A stretch of DNA of 64,000 nucleotides. It comes from Ulva prolifera (Eukaryota > Chlorophyta > Ulvophyceae > Ulvales > Ulvaceae). The first letter of the stretch is position 1; each line of letters starts with the position of its first letter. Of the stretch, positions 1 through 64,000 are shown in pieces. Location of the stretch: the NCBI GenBank assembly GCA_023078555.1, contig CM041196.1, positions 10,930,985 through 10,994,984 of the forward strand. Reading direction: 5' to 3'. Below the pieces are notes generated by a model, which saw only the letters and a list, made by a program, of their open reading frames with translations, searched no databases and was not told the DNA's origin. A program made the position numbers and the translations under genes.

Positions 1-58
1 AACATAACATAGGAACGTACAATGTTGAAACGTATTGATTCAAGCTTTCGGAGTGCAG

Positions 59-2409
59 GTCTGGTGGCCTCTGGATGAGGACTGGTACCCTGGAGTCATC
101 ACAGGGTGCGCTCCCCACCAGGGTTGGGTCGCTTTGCATCATTTCCAGCTCTGCCACCCAGGAATCAGACCTGAATATTCGGAACTGTCACATATGATCG
201 GGCCCAATGACCCAGCACTGCTCTCCACCTTCCCAGACCTGTTGTTCTTTGCGTTCTGCTGCTGCCCCATGCCTCCATGTCTGCCGCCATCGCCTGCGCA
301 GATGTGCGCGGTTGGAGTGTTTGCTTGCGCACCACCCTTGCGTTCTCTTGTGCATCTACACAACCAAAACCCCAGATGGATACCCTGGTTTGGCATCAGA
401 ATTGGGGCGCCCGACGTCAGGCTGTGCACATGCCCTGTCGGCCGTAATGTAGCCAAACCTGGGTCAGCCACCGCACCGCAGACATGCGGCCCCTTGCAAA
501 ATCCAGCTGTGGCTCGCACGCAATTGACCGGGATGGTGGCTGTGTGTCGGTGCCTGTGCTCTTACGCTGCTTGCTGGTGTCGCGTGGTGCTGCCCGCCTT
601 GCCGCGATCATCCTTGTGTCGCAATCCGGCTGCGACCCGAAACCGCACTCCGGCACACTGTTGAGACCCGTTCCAGTTCTCCCTCAACGTACGCACCGAG
701 GACTCCCTTTCAACACTCAACAGGACCGCGGCGCATTGGCACGCACCCTCCGGTCAATCGTCGGCCATACTACCGGTCACCCGTTGGCGGTCGTTTGTCT
801 CCCCGCCCGGCACCGGCAACTCCTGCCATAACCCGTTTGGGTTGTCCGTGCGCAGGTACGATGAGCTGCGGGTGCGCCACACGGTGAACTACAAGGACGG
901 AGACGTTGAGATCATCCCGCTGTGGAAGCCGACGCAGATGCTGAAGGTGACCAACTCGGTGAAGGAGTTTGCCGCGGAGGCGGCGACGCTCGAGGCCGGC
1001 CGCGCGAAGGACGCCGCCGCCGCGGCCCGCCGCCGCAACGACCTCCGCTCCGTGCGCCCCGCAGCCGCGCCGCTCTGCAATGCGCTGTGTGACGTAAGCC
1101 TGGTTTGCCTTTTATGTCACGTAAATCTAACAAGTACATCTGGATTTACTCAGCCGTGTCCTGAAGAGGACAACGACAACTCTGAATGAACAGAAATGCA
1201 TGCCAACGTGTGAGTAAGATGGACAATGGCGGCGCGCCGGGGAGCAGTGATGTGCTTCGCTGTAGCCAAGGCGCGGTGCCGTGCCGATGCACCGCGCTGC
1301 GCTGTGCTGTGCTGTGCTGCGCTGTGCGCCTGATGGCAAATCTCACAACACAGGCGACCCGCACCCTTGCATGATAGAACACACCCCCCCCCCCCCCCCC
1401 CCCCCCACTGTTTCCACATAGGCTGCGGGTCATGTGTCTGAGATGTACTAAGAAGCGACAGTTACTCTAGATGCTCGCCGCAGATCACCATTCAATGTGA
1501 CTTGCTCATGTAGCGCATGTGCGGCGGCGGGACCCGCGCTCGATGGGATGCGACCCGGTGACTGATATGAAAATCGGAGTCGAACCGGCCTGTGCCTGGG
1601 GCGCAGTGCGCCTCCCGCCCGTGCCATCGTCGGTGATTACGGTCCAAGCTCGTCGCCGTAACGAGGTGGCGGTTGCTGCACTGGTGCCGCTCGCGACGAA
1701 CGGTGTATGTGAGCAGGAGGCGCGGGTGACGCTGGAGCCGCAGACGGAGCTCGAGACGGACCGCCACGCCAAGATGCAGAAGAACCAGGCCTTCCTCAAG
1801 CAGCTGCTGGAGAAGGAAGGGCAACCCGACTCCGACGCAGGCGCCGGCGGCAGCGGCTCCGGCAAAGCCAGCGGCGCCGATGGCGCCGAGACGTCTCCGG
1901 CCGTGACGGCGCCGGTGACCCCGTCGCCATGGAAGCCCCCGACACCCGCGCCGGACGTCGCGACGCCGGCGTCCCCGTCTGCCATGCACCCGCGTGCCGA
2001 GGCAGCGCCTGCTGGTGTCGCCGACGGCGCGGGCAAGGCGAAGAAGCGCGGCCGGCCGGCGGTCAAGACGGCCGGCAAGGCGACACGAGCCTCACGCAAG
2101 CCCAAGGCCGCCAAGGCGGCGGATTCCGCCGTGGCGGCAGCCGCGGGGCCGGCCGCGGCACCTGCTGTGGCTGCGCGGCAGCCGGCGGCGCTGTCGCCGC
2201 CGGCGGTGAGTCCGATTGCGGCGGCGGCCACGTCACCGCTGGGGCAAGACGCGGAGGACGGCATGCATGCGCCGCCGCCGCGAGTGTCGACTCTGCCGCC
2301 GCTCGCGGCTACTGCAGGCGGCGCGCCGCCGGCCGCGGCCGGCTCCGGCCGCACCGGGTCGCTCGCTGCCGTGACGTGCCGCGCCGGCATGCCAGGCCCG
2401 AGCATGTGA
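59..2409 (+). CDS. Tudor-domain, AT-hook chromatin protein (5' end outside window)
   Basis: Three exons fit: 59-105, 856-1093 and 1717-2409, with matching phases; more exons must lie upstream because the first visible exon opens on an acceptor (gtgcag). Exons 1 and 2 join into a Tudor-like fold: [15 protein letters not shown], then a loop, then [16 protein letters not shown]. This is the WPLD...WYPG...Y.DGD.E pattern of plant PTM/DIR17-type Tudor domains, which read histone tails. Exon 2 ends in an Ala/Arg helix. Exon 3 has a short coiled coil ([17 protein letters not shown]), an AT-hook-like KKRGRP and a long Ala/Pro/Gly-rich disordered tail ending at TGA 2407-2409. The fold is well supported. 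The nuclear role is inferred from Tudor plus AT-hook, and the specific family member is unknown. Confidence 0.75.
128..220 (+). repeat. Dispersed repeat, copy A (about 90 bp)
   Basis: This part of the first Tudor-gene intron (106-855) is similar over about 90 bases, in the same orientation, to 10691-10785 in the third intron of the RNF113-like gene. Both contain gtcgctttgca, acctgaatattc and a gggccc core. No terminal repeats or target duplication are visible, so the class is unknown. Confidence 0.6.
1384..1406 (+). repeat. Poly-C tract (C23) in intron
   Basis: An uninterrupted run of 23 cytosines lies on the sense strand of the second Tudor-gene intron (1094-1716). It is one of five long C runs in introns of this window, all with C on the sense strand. 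Confidence 0.95.
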
Positions 2410-5400
2410 TGCTAAGTCCCGTCTTCAGCCGGGCGCAATAACCCCGTTGCATCGCGGCTGTACAGGGGCGCTGGCCCCTCCGCAGCATGCATGCGGGACT
2501 CTCTGCCACGATGCCGCAGAGACCTCTGATAAGTGCCGGATGAATGATGGGCCTTCTGCACCGCGTCGGGTGCTGCACTGAAGCCGCCGCAGCCATGCAC
2601 TTGAGGCCTGCAAGGCCACAGATGTTGGAGCTGAGTTGCCGTCGACACGCAGGTGCTCCATGCATGAAATGCATGCATAAAAAAGAGGGTTCATTGTCAT
2701 AATCGCCAGCCGATCGCGCGCGGGCGCAGCTGGCGCTGTTGTCAGAGGAGCGGCAGTGACAGCGGCGCCTGAACGGGGGCTGCCCATGCTGCGTGCTGTG
2801 CACTTCAGTGGTGAGGTGTCCGCGCTGAGCTGCGTGTTTTGCTGTTTTGTTGGTCCCGGGATCATGGATGCTCGAGACCGATTGGGGCTCAGCTTGAGAT
2901 TTCCAGTGGGCGCGTGGCCTGCTAAGTGGTCGCCTGCCGCCGCCTCCCGGAGGCGTCCCCTTTCGAAGATACCGGTGTGTGGTATTTGCCGTACTCCACG
3001 TCGCTTGGCTTCACTCAGACCGGTATGCTTGCGTATAGCCCAGGGAGTTCAGGCAGTGCTGTGCTGGGCTGGGCTGGGCGTGCTGGGTATGCTGAGGAGT
3101 GAATTGCGTAAGTTGCCGGCTGGCCGCAGCCGCCGTGGTGCCGCAAACTCTGCGACAACATCGGGCGGCTGTATAAGGCGGTGATGCGAGGAGGAGGTTG
3201 TAACCGCGGCTGGCGATGTGCGGCGTGCGCACATCCTCGGTGCAATCACCACATTTGCAAGCGCTGCGCGCGTGCGCGCGCGCGCGCACACACACACTTC
3301 ACACAGGGACAGCAAGCGGCGCAAACAGAATCGAGCTTGACTGCGGCCGTCGTTAGAAAGCATCCGGCAGGAATGAAGTGTCTGTTGAGCACGTCGCTTG
3401 CGCAGCTGGTCTGCACTGCCAGCCCCGCGGACCTAGTTCCGACTGACGCACCAAATAGGCGATTTAGCAATGCCTGGCCGTCAAAGGATGATAGATGTGT
3501 CGTCAAAGATGCTCCTATTCACTGCATCGCGGCAGTATCAGGTCCCGGCTTAACACAGCGCCTGGCGCCGGCGCATCACAGCAACGGGCAGCCCGCGGTA
3601 GAAGGCTGGTGACATGACATCGATAAACCATTAAGGTGCGTATGAGACAGTGCTAAGACTGATACTGGACTGTTTTCATGTTGCACAGATAAATATCGTC
3701 CCGTGCAGATAGTTATATGGGCTACAGTATATCTCTTGAGATATCTGCCTCTATAGATGTTGATCCGCTGAGCAAGCCAGTCGGAATCGTAATGGTGCAC
3801 GATGAGTGACGGCACGCAACAGCATTCGGCTGTCGACACCGGCACATACCTACACGAGAACAAACAGTGTGCACAATTTTGACGTACAGCGCATCTGGAT
3901 CTGAATCCGCGAGTGCAGTGCATTGCAAGCTTAATTGCGCAACTTTTCGTTCAGGAACTCCTACGCGATACCTCGCTCCTCAACCTGACAGAAATTGCCT
4001 TAGGCCATACGTGTGGCGTCTGACTTAGTGACGCGGCGCATAAGTGACCAGAATTGCGCTCATGTGGCGGTAACCGTGAGGACTTTGGCTAGCGATGCAC
4101 TGCCGGTGCGCCGCTACTTCGCTACGGCCTTGCAGAAACCTGTATGATGCGAAATTCAACCATCTGAACATACATTAGCGGGAAGAGTGGTTGCTGAGGA
4201 CCATGTGCGACACTATGTCGGCCTCGACATGGCGCCAAGTTCAACCACTGCTTGAAATCGCCATGCTTCCTGGTGCACACCTGCCAAGTTTTCATGAAAC
4301 GAATTTCCGGTAGGCATTGCGCGACTTGCGCCAACAGCCGGCATGGCACACTACCAAAGCTGTTCTATCTGTGTTGGATAAAATAGGTATCTGTCCGCCG
4401 CGAGTGTCGACGAATTAATTGCAGTCAGTGCGCTGCATACCTCTCAGGTTGCTGCACACCTGCACAGTTCTGTAGCAGGCCGGTGACAGTCATCGCGACA
4501 GCATGTTACGTAACACGTGTACGCCCTGCGACTTTCGCAACAGCTGACTAACAAGGCGGTGCACCGGCCCGGGCGAGACGCCGGGCGAGACGACGGTGCA
4601 TCTGCAAAACAACAAAACCATGCCAAGGCTCATACACAAGGGTACTGAGCACGTATTTACAGTTTACAGAGTGGTTCAATCCAATGGCGTCACGTAGTAC
4701 ACGTGCAGGGATTACATTTCGAGCTGATACCCACAGTCAACACATCTACGCCGACGGCAGTTTGAAGGTGACAAAGATCAGAGACGCGGCAACGCAAGAG
4801 GTGTGCGCCGGCTGCGCTGGCATGCGTAAACGGGCTGCTGTAGCCGCGACACCCATGCGGGCACTATCTCACATGTTGCACCGCGCGGTAGAACTCAATT
4901 GCAATGAACGACTCACCGCTGCAATCGTGGGTGCGAGCGCTGCTGCAGGACAGCGGTGTGTGCGCCTTTTGATTCGGAAGCGATTCTTTTGCTGTGTGTG
5001 TCTATGCCCGTTCACTCGAGCTCGAGGAGCTCCTCTGTCTCTGAGCTCTGGTTTTCTGCCAAACTCGTTGTGTTCACATCCAGGTTTGGCATGGCTCAGC
5101 TGAGTGAGGCCGAGCGAGCCCGCCATGCCAGCCCCCAATTCCAGCAGCTTGCTGGCTTGCCTGGCACTGTATGAGTAGCACATGTAAATTATGTGGAAGG
5201 TGGGATCCATGTGTGGTGCTGTCCACCTCAAAATATGCCCAAAAACTGACATTTTAAATTCTCAGTGCAAGGATGTTTGCGGCAGGCCACTGTGACACCC
5301 CAGAGTGCATTACCACTGATGTTGTGAAAACTCGCAGCCTCAAGGCCAAATAACAAACATGCAGCTCAACCAAAATCCGCCCGATCAGCACTTCACATAT

Positions 5401-5979
5401 ACCTCAAGTGATCTCCTGTTCGAATCTGAGCCACAATCCTTGCACACCAGCTCCAACAGCTATTCTGCGTGTGCTTCACCATTTTCTGTGCTGAAAGTTG
5501 CTGTGCACTCAGTCTCACAAATCCAATGCATTCACCAGCAGCTTTTTTGCGTGCTTCGCGAATCTGCAATCCAGGTACAACACTGATCTCGTGGAGTGCA
5601 TGGCGTGGCGGTGTGGTGAGTGGTGTCGCGTGACGCTCGCCCCATGCGAGATGCCAACACCCCGAGTTTGGCTGCAAACCGGTGTGAGATAGCACACCGC
5701 TGCAATGTTTTACAAAAGAGAGATCGGAAGAACAACACCGCTGCAATCGATCGCTGTGCACTTTACATAGTGCTCCTGACATCAAGGCTACCCACACACC
5801 TTCTGCACGCATTCGCCATCGTTGATGTTGATGAGTGATGCCTGGTAGTTTGATCTGATGCCCTGCCATATGCATGCATGCAATGGCCTTGGCCCAGGGG
5901 TCTTGAGGTTGCAACCTTCACTGTCTTCTGCATGCAGATACGCTACACCGAAACCTCGAAACCATAACCTAGACACCCC
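2410..5979. other. Gene-free stretch
   Basis: No recognisable gene. Short ORFs exist on both strands but none shows a domain, a splice-consistent partner or sustained coding composition. A run opening at ATG 4684 is the best of them (about 28 codons before a weak donor) and is not convincing. A CG/CA microsatellite lies at 3266-3297. TGCATGCA-type palindromes occur at about 2685 and 5870. Confidence 0.6.
3266..3297. repeat. (CG)n-(CA)n microsatellite
   Basis: An alternating purine-pyrimidine run of gc/cg dinucleotides passes directly into ca dinucleotides. This is the kind of sequence that can adopt Z-DNA. It lies in a region without a recognised gene. Confidence 0.85.
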
Positions 5980-7463
5980 ATGGCCATCTCCAGAGCTCAC
6001 CCCGCCACGTCCGACGAGTCGTCGGCCACATCTCCACCTGAGACCAGCAAGTGCCCCAGCCCGTCCTCCGCTCTCCCCCCAGCCCAGCTGCTCACGCATG
6101 GGCACAGCCTCAATGCCGCGCCCAAGCCCAAAGCCTCCCACGGTGACCTCTCCCGCTGCATCCACCTCGCTGCCCCACTGATCGATGCCCCTGAACCGGA
6201 CTCTGACACCGGCGCAGCGCTCTCATCTCAGGCTGCCCTCTTCCACCCCCCCCAAACTCTCCACGTCTTCTCCCCTTGCAGCTCCAGCTGCACAAACACA
6301 TTCATCGGCGACCTGGGGGAGGGCTCCCAGGCCTCCTGGCTGTCACAGGACTCTAAACGTGCTGTGCATGGAGAGGATGCATGCGGAGTGTTTGCCCACC
6401 TCCCCACTCACACCCCAGGCAAGCCATCAGAGGTGTTCAGAGAGGGTAACGGAGTCCTCGGATCGCTTGAACCCAGGAGCACGAGAGCTGATGCCGCTCC
6501 GGTGGCGACCGATGTCACTGGCGGCCCCGACGGCGCGGCCGATCGGAAGTCTCTGACGTGGAGGGTGTGCCGGGCGCCGAGGCCACGCCATCGGAATCGG
6601 CAGTGCGTCTACAGGGGTGATCCGCGAGAAAGGTGTTGACCGCGCGCGTGTACGCCGCCAGCTCATCTGGAGGCAGGTACGGCTGGAATGCATGGTGCGG
6701 GCGCATGGAGATGTTGCCGGGAAGGTGGGTGGGGGCGAAGTGTGGAGGCGAGGAGGGTGGGGCGGGGGTGGCCCCGCGCGGCCGCGCCGGCGGCGGGGCC
6801 GCGCCGCCGGCGCGGCCGCGCGGGGCCACCCCCGCCCCACCCTCCTCGCCTCCACACTTCGCCCCCACCCACCTTCCCGGCAACATCTCCATGCGCCCGC
6901 ACCATGCATTCCAGCCGTACCTGCCTCCAGATGAGCTGGCGGCGTACACGCGCGCGGTCAACACCTTTCTCGCGGATCACCCCTGTAGACGCACTGCCGA
7001 TTCCGATGGCGTGGCCTCGGCGCCCGGCACACCCTCCACGTCAGAGACTTCCGATCGCGAGCTCCACGGCAGTGCCGGCGCGCGCGACAGCCACGGCGTG
7101 GTGTGGGCGCTCCCATGCGGGTGCCCACATACATGCCCCGCATGCACCGCGCTACCAGCCAGCCCTCAGGGCCAGGCCGCGAGCGGCGCGACCGCCAGCG
7201 CGGGCCTCCGCCAAAGCGCCGGCAACGGCGCTGCGCGCGCGCTCGGCTGGGCGCTGCACGCCGCTGCGCTGGCGGTGCTGTGCGGCCTGGCGGTGTCGTG
7301 GCTGGCCGTCGCGCTGCCGGCGTACGCTGCGGCGCGTGCTGCGCGACACGTGGCGCGCGTAGCGCTTCGCGTGCCGGCCTCTGCCGTGCGCAGCCTCTCC
7401 TCCGCAGCTTATGCATGCCGGGCAGGTCCATCTGCCGGCCCCCCGCCTGCTCATGAGGAGTGA
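5980..7463 (+). CDS. Hypothetical membrane protein gene interrupted by a palindrome
   Basis: Not recognised. An open frame starts at ATG 5980 with a Ser/Pro-rich, probably disordered N-terminal part of about 187 codons, and runs into the left arm of the palindrome, where it stops at 6637-6639. A second open frame covers the right arm and continues to TGA 7461-7463. It encodes a small polar domain (YLPPDELAAYTRAVNTFLAD) and then a strong membrane segment near its end (ALAVLCGLAVSWLAVALPAY). The two frames are in register across the palindrome: codon GAT CG. occurs at both borders. Either the palindrome is an insertion or artefact, or the hairpin is removed by splicing; a gtgtgc donor at 6566 and an acceptor at 6912 are in phase. 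A 69-bp in-frame intron at 7098-7166 is possible, and a strong GTGAGT at 7459 could lead to further exons. Confidence 0.4.
6540..7057. repeat. 518-bp near-perfect palindrome (inverted repeat without spacer)
   Basis: The centre lies between 6798 and 6799. Arms of 259 bases are reverse complements; I found one mismatched pair, 696/6801 in the last digits of 6796/6801, next to the centre. Both ends fall on CGATCG, itself a palindrome, and pairing stops exactly there. The right arm encodes a plausible protein stretch on the + strand and the left arm encodes the same stretch on the - strand. It could be an inverted duplication of an exon, a foldback element, or a hairpin artefact of library preparation or assembly. 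Confidence 0.93.
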
Positions 7464-9032
7464 GTCCACAACGGCGAGCCTGTATGCCATGTGCGGGTGC
7501 GTACTCATGGATGTCATGCATGTTGGACTGGCCATTGCGGTTGGATGCCGCCCATGCAGTGCGATGTATCCGATGGGGTTTCAGGTGTCGAGGACCTCGG
7601 GTGTAGCGGTGTTGACGCCTACAGAATTTCCGCTGAGTCAGGCCTGGGTGTTTTGCCGCACCTCGGCGGCCATGCACAACAGGCGCATGAACACACAACC
7701 CTATCATCGGCGCTTGACCCATGCACAGCAGGCACTTGAAGCATGCGTAGTGAGCGCTGGAATCATGCAGTGCCATCGATGCCACCCCCTTGGGCGACTC
7801 CACCCGCTTCTGCATCCCATCGGCGGTGATGTAGTCTGTGCCTGTCACCACCCGCACACATGCATGTAACCACCGGCTCTCATACATGTCACCACCCGCA
7901 CCTCATGCATGTAACCACCGGCTCTCATACATGTCACCACCCGCACCTCATGCATGCAGGCAGGCCACGCAAGTGATGCGCGTGGCTGTCCCAGAATCAC
8001 AGCCGATGCGGCCCTGCACCCCGCCCCCCCCGCCTTACCGGCAGCTGGCGCTTCAATCCGGCCGACGGAACCGAGATGGCGCCGTCTATATATGTTGAAA
8101 TAGCGCCGTTGATGTACGTTCACGCCCGTCCAGAGCAGTGGAGTTTGCACTGCATGTCGATGTGGCTGCACAGTCTATGAGGTGTTGGTGGCAAGCTGGT
8201 GGTTGATGCCATGCCAAGTGCGTCTGGCGAGAGGGCAGTGTTGACCAGATGGATGAATGAAGTTGAGTGGCACGCCCACGTGCCCAAATCGATGTTTGCA
8301 GCTGATGGCGGCAGCCACGTGGAAGCTTGCCTAGGCTGTGGTCAGACTGTGCTCGCATGTAACGCCAGTCCACGCTGGGCGCAGAGCCCTGGTCTGCAGC
8401 AGATGTGCCTGAATTACTGCGAGAAACGCTACGCATCAAGTGCTTTGGTTAGTATGCCTTGTTCTGGTGCCCGGGGACACGGGCCAAACGTGTTTCGTCA
8501 TGCTTGCATTGAAATGCGACAGTTTGCCTGGAAGGCGCCGTCCTGCTTCATTGACACACACGCCAAAGATCTCGAACCTCAAGTTGCGCTTTCAGCCGTT
8601 CAATTCTCCTTGTCTTAACGTCCAGGCAGCAGTCTACAAACGCATATGCCTGCTGCAAGCCTGGCCTCCGTGCCTGCAGCGGCATATGCAGTAATGACAG
8701 CTGCTCCGCCATGCGCAATTGGCATCTATTCTGCTGGTTAAACGTCTCCTGAGACCAAGAGCCGAGCCGTTTTCTTCCGGGTGAAGGCACCGTCGCGGAG
8801 CCTCAGAGCAGCGTCCATGCAGAGAGCGTGGCGTGGGTGATCAGGTATGGCTCTGAGTGCACACACTGACGGCAGGGCCTATGGCACAACAGAGCAGAGC
8901 CTGCGCTTAAGGCGTGCGAGAGAGAGAAGTGGATTTTGGAAAGTGCTCTCGCATTCGAACTAGATGGAAGTTGATACGTGCGTCGCGATCGAGGATTTCT
9001 CCATGATCAGTGTTGCCTGCTAGGTCACATCT
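7464..9032. other. Gene-free stretch upstream of the RNF113-like gene
   Basis: No gene recognised. It holds a 44-45 bp tandem repeat at 7844-7957 and scattered TGCATG motifs. The last part must contain the promoter and 5' leader of the RNF113-like gene, but no specific element can be assigned. Confidence 0.6.
7844..7957. repeat. Tandem repeat, 44-45 bp unit, about 2.5 copies
   Basis: The unit begins gtcaccacccgcac and carries atgcatgtaaccacc and ggctctcatacat. Two full copies and one partial copy are nearly identical, indicating a recent minisatellite. It is intergenic. Confidence 0.9.
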
Positions 9033-11439
<2,407 letters not shown>

Positions 11440-12423
11440 GTTCATTAGGCCCTCTCATGAGAGTGTGGGACCACACGAACAGAACTGTTGGCTTGGTCAG
11501 TGATCAGGGGGTGTCTTTTTCATATTGCTGTACACCGTGCAAGAACGGTGTTGATTCCGAACTGCATGTCTCTTGACACCGAGCAAGTGATGTTACTTGA
11601 GATTGAACTGGTGAGGAAACGCCGGACCTGAATGAAAAATGGCAGGCAAATGTAAATTTCAGTATGTTACACGTGTGCTTTAATCAGAGAGTCCCAGCAA
11701 GGACAAACTGAGCTCAAAGGCATACAGACTGCACGTCTCCTGCAATATGTGTATTGCAACAAACAGAGCAACACCGATTAGAACCTGCAAAGCATTCCGT
11801 TGTTGTACGATACCGAATTCTGCAAACCCATCGCATCTGACAGGTACATGTGTTTTGCGCGGTGGTGCAGGCACGCTCTCGCAAGCAGTGCATGGTGGGC
11901 GCACGTTTTGCTTACCTTGACTTCGAGGCTGGAAAGTATGGCGTCTGCTCGATCAGTGCGATCGCCGTTTTGACGCCAGGCATGCTAGACGGCACGAGTT
12001 CGTGAGTGCACAGGTCGTCACCCAGTATGATGGCTCACGGCATGAGTCTCCAACACATGTCTCCGTTGAATGAACGAGGCTGTCAAATCGATCACAGCAG
12101 GTCATAATATATGAATGTGTTTGGGGCATGACTGTTGTGCTCCGCTGCGCCGAATTGCTTCCGGAGACCTGCTAGCGAGAGGCACGCTTGGGAGTCTTGG
12201 CTCACAGCTAGGTCACACAACTTTGCACGAGCATCTCAGCATCGCGCGATAACACCATTTGAGTCGTTTCTGTTCTCATCAAGTGCTTCAGCTAGTCGCA
12301 ATCGCGTAAGGAAGGCAGTGCATGTGTGATGCCAATGTCTTGCGGGCAAGATCCTTGGCTGGGTGATGCTGAAAGGACAACGTAAGAGAAGGTTGACACA
12401 TTTTTTGTTGGAATTAACATCCT
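11440..12423. other. Intergenic stretch
   Basis: It lies between two + strand genes. Short ORFs only, none with a recognisable domain or consistent splice partners. It presumably contains the 3' end of the RNF113-like transcript and the promoter of the next gene. Confidence 0.6.
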
Positions 12424-13882
12424 ATGCCGGACTTGGCCACGTCAGAAGCCACTTCCGGTCCTGATCCTCGGTGGGATGTTGGCACCGGACTCCGGGCTAA
12501 AGCAAGACCCAAGCAGAAGAAGGGAAGGCCTGCCACCGATGCAATGCATGACGGCGATGTTGACTACTTCTTTCGTCGGTTGCACTCTGCCACAGCTTCA
12601 GAGGCGGCAGCCGCAGGGGGAGCACTCGGCACACAATCAGACGCTTCTGCACAGAACTCCTGGCCATCATGGTTCCCTAAAGACATGGTAAAACCCGATC
12701 AGCATCCACACCCTGCAACACGTCGCGACGCCGCGAGGAGCATTGCGGCATCTTCGCAGACCCTCATGAAGCAGCAGGAGGCCCGGATGAAGAATACCGC
12801 TGCGCTGCTTGACCAAGCAGATGACCAGCTGCACGTACGTCGCCAAATGCGGCAACAACTCCTCTCATTTATTGTAGCTTCTGCCGCTTTTTATGTTGAC
12901 TGTGCGTATGTTGTTTTAATGCGGCAAGAAATCCTCTCATAGTGGTGTCACTGTGTTGCCATGCCTTTCGCTTGTGGTACCATCAGCTCAGTCCTCCTCA
13001 ACTCCACAGATGCAGCTGCACCTAGCCATGTGTTGCATCAGGTGCCTAATCTCACCGTCCGAGCTCATTACATTCGCCGGGGAGTATCACTCCGCCCAGT
13101 GTCCCGATGTGAGTAACACTCAGCCACAAAATGCCATGATGATCATGGCGTTTGATGGTCATCCACAAAATGCCATGATCAGTAGCATGCCAAAACAACG
13201 CACTTGGGCGTTTGACAACATACAGCTCTGCTGGCGTGCAGCTCGCTCAAAGGATCTTCCAAGCAAACGCCTGCACCATGCCCACCACCACAGCTCAGCC
13301 ATGCAACACCATCGTGACGCCCAGGCACTCTCGACCCCACCAGTCCGGCTGCGAGCCATCCCTCAGTTCCGCTCCGGGTCGCTCGCAACACTCGCCCACC
13401 GCCAACCGCCTCGACTCCTACCCCTCCGTGGACGCTCCAGACACCCCACGCCGCGTTGCCAGGCTGCAGGGGTCCCCGGGCCGGAGGCCGTTCACGAGCG
13501 CCTCCGCAGCAGCCTTCGAGCCCCAAGCCCCGCCCGCAACACAAACCGTGTCTTCCCGCCGCAACCCCTCCCCCTCCGACTCCGCACCGCACCTCCGCAG
13601 CGGCGGAGCCCACGGCAGGATGAACACAGCAGCGCTTCCACGGCCGCACCTCGCATCGCACGCTCCCTTCTCTTCATCATCGCCGCCGCACTCCCCGGCC
13701 GCGGTGGACGCTCTCGCGGCCGGGCGCGCGCCGTCAGCCCCACACGCGGCGGCGGCTGCGCCGTGGGTCGCATCGAGGACAAACAGAACGCCGCTGGGCT
13801 CGCGGCCGCGCCCCGGGCCGCGCGCTCCGGCACACGCTGCCACTCCGCCCGTGCGCCTCCAGCACCGTTGTCCACCCCCCCC

Positions 13883-13916
<34 letters not shown>

Positions 13917-14010
13917 ACCAACATATTCTCTGCACCCCGTCTGCATGCCGCAGTTCTTCCCGGGCTCTGGCGAAGCTCACTATGACCTCCCGTGCCGATA
14001 CAAAACGTAG
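12424..14010 (+). CDS. Unknown coiled-coil, disordered protein (358 aa)
   Basis: Exons 12424-12834, 13242-13850 and 13954-14010 all join in phase 0, starting at ATG and ending at TAG. The protein is not recognised. Residues 1-60 are basic (KARPKQKKGRP). At about residues 105-150 a heptad-like helix crosses the first junction (QEARMKNTAALLDQADDQLH joined to LAQRIFQ); its continuity across the join supports the splice. The middle is Ser/Pro/Arg-rich and probably disordered, with SSRRNPSPSDS-type sites. The last exon adds FFPGSGEAHYDLPCRYKT. The final intron contains a C33 tract. A SNARE-like helix was considered but lacks a recognisable central-layer pattern or membrane anchor. The model is moderately supported; the function is unknown. 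Confidence 0.5.
13875..13916 (+). repeat. Poly-C tract (C8-A-C33) in intron
   Basis: A run of 33 cytosines, preceded by eight cytosines and one adenine, lies on the sense strand of the last intron (13851-13953) of the coiled-coil protein gene. It starts about 24 bases after the gtgcgc donor. Confidence 0.95.
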
Positions 14011-14628
14011 CACAGCGAAAGCTGCATGGACTCCGGACTGTGCTGCATACGGCCATGGCGCACGGCGCGCTATGAGGTTATGTGCTGTGCTTCGTTGCCG
14101 CAGCGGTGTGCTGCGCGGTGTGCTGCGCTCCTGTGTGTGCTGAGGCCGCGGCAGCCCATGCGCCGTGGCACCCCACATGTGCGACCAATGGTCGCTGACC
14201 ATACAACTGTGATGCTGTGCCTGCGTGCATCGAAGAGTGACGCCTCGCGCCGTGCATCAGTGGACCGCGCTGGTCTGGATTGCCCACGCGATGCAGTACC
14301 TACGGCAGCATGGCGGTGTCGTTGGGTTGCGCGGCTGAAGGGTTGTTTTTGGCCGAGCATGCGTGTGACAGCACATGGCGAGCCGTGCACCTGCAGGCGG
14401 AGTGCCGCCGGGGTGATCGGCAGCACGTGCGGCGCGCTCCCAATGGCATCTCGTCCCTCTATGTGCTGGTCACTACGACCTGAGGCTGAAGAACGGTGCA
14501 GACTTCTAGGCGTCTCTTTGGGAGGATGCAGGTGCTGGCGCACATGGCATGTTTGCAATCACGGTGTCGTTCTGCAGGAGGGGACAGGCGGAACGGGGCT
14601 TGCGCCTCCACGCCGCGACGTCTCCGGC
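14011..14628. other. Intergenic stretch before the DNAJC14-like gene
   Basis: The frame of the next gene stays open upstream to 14026, but composition turns unlike its exons and no better start than ATG 14629 is evident. No other gene is seen. A 5'-leader exon is possible, because an acceptor-like tctgcag lies at 14573-14579. Confidence 0.5.
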
Positions 14629-17600
14629 ATGGACTCTGTAGAGGACGAGCGCGTCGCAAGCATGCTCGAAGCCGCGGTGCCGACCCTGGCCGCTGCGCTG
14701 GCGGGCGCGGACCCCGCCACCGTCACCGCCGCGATCCACGCCGCCCTCGACGCCGCCCTCGCCCGCACCGCCGCCGCGCCCGATCCACCCCCGCCGCAGG
14801 ATCGCTGCGTGACGCCGCGCGGCGGCGCCGCGGCCGCGGCTGAAAGCGCTGCCGCAGCGCCCGTGGCGGACTCGGCGAACGAAGAGGAGGCTCGTGCCGG
14901 CGGTGCGACGGACGGGCCGGGATCACCTGCTGGAGACAAGCCTGCTCTAGCAGAGACTGGCCCGAGTCCGGTAGCGGGGCAGTCCGATGCGCCTACCCCT
15001 GCCGCCCCGGACCACCTGCAGCCTGGCACAAAGGCTCGCGCCGCGAAGGCTCGCAGAGCCCCTCCCACTTTCGAAGCGGCCACGGCCTCAGAGCCGCCTT
15101 CCCCTGCGGAGAACCCGCCACCAAAGCCTCAACCCAGCGCTGCTCCAGCCCCGCCGCCGGACGCACCCCCGGCCGCGACTCATGAACCCGCCGAGCGTGG
15201 CCGCGGCGGCACTGGGAGTGGCAAGCCCGGCCGGAACGGCAAGGGCCGCGGCAAGAAGGCCGGCCGCGGCAAACCCTGCAAAGGCCCCGGGAACACGACG
15301 GCGTCGAAACCGGCCGCCGCGAGCGCGTCGCGGTGGGGCCGCGTGGCCGCCATCCGCCCCCCGGCCGTCGCTGCGGCGGTGCATGGCCTTCACCGCCGTC
15401 TATGCGCCCTGCGTAGGTTCCTGGCGGGCGATGGCGCGCCCGGGGGGTTGAAGGCACGCCTGACCGCGGTGGCGCTGCTGCCGCTCACGGCCGTCATCTG
15501 GATGCTCGCGGCGCTGCGGCTGTACCTCGTGGTCATCGTCCCCACGGTGAGCTGCCTCGGTGACCTCTGGCTGGCGCTGTCGTTGAGCCTGACTCCTGTT
15601 CCTGTTGCCTGCCATCGTAGTCTGTGATCTGGCTGTGTGTCATTGTGTTGTCATTGTGAATGGAAAACGGGCCCTGCGTCGCTCTCCACCCGTCTGTACG
15701 CCGGCCGGCCACACATGCGTGCGGAAGTGATAATCGTAATCGTCAATACGAGTTGCATGTCCAATGGGTGCTTTTTTTTAAAGCATTGATCTGTTGGAGG
15801 ATTGCTCGTGGTAATGGATCCTCGTCTGCCAAGACTCTGCAGATCATGTGCCATCCTCGGATCTTCCGGGGCTCAGTGCAGACCACAGCGTGAAAAAGCG
15901 CGGCCGGGTGCAGGCGGCGCAGATGCTGCGGGCCCTCGTCAGGCCCGCACCGCCGCCACAGCACGGCACCGCGGCCAAGGCTCCAGCAGGTGCGCAGCTC
16001 GCGAGCGCGATGGGCTGCTCTCTCGCCCCCGATGACCCCGCACGCGCATTCGCCCAGCCGACCTGGGCCAACGGGGCGCTCTGCGTCGTGCTCACAGCCG
16101 CGCTGCTGCCGCTCGTGCTGTGCGTGCTGTGGGCGCTGCACAGCACGGCGTCCTACGCGGCTCAGCTCCTCGCCGTGGCGTCGTATAGCGCTCTCTCGGA
16201 GACTGCTGAGATTCGCGCCGCGGCTTCAGACGCTCTCTCCGGTGCGGCTGAGCTTCCCGCCGCGGCATCTCACGCTCTCTCGGACGCCGCCGCTGAACTC
16301 CACGCTGTGGCTACAAGCACTTTAACGGTTGCAGCGGAGCTGCCTGGCGTTGCGTCTGGCGCTCTCTCGGATGCCGCCGCTGAACTCCACGTTGCGGCTA
16401 CAAGTGCTGTCTCGGGTGCAGCTGAACTGCCTGCCGCAGCGTCTGGCGCTCTCTCGAACGCCGCCGCTGAGCTCCATGCTGTGGCTACAAGCGCTCTCTC
16501 GGGTGCAGCTGAGCTGCCTGCCGCAGCGTCTCACGTTCTCTCAGACGCCGCCGCTGAGCTTCGCACGGCGACGTCTGGCGCTCTCCCAGATGCTGCCGAT
16601 CTTCCTGCCGCCGCGTCGAGCTCACTGATGGGGGTGGCCGAGCGGGCGCTGCAGAGGTTCGATGACGGGCTCGTGACATCCGGGGGGCGTGCGCTGCGCC
16701 GCTTCTGCGGGTCCGCGCTCTCGTTCACCGCCGCCGTGGTGTGGCGGGTGCCGATGGAAGCCGCCGGGATCTTTGGCGGCGCGGTGTGGGCGCTGGGGGA
16801 GGGCACGTGGGCGGCCGGTGGGGCTGTGTTCGCGCTCGTCACCGGCCGCCCGTGGCTCTGCGTCGGAGCGTCGATGATGACGGCGAGCCTGTGTTACCCA
16901 CGCCTGTGGCTGGTGCGCCCCGTCCACGTGCTGCATGCTGTGTGCTGTGCGTCATGTTCGGAGCGGCACATTCCTGCAGTTGGGTGGTGCTGCTCAAGTA
17001 TGATGGCGCCGATCAGGGCGCTTTGTCCCGGTTCACCGCTGATGGTTCGGACGGATGATGATCGGAACACAGTGTCTGAGTCTCTCACTCGCATGGGCAC
17101 CACTGCTCTGTTAGCACCCAGGCGATTGGAGGTCATCCCATCGGCCACGACGATGCCGTGCATCAGCGTGGCATCTCAAAAGAGCATAGTGTGTGCAAAA
17201 ATGCAGTACCAGCGGAACGCACCACGCTGAGCCAAGGTATCCAAGCACTGGGTCCAGCGGAGCGACATTTGCCCCTTGTTTTGAAAGCACTCTGATATGA
17301 GACCGTCGCCTAGATCTGGGCCACAAGCATTTCGCATGTGGCCCCAACCAGTAGAAGCGCTACACTCCTACATGCACCAGCCGTGTGGTGCACCGACACG
17401 CTGGCGCCCAACACACGCAATGCATGCAGTTGTCCGGGGCGCCGATCCTGGCTGCCAGCCTGCACGGCGGCTGGTGGGGCGCGTTTGCCGCCGCGCTGTC
17501 GGTGCTCCTCACACTCGGTCTGCAGAGCCACGTCCTCGGCGCGCTGGCCGCCGTGCTCGCCGCCGCCGTGCTGCGCCTCATGCATGTGTACCTCCTCATC

Positions 17601-19223
17601 GTGCTCGCGGTCCTTGCGGCCGTCTTTGGGTGCTTTTTCATCGCGTTCTGCCTCCGCGAGCGGCAGGAGGAGGCCGGCGCGGGGGCCAGTGGCGCGAGCG
17701 GCGCGACGTACCGGAAGCTGCGGAACCGTGCGCCGCGGGGCGCGGACGCGGCCGTCGCGGCGGTGCTCGCCGCAGAGGACTATTACCAGGTGGGCCTCCC
17801 ATCTCCGCCTTTGAATTCGGAGCCTGCACACGTGGCGTGCGCGGTGTGGTGGGGTTTTTTTTTTTGTGGTAGTACTGGCGTAATCGCCAGCGTGGGGACT
17901 GTGCTGACAGGTGTCACAAAGAGAACCCCCCTCCCCCCCACACACGCTTCATGGCCCTTTGCATCGGCAGACTACTGGAGCTTCTGTGGCCTTGTATCTA
18001 GGCGTGTCATTGAAACAGGTAGTCAAGTGGTGGACACCCGTCAGGGTAGTGGTGGACAGCAGGACTGATGTCGGGGTATTGGCGCTTGCATCAGCTTCGA
18101 TTCCCACCCTGTGTATCTGGTCTCTCTCTCCGGCTTCCCAGCGGAGCACCAAATCTGTGTGCTGCGCAGTATCGTGGTGATGGACGCAGTCCGTGCAAAG
18201 CACGTGGGAGTGCAGTGTGTTGGGATGCGTACCCGTGGCAGGGCCACCCCTGCAGGCGTGTCCGTCTGGCGTGTAGGTGCTGGGACTGGACGCCCGGACG
18301 GAGCCAGACGCCGCGGACATCCGACGCGCGAAGCGCCGCCTCTGCCTCGCGACGCATTCCGACAAGACCGCCAGCCCCGGCGCCGCCACCGCCTTCAACG
18401 TCGTCATCGCCGCGGCCGAAGTCCTGCTCGACCCGGCGATGCGTGCGCGCTACGATGCTGGCATGCGTGCCGCCGGCGGCGCCCCCGCCCCCGCCGCCGC
18501 CGCCGCGGCGCCGGGATGCCACGACGCCGGGAGCTGTGACTGCTGTGGCGCTGACCTGGCGGAGCCGCCAGGTATCTACGTGCCTGTCAGGTGTGCGGCA
18601 TGTCCTGTTTACCCCTGTGGCCGCTGTGGCCGAGTCGGCTCGCGAGGGTGGGCCATTCGCTGCATGCGTTGGCGAACCGCTTCACGCGCACATATACAAT
18701 GGCGGCTCGCCCCCGGCTCCGTCGCTGGCCGCCTGCCCCTTCTCCCACAACAACGCAAGTGGCACTCGCGCGTTGCAGACCGAACAGCTTGTGTGCCCAC
18801 TCTGTCAGCAGAAGTGTGCTTCACAATACCCCTTGTCCCACCGTTGTCACACATTGACTGCGGCCCGCATTGCACAGACGCGAGCGCCCGGAGTGCGGCT
18901 GCAGGTTCTCGCCGCATGAGGGGGTTGAAGAGGTGTATCTGGAGGCTATCCCGGACACCCCCCATGAGCGCTGGTGCTCCTCCTGCCGCACCACCCACCC
19001 CGTCTCCGACGGCACCGTCTGGCAACTGCCGTCGCTGTGGCGAAAGCAGTTCGCGATCATGATCGACGGCCGCGTGTACGACCTCACGCCCCTCGCGGCG
19101 CCCCTCAACCTCGCGCAGGCCGTGCGCTTCGGCATGCATGAGCCCTTTGGCATCCCGATGACGTCGACGGCTCCGAAGAAGGCGGGGCCGGGGCCGCGCA
19201 AGAAGAGGAGGGGCCGCCGGTAG
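14629..19223 (+). CDS. DNAJC14-like membrane J-domain protein with Jiv90 domain
   Basis: Exons 14629-15546, 15914-16912, 17430-17789, 18277-18590 and 18878-19223 join in phase to 978 codons, ending at TAG. The order is a disordered basic N-terminus (GKGRGKKAGRGK); a membrane helix at about 275-305; another at about 360-382; ten 14-15-residue Ala-rich repeats (about 400-540); a cluster of hydrophobic helices at about 615-718; the J domain at about 757-822, opening with DYYQVLGL across a splice junction; a Cys-rich link (CDCCGAD); and the Jiv90-like part with RWCSSC, GRVYDL and a final KKRRGRR. This order matches DNAJC14 and its plant relatives, ER-membrane Hsp40 proteins that handle membrane-protein quality control or trafficking. 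The usual HPD of the J domain reads HSD (ATHSDKT), so Hsp70 stimulation may be altered. Exon 1 and its start are the least certain part. Confidence 0.85.
16185..16605 (+). repeat. Coding tandem repeats in the DNAJC14-like gene
   Basis: About ten units of 42-45 bases, each beginning near gctctctcg, encode 14-15-residue units such as ALSGAAELPAAASH and ALSDAAAELHAVATS. Two unit types alternate, so the DNA period is close to 87-90 bases. The units are predicted to be amphipathic Ala-rich helices. Confidence 0.85.
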
Positions 19224-20025
19224 GCGCGCTGGGCGTGCTGTGAGCGCCATTCGGAACTGGTGGCTGTGTTCGGAGTCTGTGCGGGCGGCAATATGGGTGG
19301 CTGGCATTCGGCGTCCGTGCCTGACATGGCGGCTGACGCCGTAGGTGGATATGTCAGTGTGTCATGTGGAGGCTAGTGTTGTGGATGTGACGAAGATTGG
19401 TCTGGCCTCGGCCAGAAGGAGTGTTTATGGTTCAGTATGTGCAAACAGGTGGCCTGACGGGCCAGGCACTCCAGCCGCACGTCACACACATGGCTGCAGT
19501 CGACGCACAACGCTGCTGTGCTGACAATTTACAACGATTCGAAAGGTAGGATTTGTACAGGAACAGTACACGTATGCTGACTGTAGAGTACTGGCAACAT
19601 CGACCTCAATCTGTCATGCGAATGTGAAGGAATTTGGATTGATGTGGAGTGGGCTGTCAGGTTTATGAAGCACATGTGTGCTCAAATTCAGGAGCATGTA
19701 AAACAGTGGAGCGATGATTCTGAAGTGCGTATCGCCAGGACTGGTGTGTCTGGGGTGAACCGTGGTTGTTTTTCTGTCCACAGGTCTGCTTCCCAAATGC
19801 AGGCCAAAGGTGATTCAGTTAAAACTGCAGTGTGCATGACTGATTCTGTCTACGAGTCACTGCTGCGATCAGTATGAATTCGTCATGGAAGCCACGGCAT
19901 CTTGTTACACTCTGCCCGGCAATATGTGCCTATCTGCATCTGCTGCGCAGTCGCATATCCGCGGCACATCAGTGTCCTCACATCGCTGCCCACGCCTGGA
20001 GCCCCTCCAGCATGAACAACCCCCG
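19224..20025. other. Convergent intergenic stretch
   Basis: It lies between the 3' ends of the DNAJC14-like gene (+) and the giant gene (-), so it should hold both 3' ends. No ORF of interest and no recognisable terminator element are seen. Confidence 0.6.
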
Positions 20026-23000
20026 TCACAGCTTTGATCGCCCTTCAAGCCACGGCAGGCCCCCTGGCCACGACCCCCTCCTCTGCCTACCCTCCTCCAG
20101 CACCTCCGCACGCCTCCGCTCCGCAGCGCGTACCTCGGCGCTGATCCTCAGCTGCCCCTTTGCACGCCCCCCGTGCTGCCGTTCCGCGAGCATCGCGAGC
20201 AGCTCCCCGTCCGTTGCAAACACCACCGCGCACACCCCGGCCGCAAGTGCGAGCACTCCATACGCGAGGGCTGAGTGCAGCCGGCGGCGCGGAGGGCACG
20301 GGGGGGCCACCGCGGCAGCTTCCTCGCGCCGCTGTGGCCCGGTGTCAGTGGTCACCGGCAGTGACTTGACGACGAGGAGCATGCCATTGACGCGGAGGGC
20401 GTGCGTGCCGGCGGCAAGCCGGGCGGCGGCATCGGCCGGCGCGGTGGCGCCGGGCGGGTGGCCGCGGCGGCGAGACTCCAGGTACATCCGTAGCAGGCGC
20501 GCCCGAGCCTGCAGAGTCTCACCGTGAGCGTACTGCTGGCGTGGGCTTGCGGCCGCCCCTTTTCGCTTATACGCCGCTGGCTTTTATGAGGGAAGGCACA
20601 CAACCACGCCGGCGCGTGAGTGCCCCCAGGAGATGGCAGTGTTCTCTGAGGCGTCGCCAGGCTGGGTTGGAGGCACTGCCATCCTGAGGCTCCAGCGTCC
20701 TGAAGCTCCATCGCCTTTTCAAGTGGCCAAATCAGCGTCTATATGACAGTACACCGGTACCAGTGAAAGTGCAGAAGCACGATCGAGCACAGCCCAGTGC
20801 ATTTCCCTGGCACACGCACATAACACGATACACACATACACAGCGACCCGAACGATGTGTGAATGCTTTATAGCCATGCACATGCTCTCATAGCGCCACA
20901 TCCTATCGACACCATCAGCATTCATCCATCTTCGTCCAAAAGCCAGACACCCACAGTCTCACCCACCCTGCCGTCAATGCCCGCATGCCCGCACTGCCTC
21001 CCACAAACAGCGCCATGCCTCGAGCACGGTCAGATATGTGTATTTCCAGTGTTAAGATGCCAAGCTTCTGCCTGGTCAGTGCCAGTCCAAAATTGCGGGC
21101 AGCGCTGTACCGAAGGCGCACACGGCGATGGCTACAGCGCCCTCGGCGAGCACGCCGGTGGCACACGGCGATGCGTCACAGCCCGCTGCTGGTCCAGAAC
21201 GTTGAAAAAATAATAAATACATTTGGCCGGTCGTACCTCAGGCTCCACTGCGGCGAGGCACCGCAGCAGCGCGCGCTCCCCGGACGGCATCGCCGCCAGC
21301 GCCGCGTCCGTGTCCGGCAGCCCGTGCGCGCGCAGCGCGCCGCGCGGCACGCCCGCGGCGGCGAGCTCAGCCACCGACACCGCCCGCGCGGCTCGGCCGG
21401 CACGCAGCGCGCGCTCGTTGCGCCGCGGCGTGCGTTCACGCTCGTGTCGAGGCAGGCACGCCCCCGCAGCCGTGGCGGCCGCAGGCTGCGGGGGCGCTGC
21501 AGCAGCGCTCATGTACGAGCGTGCGCAAACCGCCGACCGCAGCATGTGTGCCCCATATGCGTGCTCCTCCATTACCGCCCCGCACGTGCCGCTAGATCCA
21601 GCAGTGGTTTCTGTGGCCTCGGATCGCTCGTCAGGTGCCACTCCGCTACTTGATCCCGCCACGTCAGCAGCCAGCCCCAGCGGGATCGCCCCCGCAGGCT
21701 CCACCCACGCAGGCGCACCGTGCAGGCATCCCTCCCCAGGCTCAAGCTGATGGGCCGCCCCTGCATACACCTCCGCACATGCATCCCTGAGGCTGCCACC
21801 GTGACGTCCTGCAGGCGTCTGTCCCCAGCACCGACCAGGATGCAGCCCCACAGCACAGCGCACAGCACGCAGCGCACCTCGCCCCTGCGGTCCCTCGACG
21901 CTGTCACTGCCTCTCCCACTCGTACCAGCAGAAGCTCCCCCCGCAGCCTGCCCCCGTCGTGCCTGTCCATCCACCGCGGCAGCTCGCGCAGCATTGCCGT
22001 CATGTTCAGCCAACGCGCATGGCCGCGAGCGCGCCTGCCATGCTGCACCCAAGCCGGCTCTGTCTAAGGCCCGGTCCAGCAACTCAGAGCTGCCGCCTTC
22101 GCCGGCCGAGAAGTGCCAGCTCAGCGTATGTGACCCAATTCCACTGCCCTCAGATGACCTCGCCTCGTGCATCTGGTCTGCGGACGGTGGCGCATGGGGA
22201 ACATGTGCTGCACGCTCGCACGGCTGCGGCCCCGCCAGGTCAGCCCCACCGCGGCTTTGCGCACACATTCCCCGTGCCCCCGCGTTGTCGGCACCCGCTG
22301 CACCAGCCAGCATGCCACCCACAGCCCCGACGTGTGGCGGTGCAGCCAAATGGCGCTCCCGCGCAGGGTCTTCAATGGACGGGCACGCATACCCCCTGAC
22401 CGCCCCATCTGCTGCCAACCCGGCCGTCGGCGGCGCATCGGCTGCTGCCGCTGCAACCGCTGCCTGTGTGTGCACAGAGCCTGCGAGCGCAGCAGCGGCA
22501 CCTGCCAGGATGCCAGTACCCAGAGCGATGCGTTCCGGCGATGCGGTGGGAAACAGTGTGCTGTGTAGCGCTGCTGCCGCGACCGACGCCTCCGCCGCCG
22601 GCTGCACGGCCCACGGCCCGAGACCCACGCGCGTCGCCTTGTCCACCCAGGCTGCACCTTCCGGCCCCTCTCCCTCTGTCTGCTGCTCTGAATCCTGCAC
22701 CTCCCGCACCGCCCGATACCCCGCAAGCAGATCCATCCCAGTCCCCACCTCGGTGTCCGCGGTCGCAGCCGGCAGAGGCTCCGTCCCCTGTGACACGGCC
22801 TCAGCAATTGCCTCCACAGCGCGCTCCATCGTACATACACCACTCGTCTGCGCCGCCAAGTCCGCATGCATGCATGTCACAGTCTGCACTTCCACGGACA
22901 TACACGCAGCAGCCACCGGCGACGTGGCGGCATCCGCCAGCGCAACCGCCGGGACATCGCGAGTGCCCGCGCCCAAAGACGCCGCAGCCATCGAGGCCCC

Positions 23001-25554
23001 TGCCTCTGGCCCCTGCTGACATTCCAGAGTCTCCGCTGCCTCCCGATCGCCTGTCAGCAGCTCAGTACCGGTGCACACCCCGACGCTCACGCACTCTGGC
23101 GCGGCCGGCGCGGCCGCCTCTGAGGCAGCGCTCACGCCACGCTCTAGCATGTGAGGCAGGCTCGTCTGCACCGCCAAGTCCTCATGCACTGGCACACACA
23201 CCGACGTCTGAGCATCAGCGGCCGAAGTGATCGCCTGGGGCTCGGTCCCCTGTGACACCGTCTCAGCGATCGCTTCGACATAGCGCTCCATCGTATGCGG
23301 CGGACTTGTCTGCGTGGCCAGATCCACATGCGTGCATGTCATAGTCTGAGGCTCCACATTCTGCTGCTCTGCAGCCACCTCTATTGCTGGCTCAGGCGAC
23401 GTAGCGGCATCAACCTGCGCCGCTGCCTCGCCCGTTGACGTCCCAGCCTCAATCCCTCCCGACTCTGTTTGCTGGTGTGACTCCTGAGTGTCTGCTGCAA
23501 CGCAGTCACCACCACACGCCATCAACTCTAGCCCGGTCCCCACCCCGATATTCATGCATTCTTTTGAGGCCGCATCTGACGCAGCGCTCGCGGCGCGCTC
23601 CACCATGAGTGGCAGACTCGTCTGCGCCGCCGAGTCCTCATGCATGCACGGCGATTTCTGTGCTTCCACGGCAAACACAGCAGCAGTCGTCTCCGCTGCG
23701 GGCTCAGGAGACTGCTCGGCTTTGACCAGTGTGACCGCAGCGGTACTGGCGGCGGCCGTGATCATCGACCACCGTGCATCCGGGGTCTCCGGCTCCGTCT
23801 GCTGCAGCGATTCATGCGTCTCTGCCGCCTCCAGGACAAACGGCATCAGCTCCGGCCCAGTCCAGACCCCAGCATCCATGCACTCTGGCTCTGCCGCCTC
23901 GGAAGCAGCGCTGACAGCCCGCTCGACTGTACGTGGAGGACTTGCCTGCTGCTCCGAGTTCTGCGTCTCCACCACCTCACGGTTCATCGCCATCAGCTCC
24001 AGCCCGGTCCCCACCCCGGCATCCGTACACTGTGGCGTAGGCAACGCAGCCGCTTCAGCCGCAGCGCTGATAGCCTGCTCCACTGTGTGCGGAAGAGGTG
24101 TCTGAGGAGCAAAATCCGACTGCGTGCACGCCGACGTCTGTGCTTCCATCGGCCTCTGCGCAAGAGTCTCACCGGCACCTCCGTTGGATGCGCTCCCCTC
24201 GCGCCAATCAATCGACATCCCCCCTTTGCCGCCTGCAGCCTCCACAGGTGCACCAAGGCTCGTCTGTGCCTCCACATCCATGCTCGCGTAGATTGATGTC
24301 TGCGCGTCCACACCTGTGTGCCCAGCCGCCTCGTTCCCACCCACAGCCGCTGCACAACCCTTCTGCTGAAAACCGGCCGCCCCCGCATACGCCCCTGCAG
24401 CCCCCTCAGCGGCGCCTACAGCAGTCAATTCCCCTGAAAGTTCCGCCTGCGACCGTGCCTCATGGACGTCTGCAGTCCTGTCCGTGGGCTTGCTCCCTGG
24501 CGAGCAGTCTCCGTTGAATCGCACACGGCACGGGGTACCCCCGTCCACACTCCGCACACGAGCATGCGCCGGCGCGCATGCATCGGCGCGAGCACCAGCG
24601 GGCGATGCTGCCTCCCGCAGCATTGTGAACCTGACCATGCTCTCCCCCGCCCATTCACGGCTCACGCTACTTGCCGCTGTGCCGCCATGAGCCGCCATGC
24701 CCTGCCAGACGGCGCCAGCCGCGTGGCTGTCAAGCATGAGCTGAATCGTGTCTGGGGCGCCGGGCGCGACACGGGCCGTCAGGCCCGTCGGTCTCGGTCC
24801 GGTGCCGGCGGCGTGAGTGTCGTGGTAGCGGCCGTGAGCTACCTCAGCATCACCGGGAGCTGCGGAGCCCTTGAGCGCGTTTGCGAGGGCAGCACCGGCA
24901 CTGGGAAAGTCGTCTGAGCCGCCGTCGGGAGCAAGAGGGGCTCGGCTGTCTGCTATTGATTGGGGATCATCGGCACTTGCAGCAAGCTGTGGTGATGGGG
25001 ATCCGTCCGGCTGTGCTTCGATCTGTGCGGCGCTGTCATCTGCAGGAGGCGTGCCGCCTGGACTGGCTGGCTGCGCGGTGGAGGACAACGAGATGGGATC
25101 TGCAGGCGAGGCCGCGCTGTCTACTGTTGTGCAACAAAAGGGCGGCAACAACGTGCACGATGAATCTACGATGACGGTCACTAGGAGCTGCCTCTCGATT
25201 GTGAAGCTTTCTCGCAGGCTGACGTACCTCGCAGGAATGAGAAATGGCACTAGGCACGGGCGCCGAGGCCGCACTGAATTGCAGTAAACGGTGTACATGA
25301 CCGTGGACTCATGACTGCTGCTGCCAAGCAGATCCCAACAACAGGCATGCAGCGGTTTCATCTTGATACAGCTACCTGTAGAACCGCCGTTGTGGCGCAA
25401 CACAGTTTGGTGTTGCGCCACGTCGCACCGTCTTCCGCACGCTTTGTCCTCAGGTGCAGGCCTGTCAACATCTTGTGGGCTATGTAGCTGCGGCAGAGCA
25501 TGCACATGTGTGCATGCATACATGAAGCACGCAACACAGGCATGGCAAGCAATG

Positions 25555-25590
<36 letters not shown>

Positions 25591-28500
25591 CCTTGCTCCA
25601 GACCCATGCCGCCGTCTCCAACGGTGCCCCCGGAGCCCGCGGCACTGCTGCTCGTGCGCCCCGACGCATTCCGCATCATCGTCGACCCGACCGTGCTGTC
25701 GCCCGCCCACGGCCGGTCCGCACAGCCGCGGCCGTCCCCATCGCCTCCCACTCGGCCTCCAGCCCACTCAAACCCGAGCGGCTGGCTGTCAAGCATCAGC
25801 TGAATCGTGTCCGGCGCCACCACCGCTGCTGGCCGGGAGTACGTCAGCCCCGCGACCAGGCTCGCAGCGCACATGCCGACTGTCTGGTCGCCACCGAACG
25901 GCACCGCGACCCTAGCAGCACCATGGCGTGTCTGCCCCATGCATGCCGTGAGCTCGGTGTCAGCGGCAGGGCGGGGGGTGCACGGCTGCTCGCTACCTTC
26001 CTGTGCTTCTACGTCTGCGCTGCCACCCCGCCAGCCCTGTGCACCCCCCCCTTCGGCTGTGTAAGTGCCCAGTGGGGATGGTGGTGCTGCAGTGGTTCTG
26101 ATTTGGGCTCCTGAGTCAGTGCAGCCTACGGCCGCTGCTTCAACGCGCGTCCGGTCGCCATCAGCATGTGCCGCGTAGCGCTGAGCACAAACACTGGATT
26201 CCAGCAAGCCGGCAGAATCTTCCGCGCCTACATCTGCAAAATCATGTATTTGGAAGATGTTGGGCACCACCGTCCTAACTCTGTCACACTGTGAACTCCC
26301 ACGTGGCCACATGCGGCAGATACACATTCATGCATTCAGGCGTGTTCGAGCGTGACCAACACATGACGAGCGTGACCACGGCATGCATACTTTCTCGCAC
26401 GGGGCACACCTTCTTCAGAGGTCTCATCAGAGCTCTCCCGCCGGTGGGCAAGAATCTTCCCAGAACAGTCCAGCTCCGCACTCACTCCCATGGCCACCAC
26501 CCCTGCGCCCGCCGCGGCGGTGCCGCCACCGCGCTTCTTTGCACCAGCGCTGGCTCCAGCACGAGCCTCCGCATCGATATCCCCACTGCCCCCGCCTCGC
26601 CTCATTGGCATTGTGCCGTCCTCTGAGTCCTCACCGATAGCGCCGGCACCACCGGAGCCCGCCTGCCGGACAGAGGCACTCCCTGCCAATGCAGCCGCTG
26701 CAGACTGTGTGAGCACAACCGACTCGCCGCCGGCCGACTCGCCGCCGGCGGCAGCAGAAGGCTCGCCGCAGCCAGACGAAGAGCAGCCTGAGGCCGCTGC
26801 GTTGTCGGCGCCCATTTCATTCATGCTCCGGAGAGCCTGTTGCGCGTCTGCACCGCCGTCCCTAGTCTCGCCCCCCAGGCTTGCGAGCGTGCCAGCACCC
26901 CCGTCGCGGTGCGAATCACAGCTGCCGCCGCTGAACAGGTCGGCTGGCTCCTGTGCGTCGGAGCTCGTGCTGGACAGCGCGCCACGCTCGATCACCACAC
27001 TACTTTGCGAGTGGATCTCCTTCTGCAGCACCGCGTCCGTCACCCTCCTAGCCACGACCGAGTATTCCGGCAGGATCGCCTCGGAGACACGGCGCGCCTG
27101 CCGGCTGTTGGCGCGCTGCAGACCTGATGTGTCCTCTGCTCGCCACCCCCCGGACCCGCCAGCGCCGCCATGCATGCCGCGCATGCTGTCCTCGCGCAGG
27201 CGGATAGAGAGCGCCGGCGAGAACATGCGGCTGCGGGGGGCGTTCGAGCCTGTACCGACGTTTGCGCCGATCGGTGAGACCTGCCGCTGCGATGCTCGGG
27301 GGCTGGGGCGGGAGCCGCCCGCGCTGTGCCCGGGCATCGTACCGCCGGGATTGCTGCCGCCTGCGCGAATCCCCAGGGGTCCGACAGACCGAAGGCACTG
27401 CCACATGTACACAGGGTGCACACGCATGTGATCGGGTGCTCAGGAGATGACAGTCGTGGACCTGCTGCCGTGAGCACCGCAGCGATGTATCCACGAATTG
27501 CGCGTGTATATTGAAAGACAAGCGCTTGGAACAAGGGCAAAGGCAAGGAGGCAGGCAGCGCCGCGGGGGGACCGCGTGCAGCATGGGATCAAGCACAGCA
27601 ACACCGCATTGCTTCTACTAGTACGTAGTACGTAAGACACACAAGCGACCTGGTCAGCTGAGCAGGCTGGTGTGAGCTCACCGGCACGGACGCCGCTTGT
27701 CGCCTCTCCGCCGTTGCTAGGCGCGCCGCCATCACAAGACAGCCGCGAAGAGCTGTTAGAGTCGCTGATGCTGTACCCGCCATTCAAGATCGAGCCACTC
27801 ATCGAAAGCATGAAGGAGCGGTTGCCGTGGGTGTTGGCGAACGACGGCAGCGCGTTCATGCGGCGTGGGTTTGAGTGCGCGTCAGGCCGGCTGCCCGAAG
27901 CTGCTCCCTCTGCAAACACAAGCACCTGTATGATGCATGCGGGCTTCGGTAGAATTCTGGCAACGACGTCCTGAGTGGCTGGTGAACATCGAACGGTGTT
28001 GCAGAGTGAGGGTCAAGGGGGAAGAAGGAGGAATGTTTTCTGTGACCATCTGTGCAGCTACCTCGACACATGGGCAACTTGCAAGGACAGACTGGAATGG
28101 CCACCAACAGCCGCATGCATGATCATATTGCAGTCGGCGCAGCAGGTGATGTGAGCGTGTTGCGCAGGTGGGTATCTCGAACCACCGGCGGCGCAGGTGA
28201 ACGAAGAGCTGAGCGCAATGTTCTGCAAGATGCAGTGGCTCTTGCCCACAATCATGGCATCGAATATACACCTGCTTGTCCGGATCAGTCATCACAGCAC
28301 CTCGAGCTCAGCTGTGATGGCGCTGCAGGGGCGAGCCGACTGGTTGCAAGCTAGGACATGGGCGGTCGCACCTGGATCTCCTTGTGTTGAGCTGGAGCAC
28401 GACTCCACCCTTTCACACGCGAATGCACCACCAGATCCGGCGCCGCCGCTGCCACCGCCGCTTCGTCGGCGAGGTGGCCCGCCCTTCACGGTGGCCTCGC

Positions 28501-31500
28501 GCTCAGTGCCAGACCCGGCTCGGCTGTGCTCGACGCGCACTCCCCCAGCCACTCTCTGCTCACTCAACAATGCGGAGCCGAGCACCGTCCCAGGTTGCCG
28601 CAGCTCAGAAGGCGCTGTGCCGCTACCATGATCAGTGTTGTCACCCACCACATCCGCTGCCGCGGCCTCCGCAGGTGTCAGCGCGAAGCTGACGCGGTCC
28701 GTCCGCGACCGCCGCGGTGGTGGCGCGGAGTCAGTTCGAAGATCGCCCGCGAACAAATCCGCACTCGAAGCCATGCCAGTCATGTCTGACACTGCAGTAA
28801 AGAGCCTCTTCTGCGGCAGCACTGGCGACAGGCCGCTGCAGCCATTGTCCCCGGCCACAGCCAGGTCGCCAAATCCCATGCGCCGGCTCGCCCCCAGGTC
28901 GCCACCGAATGGTATCGAAATAAGCTGTGCCGCAGCAGCGCCGCCAACGGCTGCTCCCGTAGCGGTGCCAGAAATACCTTTGGAGCCTGGCGCTGACGTG
29001 GCGAGGCTCTGCCTGCCTGGACTAAGCATCAGTGCCGGTGCAGCGCTGGCAGGACTCACCATGGAGGGAGGAGAGGCGGATCCGCTACCTGCGCGGCTGC
29101 GGCGCCAGTCAAACAGCGTCAGCAGCTTCTCCTTGATCTTGCTGCTGCTGCGCTGCTGGCCGCTTGAGGTGGCCTCTGAGTCTGCAACACATCTGTTCCA
29201 TCAGTCCAGGCAAACGGCCGTGCACTCTTGAAGCAGCCTTATCAAGGCATGGGAAGGTTGTGCCTTCCAATGCAATAACTGGAAACCGCGTCTGATTTTT
29301 TTTGTTCTTTGACCAGGACTGTTGTGCGAGGTCGCAGCCGAGAAGACGGGCAGGCTCCGAGATCGTCTCAACCCACCACCCGAATCAATCCGCCACCCCC
29401 ACCCAGCATCGTCTACAACACCTGCCCTAGCTGTAGATGACTCAATGCGGCAACTTCACACCTGAAGCCCCTCCCGCAGGTTTTGAGGCAGCCCCGGCGG
29501 TGCATCCTGCTGCAGGCGCCAGGCAGCAGCTTAACGGATTCAGGCGGAAGTCCGGCAGCACGGCCGGCACATCACATGGACGTTCCACGCCTGTGCCGTT
29601 CCACGCGGCACGCGGTAGGTTGGCAGCAGACGCACCACTTGCGCCCGCACCCAGGCCTTGCGGGCCAGGACCGGCCTGGTATGTGCTGCCTGCAGGACCC
29701 GGACCGGTGGCCAGAGGTGCCTCGGGCAGATGATCACCAGCGCTTGCTGATACTGGCACCGGAGACACGCCAGCAGGAGGCGCACGGAGAGACAGAGGAT
29801 CAGACTCGTCGGTCAGGCCGAAGACCTGACCCTGGTCAATGGGGGTGACCTGCGCTAGCATCTGTGGGACGCCCGGGCTGTCCACCGGCGGTGCTGAGGC
29901 TCGCTGATCCTGCACACCAGCGCCAGATGTTGGGCACAAATATATCCCTCACAGCAGATCCTGAGACTGTTCTTCCACATCAATGAAGACGGCCGTCGAC
30001 AAGTCCATTGCAGGTCCTGCCAGGAACACGCACATCCAGCAGTTTGATCACGCCCGACCAGAGAGAAAGACACCAAAATGGCAGCGGCGCAGTCCCCATT
30101 GCCAGTTCCAATGCGAACTACTCTGTCGCACCGATATGTTGGTGACAAAGCGGCCGGCAGCACTCAAGGTGCACTTCCCCTCCTCACATCTTATCATGAG
30201 GCTCGTACGCAGCAGCAGCAGCAGCCCTCTCCACCCCGAAGCAGTCACAATTTCAAAGCGCGCGGGGAAAGAGAAGCGCACATCCGTGGCAGACGCATCG
30301 GCCCTGCTTGAAGCACCAACCTCATCCTGAGTCTCGCAAGGGAGCTCCCACGCCTCGTCTGCGACTTGCTCCCGACTCTCCCCCTCCTCCGCCGCCGGCT
30401 CCTCGCAAACGTGCTCGCCCGCCTCTTCCACCTCCTGCTCCTGATCCCCGTCCTTGATCTGCTGCTCCTGATCATCCTCCTCCGCCACTTGCTCCCGAAT
30501 CTCCTCCTTTGCAGCCTGCTCCTCAATATTTCTGCAAATCGGCATCGCCACGCCCGGCCCAGGCCCGCGCGCCGCCTCTTCTTCAGCTTCGGGGGCACAA
30601 GCGTCGGAGCCAAATGCGTCGCCACCACTCGCCCCGCGCTCACCATCGCTGCCCTCCAGCACCGCCCCACCTTGCTCCCCTGGCGACTCACACCAGTTCT
30701 GGAAGCTGAACGCATCCCCACCGACCGCCTGCAGTGATTTCGCAGATGGCCGCTGCGCCTGCAGCCCGCCACTGCCAGCGCTCCCGCAATCCTCATGAGT
30801 TCCGTCAGAAGAACACACATCCGCCTCTCCCCGCGGGTCCACACGTCCCCCCTGAGGGTGTGCATTCCCTGTGGCCCCATCCAGGTCTTGGTCCAACACC
30901 TCGGACAGGCGCCCAGCTTCTGCTCCGACTCCAGCAGCAACGCATGGCTCTCTGAACGGATTGTCACCATCAGCAACAGCCAAGCCTCCCTCCCAACCCG
31001 CAGCGCCCCCACAACCTCGCTCAGCCTCGCCTCTCCCCACCTTATCTCCTGCGCAGTCGTCTGCGCCTAACACCCCAACGTCTGTGTCGCCTCCCTCTTC
31101 CTCTTCACCTGCTGAGTCGTCGCCATACAGCACGCCAGGAACGGCTTCCACAGGCACCACATCATCGCCACTCGTCCAAGCCGTCCCGGCCATGACATCG
31201 TTGTCCGGCACACGCGAGACGGGGCTGTCACGGCTAGGAGTAGCTGCGGCGGCTCTGCCGTCGCCGTCCAGCAGCCGCTCAACGTCGTCATCGATGCAGT
31301 CACGGCCGGTGGGACGTGGGAATGTGAGTGGCGCGTTACGCGCGTCCGCTTCACCCGGGTTGCTCCACACCCACTCGCCGGCGGCATTGCGGGCGGGAAG
31401 AGCCACTGACCGCGGTGGTGATACCCCTGGGGCACAGCACAGCATGTTAAGTCACCTGTGCTGAGCTGTCATGACATGTCAGCTCTGACGCGTGCTCATG

Positions 31501-33919
31501 GGGTGACCACCACTCACAGGACTTGCTGCACACCATCAGCACAACAGACACCACGTTCGGCATGGGAGGCAGCGAGGGTGTGCGCCTCCGCAACCGCTGC
31601 ACAGACAGCACAGCATCGTTCGTACAAAAAGTGTGCCGAACGGCGCAAGCAGGTGCTAGTTTGTACATGGGGAACGGCAAAACACACGCACATCAACAGT
31701 GGACAGGCTGCGAGGAAGGCTGGCACCCAGGCCACGTGTCACGCAAGTGTGAGATCAAGACAACTGTGCTTCACAAGTAGTATATCCCAAGGCGCTGAAG
31801 GGCAGTCCCCTCACAGTATGTGGAGGAAGACGTCGCGCTGCGCCATGCAAGTCTGAGGGTACATACAGTGCCAAACTTTGGCACCCAATCACCACCTCTC
31901 GCAACACGTGAAACAAATCACCAGCGTGCCAGGCTTCCTGCAGATCCGGCATTCCGGACCCCCCATCGCAAGCAGACCCCCGTGCACGTGAACATACACA
32001 CAACCACAGTATTATTCTGCGGTACAACTTACCTGTGCCAGGAGACGACGGCACCGCTGCCGCCCGTGGTCCCGCTCGGCGAGCCTCCAGCGGAGCCTTG
32101 CGCTTCCGCGTGTCACGGCGATGTTCTGCAGCAGCGGCGGGCGCGCCGTGTCCGCCGCCTCCGCCATCCACCCCAGCCACCTCCTCCTCATCCTCGTCCT
32201 CCACAGCACCCAGCACTGCTATGCCATGCATGAACGACACCGTGCCCATCCGCGACAGCGACTTCATCGAAGACAAAGTCCGGTCGCGGCGCCAGTGCAC
32301 CGATTCGGCGCGGCCGTGATGAGATCCGTCCTGTGACGACTCTCCGCCGAATACCACCCCCTTAGCACCCGATGCCCCACCGTCGCTCGCGCTGCGCCCC
32401 TTCACGTCCCCATCAGTGACAGGTTCAGCAGCGACATGAACCACCGGAGGCGGCACCGCGGCACTCTCCATCCGTGCGGCTCCGGCTGGGCTGGGTGCCG
32501 GCTTCACGGCCACCGGCAGCCCTGCCACGGGGGCAGCCCACGGCATGAATGTCAAGATGTCTTGCATTGTCTCCTCTGGGGTCGGCGCACGGCGGCGCTC
32601 GCCGCGTGGCGTGTGCGGCTTGTGCGCTGCAGCGTGCGCTCGCCCTGCTCGCGATCGGTCCTCTGGGAAAGCTGACCGCCGACGCCGGGGGCCACGCGGG
32701 ATATGAGTCTGTGGCAGCCCCGCAAGCATGTGCTCAATCAGAATACGTGCGCGGCCGTCCGGTTGTCTGCGCTGGGAGTCTGGGCTGGAGGGCGTCGGGG
32801 ATCGGGTGGGACTAGGCGGAATGAGGCTGCGCGGCTCCGTCCCGAACGATACTGCATCTGCCGCACTGTCAGTGGTACCGAACGGCGGGGCCGGCAGAAA
32901 CGAGCCCTTCGCGAGACCAGACATGCTCAAATCGCGGCTGGTTTGAGACGTGAAGTCTGTGTCGCTCCCAGACGGTCTGTCATCGCCCCTCGCCTCACCA
33001 ATACCGCCACTGAACGTCACCTCACGAACACCGCTGCGGCTGAGGTTTGAGCGACGTGACTCCCCAGCAGCAACGGAGGCTACACCAGGACTGCCGGCGC
33101 GCTCGTCTCTAGGGGAGTTGCGCACAGGCACCGATCTGCTTTGGTTCGGTTCAGGGATGTGGCGATGCGTCTCTGTAACTCCAGCCCTTTCCCTCTCTTC
33201 CCGGAGGCTGCCACTTCGGACCATTGTGCGCCCACGGCCACTCGCATTGGCACGTGTACTGGCACCACCTCGGCCAGTGAATTGAGAGGAGGGCGCAGGG
33301 CTATGTTGCGAGGGAGTGGTCCTTGAAATGGAATGGCCTGAGGACGCCTGTCTGGAGCTTGGCAGATGTGGCCTTGGGGAAAGGTTCATCTCTCTTCTCA
33401 CTGGCCTGCTTGCGGCAGAGTTGATGGGAGATATATGATTTGAAGGCACTCGTCCACGGGAACCAAGTGCGGTAGAATCACTTTGTGACAGAGAACGTGA
33501 TGCGGGAGGCCCTGCGCGCATTCGCCCACTGGGCTGGTTGCGAGACCTGGGAGATCCACGACCTGCTTTAGCCTGTCCACCATCATCTGTTTCAGCAAAC
33601 CTTCCACCCACAGATTTTGTACGCCGTGCCCCAGAAGGGTGTAGGTCAGCGGCAGCGCTGGAGCCACGACCACCTGAACCAGCAAAACTGCATCCTTATG
33701 GACGTGTAGGAGATGGCGGCGCGTTGGAGTCCATTCCAATGAATATCTCGTGACTGGCATACCTGTTCCAGTGCCAAGCGAAGTTTCTGGGCGTCGGTGT
33801 GGATCAGATGTATGTTTCGTAGATTGTGTGGTGCCGGACGGGCGTATCTTTTGTGCAGCAGTGCCATCTACTACACCGTTGCTTTCAGGACTTGATTGCA
33901 GAGTAGACGGTTGCCACAT
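20026..33919 (-). CDS. Giant repetitive protein (about 3484 aa), probable C-tail membrane anchor, unknown family
   Basis: Ten exons on the - strand, in transcript order: 33919-33763, 33586-32033, 31426-30132, 29909-29462, 29181-28372, 27909-27682, 27360-26410, 26233-25592, 25123-21237, 20508-20026. All nine junction phases agree and the sum is 3485 codons, which is strong support despite no recognisable domain. The start is ATG 33917-33919; an upstream exon cannot be excluded. Exons 1-2 are Ser/Arg/Pro-rich. Exon 3 is acidic and ends with FSFPARFEIVTASGWRGLLL and a hydrophobic stretch. Exon 5 opens with a basic-hydrophobic helix (KIKEKLLTLFDWRR). Exons 8 and 9 each carry APDTIQLMLDS followed by a WAG(D/E)S module. 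Exon 9 holds about six related 50-60-residue repeats. The last exon has a single membrane helix at about residues 3404-3422 (LAYGVLALAAGVCAVVF) and a polar tail of about 60 residues. It could be a scaffold or cell-surface protein; no function is claimed. Confidence 0.75.
22660..24110 (-). repeat. Six degenerate 50-60-residue coding repeats (AQTS...MERAVSAASEAA...)
   Basis: Within exon 9 of the giant gene the translated - strand shows repeated blocks. A block runs (D/E)xAxQTSxPHTMER, then A(V/I)SAASEAA or AVEAIAEAVSQGTEP, then ECMDAGVGTGLELMA, then a REAAETQES-type linker and a QQTE end. Two block types alternate. The divergence between copies suggests old duplication with selection on the pattern. 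Confidence 0.8.
25558..25586 (-). repeat. Poly-C tract on sense strand (G29 on +) just after a splice donor
   Basis: Twenty-nine guanines on the + strand are cytosines in the giant gene's transcript. They begin about five bases into the intron that spans 25591 down to 25124, so the intron reads gtgtg followed by the C run. Confidence 0.95.
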
Positions 33920-34734
33920 GCTGAGACTGTGGCTGCGTGGTTATAGTCCACCGTCCGAACCTGGGCTCAGAGCATGCCGATAATGCTACTGGGCGGCGAC
34001 GCCCTGCACGAGAAGACCAAACACGAGCCCTGTTGACTCCGAATATTTGGGTTGACCGACCTCTGTTACAACTGATGGGTCAGGCAGGGCCAGCGCATGG
34101 ATTCTCGCTGGAACCGGACAGTTGGCCTACGATGAAGCTCACCAAGCGATGCAACTGGACTAGCATACCAATGTTGGTCTTCAACAAGCTTGTGGGGAAT
34201 ACTCCTAAATCTTATGCTGCCCTTCCTGCTGTGAGCTTGTCGTCGTCGGTGACTCTGACGAGCCGCTGAGGTTCCGCCGAGCCAGTACAGCAGCAAGTTT
34301 CACTTTACTGACTGGCCAGGCACACTGCGTTAGACCTATTGCGACTGTGTGAGGTTGTCGGGTCATCAGTGAAACGTGCGTGACGTGGTTCGGTGCAGAC
34401 AAGGCTGGGCAGTCTCACGACGACCGCGAAAGTGGCATATCCGTCCCGGTTCTAGTGAGGAGTTAACGGGCGAGTGAAAAGCTCCAGTGCCATACATGTC
34501 CCCTTGCGTCCTTTCGCAGTTGTGCGCAGTGTGGTACAGCGAAGGTGCCGCTCGCCACAATTGATAAATTTGCATCACGGTCAGGCAGACCAGTCGACGT
34601 GCCGCGTGCCGGCAACGCCACAACCAGCCTGTGACACTGAGAGCTTGCGGTGGCCAGATCTATCATCAGCATAGTGACCACTTCGTGCCTTGTCAGTGCT
34701 CGCACATTACGCTTCCCCATGCGGTCACTCAAGC
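33920..34734. other. Divergent promoter region
   Basis: About 815 bases separate the start of the giant gene (-) from the start of the glutaredoxin-like gene (+). It must contain both promoters, possibly shared. No TATA-like or repeated motif stands out by eye, and no gene is seen. Confidence 0.55.
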
Positions 34735-35163
34735 ATGCTTGTTACCGACAAATTTGAAGGGCAGGAAAACGTGCAAACCTGCGCGAACCTGCCAACAGTA
34801 GTTGTGTATACAACATCAACACCGACCACGTTGTTGACGAAAACGTCTATCAGGCGCCTTTTCCAGCTGCTTGACGTCCTTGGTGTCGCGTACACAGCGG
34901 TCGATCTTGCAGAAACTCCATCCAAGAAGTTCCAGATGCTGGAGGCATCTGACGGCAATAAAACTATTCCCCAGCTACACGTTGATGGCAAATTAATTGG
35001 TGATATTTTCAAGGTCGAGGAGATGCACGACTTTGGAGTGCGTTATCCATGAGTTTCATCGCCGCAGTCCCGTCGCGACAGGCCGCGTCCAGAAACTTGC
35101 TTCACGAGTCCCAATATCAGACTGTGCTTGCAGGAGCTAGTGCCCCTGCTTCGAAGAAATTGA
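34735..35163 (+). CDS. Glutaredoxin-fold protein lacking the CxxC site (SH3BGRL/Grx-like)
   Basis: Exons 34735-35037 and 35134-35163 join in phase 0 to 110 codons. The strand VVVYTTSTPTT opens the fold, followed by a helix (KTSIRRLFQLLDVLGVAY) and TAVDLAE. The substrate-loop signature then reads KTIPQLHVDGKLIGDI, and the second exon supplies the expected last helix (HDFG joined to ELVPLLRRN). The order and spacing match glutaredoxins and SH3BGRL proteins, and TIPQ has the conserved cis-proline. At the place of the CPYC active site the protein has STPT, so thiol redox activity is not expected; a binding role as in SH3BGRL is more likely. The start ATG 34735 is the first in frame. The stop lies only 23 bases before the KDM8 start. 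Confidence 0.8.
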
Positions 35164-35186
35164 CGCCAAAGTTGCATCAGCCCTTC

Positions 35187-38100
35187 ATGAAGCCGATGTC
35201 AACTGGTTATGATGTTCATCATACCGTCGCCGAGCTGGGCAAGATCATCGAAGAGATTGCGTGCGGTATGTTTTCAAGCATCGTAGTGCTTCTGAACACC
35301 CTGCCGGTGCCATGCCGCATGCTGCCTCATCACGCTGAGGCTGACGTGCCGTGTTGTTGCAGAGGGCAGCCTTGGCCGTGCAGGACTGCACGCTCGACAT
35401 ATTGTACTTGCTCTTCAGACAAAGCAATTTGGCCTGTCGAAGAAGCTTAGTGCCTCTTTGTCGCGAATCTCGTGGGAGGCTTTGCATTCTGGCCCCTGGC
35501 ATTCAGTACCAGTTGCTTGGCGTGAGGTCCACTCGCTAGCAGCAGTTTCGGCGGCGATTCAGACACTTCATGAGATCAATTCTTCATCTGAAATACATTC
35601 CTACAACGTAGCCGACCATTGTCAGGCCTGCCTCAGAAGTCTGGATGTGGCACTGCTGGTGGGTGGTCCTTGCCTTGGTCGGCTGATTCATCCACTACTT
35701 GATCACATTCACACGGTATCAGCACAGTCCGTAGAGGATCCACCGTCTCTGCATGCTGATGTTGCTGGTCACCGGCCTCTTGGCCCCGATGCAGCTCTCG
35801 CAGATGTTTCACCAGGCCAGTCAAAAGCGTGGTGCAATGCCGGCTTACAAGCACATGAGACCGAGGCATGGCGTGCAAAATTGACTCAAAGCTTCGGTGA
35901 TCGCTGCTCATGGCTGGAGGCCATCCAGGCTCCTGGGCTGATGCAATTTGAGGAGAAGTACATGTCGCCGCAGAAGCCTGTGTTGCTGAAAGGAGCTGCA
36001 GATGCATGGCCTGCAATGACCAGGCGCGTTCTGTCCTATGACTTGTTCAATTCTGCTTCTGTCCCATGGTGAATGCCGTCGCAGTATGCAGAATCGTGAT
36101 TGCATCCTCCAGGACTCTGCCTGCTCTTCAGCCTGCAACGCGACCTGAACCCGTTAATTCGGAGCTGTCAATGTCCTCTTCAGGATAAGGCTCAGTAAAT
36201 CCAGATTTACTCTACTTTACTGTGGGCAGTTTGGTCTTGTTGACTGTTGGTCCCATTGCAGCGCTGCATCGCGCATTATTTAGCTCCGCCCGGTGTCAGT
36301 ACAGGGCAATATCTGTCAAGGGGAACCCTTACCTGCAATGTAAACTGTGGCAATCCCAGTGGTATAGCGGCCATAACACTGCACTACCACGCTGGCCCTC
36401 GCAGTGTGATGGACGGAGTCTTTCGTGCATCTCAAATCACATACGTCATGGGGCACTGCTGCACTGCATGTGTGCCAGCTTCTCTGCACCTGCACCTGGC
36501 TCATTGGACATAAGCATGTGCCCTTCCATGCTGCTTCAGTACCGTGCGGCTCTGATGTGATGCCTAACCTGGGTGTGTAGGTCACTCATGTGTACTGCAC
36601 AGCTGCCAGCTTCCAGGCTGATGCCCTCACAACTCAGTGATTACAGCGCACCTCAAGTAGCCCCCACAGAGTCATCAAACAGCCACATGCCTTGCAACAC
36701 ACAGCCAGGTTCCACAGCCAACGCAGTAAATGGAATTTGCGTTGCTGGATCTGCTTGCCTGTATGTGCATCGTACTTGGACATCTCCTATACCCTCCGAC
36801 CTGTCCAAACCCAACACCTCATCGAACCCTCTAGTGATGCAGTCGCGTCGTTTGCCTCGCTGCACGTCACACCGCAAGGGCCACACGCGTCAGTCGGATC
36901 CAGCTCACCCCATAAAATCACCGAATTTTCAGGTGGACAGCCCCGGGATACCTCGAGGCGGCTCTCGGGCACCGCACCCTGCCCGTCGAGGTCGGCTCGC
37001 ACTACCTCGCCACCGGCTGGAGCCAGAAGCTGATGACGTTCTCCGACTTTCTCTCGGCAGCGTCCGCCACAGAGCACAGCACGCAGCACGCGGCGGCATC
37101 ACGGACGCGAGCCACAGCGGCGGAGCGCGCTGCGCATCAAAGCGCCGCGCATGCGGTTGCCGGTGCCTCTTGTGAAGACAGCCGGGTACATGACCGGCCG
37201 CACAGCACGCAGCACGGAGGCCTGCCGGATGCAGCCGGCGCTGCGGCTGAGCCGGAATGTCCTCCTCCTTGCACTGCGGACCCCAGCGAGTGCAGCGGTG
37301 GCGCACAGCACGCACGGCAGGTGGGCCAGTCCCCGGCGGCCGGTGGTGCGCGCAAACGGCGGCGGATGTTCTGTGGCGACCTTGTGCGGCATGCAGCGGA
37401 CGGGGGGAGCTGCGGGGCCGCCACAGCCGGCGGCACAGAGTCTGCACGCAGCTCACAATGCGGCAGCGGCGCCGGTCCGGCGGTCGATGGTGGCCGTGTA
37501 GCCGGCGTCGGCAGCTGCGAGGGTGGCCCCGGCGCGGCCCGGGATGCGCTTCTCCCCGGCGATGCGCCGCCAGAAGGTGACGTGGCACCGGATCGATGTG
37601 TGATGCCGCCGGCGGCAGATTCGCCGGCTGGGGCATCGGAGGCCGGGGGCGGCGAGGCCGCGGCCGCGGCGGCTGCACCGGCCAAGGTGTATGTGGCCCA
37701 GCATGCCCTGTTTGAGCAGGTGCCGTCACTGCGGCGGGACATCATGGTGCGACCCCTGCTGCTGCTGCGGCAGCCCCGTGACATGGCTGCTCCGCCGCAT
37801 CGTGCAGCGGTCCAGTAATGTGGCAGGCGTATCACACTGAATTGCCGCGCACCTGATGGCTCCCCCTCCTGCGGCCTAAGGACGCACATCCCGTAGCCTG
37901 CCTCGAGCGACGGGCTGAAGCGTACCGGTGCGCGCCAGCGCCCGCCCTGTTGTGATTGCAGTGGCCTGAGCACAAGATGCTCATTCGGGGGGCACCCCTT
38001 GCCAGCGGACCGCCGCGCTCAACGCGCTGCACCGCCCACCTCGGCGTGGGCTCCGCCCCTGTGTCCCGCTGCGCGTCGCGCCGCCGCGCGTCCGCGTCCT

Positions 38101-39552
38101 GTGCGTGTCCGGAGTCGGCGCCCGGACACCCCCCCCCGCCGCCGGGCCTCCTGCTCAACTGAGTCGCCCTCCCCCCCTCCCCGCTGAGTGTACAATGCCG
38201 TCCTGTGGCGATCCAGTGGCTGTATCACTACGCGGAGACGTCCCCTTCAGACGCGTCCGTCAAACACACATGGGTCCCGTGTGATTGGGGGAGGTACTGC
38301 TGTGTGGGGTCAGGGGGGAGTGATGGGGTGTGCTGCGGTGCAGGTGCCGGAGTACTGCGCGCTCGGGGAGGGGGCCGTGAGGAGCATCAACGCGTGGATC
38401 GGGCCCGCCGGCACCGTCACGCCGCTGCACACCGACCCCCACCACAACCTCTTCGTCCAGGTGCACCTCACGCCACCGCACCTCCCTCGCTCTCACTGGT
38501 TTGCTTGTTTTCGTGTTGTGCCGTACACATGGTCCGTGCGCCGTGAGAGCCCCTGACGGCCCGAGCGGGAGCCTGGCACAAGAGTGGGGCTGGTCGGCGA
38601 TGTGTGTCGCGGATCTGGAGACAAGTGATGTTGATGTGTTGGTGCACTGGTGTGATGCAAGGACACAGCCAGGGAGGCAGGTGGCACCGCAGGGCAGCGA
38701 CCAGGGGCAACTGGCCGGCGCTCCGCCTTGCCTTTGCGTGATACACATGCTACACCGCCATGCATTTCATTCAAGCTCTGGTTTTGCCGCGTGGAAGTGA
38801 GCACGATGGCTGGCCCCCAACATGCTACCAGTGCATAGGGTGCAAACAGCGGTGCCGCCGCTGCAGGTGTCAGGGTGCAAGTACTTCCAGCTCTACCCCC
38901 CAGAGGCCACGCCCCTGCTGTACCCCCATACTGACGACCTCACCACCAACAGCAGCCGCGTCGACGCGCGGAACCCCGACCCCGCCGCGTTCCCGCTGTT
39001 TGCGCGCGCGCGTGGCCACCAGTGCATCATCGGCCGCGGCGAGGCGCTGTACCTGCCCCCGGGTGCGCACCCCCTCGCCTGCCGAAACAGACACCAGACT
39101 TTGCAGATGGTCGCGTGTCTTCAGGCGACAGATGACTGCATGCGTTCTGGGCATGTGTGCGTGGAGGCCCTGCGTCCCTGTGTGGGTTGGTTGACATCGG
39201 CACGGGCCATTGCATGGCACAACATGAGATCAGCACGTGGCACGGGCCCCTATGCGTGTCCGATCTGTACCAAATCACTTCCACTGCCTCTGGCCCATGC
39301 GTGTCGTCCACGGCCTGCCCAACGCGCCCTGTGCTGCACATGCAGAAACGCTGGCTGCACCGTCCGTACATTTGTGCGAATGCACATGTGTGTCTGCGGG
39401 CTGACGGGGGGCTCCAGCTGGGTGAGCTGATCTACCCGCACGCAGGCGGATCCACAACCATGCATGATGGTGATGCGTGTGCTGGTGCAGGGTGGTGGCA
39501 CTACGTCGAGGCTCTCACTCCGAGTATCTCGGTTTCCTTCTGGTGGGCCTGA
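35187..39552 (+). CDS. KDM8: JmjC oxygenase KDM8/JMJD5
   Basis: Exons 35187-35265, 35363-36023, 36933-37746, 38344-38460, 38867-39062 and 39491-39552 join in phase to about 642 residues. The N-terminal helical part matches JMJD5 (SWEALHSGPWHSVPVAWREV, LDVALLVGGPCLG). The cupin/JmjC part follows: PVLLKGAADAWPAMTR, GHRTLPVEVGSHYLATGWSQ, VAQHALFEQVPSLRRDI, PEYCALG, NAWIGPAGTVTPLHTDPHHN, KYFQLY and WWHYVEALTPSISVSFWW. The iron ligands are H547, D549 and H626, and K562 fits the 2-oxoglutarate contact; all are present. The family carries out 2OG- and Fe(II)-dependent oxygenation, reported as arginyl hydroxylation of chromatin or ribosome-linked proteins. Oddities: about 209 extra Ala/Arg-rich residues (about 288-496) sit inside the JmjC domain, and intron 2 needs a GC donor at 36024 to give the family-like MTR-W junction (a GT donor at 36069 is also in phase and adds 15 residues). 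An upstream in-frame ATG at 35049 is possible. Confidence 0.93.
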
Positions 39553-42500
39553 CGCACACGCATGCCGCACATGTGTGTCACTCCGCCCGCAGCTCCGGGG
39601 CGGAGCCTCCGGTGCTCGCGGGATCGTGACTCGCGGGAGGCTTGTTCAGGGCATTCGCAGGCGGGGGGTGTCACAGCGGGAGCCTGAAGCCGTGCGCCAC
39701 GGTGCTGCGACCAGCGCGACGCCACAGCGAGCATGTTGGCCACGGTACCCTTCGGGCCCGATGATGGAGCATGCATGTGTTGCATGCGTCAGGGGATACC
39801 GTCATGGGCTCGGGTGCAGCTGTGTCCGGGGGTGCACCGCCGCGGTGGCGGACCCAGCTTCCTGCAGCCTGTCGCGAAACGTCCTGCACAGTCCTCTGTA
39901 CGGACCTGCGACAGACGTCTGTACTGGCGGCCTGCTCAGACCTGCGCCGTGCGCGATGTGTGGGATCCAGCTGGTATGTAGAATAGAGGTCTCTGAATCC
40001 GGAAGGGACGGCAGGCGGTGACACCGCCACCGTCACCCAGCTGCGTGCTGAGAGCGCGTGCCCATGCGTGTCTATCACAGGCGGAGCCGTCGGACCCGGT
40101 CCCCCTCAGTCCACAGCTGTCCGGGAACGTCACGAGACGCCAGATGTATAGTTGAGCCACCTCGGGTGCTGTGCTGAGAGAGTCCATGGGCTGCCGCGAG
40201 TGTTGGGGGCATCCAAGGCGTGAAGGTCACATGGCTGCCAGCTCGTCGGGTGCATGTGCGATGTCACATGGCTGATGCGCACGAAAGCAGGTGCCGCATT
40301 GTGTGCACGCATGCATGTGGCGCTTGTGTCAGCAGACAGGCAAGGGGTCGGCAAGGTAGGGTATCGTGTGTGGCATGCAAGATCGTGACCGGCGTGTGTG
40401 TCGACTGATAGAAGCGGTGTACCCGCCCTCTCGTGACCAACCAGCGGAGTATGCCGGCGGCGCTCTCTGTGTATGAACTAGCTAGTTTATGGTAGGTGTT
40501 CCTTGGGGTCCCAAGATCGGGGTGCTCAGTGTGCGTCTGTGACAAATGCATGGGCATCAGTGCTGGGTCTGTGCGGCAGCAGGCATGGTCGGGCAACGTG
40601 GAGAATTTGTACAAAGTGTTTTGCTTGTGAGTGGACGTGACGGTGGACAAGAGGGGTGACATGCGGCACAGCGCAGGTTCTGCTAGATCTGTGGCGATGT
40701 CAACAGCTGCATGTGCCCAAGTTCTGAGTGCATGGCACTGCATTCAATGTATTGCACGTTGTTGAAGTGTTACAAGGACAAAGGCAGCAAGTCGGGCAGC
40801 ACCGCGAAAGGAGCAAGCAGACGAAGCAAACACCAAGACACCCACGAACAGCTCACCCAGCACCGGCGTAGCAAGCGACACAGATCCGCAGACCGCCAAG
40901 CACACACACACACACACACGTTGTTGAAGTGTGACTCAGCATCTAGAAACATCTGGAAGCTGGTACATGTCACAGCCTAGAAAGGGCTAGACAGACACAG
41001 ACCTGATAGCACGATCTGGACACACAGATATGTGCGTGTGCTGTCTAGAGAGCAGTATATCACAGAAATTAGGCCTGGTGTGTGGAACATATATAACCAC
41101 GCGGTTGTGCTTGTGTTGTTCACATATTGGAAGTTGTCGCATTGTTGGTCCGCTGTAATTCTGATACAGACCAATTCTCAACACACGTCTCGTGTGAATA
41201 GTGAGAGTGTTCTCCAACGGTAGCTTTCTGAGGCGTACCAACAACACCAGAAGCACTATGTAGGCACCATTGTTGCCTGGATGCCCGGGTGGCGCTGCTT
41301 GCGGCCTCTGTCAGGTCACTGACTGATTCGCATGGCTTGTCTGCCTAGGTGTGCGGATTGAATGGGTACGCCATCATGAGTTGAGCCGAAATGTAGGTCT
41401 CTCGATGGCGCATTGCTTGCGCTCAGAGGTTTTACAATGTATACCTATTGTATGCGTGAAGCCATCGCAGCCGGTCATTCAAGACAGACTCGCGTGAGGC
41501 TGCAGCCGCGTAGTATCTGATCAGACAACTGCAGCTGTCCGTGGCGTGCATCAGGGAACGTGATAACATGTTGTAATGGTGCCAAATTACCACCACGGCT
41601 GCCGTATATGTTGAGATAGGCGATGTTTGCCTCGCAGCCCACTGCCTGCAGTAGCATTGCCGCGCATAGTTGCTTTCAATATCTATCGCAATGGATTTCA
41701 TCGTCGTTTTTATGCGAAATGATTGCACTGGTGTAGGAAGAACATGGCAACACGCCGTTACCAACTGCCCCTCATGAAGGGCTGCAGAGTTTATACTAAA
41801 ACATCTAGCTGTCCGCTTCACTGCACATACACGAAGGCTCACATAGTATCCACCCAAACAACATTTGGAATCTGATCATCACTAAATCATCATCGCAGAG
41901 TGGGGACATGCCTCAGCAACATGACTGCAGTCATCAGCGGTGCATGTGCGACAGGCCTGTTGTGTGTAAATAGGATTCTACTGTATAGGCAAAGGCACCG
42001 CAATGAAAGACCTCTGCAACGCCATGGAGTTGTGCTCTGTGGCTGTGCGAATGCCACAGAGCTGCGACTCAGTGTGCCAGCAGAGACACAGGCTGCCACC
42101 ATGCCCTCAACTTGTTGAGGCTAATGCTGAGACTTGGCACTCGTGTTGCCTGTGAAATGTGCATCAACATACTTGACAATCAGAGCTGTCTGATCTCAAG
42201 TGTCAGAGTGGTCAGCTCGGGTGCGTTGTGCGGATGCCGCAGATGTGCCGTTCTGCGTGCCAGCCGCAACATAGCGTATCACCATGCATTCCGCGTACAA
42301 CACCTGATGCTGAAACTTGGCACACGTGGTGCCTGACATATGTAGACATACTTGGGCTTCAGATCATGGAAACAAGAATACCTTCACAGGTGGTACATGA
42401 TTCTGGGTTCGCTCAACCTCAGGGTGCACCACTTGGCACCAATGCTTACTGATCCAATGAAAGTGTAGCAGCTCTGACACTTGATCCATTCGAGAGTGGC

Positions 42501-43307
42501 GCACCGAGTTGCTCCTGCGTTTCTGTGGCCGGTGTTCTGATGCACTGTGTGTCAGCTGGTGTGGGCATGTGATTGTTGCAGAGTTCTTCCTCATGCATGT
42601 CAGTCATCCCAGTCGCAACAAGCCAACGAAGTCTCCGCGACACTTGAGTGCATTCTGCAACCAGGAACAGGAACAGGACCGCTGCGGGCTACAATGATAG
42701 GTCACACACCGCTGAGGTATCTACAGCCTTTTTTTTTTTTTTGGTGGTGACAATGAACACAGCACCCGCCGTATCAAAAGGGAAAAAAAAAAAGATGATC
42801 TAGGCGCCGAAGGCGCCCTCCATACACCCATACAAAGCACGTCAGCTGCAGGGCAACGTGCTGCCCTCCTTGTTCAGGGCTGGAACACTGAACACGGTGT
42901 GTGTCCGGGCAACTCTGCAAGCTCATTTGCAGCTGTCGCTGCTGTGTGTATGATCCAGCAACGACTCAAAGTTGGGGCTGGTGGCAACCCCACTTGGATT
43001 GGGCCGCAAGCAAGGAGACGTATTGCATCTGCGGTCAACATATCGGTGTTTAAACCGGAATTCCGGACCTTCCACATAGCACGCTAGGCTGGTCACTCAT
43101 CTACACCATAGTTAGTGCAAGTTGCTGAACACCCCGCATTCAAGCTGGGCAAGATGTGTGCCTGCCTGAGTGGGCTCTCGTGTGTCACATTCTGTGTGTC
43201 TGTGTGTATCTAGCTCGGTGTCTCTTTGCATGTCTGACAGTGTCAGTGCGCCCTGGCAGTGTACATGAACCCGTACTGTGCCCACTGATATGCTTTCTGG
43301 CGTATAG
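39553..43307. other. Long gene-poor stretch
   Basis: No complete gene recognised. It holds a retroposed fragment with target duplication at 40756-40932, a degenerate direct repeat with cttggcac..gt at about 42120-42350, and T/A homopolymers at about 42730 and 42783. Upstream exons of the kinase-like protein are expected here, but none could be identified. Confidence 0.5.
40756..40932 (-). mobile_element. Short retroposed element (LINE/SINE 3' end) with 15-bp target duplication
   Basis: The 15-bp sequence acgttgttgaagtgt occurs at 40756-40770 and again at 40918-40932. Between them lie 147 bases that begin tacaaggacaaaggcagc on the + strand and end in a (CA)n run. The beginning is shared with 51472, 51790 and 52177. 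Read on the - strand the common end is a 3' end (...ctttgtccttgta), as expected if copies are 5'-truncated by target-primed reverse transcription. The parent element is not in this window. Confidence 0.7.
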
Positions 43308-43610
43308 AAGGCTGGCCCGGTCTCATTTCTGGAGCTTTCAGAACTTGACAGGCGCAAAGAGATCCAAGTACTCGGTGTCAAAGCTGCAGAATCAGCCGTC
43401 AAGTGTGCTTATGAAAAGTTGTGGGATGTGGGAGTGCTGTACCGTGATGTTGCACCGAGAAACATGATCGTGACACCCATGGCGGATGGTGATCATGCTG
43501 GATTTGATGTCAAGCTGCTGGATTTTGAACACTCCCAAACGTTTTGTGGCCCCGTGCCTCATGAAGAGCGCGAGGCCGAGCTGGACAAAATCGAAAAGAT
43601 ATTTTCATAG
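43308..43610 (+). CDS. C-lobe exon of a protein-kinase-like protein (partial)
   Basis: A single open exon of 100 codons runs from an acceptor (gtatag) to TAG. It reads VSFLELSELDRR, then a helix EIQVLGVKAAESAVKCAYEK, then LWDVGVLYRDVAPRNMIVTP and FDVKLLDFEHS. This is the catalytic-loop and metal-loop region of protein-kinase-like folds: the H of HRD is replaced by Y, N is kept (YRDVAPRN), and DFG is DFE. Such loops are typical of divergent eukaryotic kinase-like families. The segment after DFE is too short for a full C-lobe, so the protein is either very compact or a degenerate relative. No N-lobe exon was found in the 3.7 kb upstream. It could be the last exon of a gene whose other exons I cannot see, or a fragment. 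Confidence 0.5.
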   Translation, partial: KAGPVSFLELSELDRRKEIQVLGVKAAESAVKCAYEKLWDVGVLYRDVAPRNMIVTPMADGDHAGFDVKLLDFEHSQTFCGPVPHEEREAELDKIEKIFS

Positions 43611-44435
43611 CATGTGCCCTCAACAAGATCGGGCTTGATGTTGTTATTCTGACCAACTAAAGTTGAGACTACACTTCAATAAGTTGAACAGGGTGAGGTG
43701 ACAAGATGTGTATCATGTCAGCATGCTAGCATTAGGTAGATATGTGCCAAGTATCGATGATCAGAGATTTCAGTGGTCTTGGGACACCTGTCTGAAGATA
43801 TTTTGCGCTGTGTGCTGATTGGGTGCAGAGTGTAAACAACGGATCACTGCCTCTAACAGCACCTGCAAACGTCATCGACGTGTGATCAGGGCACTGACTG
43901 CATGCGTTGTACTGTCGTCTTGCAAGCTCCGCAGACCGACAATAGATGTCACCTCTTGATGGACTGTGGCTTCAATTGCGATTCTGCCTGGCTCAGTTGC
44001 ACTTCTCAATTTAGCAGGTAGCAGATACCTTGTGTGTGCTCTCGAGAATGCTGCGGACGACGATGCTGCTGCTTCACGCCAACAATGATCAATGCAAGTG
44101 CATCGCACAGGATACTCATATGTAAGCAGATCATGTGATATGTGGTGCTAGCCTGTTTGTGGTTCTACCGTTGCACACATGAGGCCCAGGTCAATCTGCA
44201 GCGAGAATGTGAAAATGCTGGCTTGGAATGTACGTGATCAGACACGACGCAGCTGCACCACAGTGCACACGCTTGATGAAGTCCCATGGACGACAAAACG
44301 CCACCCGCGCGTCAGTGTGAATGCAAGCGATAGTGAGCCAGTTTGTTCTGTACCTGTCAACAGTGATAATTCTGGCGTAGATACATCGACCAGCAGGGTA
44401 CAGAATGACCATCAGGTTACAAGCAACAAATACAA
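43611..44435. other. Convergent intergenic stretch
   Basis: It lies between the ends of the kinase-like exon (+) and PEX22 (-). No gene or repeat recognised. Confidence 0.6.
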
Positions 44436-45113
44436 TCATATCCCGCCCTTGCGTTTCACCACAGGCACCAGGCCTTGCTGGGTGTTGGGCCTGCCAACCA
44501 GCCATTGGCTGGTCTTGAAGCGAGCCAGCTCCTTGTGTACATGAGGGTCTACCTCGACATGAAGAGACGTCTCCAGTTGACGTACAATGGCAATTTTTCC
44601 GACTTGAGAGCTACACAAGACGAGCCTATGCTTGGGCACTTGACCTGCGCCCGATCCCAGCAACCCTTCTGCCTCGAGGGCACTGCTCAGAATTACCCCC
44701 AACATGCCATCTGGACTCGAGTCTTGAAAAATCAGGTATACTTTTGAGATGTTTGATGCTTCCCGCAAAACTTTGACAGTGTCAGACAGCAGCGTGATAC
44801 CATTTGTCAGCACCTCTGAGTCTGACTCCAAGAAAAGCGCGTTGCAGCAGATGGAGAGCGTAGGGAAGGAGCTGAAAACGCCGTGAGAGGCCTTGGACAA
44901 CGCCTCTGCTCCAAGGGGAGCAGCACGAGCAGGCTCGGCAGTTGGGTTCCGCGAACAGCTACTGGGAGCGACAGGATTTCCTGACGGCGCCGAAGGTTGA
45001 ACCTGAGGAGGTCGTTGAGCCAAAAAGTGCCACACTACCAGAGCAAGTACTGCCGTAGCTATCGCAAGGAACTGCGCGGTGAAAGGGTCTTGTAACACGT
45101 CAGGCAAGCCCAT
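44436..45113 (-). CDS. PEX22: Peroxisome biogenesis protein PEX22
   Basis: One open exon of 225 codons with ATG at 45111-45113 and stop TGA at 44436-44438. The frame stays open a little upstream but contains no earlier ATG before an in-frame stop. Residues about 12-32 form one membrane helix (FLAIATAVLALVVWHFLA). After a Pro/Ser linker, a Rossmann-like domain follows: NALFLESDSEVLTNG, VYLIFQD, VILSSALEAEGLL, RLVLCSSQVGKIAIVRQLE and VHKELARFKTSQWLV. The segment VLFCST.IGR..FVRQLEP.....ARF of plant PEX22 aligns directly. PEX22 anchors the ubiquitin-conjugating enzyme PEX4 at the peroxisomal membrane for recycling of the import receptor PEX5. The length is slightly short of plant proteins but the domain is complete. 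No intron is needed, unlike the neighbours. Confidence 0.9.
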   Translation of the reverse strand: MGLPDVLQDPFTAQFLAIATAVLALVVWHFLAQRPPQVQPSAPSGNPVAPSSCSRNPTAEPARAAPLGAEALSKASHGVFSSFPTLSICCNALFLESDSEVLTNGITLLSDTVKVLREASNISKVYLIFQDSSPDGMLGVILSSALEAEGLLGSGAGQVPKHRLVLCSSQVGKIAIVRQLETSLHVEVDPHVHKELARFKTSQWLVGRPNTQQGLVPVVKRKGGI

Positions 45114-46735
45114 CGGGAGACCCAAAGATATACCGTCGTGCAGCACCGACGTACAATCCTCCACTTCAACAAAGTTACTCAGCAGTCTGGCACCAAGACG
45201 GCAGCGAGATTGTGATCGTAGCCACTACATCAACCAACGCTGCTGTGTACTGGCACACCCGTCTAAAGATGCCATGCTAGATCAGCCATTGTGCAACATT
45301 CAAGTCGCTATGGCATGCTGTGTGGAGTCTCGTGCGTATGCACGTTTGCACATGCGTACAGTGGCGCTACTACATATGTTCTTTGAATAGATCACGCCCT
45401 ACTGGCCACGCTGCCGCCTACATCTATGCAGTCCTGCGGACAACCTCGCGCTCCTGGAGCCACCTGTCATCATATCACCCTCAACCTCCGTGACACGGCA
45501 CAATGTACAATGTTCGAATTGTTGATGTCGTCGATAGTTTGCGGAAAGCTGGCCATGTGGGTGGCGTTATGATGCAGACTAGACGGAACATCTCTGTGCA
45601 GGTATGACAGCCACGCTGTGTTGAGCATTGTGAATGCTGCATCGCTGTTAACACTCTGTCGTCGCCGCTGCGGACTTCCGGTACAGTCGCAAGGCCCCCA
45701 GCAGTCACATGATACAGAGTGCGGTAGCATGGCTTACCACCAGATCTGGCCAGGGCTTAGGTGCTGACCTGGCAAGGGCGTGCCCCCGTGACAGATTCAA
45801 TATCTAGACACGATGAAGCCTCTGTGCACAGCCTCGAGTTCCGTATCTTAGGACTCCCAGTCCCGCTGGTCAACCTTCTTTCCCTCCAGAGCAGCAGACA
45901 TGGCACATAGTGCACAGCAACCAAGAGCGAGACCACCCAGAAACAAGGAGATCATTTACAGAGCATGCCCACCCAAGAATGACTCAAATTTCGCGGAATT
46001 GAGATGCTATACAAGACAGGTCCTCCCGGCGCTGGAACACCTGGACAACTGAACAGACCTGCAAAGCTGCATTGTTCTTGTGGATGCCAGTACCCGCGTC
46101 TGCACAGCGATCTAGTACCACACAGGCCATCGGTTTACTACAATTGCGTGTTTATTTTCCCTGTTTCCCGTCGGCGTCCGTCCTAGCTGGCGTTCCGGCC
46201 TCAGGATCCGAGTTTCTAGAAGATCCTGGTCTGGACTGCAGACGTTTGACCGGCAGACGACCGCGCCGCGCTTTAACATACGGTCCCGCCAGCACTGATT
46301 TCTTGGTCTAAAAAAATAGCGTACACCTTTCAGTTCACGGCAGTCCAGTGTTGCCGGAGCGAGCGCCAGCGAAAGCGGGCATTGGCTGCAGCGTTCGCAA
46401 AGAAGCACGTTGGATTTGAGTCAGCATGCATGAGCGGAGACAAGCTCACTGAGCGTCAGGCACACCCAGAATCTGCAGAGACGCGCACAGACAGGTGCAG
46501 GCATGGCTTGCGTGAGGGCGCTGAGATCATACATATACCAAACATCTGTGTCAAAACGGTACAAGGTGGAGATTTGCAAGTTGCGATTCAGTAAGTTCAT
46601 GACCACGAGGACGCTCGCTAGCAACTACGTACACCGCGGCACAATTCAGCATCGGTTACACGACGCTTGTCCTGTTCTGCACAGTAAGATTAACTGAACT
46701 CGGTGGCTTTCATTTGACGCCTGGACTTCGCAGCT
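45114..46735. other. Divergent intergenic stretch
   Basis: It separates PEX22 (-) from the 210-residue protein gene (+). No domain-bearing ORF. An acceptor-like cttcgcag immediately before ATG 46736 suggests that the + gene has an intron in its 5' leader. Confidence 0.55.
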
Positions 46736-49104
46736 ATGTCTCACCATGGCAGCCCCTTCAAGCAGACCCGGCAGGACGAGCACCCATTCGACATGAGTCA
46801 AGAGTCAATGACCACTTCAGACTCAGCATTTTCGCGTCAGAGCTTTGGTAAGCTGCCTGTTGTCTGGGTCTGTGTGGGGACTGCCTTGCGGCGCTGTTGA
46901 CAGTCAATTGGTTTTGGATAGATTCGCAATCTGTCTCTGTTCCACATGTTCAGCACCTCGCCAGGTGTCAAACACAAGTTATATAGAATTAGAACCTTAC
47001 TGTTGTGGATTGTTGCTTGATAAAGTGCGTGAAGCCGGCGACGCGAATGGATCTGCCGGAAGGCCGTGTCACGTTAGCACGAACGGGCATGCCATCGATC
47101 GCGCCACTGAAGTTCTCTGAAGTCTGTCCACAATCTCTCCATGTACTGTCTGCCTGATCTTTTTTTTGAATTACGTTGTAAATCGCATGCTCGTCTGCGT
47201 GCAGTTCCAGTCAGCACAGTCTGGCGACTCTTGTGAAATGCCTGTCCACCTCAACATAGCGTCCACACTATGCAGGTTCCATCTACGATAACTATGAGGC
47301 AAGCGAGGCGGCTCAGAAGAGCCGAATGGCCGCACAAAACAGTACGTTGCCGCTGTCGAGAGGTCTGCTGTGCGCATCACTCTACTTTTTCGGTGTCGCA
47401 GGCGCTAGCTTCGCGGAGTATGCGTCGCACTGTTATTTCGCCATTGTGTTCTCCGCTGATTATGTTTTATCGGAGTCGAGAGGTCTCGGAAGGTACATGT
47501 GCAGGGATACTGGTGATCCTTGCCACATGCGCCGCGGTGGCGCCCATGGCATCTCAATCTGCATGCGCTCTTCCGCATATATGTACAGTGACTGCGATGG
47601 CTACTTTACACATATGTGTGCATGTCGCGTGTGTTGTGCGCGCTAGCGCAGTGACACCGCATCGACTGCCATGCACGTGCCTTGTCAAACCGACTTGCGC
47701 CTGCCCGACACACCCAAACGTACTCAACTCCAGTATTTTCATGATGGATTTCTGTTCGTCTATCGTGTGGGCGACGTATGCCCGCGCCCGTCGCCTTGCT
47801 GAGGCCTGCTTGGGCGAGGCGTTGCATCCTGTTTTGCACCCACCTCAGCCACACAGCCACAACACATACCCTCTGCCATCTACAATCCCGAGCCCATGTG
47901 ATGTGCATGTGTGAGCCGACTCAGTCTCTGCCATGCAGGCGCACTGTACCACTCCGCATCCCTGCCGTGCCCCCTCCGCTCCTTTGTGTCCTTTGGCCGC
48001 ACCTCCAACGTCACGCAGCCCCTGGCCCCTGCGGCCCTGACTGCCCCACCCGCGCCCCCCCCGCGCCCCTCCACTGACAGCGGCAGCGTCTCCGGCATGC
48101 TGCCGACATTCTCCCCCGTTTTCTCGAGCTTCGGCCGCCACACGAGCCTCGACAGCGTGAGGTCTCAGCCGATCTCTATCCCCGCGAACGACGTGCGCAG
48201 CCCCCCCCCCCCCCCCCCCCCCCCCCACCTTCCTTCTCGCGCCAAGGGCCCACACTACCAATGTGTCATTGTTACCAATACTGTAGATATCACACGGTAG
48301 CACATCCGTAGCACAGTAGCACGTTTGTGTGCCAGCGGCATTGGAGCCGTCTTCTGCAATTCGTGAGCCCCGGCCGTGTGTGTGACCAGCGGATTCACCA
48401 TGCCGATGCTGCTAGCGGCAGCCAGAACTGGTGTGTATCGGTGCCGCATTACGCTCCGTGGACCCGGATGTATGCCCCAGCGTGGGTGCCCGCCTCACCT
48501 CTCGGCACCGGGCTGGGTGCATCGGCGTTTTGTATTCAACACGTCATGCGCATGTCCAGGGGTCTCGGAGGATGCCTGCCGCATCGGGGGTGGCATTCAC
48601 AGCGCCGCTCCTCGGCCCGGCAGACGCTGACGAGGCCCCCGCGGCCAAATTCGCAGGTGTGAAGCGCGGCCCGGAGACCCTGCGCTCCTCCTTCGCAGAC
48701 GGTACGCCCTCACACCCCACTTGGATGCCCCTTTCTCCCGTGGTGGTCATGTGGCTTCATACAAGCGCATGTTTGCCTCCCCCCTTTTGCACATGTTTGC
48801 CTCCCCCCTTTTGCGCATGTTTCCCCCCATCCAAATTGGCCACGCAGTCCCCCACCGGAAGTGTGCCGGTCGTATCGTCAGGCGGTCACGACTGCGTGCC
48901 AATGAGCACATGTTTCCACACCTCGCAGCCCCCCCCCCCCCCCCTGGAGGTTGATCGTTCACATCGCCGTTCGGCCACGGCTGCGCTGCACATGTGCACT
49001 CATCCCCACAGCACGCAGCACGCTCATGCCGCGCGTGCTGTGCAGATGACATTGAGGTGAGCTACCGCGACTGGCACAACGGCGTCTTCTCGCCGTCGTG
49101 GTAG
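46736..49104 (+). CDS. Unknown Ser-rich 210-aa protein, five exons
   Basis: Exons 46736-46847, 47276-47341, 47939-48192, 48560-48701 and 49046-49104 join in phase at every junction, from ATG to TAG. The protein is not recognised. It starts MSHHGSPFKQTRQDEHPFDM, then has a Ser/Thr-rich stretch with SFG elements (RQSFGSIYDNYEASEAAQKS, SFVSFGRTSN, FSSFGRHTSLDSV). After a Pro-rich middle comes LLGPADADEAPAAKFAGVKR, and a short, conserved-looking end: DDIEVSYRDWHNGVFSPSW. There is no signal peptide or membrane helix. Repeated SFGRxxS motifs look like kinase target sites; this is inference. Introns 3 and 4 carry sense-strand poly-C tracts, the first only eight bases after the donor. The clean phases and the tidy C-terminus make a real gene likely; the function is open. 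Confidence 0.6.
48201..48226 (+). repeat. Poly-C tract (C26) after splice donor
   Basis: Twenty-six cytosines begin eight bases inside intron 3 of the 210-residue protein gene (48193-48559), directly after gtgcgcag. Confidence 0.95.
48771..48829 (+). repeat. 24-bp tandem repeat in intron
   Basis: Two copies of gtttgcctccccccttttgc plus an acat or gcat end, and a partial third copy, lie in intron 4 of the 210-residue protein gene. Confidence 0.85.
48929..48944 (+). repeat. Poly-C tract (C16) in intron
   Basis: A run of 16 cytosines on the sense strand of intron 4 (48702-49045) of the 210-residue protein gene. Confidence 0.9.
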
Positions 49105-50152
49105 GAAGTTCCTCCTGCGAAACGGCGCACCCCCGCAGCCTCAATTCAACAGGCCCCCTGCCGAGAGCTGCACAGACTCGTGACTGCCGTGCGGGGCGCA
49201 CGCTGCAACGGGGGGACGTGTCTCGGGTGGCCAGCACGAGGGGGCGTCGGGGCACTGCATGGGCGCATGGATGCGCGCGTCTCCACAATCGGCGGAGATG
49301 ACGTATCGATGAGTGTAGATGACGCATCGATGTTCAGCTCGCACGTGAGGTGCAGGTGGGGCTGTGTGGACAGTGCATAGGTGTGCATGCATGCGTTGGG
49401 ATCGAGGCGAGATCATGGCCGCCGCGAGGGGTCGTCAGGGTGCACACCGGCGGTCGGTGTCTGGGGGCCCCTGCACCCTGACAAGCGCTGGGATGGCGCG
49501 GCGTTTCGGGCGGGTGCTGGGTGGCTGCGGATCGAGCGCACGGCGGCGATACCTGCATTGATGCGCTGCCATCGCGCCCGCCATGTGGAGGTTTTCTGAG
49601 TTTCAGTACAGATGCAGTGATGGAGCGGCCTGACAAGGCCCACATGGGCCCATGTGGGGGTTGAGCCGACATGGGTCCATGTGCAGGGGAGGAACGCGGT
49701 GCCGACGCGCCGTGCCACGTGTGGGGTGCGGCGTGGGGTGTGCGGCATGGTAGGTGGAGATGACCCACCAGTGTGTATGAGGCGGAATGGATGAGGGATG
49801 AGTGGCTGGGGTGCACCCCGGTGTGCGTGAGTCAGAATGGCGTGGGATTCGTCCGCGCATCAGCCTCACGTCGGCGTTTTTTTTTGTGAGGGGACGGGAT
49901 ACTCTGGCAGGCAGGACTCTGGGCGGGATGTTCGTCAGGGCGAGCGGACGTGAGCGTGTGGCTGTGTGTGCACGTGCGCGTGTGTCTCTCCGCTGGCCGA
50001 GGTGATACCACCTCATCGAGGGTGTGGCCGAGGCGGCACGCGGCCTTTCCTCTGCAAACGGTCTGGGTACCTCACCAGCAGGTATGCAGACGATCAGGTC
50101 ACCTCCTTGCGCTGTGCCCGCAATGGTCTGGTCATGCGGGTCTTTCTGTTCT

Positions 50153-50173
50153 GGGGGGGGGGGGGGGGGGGGG
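50153..50173. repeat. Poly-G tract (G21)
   Basis: Twenty-one guanines on the + strand outside any gene I can support. All other long C/G runs here lie in introns with C on the sense strand, so this one would predict a - strand transcript. Confidence 0.9.
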
Positions 50174-51459
50174 TGCACTTGGGGATGCGCCATCGTGGCG
50201 GGAGACCGAAGATGCTGTGCGTGAGACCGCACATCTGCGTCGCTCAAGTAGGTGTGCCCGGTGGCCGAGGAGTGTTGGAGGAGTGTTGTCGAGTATTGAA
50301 CACAACGGCGGCCTTTTTTTTTTTTTTTGGCGCTGCGGCGCGTTGATCGGAGAGTGGTTTTGGCTTGTGGCGGCCGTTCGCGAGACGAGCTGTGCCGCAA
50401 CCAGTGGTACCTGCGGAGACGCCGGTTCCAGGGCTTCCCGAAGCCGAATGGTGGCGCAGGCATGGAAAGGCTAATATTTCTGTGAGTGAATTTTCTGAGT
50501 CGGTTAATCTGAGAATATTGAGATGCATGTGGTAGCATGCGTGGGGTACCAAGCGTCCATGTGGAAGTGGTGGATGCGAGGTTTGGAACCCCGTGCATGG
50601 GTACACCCGTGGCGGAATGATGTTTATAACGAGCGTTGAGTGTGCCTTTGATGTTTACGACTGGCGTGTATCGTGTGTGGCACGGTGTGTTGGTGATGTG
50701 ATGTGCCGCTAGGGACTGGCGCGGCTTGCAGCTGCTGAAAAGCTGCTGCAGCTGCTGGAAGGCTGTCTGATTGTAAGTAATTCTGCAATCTCTGCCCCTG
50801 TGCAGTGACCTAGACTTTGTGGCAGAGCTTTTTGTGATGACGCCGTAGCTGTGCCTACGTCTCCTGTCCAACGTCAGGTCACAAGATCGCCACATCTTCT
50901 CGCAAACACAGCCCCTCGGCTCATACACCATACTGCCATGTCTTAATATACCGGGCATCACGGAGAATGTATGATCTCAACGTCACAGAGAAACAGTTGT
51001 ATGGCAACAACGCAATTAACAAAGCAGTACAGTTGCTTCTTCGGATGGTATTCACATTTACTTTGTAGAAAATTTTGTTTTCACCCTTATAGTTAGTCAG
51101 GGTTGGTAACATGGCTCTACCTGCCTGGCCCAGGTTCGGTGGCAACGACAACACACATGGATGTCGGGAACGCTCGCAATCGGCAGGTGCTGCATGCGGG
51201 CTGCCGCTGTGGCAATGCCGGGCATGCGGGGCCGTTTGCGAATCGCAAGGGCAAAAAAACAAATACAAAATGGCTGCGGAGGGTGGGGCCGTTGCGACCC
51301 CGGCGGAGGGGGGCTGGCCGGGCGACGGGCTGGTCGGGGTGTTGGCCTGGGCACACCACACGCACTCTGCCGCATTCGCAGCTTGGTTACGGTGCTGGGG
51401 CACACGGAGCAGTTCGTGTGGGTTGCTTGCCCTCGATACTGATTGATGTTGATGCAGTC

Positions 51460-51544
51460 CGAGGCCAGTGTTACAAGGATAAATGCGGCGAGGCGGGCAG
51501 CACCGCGAAAGAAGCCAGCAGAGCAAGTGGTTCGAGGTCAGTGT
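51460..51544 (-). mobile_element. 61-bp retroposed fragment with target duplication
   Basis: The flanks cgaggccagtgt (51460-51471) and cgaggtcagtgt (51533-51544) differ at one base. The 61 bases between start tacaaggataaatgcggc and carry the family core gggcagcaccgcgaaa. Same family as 40771-40917 but shorter at the other end. Confidence 0.65.
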
Positions 51545-51789
51545 GACATTGGTTTGCGTTGTTGAAAAAAAGAGTCGTTGCTGTAGTCAATCGACCGCTA
51601 CCATGCACATGTTGTTATTTTGGGGTGTTTTTTTTTGGGTTGTTTTGCAGCCTGTCAGGTATAGGTTGCCTGTTGCCGGAGGCTGTTTCAATGCAGCATT
51701 GCAGAGGCGCAGGTGTGTATGCATGCAACGCATGTATCAGTTGCGCAACCACGAGTATGATGCATCGCCGCCGGCAGCCCTGTGTAATT

Positions 51790-51850
51790 TACAAGGACAC
51801 AGGCGGCGAGGCGGGCAGCACCGCAAAACCAGCAAGCAGGGCCAGAACAC
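51790..51850 (-). mobile_element. Retroposed family fragment, outer border unclear
   Basis: Starts tacaaggacacaggcggc and contains cgggcagcaccgcaaaa and agcaagcag, matching the copies at 40771 and 51472. Weak similarity to the longer copy may continue to about 51920. I could not find a target duplication. Confidence 0.55.
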
Positions 51851-52164
51851 AACAAACAACCCGGTCCAACGTACTCATGCCACAGCCGCAACCAGCTCAC
51901 GCAAAGCCCACAGACTCGGAGCCCCTAAGAACCGACCCAAACACCCACACCGTGACACACACCACTACAGACACACCGACGCCGCATCTGACAGGGTTTG
52001 GGGAGTGGGGGTCTGGTGCACAGGTGGGCGGAGTGGTGTGCGGGTGATGGGCGGGGTGGGTTTTCTTGGGGGAGGCGGGGGCCTCCCCGGAATTGTTGTG
52101 GGTGTCTATACGGGGTGCGAGTGGGGGTGGGCGTGCGAGCTAGTGTGATTGCGGGTGTGGGGTA

Positions 52165-52208
52165 TGGGGGCCTGTGTACAAGGATAAAGGCCGGAGTGGG
52201 GGCCTGTG
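52165..52208 (-). mobile_element. 20-bp retroposed stub with perfect 12-bp target duplication
   Basis: The 12-mer tgggggcctgtg occurs at 52165-52176 and 52197-52208. Between them are only 20 bases, tacaaggataaaggccggag, which equal the shared end of the family. This is the shortest copy seen. Confidence 0.6.
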
Positions 52209-53066
52209 AGTGTATGGCTGCGGTCAGGGCGGGTGCTGACTTTTGCGATTGCATGGGTGTGCTGGTCTGTGCTGCATGTTGCTGGTTCCTTGGGCGTGTT
52301 ACAAGCGGTCAGAAAAATGCTATTGGGGCCATTCAACAAAAACATCAGTCTAAGTACTATCAAAGGTGGGCAGGCGCTAAACAAGCTGCGCACCAGCAAG
52401 CACAGACTGCATGTGCATGTATGCATGCGAGTGCGACGCCCAGAACGACAAGCATGTGCAATGCACGAGGGCAGGTCTGGATGGCCTGGTGAAATAGAGC
52501 GTGCTTTGCTGAGTCTCACGTTACTCGCACGAGTCCATATGATGCAGTGAGAGGGAGTGCATGGCCTGTTTACTGCGCTGGTAACACTCACATCCGAGCT
52601 GCCTGTGGCTGCTGCGCTTGCCAGAGTTTACTTCCCACACATCCGAGTGGTGCTGCAGTAATTTCTGAACGCTGTCGCGGTGGCAGCGAGGGGCCGGCGT
52701 CCGCACCACTACCTGACAGGTACAGAGTCCCGTACCGGCGGGAGTTTGTGGAGACACAGGCCTGTGGGTGGCCTGTGGTCTGTAGAAGTTGCAGCGTCAG
52801 ACCAGCTGATTTGAGTGGTGGGGGTTGATTGTGGTCTCAGTAGGGCTGGCCAGCACGAGGGGCCCTCAGCGCTGCACTAAGGCAGGGACTCAGACACTAG
52901 CCAGGTGTGCTCACGCTTGCCGAAAAATTGTGATTTTTTTGTGGATGCAACACATTCCGGCTGTGTTTGGTTCGGGCTTGTTTGCTGTGCGTTTGGGCTG
53001 GTGTGGTGTGGGCTGGCCTGCTGGATTCAGGTTATGCAAAGGCCCCATTATTTTTCATGGCACCGC

Positions 53067-53187
53067 AAGGACAAAGCGAGCAAGGCAGGCAGCACCGCGG
53101 GCAGCAAGGTTGCGTGGGTGTGAGCCTCACACTGTGAGGTTCCGCTGGTTGTTGCCCGCGGTGCTGCCTGCCTCGCTGGCTTTGTCC
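53067..53187. repeat. Inverted pair of the retroposed family sequence (about 40-bp arms)
   Basis: The left arm 53067-53107 and right arm 53149-53187 are near-perfect reverse complements, both with the family core (gcaggcagcaccgcggg). The spacer contains its own hairpin, cctcaca-c-tgtgagg. It lies about 145 bases before the GOST copy 1 start and could form a strong stem-loop. Confidence 0.75.
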
Positions 53188-53330
53188 TCGAGTTTCGATC
53201 GAAACACACACGCATATAACTATCTACACGGCCTACTTTGCAAGAACAAATCGCAGCCGTTCGCTAAGTGTGTTCATCATCTGGTGCAAGCTTGTACCTC
53301 AGGCGAGAAGAACGCCGCTAAACGATTGTA

Positions 53331-56243
53331 ATGATTTGGCTTATCCCAGTCTTGTTCCTCTACTTGGCTGCCCTCGCCGCACCTTGCGCTGCAAGAATCT
53401 CCATGAGCAGCATCGTTCAGGATTCTCGAAATCACATCGTGCTTTCCCGCCCGTTGTCGTTTGCTAACAAACAGGCCTCTCTTCAGTTCAATGTGAGCAA
53501 TGATGCTGTCCGTTGGACGGACGGGGAGGCTGCTCAGGAATACGAATGCTTCCGATTCTATCTCAGTAATCCTGTATATGACTCGCTGGACGTAGAGCCC
53601 GAAGGCAAGTGCTGGCCGGAGAACGGAACAGCAGGATTCAACGTGTCTAGCCTCGCAACGTTCAGCGACTTCAAAGAGAAGACTGAGACAGACGGTGGAC
53701 ATGTGGCCTGGGAGCCTTTCGGATAGCATACCGAGGATCCCATGGTGCTGGCCGGAGCATCGCACACGATGTATTTTGTCAATTGTTGCCCGGCATCGGT
53801 CACCTTTGATATCGCGATCGACATGCACAACAAAATCAACGGACACAATAGATATCTGTCTCTGGGCGAGATCGAGCTGCCCACTTTGTACTGGGTGCGA
53901 CCCTCTGAAGAGCATGTTGTTCTTTGAGCACCAGGCACGCATTGCTCGCCACGCACCGCAAGCGCCCTAACGTACACCTGACAGAAGACTATTTGTAGAT
54001 CATGTCCTCCTTGTTCACGGTCGGTTTGGGGATCTGGTCATACACAGTGTACTCGAACAAGAGCTGTGCCCAACGGATCCACTACCTGATGATCGTCGTG
54101 GGAGTTTTCAAAGTCCTTACGTTGCTAGCGCAGGGTACTGCCCTGAGGGTAGCATGTACCATCATATCTGCGTGACAGGCCACCCAGATGGCTGGAACGT
54201 GGCATTCTACATGTTGCGCTTCACCTCGATCATTGTCCTCGTCGGAACAGGCTGGTCATACGTGAGACCGTTCCTAGTTGACAACGCGAAACGCGTTCTC
54301 ATAGTGATGCTGCCATTACAGGTATGGCCCTGTGAACCTCAGCTGTCAACACACTTTCCAGCTCCGCCTGTGCCTGACAGGATTCATTCTGCTGAACTCC
54401 ACACAGCCGCGCCCCTCCGCCAGCAATCCAGTCGATATCGATATGGAAAGGTGCATTGCATCAATGCTTCACAAATGGTTCGGTGGTAATCCAGTGGACA
54501 GCGGCCACATCACTGGATCACCACAGTTCCTTCGCGACATTCATACCTGTCTTTGCGCCCCCTTCGTTCCTGAGCCGCCCGACTCTGCGTCCCATTCTGT
54601 GTACTCAAACAGCAGCATCGTCGCACGTGCTACCTCACGGCAAAGCACTCAGGCCATAGTTGTATGCGATCTTGGCCAAGTCAACGCTGCACACGCACCG
54701 CTCCACACCCGACGACTGCACGTACAGGCTCGCAGTGCTTGCTAGCTCGTTGTCCTGGCGGTGCTACCAGCCCCTCCGGCTCTGTACTTGTAACACATAC
54801 AGGCTCAAATCGATGATGTATCGCCATACATAGTGGCATCCCCACTCGCCTCTCTTCACTGGCACAGCCTCGATGTGGCTGCAGCAAACCAAAGTGCCCA
54901 TCACATGCACACTGAACAGAACACGCCAGTGGCCCTCTCCATTACGCTCCCCTTAGGCCACATAGCGCAAACTCGGCTGTTGTCGATCAGCTCCTATGGC
55001 ATTCCAGAGATATATATGTCCTCTATGCCACTGGAGTGCCAGCTCCCAGCACACTCCCCCGTTGGCCTTACATCGCCTCATCAGACAGTCTGATCACACC
55101 TGCATCAGCCTGCCATACACTTTCAGCCCCCCAGCAACACCTGATGCAAGATGCGGCAGTTTCTGCACGGACACGACCACCCGTCGCCGCGCGCGGGGTG
55201 GGAAGGTGGCGACTGCCATTGTACGTGACACTGCTCACCATCTTATGGGATGAGATGTTGAGTACTGACCGGCGTTGTTCATGACGCTGTGCAACCCTCT
55301 GGCGGAACTTCTCAGTTGAGCATCGGGTGGTGGATGGCGCTGCGCCAAGATCCACTCCATGTCATCCACCACACCCCATACCAAAACGGCAACCCTCTCA
55401 GACTCTCTTCACCTTGTAATTCAGGCCAGCGGCGGTGTGTGCAGGTACTGGTGAACGGCGCAATTATCGTCGCCGACGAGTTCTCGCCGGCCGAGCCGTC
55501 ATGGTACACGCGGCGGGATGTCATGCACCTCCTCGACCTCTTCTGCTGCTCCGCCGTCCTGTTGCCCGTCGCCCGGGGCGTCGAACATCTTCACAAGGTG
55601 TCCTTCACCGACGGCAAGGCCAATCGGTGCGCTCCCCTCCTGTTACGTTCACATGCATGCATGCATGCCAACATGTCTGGGGTGTTAACAACGCATGGAG
55701 CGCACTAATGTATGCTGGAGCACCTGTTCCGGTACATCAGGACGCCCTCTAGCCGGTGGTGACTCCAAAGTGGTCTGCACCCTCGGCGGCAGTCCGCTGC
55801 CATCTGCACCATCTCAGGACTCGGCAGGTGAGGGACAAACTCCGCTCAGGTGCACTGCGTACGCTGTAGCGCATCCGGAAGCCTGGCACCAGAGCCGCCG
55901 TCACTGCGCTGGAGGCCGCAGCGGCTGCTCACGCCCTGGTCCTCGACCCGACCCCGTGCACGCTGTGCATGCTGTGCATGCTGTGCAGGAGCACGCAGCA
56001 GCAGCTGGCCATACTGCAGAACTTCTACCTAATGTTTCTCTTGTACATCTGCTTCACGCGTAGCTTCGCCTACGCCCTGCGGGCGTGCTCCCGCCGGGAA
56101 TGGCGTGGCTCTCGCCCGCCGTAGATGAGCTCGCGACGCTCGCCTTCTACGCCTTCGCTGCCAAGCGGTTCCGGCCGCACGAGAGGAAGGCGTACGTGAA
56201 GCTCGTCACGGAGGCGGACATGGAAGCTGAGGGCTCTGGGTAA
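53331..56243 (+). pseudogene. GPR107/GOST-family seven-helix membrane protein, copy 1 (apparently decayed)
   Basis: Segments 53331-53894, 53999-54321, 55445-55626 and 55989-56243 read as a GOST-family (Lung_7-TM) protein. They show a signal peptide (FLYLAALAAPCAARI), a lumenal domain (RWTDGEAAQEYECFRFYLSN, HTMYFVNCCPASVTF), LSLGEIELPTLYW, then helices with GHPDGWNVAFYM, IVLVGTGWSYVRPFLVDNAK, LLDLFCCSAVLLPVARGV, SFTDGKANR, FYLMFLLYICFTR and AKRFRPHERKAYVKL. The family acts in Golgi and endosomal trafficking. Three lesions occur: an in-frame TAG at 53724-53726; a one-base frame slip at about 54153, between LLAQG and MYHHICVTG; and another at about 56075, between YALRA and LPPGMAWL. Splice phases elsewhere agree and the stop is TAA 56241-56243. 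With a second copy downstream, a pseudogene is the simplest reading; sequencing error is the alternative, though it would not easily explain the stop. Confidence 0.85.
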
Positions 56244-59200
56244 GGTCGGCGGGGTGTGCCGTATGCATGTGCCGTATGCATGTGCCATCGTGGCGTGATG
56301 CCGGGCCACAAGGTCCACAAGCGTAGCAGCAGCCCAAGAGCGCCGACGATCCCCAGTCCCACCGTCCCACCCACCGGGCTGCAAAGATCTTTGCTCAAGG
56401 CAGAGGCTCTGCCAGCGGCGGGCCGCTATCGGCGTGTGTCGAGGCCGCGCCCGATCAGGTTGCAGCATCTACAGCCATGAAGAGTTCAAGGGGTGCGGCA
56501 AGTCCTGCAAATGCCGTCCGGGTGAATGCCGGTTGCGGTTCTTGTTGCTCATTGCACCTCTGCATGCGACCAGCTGCTGGAGCAGGCGGTGAGTGGTCTC
56601 TTACAGCGCGCAGGCCCCCACTCGTGCGTGCTCGGCGCAGCCCCTTCCTGATCAGGAGCTGATGCCCAACCCCAGCGCACGCCGTGCGGGAGCCGACCGA
56701 GGCCTTTGCCACTTGATCGGGCCGATGGGGGGTGAGGGTGCGGTGCCCTTGCCAGTGATACCTGTGTGCCGGTTTCCTTTGCTTCAGTTCATTCGAGTAT
56801 GGCAGCCTGGCGATGGTCACATGGACCCAGAGCACGTGCTTGCTAGCGCAAGCACATATATGCGCTGATCAGATCGGGGCCACCTCCTGCGCCTGGCGAC
56901 AGGGGCGTTCCCGCATGCATACACATGCACACTACTGGCACTCCCAACAGCTACAATCACACGTGAATGCGTGAAGCGGCATGTGTCGAGACACAACTCA
57001 GCGTCGTGCGGCTGCTGTGCAGACCCTCAGCATCAATGGCGAGCAGGCGCGATCAGGAGTCGCCAATGCGCTGATCAGCAACCGATCGCCAATTCCGGCG
57101 CGTCGAGTGGCCCGCATGGCCATCCAGGCGGCACGTGTCGGCCCCAGCGCGTGTACCGCAGCCGAGAGGATTGTGCGTTGGGAAGCGGCAGGCGTGGGGG
57201 GGTCTGCAACAGCAGAGGCGGCGGGCGATGGTTCCTGGCGGCGCCTTCAGGCGAGGCGTGTGGCGGTCCGTGAACGCTGCATCACCGCCTGCGATGATCC
57301 CTCGGCTGACGACGGCACCACCCACAGCCCGGTTGGAAGCAGCAGCGCGTGGCTCCACACTGCCCAGCTGCTTGACCACGCACAGAGCTCTGGTGATTGG
57401 AGTGGTTGGAGTTTGGAGTGGCTGCCGTGTCTGCTTTGCGTTGGTTGACCATGCTGTCGTGTGCTTATCTGTAATGGCGAGTGTGGTAGCAAGCAGCGGA
57501 TGAGCACAGAGTCTCATGTCCAGAGTGCTCAGATGTCGGGTCGTGTCGAGATAATGCTGCATGTCACCGAGGACTGCCCTATGTGCACCGCATTGTGCAG
57601 GTGCGTGGTACGCGCCAGCCTTGTGGAACGGCTCGCGCAGACAGACGTGCGTGGTTCTGCACCGTGACAGAGCGAGACATTGTGGTGTGGCGTGCGGGGT
57701 GAATGCCCGGCTTGCGCTGTTCACCATGTGATCAGGGACGTTTGCATCCCATCACATGAGCCTTTGTGTCAGTCTTATAAATCAGCCTTCGTGTCGGTCT
57801 TTGCGAGTCGCTCGGACAGTGAACGGTTTGGTATCCCTGTCTAAGAGAGACATGGGTGTGTAGTTAGCTCGCGTCAGTCTTGCATTCGTGTTCATCGTCA
57901 CTCTGAAACGTTAGTGCGCTTTGTCTGTACCGCTGAGATTGGAGTACGCCGCGTTCTGCAAGCTGTCATCTGTGAGAATGGTGTGTGCCATATCGGGGAG
58001 CAGCTGCAGAGTGACCACGCGACAGTGCAACGGTCTCGATCGGCTCGACGACCTGAAAGCTCGACCAGCTCTCGGTTTACTTCCGATTTCAGGCAGATGG
58101 TGAGTGGCTGCGAAGCCCAACTGCCTGGGGAGCGCGGATTGGTGTGATTCTCGGTCCCGCGGGTCAGGGCATGCGCCCGATGTAGTCGTGTCTCACTAGC
58201 CAACTGCCGAACTTGGGTGAACGATGGCGTAGAATGCTGATTGTATACTGGCTTATTGGCGATTCTGTCCGTGAAGCCTGCGAGCTGCCCGTTGGCTGCG
58301 CTGTGCATAGCGTCTTCGCGCATTGACCTCACTGCGGCGCGTTGAAGCTCATCGCATGCCGACTCAAACTACCAGCAGTCCCAGCGTTTTCGTGGTTCAG
58401 TCAGGCCTGCGGTCAGTGCCGTGCACAAAAGGGCGCCGGCTTCAAGGCGCCCGGTGACTTGGGCAAAAAACACGTTGCACAAGGAGCCTGATAAGGACCG
58501 ACAGGCAGACCACAGGTCCACGTGTCCACACGTCTCGGGTAAACGATTGACGTGGAGTATCCGCCCAGGGCTTGTTGCAACGTGTTGTACACGTCCGTGC
58601 TTTCGCGACACTAGTATATCTGCAGTCCGTCTTGTGGGTCGTCGCCACCCATGACCTACATGTCTGGTGGCACAGGTGGTACACCTGAGATGTACCAAGA
58701 GCGCGCATGCGCCTGTACCTGCGGATGTGAATACGCCGCTGGCACAGCTTCGTGAGCACGTCAGGTGACGCAGGCACATCTCGGTTCCACAAGCAGTCTG
58801 CAAACTCCATTGACACTCGAGTTCAGATGACTGTACGTTCCTCACGGGGGTCCTCTTGTGCGGTTCCTGCAGTGTCTGCAGAATCTGGCACACTTGACAC
58901 AGAGTCGTGATGGGCTGCCTCTGCGCATCGCAGTGCGACGCTCATCCACGGTTCATGTGGTCACAAGCTAGGCCGCGCATTGTCATGAAGGCGCTTGCAG
59001 CGTTGCTCAGCATGGCGCCCGAAGGGTATCTTTTGCGAGCGCCCCTTCCTCGTTGAGCCCTGACGATTTCACTCCCAAGCCGGGGAAATGTCAAACAGTG
59101 AGCTTTTCCTGAACGTGGGGTTGAAGATGTCGATACGGCAGGCGGTTGTCGCGGGCTCACGCCGCGAGGACGCCTTGTTCGGGCGAGTTGAGGTGTGCTG

Positions 59201-61682
59201 CCACGTTTGAGGATCAATGTTCAATATCGATTATCGCTACGCTGTGGAGTCACCGAGTCAGGGATGGGCTGCAGAGCCCCAAAGTAGGGCTGGGCTTCAG
59301 GTGGCCAGAACTCCAGCAGCTGTGCCGCACAATCAATCGTGCAAGGGCAGGACCGGCTTGGTACAACACAAGGACCATGAAGCATTCTCAGGACTGAACA
59401 CGCCTTGGGAAGGGGGTCAAGGGGCATGACACACACCTGACAAGCAACATACACACATGCAGGCGACTTCATCAGCGCTTAGTGACATGTGGAGTATTGG
59501 GTAACTCCCGCGACGGCGGACGCGTGGTTCTCAGCATAAGTTGGGCTATGGAATCCTCTGTTGGGCTGTAGGAACTCTGCACACGGCCATTTTGCTCCAG
59601 GACGATACATCTGGACCTTGGTGACTCTCTCGTGGCTGCCTGAAGCAGATTGAGGTTCATGTGCAGTGCAGTCGTGAAGCGGCAGGATGATCTTGTGGCA
59701 TGTGTGCACTCATCAAAGACCTCCTGGGGAGACCAGGATGAGGGGTGCGGTGGAGGATCGGATCTCTCCGGGCCCTCCCAGGGAGCCTCAAGGACTGCCT
59801 TCTCCGATGAGAGATCTTTGGAAGGTCTGTCCCGCCGGAGGGGGGGGCGTCCTCGCGACGCATGAGCAGAGGCCCCCTCCCACACACATGCACTCATCGA
59901 CACATGAATGCCGCAGCCCCACACGGGGCACACGCTCAGGACTGTTCACTGCAGGTGTGGCCGGGGCGAGTCTGCCAGGCGCAGGGTCCCCGGCCGCTCG
60001 CCCGCGACACCCAGAACCCCCCCGAGACACCATTCACAGTGCGGAGGCGCCTCACCAGCGACTGTGTGACTGTTCTGGGCTCTGCTCTGCGGCTGCAGTG
60101 TTGTACAGTGTATTCGAATCTCGCGAGTGTCCATGTGTGTGCACGCTGAGCACAAGTCTGTGATGCAGGCTGCACCCTGGTGGCCACTACTGGCTACGGC
60201 TACAGGAGCCCGACACTTCACTGGCTGAGCGTTTTGAGGTGCCGATCACCGCCGTGACACATCGTCTAGCCACGCCTGTGCTGATGCCTCATGCGGCATG
60301 ATTCATGTGCGACCAGGCGGAAACTGTGGCGTGACATGCGTCCGCGAAGGGCGTTGACCATCATTGCAGTACGTCCTGTAGCCGGACAGGCTGCACGAAG
60401 AATCCCCAAGCAGCGATGAGTATCTCGGAGATAGCTGAGTTTTGAAATTTGATTCCAATTTATCTCAACAACAACAAGCTCCTGCAGAGCCTGCAACGCC
60501 CAGGGTGTAATGTACATGTCAGCCAGCGCTAAAAGGACTTGCGAATGTGTGGATCGCCGTGCCTTGTGCTGTGCAAACAGCTGCCGGAACAGCTGATGCT
60601 TTCGCCAGACTCTCTCGATTGCATGCTCGCACCGAGCACATACAAGAGACATCTGCCCTTGGTCAGTATCATGTCAGGTGTGCTGCAGTGGCTTCGTGGG
60701 CACTGACGGTGATGCATACTATTCGTGCCATGCAGCAGCGCGCCTGCGTATCCGCTATACGCTTCAGCATTCATCTTCAGCACTCTGCATCAACTTAACG
60801 AACAGATCATGCTGCCCGCTGGTGTCGAGCGATGACTTCATAGCTGCGCGATCTCAATGTTGGACATCGCACATCCATTGGAGACATGTCAGTATTGTTC
60901 CCATGCTTCCCTGGCAGTGATGCTTGTTTCGCATCGGCAGAGCAAGTATGCTGCAATGTGAATGTCGTCCAGGTACAGGGCTGCTGTAGCATGCTTTAAC
61001 AGCCTGTTGTGCCAAAGAGCATTTGCCTTCAACACCAGAGGTTGATGTGCACTAGGCGTGTTGTTCCTAGTCCAGCGTGTCACCAATTTCGCGTTTCGAC
61101 TGGTGTGGCAATATGAGCTCTGTCACAGCTATGATTACGTTTCACACAGTCGAGAGTCCTGCGCCACGTCCCATGCTGAGCACCCTGATCGCTTCTATCG
61201 TCAGCACTCTGACAAACACAAACCGCATACAAAATCTCACACACACACAAACCACAGAGAAATCTCACCCCGATTGGCAGTCAAAGATGACCTGAATTGA
61301 CAGCTACGTTCTGTATTCAGTGCACTGGGCACCCGACCTGCGGGGTGCCCGCAGCATCACAGCGAAATGCGTCTGCATCTGCCCCGTAATGGCCACATGT
61401 GACGAGGGCAGTGCAGGGCCACCGGCAAACTCTTCGGCCACACGGGACGCGCCTGCTCAGAGGCGCCATCCCCCGCGCCCCTGTGGCGAGCTGCATCCCC
61501 CGCCCCTCTGCAGGGCATGTAGAGTAAAGTGAATAGTGAGTTTACCGAGCCGTACTCTTTGAGGGGCATGTGTTGAGAGTGTGTCGAATGCCCGGTCAGC
61601 ACCAGTGCCTGTGCATTGTGCTGTCGGCGTTTGGCAGTTGAGCTCGAGCGCGGCGCGCCTCTCACGCGTACTGCCCCTGCGC

Positions 61683-61927
61683 GGCGTGCTGTGCCACATG
61701 CATACAGGCCCCAGCGTGGCGTGCTGTGCCACATGCATACAGGCCCCTGCGCGGCGTGCTGTGCCACATGCATACAGGCCCCAGCGTGGCGTGCTGTGCC
61801 ACATGCATACAGGCCCCAGCGCGGCGTGCTGTGCCACATGCATACAGGCCCCAGCGCGGCGTGCTGTGCCACATGCATACAGGCCCCAGCGCGGCGTGCT
61901 GTGCCACATGCATACAGGCCCCAGCTG
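61683..61927. repeat. Minisatellite, 35-bp unit, seven copies
   Basis: Seven copies of ggcgtgctgtgccacatgca followed by tacaggccccagcgc, with only one or two variable bases (ccccagcgc, ccccagcgt, cccctgcgc). The near identity indicates recent expansion. It reads open in several frames only because the unit has no stop. Confidence 0.97.
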
Positions 61928-61976
61928 GGCCCAGCGAGCCTCACGGTACGGGTTGCACAGGCAGACCTGTTGTGGT

Positions 61977-62066
61977 GGGGTCCGCAGCGGTGGGGTCCGC
62001 AGCGGTGGGGTCCGCAGCGGTGGGGACCGCAGCGGTGGGGTCCGCAGCGGTGGGGACCGCAGCGGT
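61977..62066. repeat. Minisatellite, 15-bp unit, six copies
   Basis: Six copies of ggggtccgcagcggt, two of them with gaccgc in place of gtccgc. It starts 50 bases after the 35-bp minisatellite and is unrelated in sequence. Confidence 0.97.
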
Positions 62067-62553
62067 GGCCGAGGTGGCTTCAGCGCACGCCGGAAACTGG
62101 CATCTTCCCCCAGCCCGGCGGCGCCTGGGCACATTGCCATTGACTGTCACGCAGCATGACGCAGCACAGCACAGCATGGCGCAGCACTGCACAGCATGGT
62201 GCGAGCGGCGAGTCGAGCAACACGCTCGGCAGAGTGGACACCAGGCGGTGGCTCGCGCCGAGCCTTGCTGTGCTGCGCTGTCCGTCTCACGTGTAGAGAC
62301 GTGTGCTGTGGTGTGCTGTGCTGAGCTTCTTGCCCGTTCGAGATTCGCATGTTCGAAAGGTGCCTGTGAGTGAAGGTGACGCCCGTCCGACAAGCACCCC
62401 TTCGCGTGACTGCGCCGTGCAATCCGTGTAGTGGGCTCGATCACACTCGTGAACTCTGAAACATCAGGACTACTCTCTGGAAGGCGGCCCTGAACATGGC
62501 GCAACACGACCCAACACTGCTTGGTGCTGTACCCGCTCGGCTGCCACAACAAG

Positions 62554-62766
62554 ATGAGTAGGAGGGGACGATTTTTGGCTGGATGTCCCCGCGGTGGTGT
62601 CCTCACACGTGACGACTTGCCGCCTTCGCAGCAGCATCACATGTACAGCAACCATGGCATGAGAGCTCACCCTGATTTCACGTCACCAGACCTCATTGGC
62701 GATCCTATCTCACTCGATTTCAGCTCATTCGTTGATGAGTACGAATTAGTTCATTCGCTGCAATGA
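62554..62766 (+). CDS. Candidate small ORF or terminal exon (70 codons)
   Basis: From ATG 62554 to TGA 62764-62766, ending SPDLIGDPISLDFSSFVDEY and ELVHSLQ. The acidic-hydrophobic end looks more protein-like than the surrounding ORFs, and an acceptor-like ccttcgcag lies inside it at 62622-62630. No relative recognised, no splice partner found. Confidence 0.25.
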   Translation: MSRRGRFLAGCPRGGVLTRDDLPPSQQHHMYSNHGMRAHPDFTSPDLIGDPISLDFSSFVDEYELVHSLQ

Positions 62767-63088
62767 AGCGATCATCACCTCTACAACGGAGATGACCATG
62801 AGCAGTGATTGCATGTGTTGTGGCTCCAGGATCTGGCAGAGCGCCCCGCAAGCAGCAGGAAAGCTCGTCATCGTCAGCTAGGTGTATGAGGATTTTCCAT
62901 TCGCTGCTCATTGCCCAGCCAGAGTGGTTGACTCTTCGGCCTTGTGCTCACGGCTCTGGAGGACTTTCGAAGCGCTGCTACAGGTGTCCTGCATGTGTAG
63001 ATGTAAACAACAGGGCCTGTAGAATCCAGGAGGGCAGCTCTGCCACTGTCTGATGTGATCCAGCGACGTGCTGCTGCAGAATCATGTT

Positions 63089-63143
63089 GCAAAACGGATT
63101 GTTGACATGTGGCAAAACGGATTGTTGACATGTGGCAAAACGG
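63089..63143. repeat. 23-bp direct repeat, two copies plus a partial third
   Basis: gcaaaacggattgttgacat plus gtg is repeated twice and followed by gcaaaacgg. Confidence 0.9.
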
Positions 63144-63621
63144 CTGGTTGCCTTCCAGGCTGTGTGATGCCAACACATCAAGTGAACGTTTTTGCATGCT
63201 TTGGGGTTGCACTCTTGTCCTGACTTGCAACGGGTGAATGTGATGGGCCGTGGAGTCTCATCACAGCTGGGTGTGCAGGCAGCTGCAGTGCATGACTGGC
63301 TGGGCATGCAAGGGCTATCTGATCAGTCTTTCGAGCGCTGGCTGCACTGGACTGCTTACATGAAGCCGAGATGCATGTTTGACCAGCTTGAGCGCGTTTA
63401 ATTGCTTCGTGATTCAAAACGTTTCGGATAGCACTCGATAATTACCTCACCTGCGCTTGACCAGAACTGCCCAGTAACAAATCGTGCACGTACGCACATA
63501 CCCATGTACGCAGCCTTCCCTGCAAGAGCAATCGCAGTTCTTCGCGAGGCGCGATCATCATTTTGTTCAAGCTGTGACTTGAGGCGAACAGAACGCACAC
63601 TACGCCGCTAGACGAGTTGCG

Positions 63622-64000
63622 ATGTGGTTAGTTCCACGCTTGTTCCTCTGCCTGGCTGCCCTCGCCGCGCCTTGCGCGGCAAGAATAACAAAGACCAGCA
63701 TAGTAGATGATTCTCGAAATAGTATCACTCTCTCGCGCCCGTTTGAATTCACCTACCAAAAGGCCTTCCTTCAGTTCAATGTGACCAATGCTGCTGTCCG
63801 TTGGACGGACGACGATCATGCTCAGGAGTATGACTGCTTTCGATTCTATCTCGCAAGTCCTGTTTACGACACGTTGGATGCGGAGCCCGAAGGCAAGTGC
63901 TGGCAGGAAAACGATACAGCAGGATTCCACGTGTTCAGCCTTGCAACGTTCAGCGACTTCAAAGAGAAGACTGAGACGGACGGTGGACATGTGGCCTGGG
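63622..64000 (+). CDS. GPR107/GOST-family protein, copy 2 (3' end outside window)
   Basis: An open frame from ATG 63622 to the window edge encodes the signal peptide (LFLCLAALAAPCAARI) and the first part of the lumenal domain (RWTDDDHAQEYDCFRFYLAS, PEGKCWQENDTAG, FSDFKEKTETDGGHVAW). It is about three-quarters identical in protein to copy 1, with the same cysteines, and has no lesion in the visible 126 codons. About 150 bases of upstream sequence are also related between the copies, so the duplication included the 5' flank. It is likely the working copy. The window ends just before the site where copy 1 has its stop codon. Confidence 0.85.
   Translation, partial: MWLVPRLFLCLAALAAPCAARITKTSIVDDSRNSITLSRPFEFTYQKAFLQFNVTNAAVRWTDDDHAQEYDCFRFYLASPVYDTLDAEPEGKCWQENDTAGFHVFSLATFSDFKEKTETDGGHVAW

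Follow-up and report, generated by a model that had tools for sequence, protein, structure and literature searches.

A near-perfect, spacerless palindrome of 518 bp occupies positions 6540-7057 of the window (the whole 64,000-nt stretch of DNA analysed here, C1:10930985-10994984). We read it as a recent inverted duplication confined to one locus, which would have arisen through a double template switch within an apparent protein-coding gene and would have disrupted that gene; to this reading we assign a probability of roughly 0.58. The geometry of the palindrome, the CGATCG at both of its borders, the near-perfect identity of its arms, its single locus and the stop that it brings to the upstream frame are all direct observations.

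Geometry, fold and rarity of the palindrome

The left arm (6540-6798, minus strand) and the right arm (6799-7057, plus strand) are each 259 nt long and directly abut. The sole mismatch between them lies at arm position 257, the third pair from the centre, where G6796 faces G6801; it is visible base by base, the inverted-repeat listing having rounded the complementarity of the arms to 100%. The innermost bases, GGCC at 6797-6800, are self-pairing and are flanked by the mismatch, and an equivalent description is a 6-nt centre, GGGCCG (6796-6801), enclosed by 256 perfect pairs. At the outer ends, pairing stops exactly at CGATCG on either side (6540-6545 and 7052-7057, both found in the sequence), and the first three bases beyond the arms are unpaired; between the two borders the word does not recur. 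This hexamer, which we considered as a possible target-site duplication, is self-complementary and forms part of the arms themselves. The base-by-base inspection thus bears out the first-pass annotation, which had described a 518-bp near-perfect palindrome with two 259-nt arms, a mismatch near the centre and CGATCG ends.

The palindrome has a GC content of 71%, and as RNA it is predicted to fold into a single 256-bp stem closed by a 6-nt loop, with an energy of -645.8 kcal/mol, as against a mean of -259.65 kcal/mol (standard deviation 6.72) for 100 shuffles of the same sequence. Additionally, a short hairpin can be read by eye where the right arm meets the centre (6799-6815, CCGCGCCG-C-CGGCGCGG); in an extended, imperfect form, it pairs 6793-6806 with 6808-6821 at 93%.

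Chance is excluded as an origin, since in 244,000 bp, comprising the window and 18 comparison loci of 10 kb drawn from ten contigs (180 kb outside the window, or ~0.2% of the genome), no other perfect arm with a spacer of 0-10 nt exceeds 18 nt. When copies up to 3 kb apart were admitted, with 16-base seeds merged and words built from one or two different bases excluded, the next longest inverted stretch was 36 nt. This stretch, in comparison locus L005 (8846-8881 with 8980-9015, spacer 98 nt), is the longest other example in the 180 kb outside the window.

The first-pass annotation had proposed a genome-wide search for the arm, and this has now been run: across 88.9 Mb in 44 contigs, the 259-nt arm gave two matches, both of them the palindrome's own arms, although the search skips very common words, such that missing further matches do not amount to absolute absence. 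Likewise, the 560 nt upstream and the 843 nt downstream (7058-7900) each gave one DNA match in the genome, at their own locus. Given these matches, the palindrome is not a repeat family; nor did the search yield the further copies expected of a foldback or MITE-type transposable element, and a transposon was rejected on that account. A plasmid or phage origin was rejected because collections of both were without a match to the palindrome at E <= 1e-5, and a known RNA family because Rfam gave no match anywhere in the window at gathering scores.

The apparent gene and the probable native arm

The palindrome is flanked by two open frames on the plus strand, which we infer to be the parts of one real gene, now inactivated. 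The 5' part (5980-6539) begins with an ATG at 5980, and its frame (ORF 5980-6639, 219 aa) continues for 32 codons into the left arm before meeting a stop at 6637-6639. The downstream part (7058-7463) encodes, as judged by eye, a hydrophobic segment near its C-terminus and ends with a stop at 7461-7463; its frame is open from 6621 to that stop and spans the entire right arm (stop-to-stop ORF 6621-7463). A gene broken in this way would yield either a truncated protein or, provided that the locus is transcribed, an mRNA carrying a 256-bp hairpin.

Several measures bear on which arm is native. Under a codon model whose training set was 32 long ORFs from elsewhere than the window, the distal part of the right arm (6861-7056) scores 0.142 bits per codon, a value reached by 5.4% of 3,322 stop-free comparison stretches of like GC; the downstream part scores 0.174 per codon and the upstream ORF only 0.074. 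A cruder codon score is less clear: an antisense frame of the right arm, which holds one stop, reaches 8.1 bits and the sense frame 6.9, and an antisense frame of the upstream ORF, which holds three stops, reaches 21.6 and the ORF itself 15.7. The plus-strand skew of the right arm is -0.315 (C-rich) and that of the left arm is its reverse; the upstream ORF is similarly skewed in its first half (-0.415), though its second half, at -0.051, is not C-rich. Taken together, the open downstream frame, the codon score and the C-rich skew modestly favour the right arm as the native copy, with the left arm probably its inverted copy. Against a template switch, the codon evidence is itself modest, and the second half of the upstream ORF lacks the C-rich skew.

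Neither 6621-7460 nor 5980-6636 has a Pfam match at E <= 1, and a search of the PDB with 6621-7460 returned one match only, at E 0.17. Searched by itself, the 80-residue peptide of the arm matched PF00159 at E 0.42, a candidate that was rejected because its 11.1 bits fall below the cut-off of 28.7. Genome searches for paralogues returned the gene's own locus and, for the upstream part, a match on contig C8 at E 0.99. In a local tblastn against 23 records, the place on C8 (L024) reached E 0.010 for the upstream part, with 35% identity over 51 aligned positions, and L014 reached E 0.20 for the downstream part. Both were taken for chance, and a convincing paralogue was not found among these searches.

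The frames also speak to the state of the gene before the palindrome arose. Removal of one arm (259 nt; 259 mod 3 = 1) leaves the upstream and downstream frames unjoined, and this counts against a template switch, for which an intron or lost sequence must then be assumed. Removal of 512 bp, with one CGATCG kept, instead places the flanks in one frame, reading A-D-R-E across the site. This agreement could mean that the ancestor ran upstream-CGATCG-downstream and received an inserted palindrome, or it could be a one-in-three coincidence accompanied by an intron or lost sequence. In itself, the restored frame slightly favours insertion over a template switch. Such an insertion, in which ready-made palindromic DNA (a foldback element or captured hairpin) would have entered at a single CGATCG that was duplicated at both ends, is consistent with the presence of that word on both sides; we nevertheless consider it unlikely. 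No other copy was found in the 88.9 Mb of the genome, plasmids and phages offer no source among their collections, the frame agreement would arise by chance in one case out of three, and, moreover, the downstream frame stays open through the right arm, which is unexpected for a foreign insert.

A probable double template switch and its rivals

The order of the segments, namely, flank A, inverted copy, native copy and flank B, requires two switches. The following course of events would produce it, the order of the switches being our reconstruction: a nascent strand, having copied the upstream part, would stall at or after CGATCG and pair anew with the other strand at the CGATCG of the right border (7052-7057); it would then copy backwards over ~256 nt to the GC-rich inner end, where the small GC hairpin at 6799-6815 offers a plausible place for the return switch; thereafter, copying would proceed forward through the right arm. 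A reverse-complement copy of nearby sequence is present, with 256 perfect pairs in adjacent arms, and the flanks differ from one another, pairing ending at the arms and each flank having its single match. Further features that argue for a template switch are that identity is broken at one central pair only and that pairing stops at a common 6-mer. Perfect inverted repeats of this kind are a prediction of the four-point template-switch model put forward by Loytynoja and Goldman (PMC7954356, in excerpt). Against it stands the length of the copied segment: the 2->3 fragments of the great-ape gold-standard set have, according to the excerpt, a median of 12 and a maximum of 128 (PMC7954356), and the ~256 nt copied here are double that maximum.

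The near-perfect identity of the arms says that the palindrome is young, or has been converted, or is an artefact. According to the last of these, a chimeric fold-back or misassembly added the inverted copy during assembly, library preparation or amplification, and the real chromosome has one arm, an explanation that we regard as doubtful, though deserving of serious consideration. Perfect identity over 256 bp is precisely the expected product; moreover, amplified long-read libraries are rich in artificial palindromes, and in an unamplified control, too, 0.5% of the reads were classed as palindromic (PMC6218980, as excerpted), the resemblance being that local sequence is inversely duplicated. 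A single fold-back, however, yields flank-arm-arm'-flank', whereas here neither flank is the reverse complement of the other: pairing ends at the arms, and flank-to-flank inverted pairs in 5500-8200 reach at most 18 nt among the matches listed. Unlike the artificial library palindromes (as the same excerpt describes them), the sequence here exits into a different, single-locus flank. An artefact would consequently need two switches, one of them sharing just 6 bp, presumably below the overlap that an assembler uses, and consensus ought to outvote a rare chimeric read, depending on the sequencing method used. The palindrome is also interior to its contig, lying at 10.94 Mb of the 12.74 Mb of C1 (12,744,784 bases), with the nearer end ~1.8 Mb away; this distance, the end of pairing at the arms and the single-match flanks uphold the earlier view that it is not a foldback at a contig end. 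Furthermore, there is no sign of a systematic artefact, as the 180 kb covered beyond the window (~0.2% of the genome) contain no second such palindrome.

A functional role for the hairpin was also weighed. The locus might express a 256-bp dsRNA, processed to small RNAs with the gene itself as their target, and be a very young small-RNA gene of the inverted-duplication kind; we judge this very unlikely. The fold of -645.8 kcal/mol is in its favour, as are Piwi-domain matches at two places in the genome (five of six over the family cut-off, one of six containing a stop), and inverted duplication is mentioned as a source of miRNA genes (PMC5511227, in excerpt). Conversely, a second copy of the arm was not found in the whole-arm search of the genome (very common words skipped), the window has no Rfam match at gathering scores, and just one of three scored RNase III candidates is over the cut-off, the exons having been searched apart. 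One match over the cut-off is fewer than the two RNase III domains of a Dicer, which may be absent from this genome, divergent or split by introns. The sole RNase III match over the cut-off, despite the Piwi domains, lies at G000:C6:1673082-1673360. Matches to tubulin in the genome come in pieces, as if from exons, and with the Piwi-domain matches they mark the genome as eukaryotic. A beta-tubulin frame is closest to PDB chain 6u42_1, which comes from Chlamydomonas, and our guess is accordingly a green alga.

Scarcely probable, in our estimation, is that the hairpin is being kept within a nuclear gene, either as a self-silencing dsRNA switch or because it is spliced out or otherwise bypassed, with arm-to-arm conversion maintaining its perfection; the analyses of sequence, copy number and fold, which are blind to such conversion, gave no sign of special maintenance. 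A hairpin kept in this manner would, by analogy and with equally slight probability, represent a nuclear counterpart of the coding palindromes of mitochondria. The double template switch accords with the option of great youth, which fits best among those raised by the first-pass annotation (very young, specially maintained or artefactual): the arms share 256 identical bp, the palindrome is at one locus, and it apparently breaks a gene.

Relation to known palindromes and other features of the window

The palindrome falls within a known class of mutations, and what makes it noteworthy is chiefly its length, its GC content and its clean borders. It resembles short-range template-switch mutations in requiring two switches and in comprising a reverse-complement copy of nearby sequence that forms a perfect inverted repeat; it differs from the great-ape set in that ~256 nt would have been copied, against a maximum of 128 (PMC7954356, in excerpt). 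With the coding palindromes of Nematomorpha mitochondria, it shares perfect inverted repeats, a similar length (theirs are up to 284 bp) and a location within protein-coding genes; those palindromes, as the excerpt has it, are mitochondrial and numerous, and both of their arms code for conserved protein (PMC6649704). Here, in contrast, there is one in 244 kb, it resides on a 12.7-Mb contig, and its left arm stops the upstream frame. A coding palindrome of the Nematomorpha type was accordingly rejected, as on an unspliced reading no single frame passes through both arms, given the stop at 6637-6639.

Like the human PATRR11 and PATRR22, the present palindrome is nuclear, several hundred bp in length, near-perfect and spacerless, but whereas the PATRRs are >90% AT, it is 71% GC and is situated in an apparent gene (PMC4940405, in excerpt). 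In a survey of 118,019 genomes, perfect arms reach hundreds of thousands of bp, and the perfect inverted repeats of eukaryotes mostly have AT-rich, GC-poor arms (PMC13155455, as excerpted). Since most eukaryotic examples are AT-rich, a palindrome of 71% GC in a eukaryotic gene lies at the uncommon end of the known range. No report of an algal nuclear gene with such a palindrome was found in the literature among the matches listed, which does not prove absence.

If real, the palindrome offers an inverted duplication of unusual length and cleanness whose switch points can be read (a shared 6-bp word and a GC hairpin), and it would be useful for testing both the reach of template-switch copying and the survival of long, perfect, GC-rich palindromes in nuclear chromosomes. 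Should it instead be an artefact, it marks a local mistake in the assembly and a gene model that only seems broken.

Three further features of the window may be recorded. Some 790 bp downstream of the palindrome, a tandem repeat with a 45-bp unit (7843-7956; 2.6 copies, 97% match) contains TGCATG words. An imperfect tandem repeat of 87 bp (16205-16617; 4.7 copies, 77% match) lies inside a long open frame, 15815-17230, and its translation is Ala-rich and repeated. Finally, the open frame at 18277-19059 has a match to the DnaJ domain (Pfam PF00226) at E 1.7e-7, with 31.7 bits against a cut-off of 27.8.
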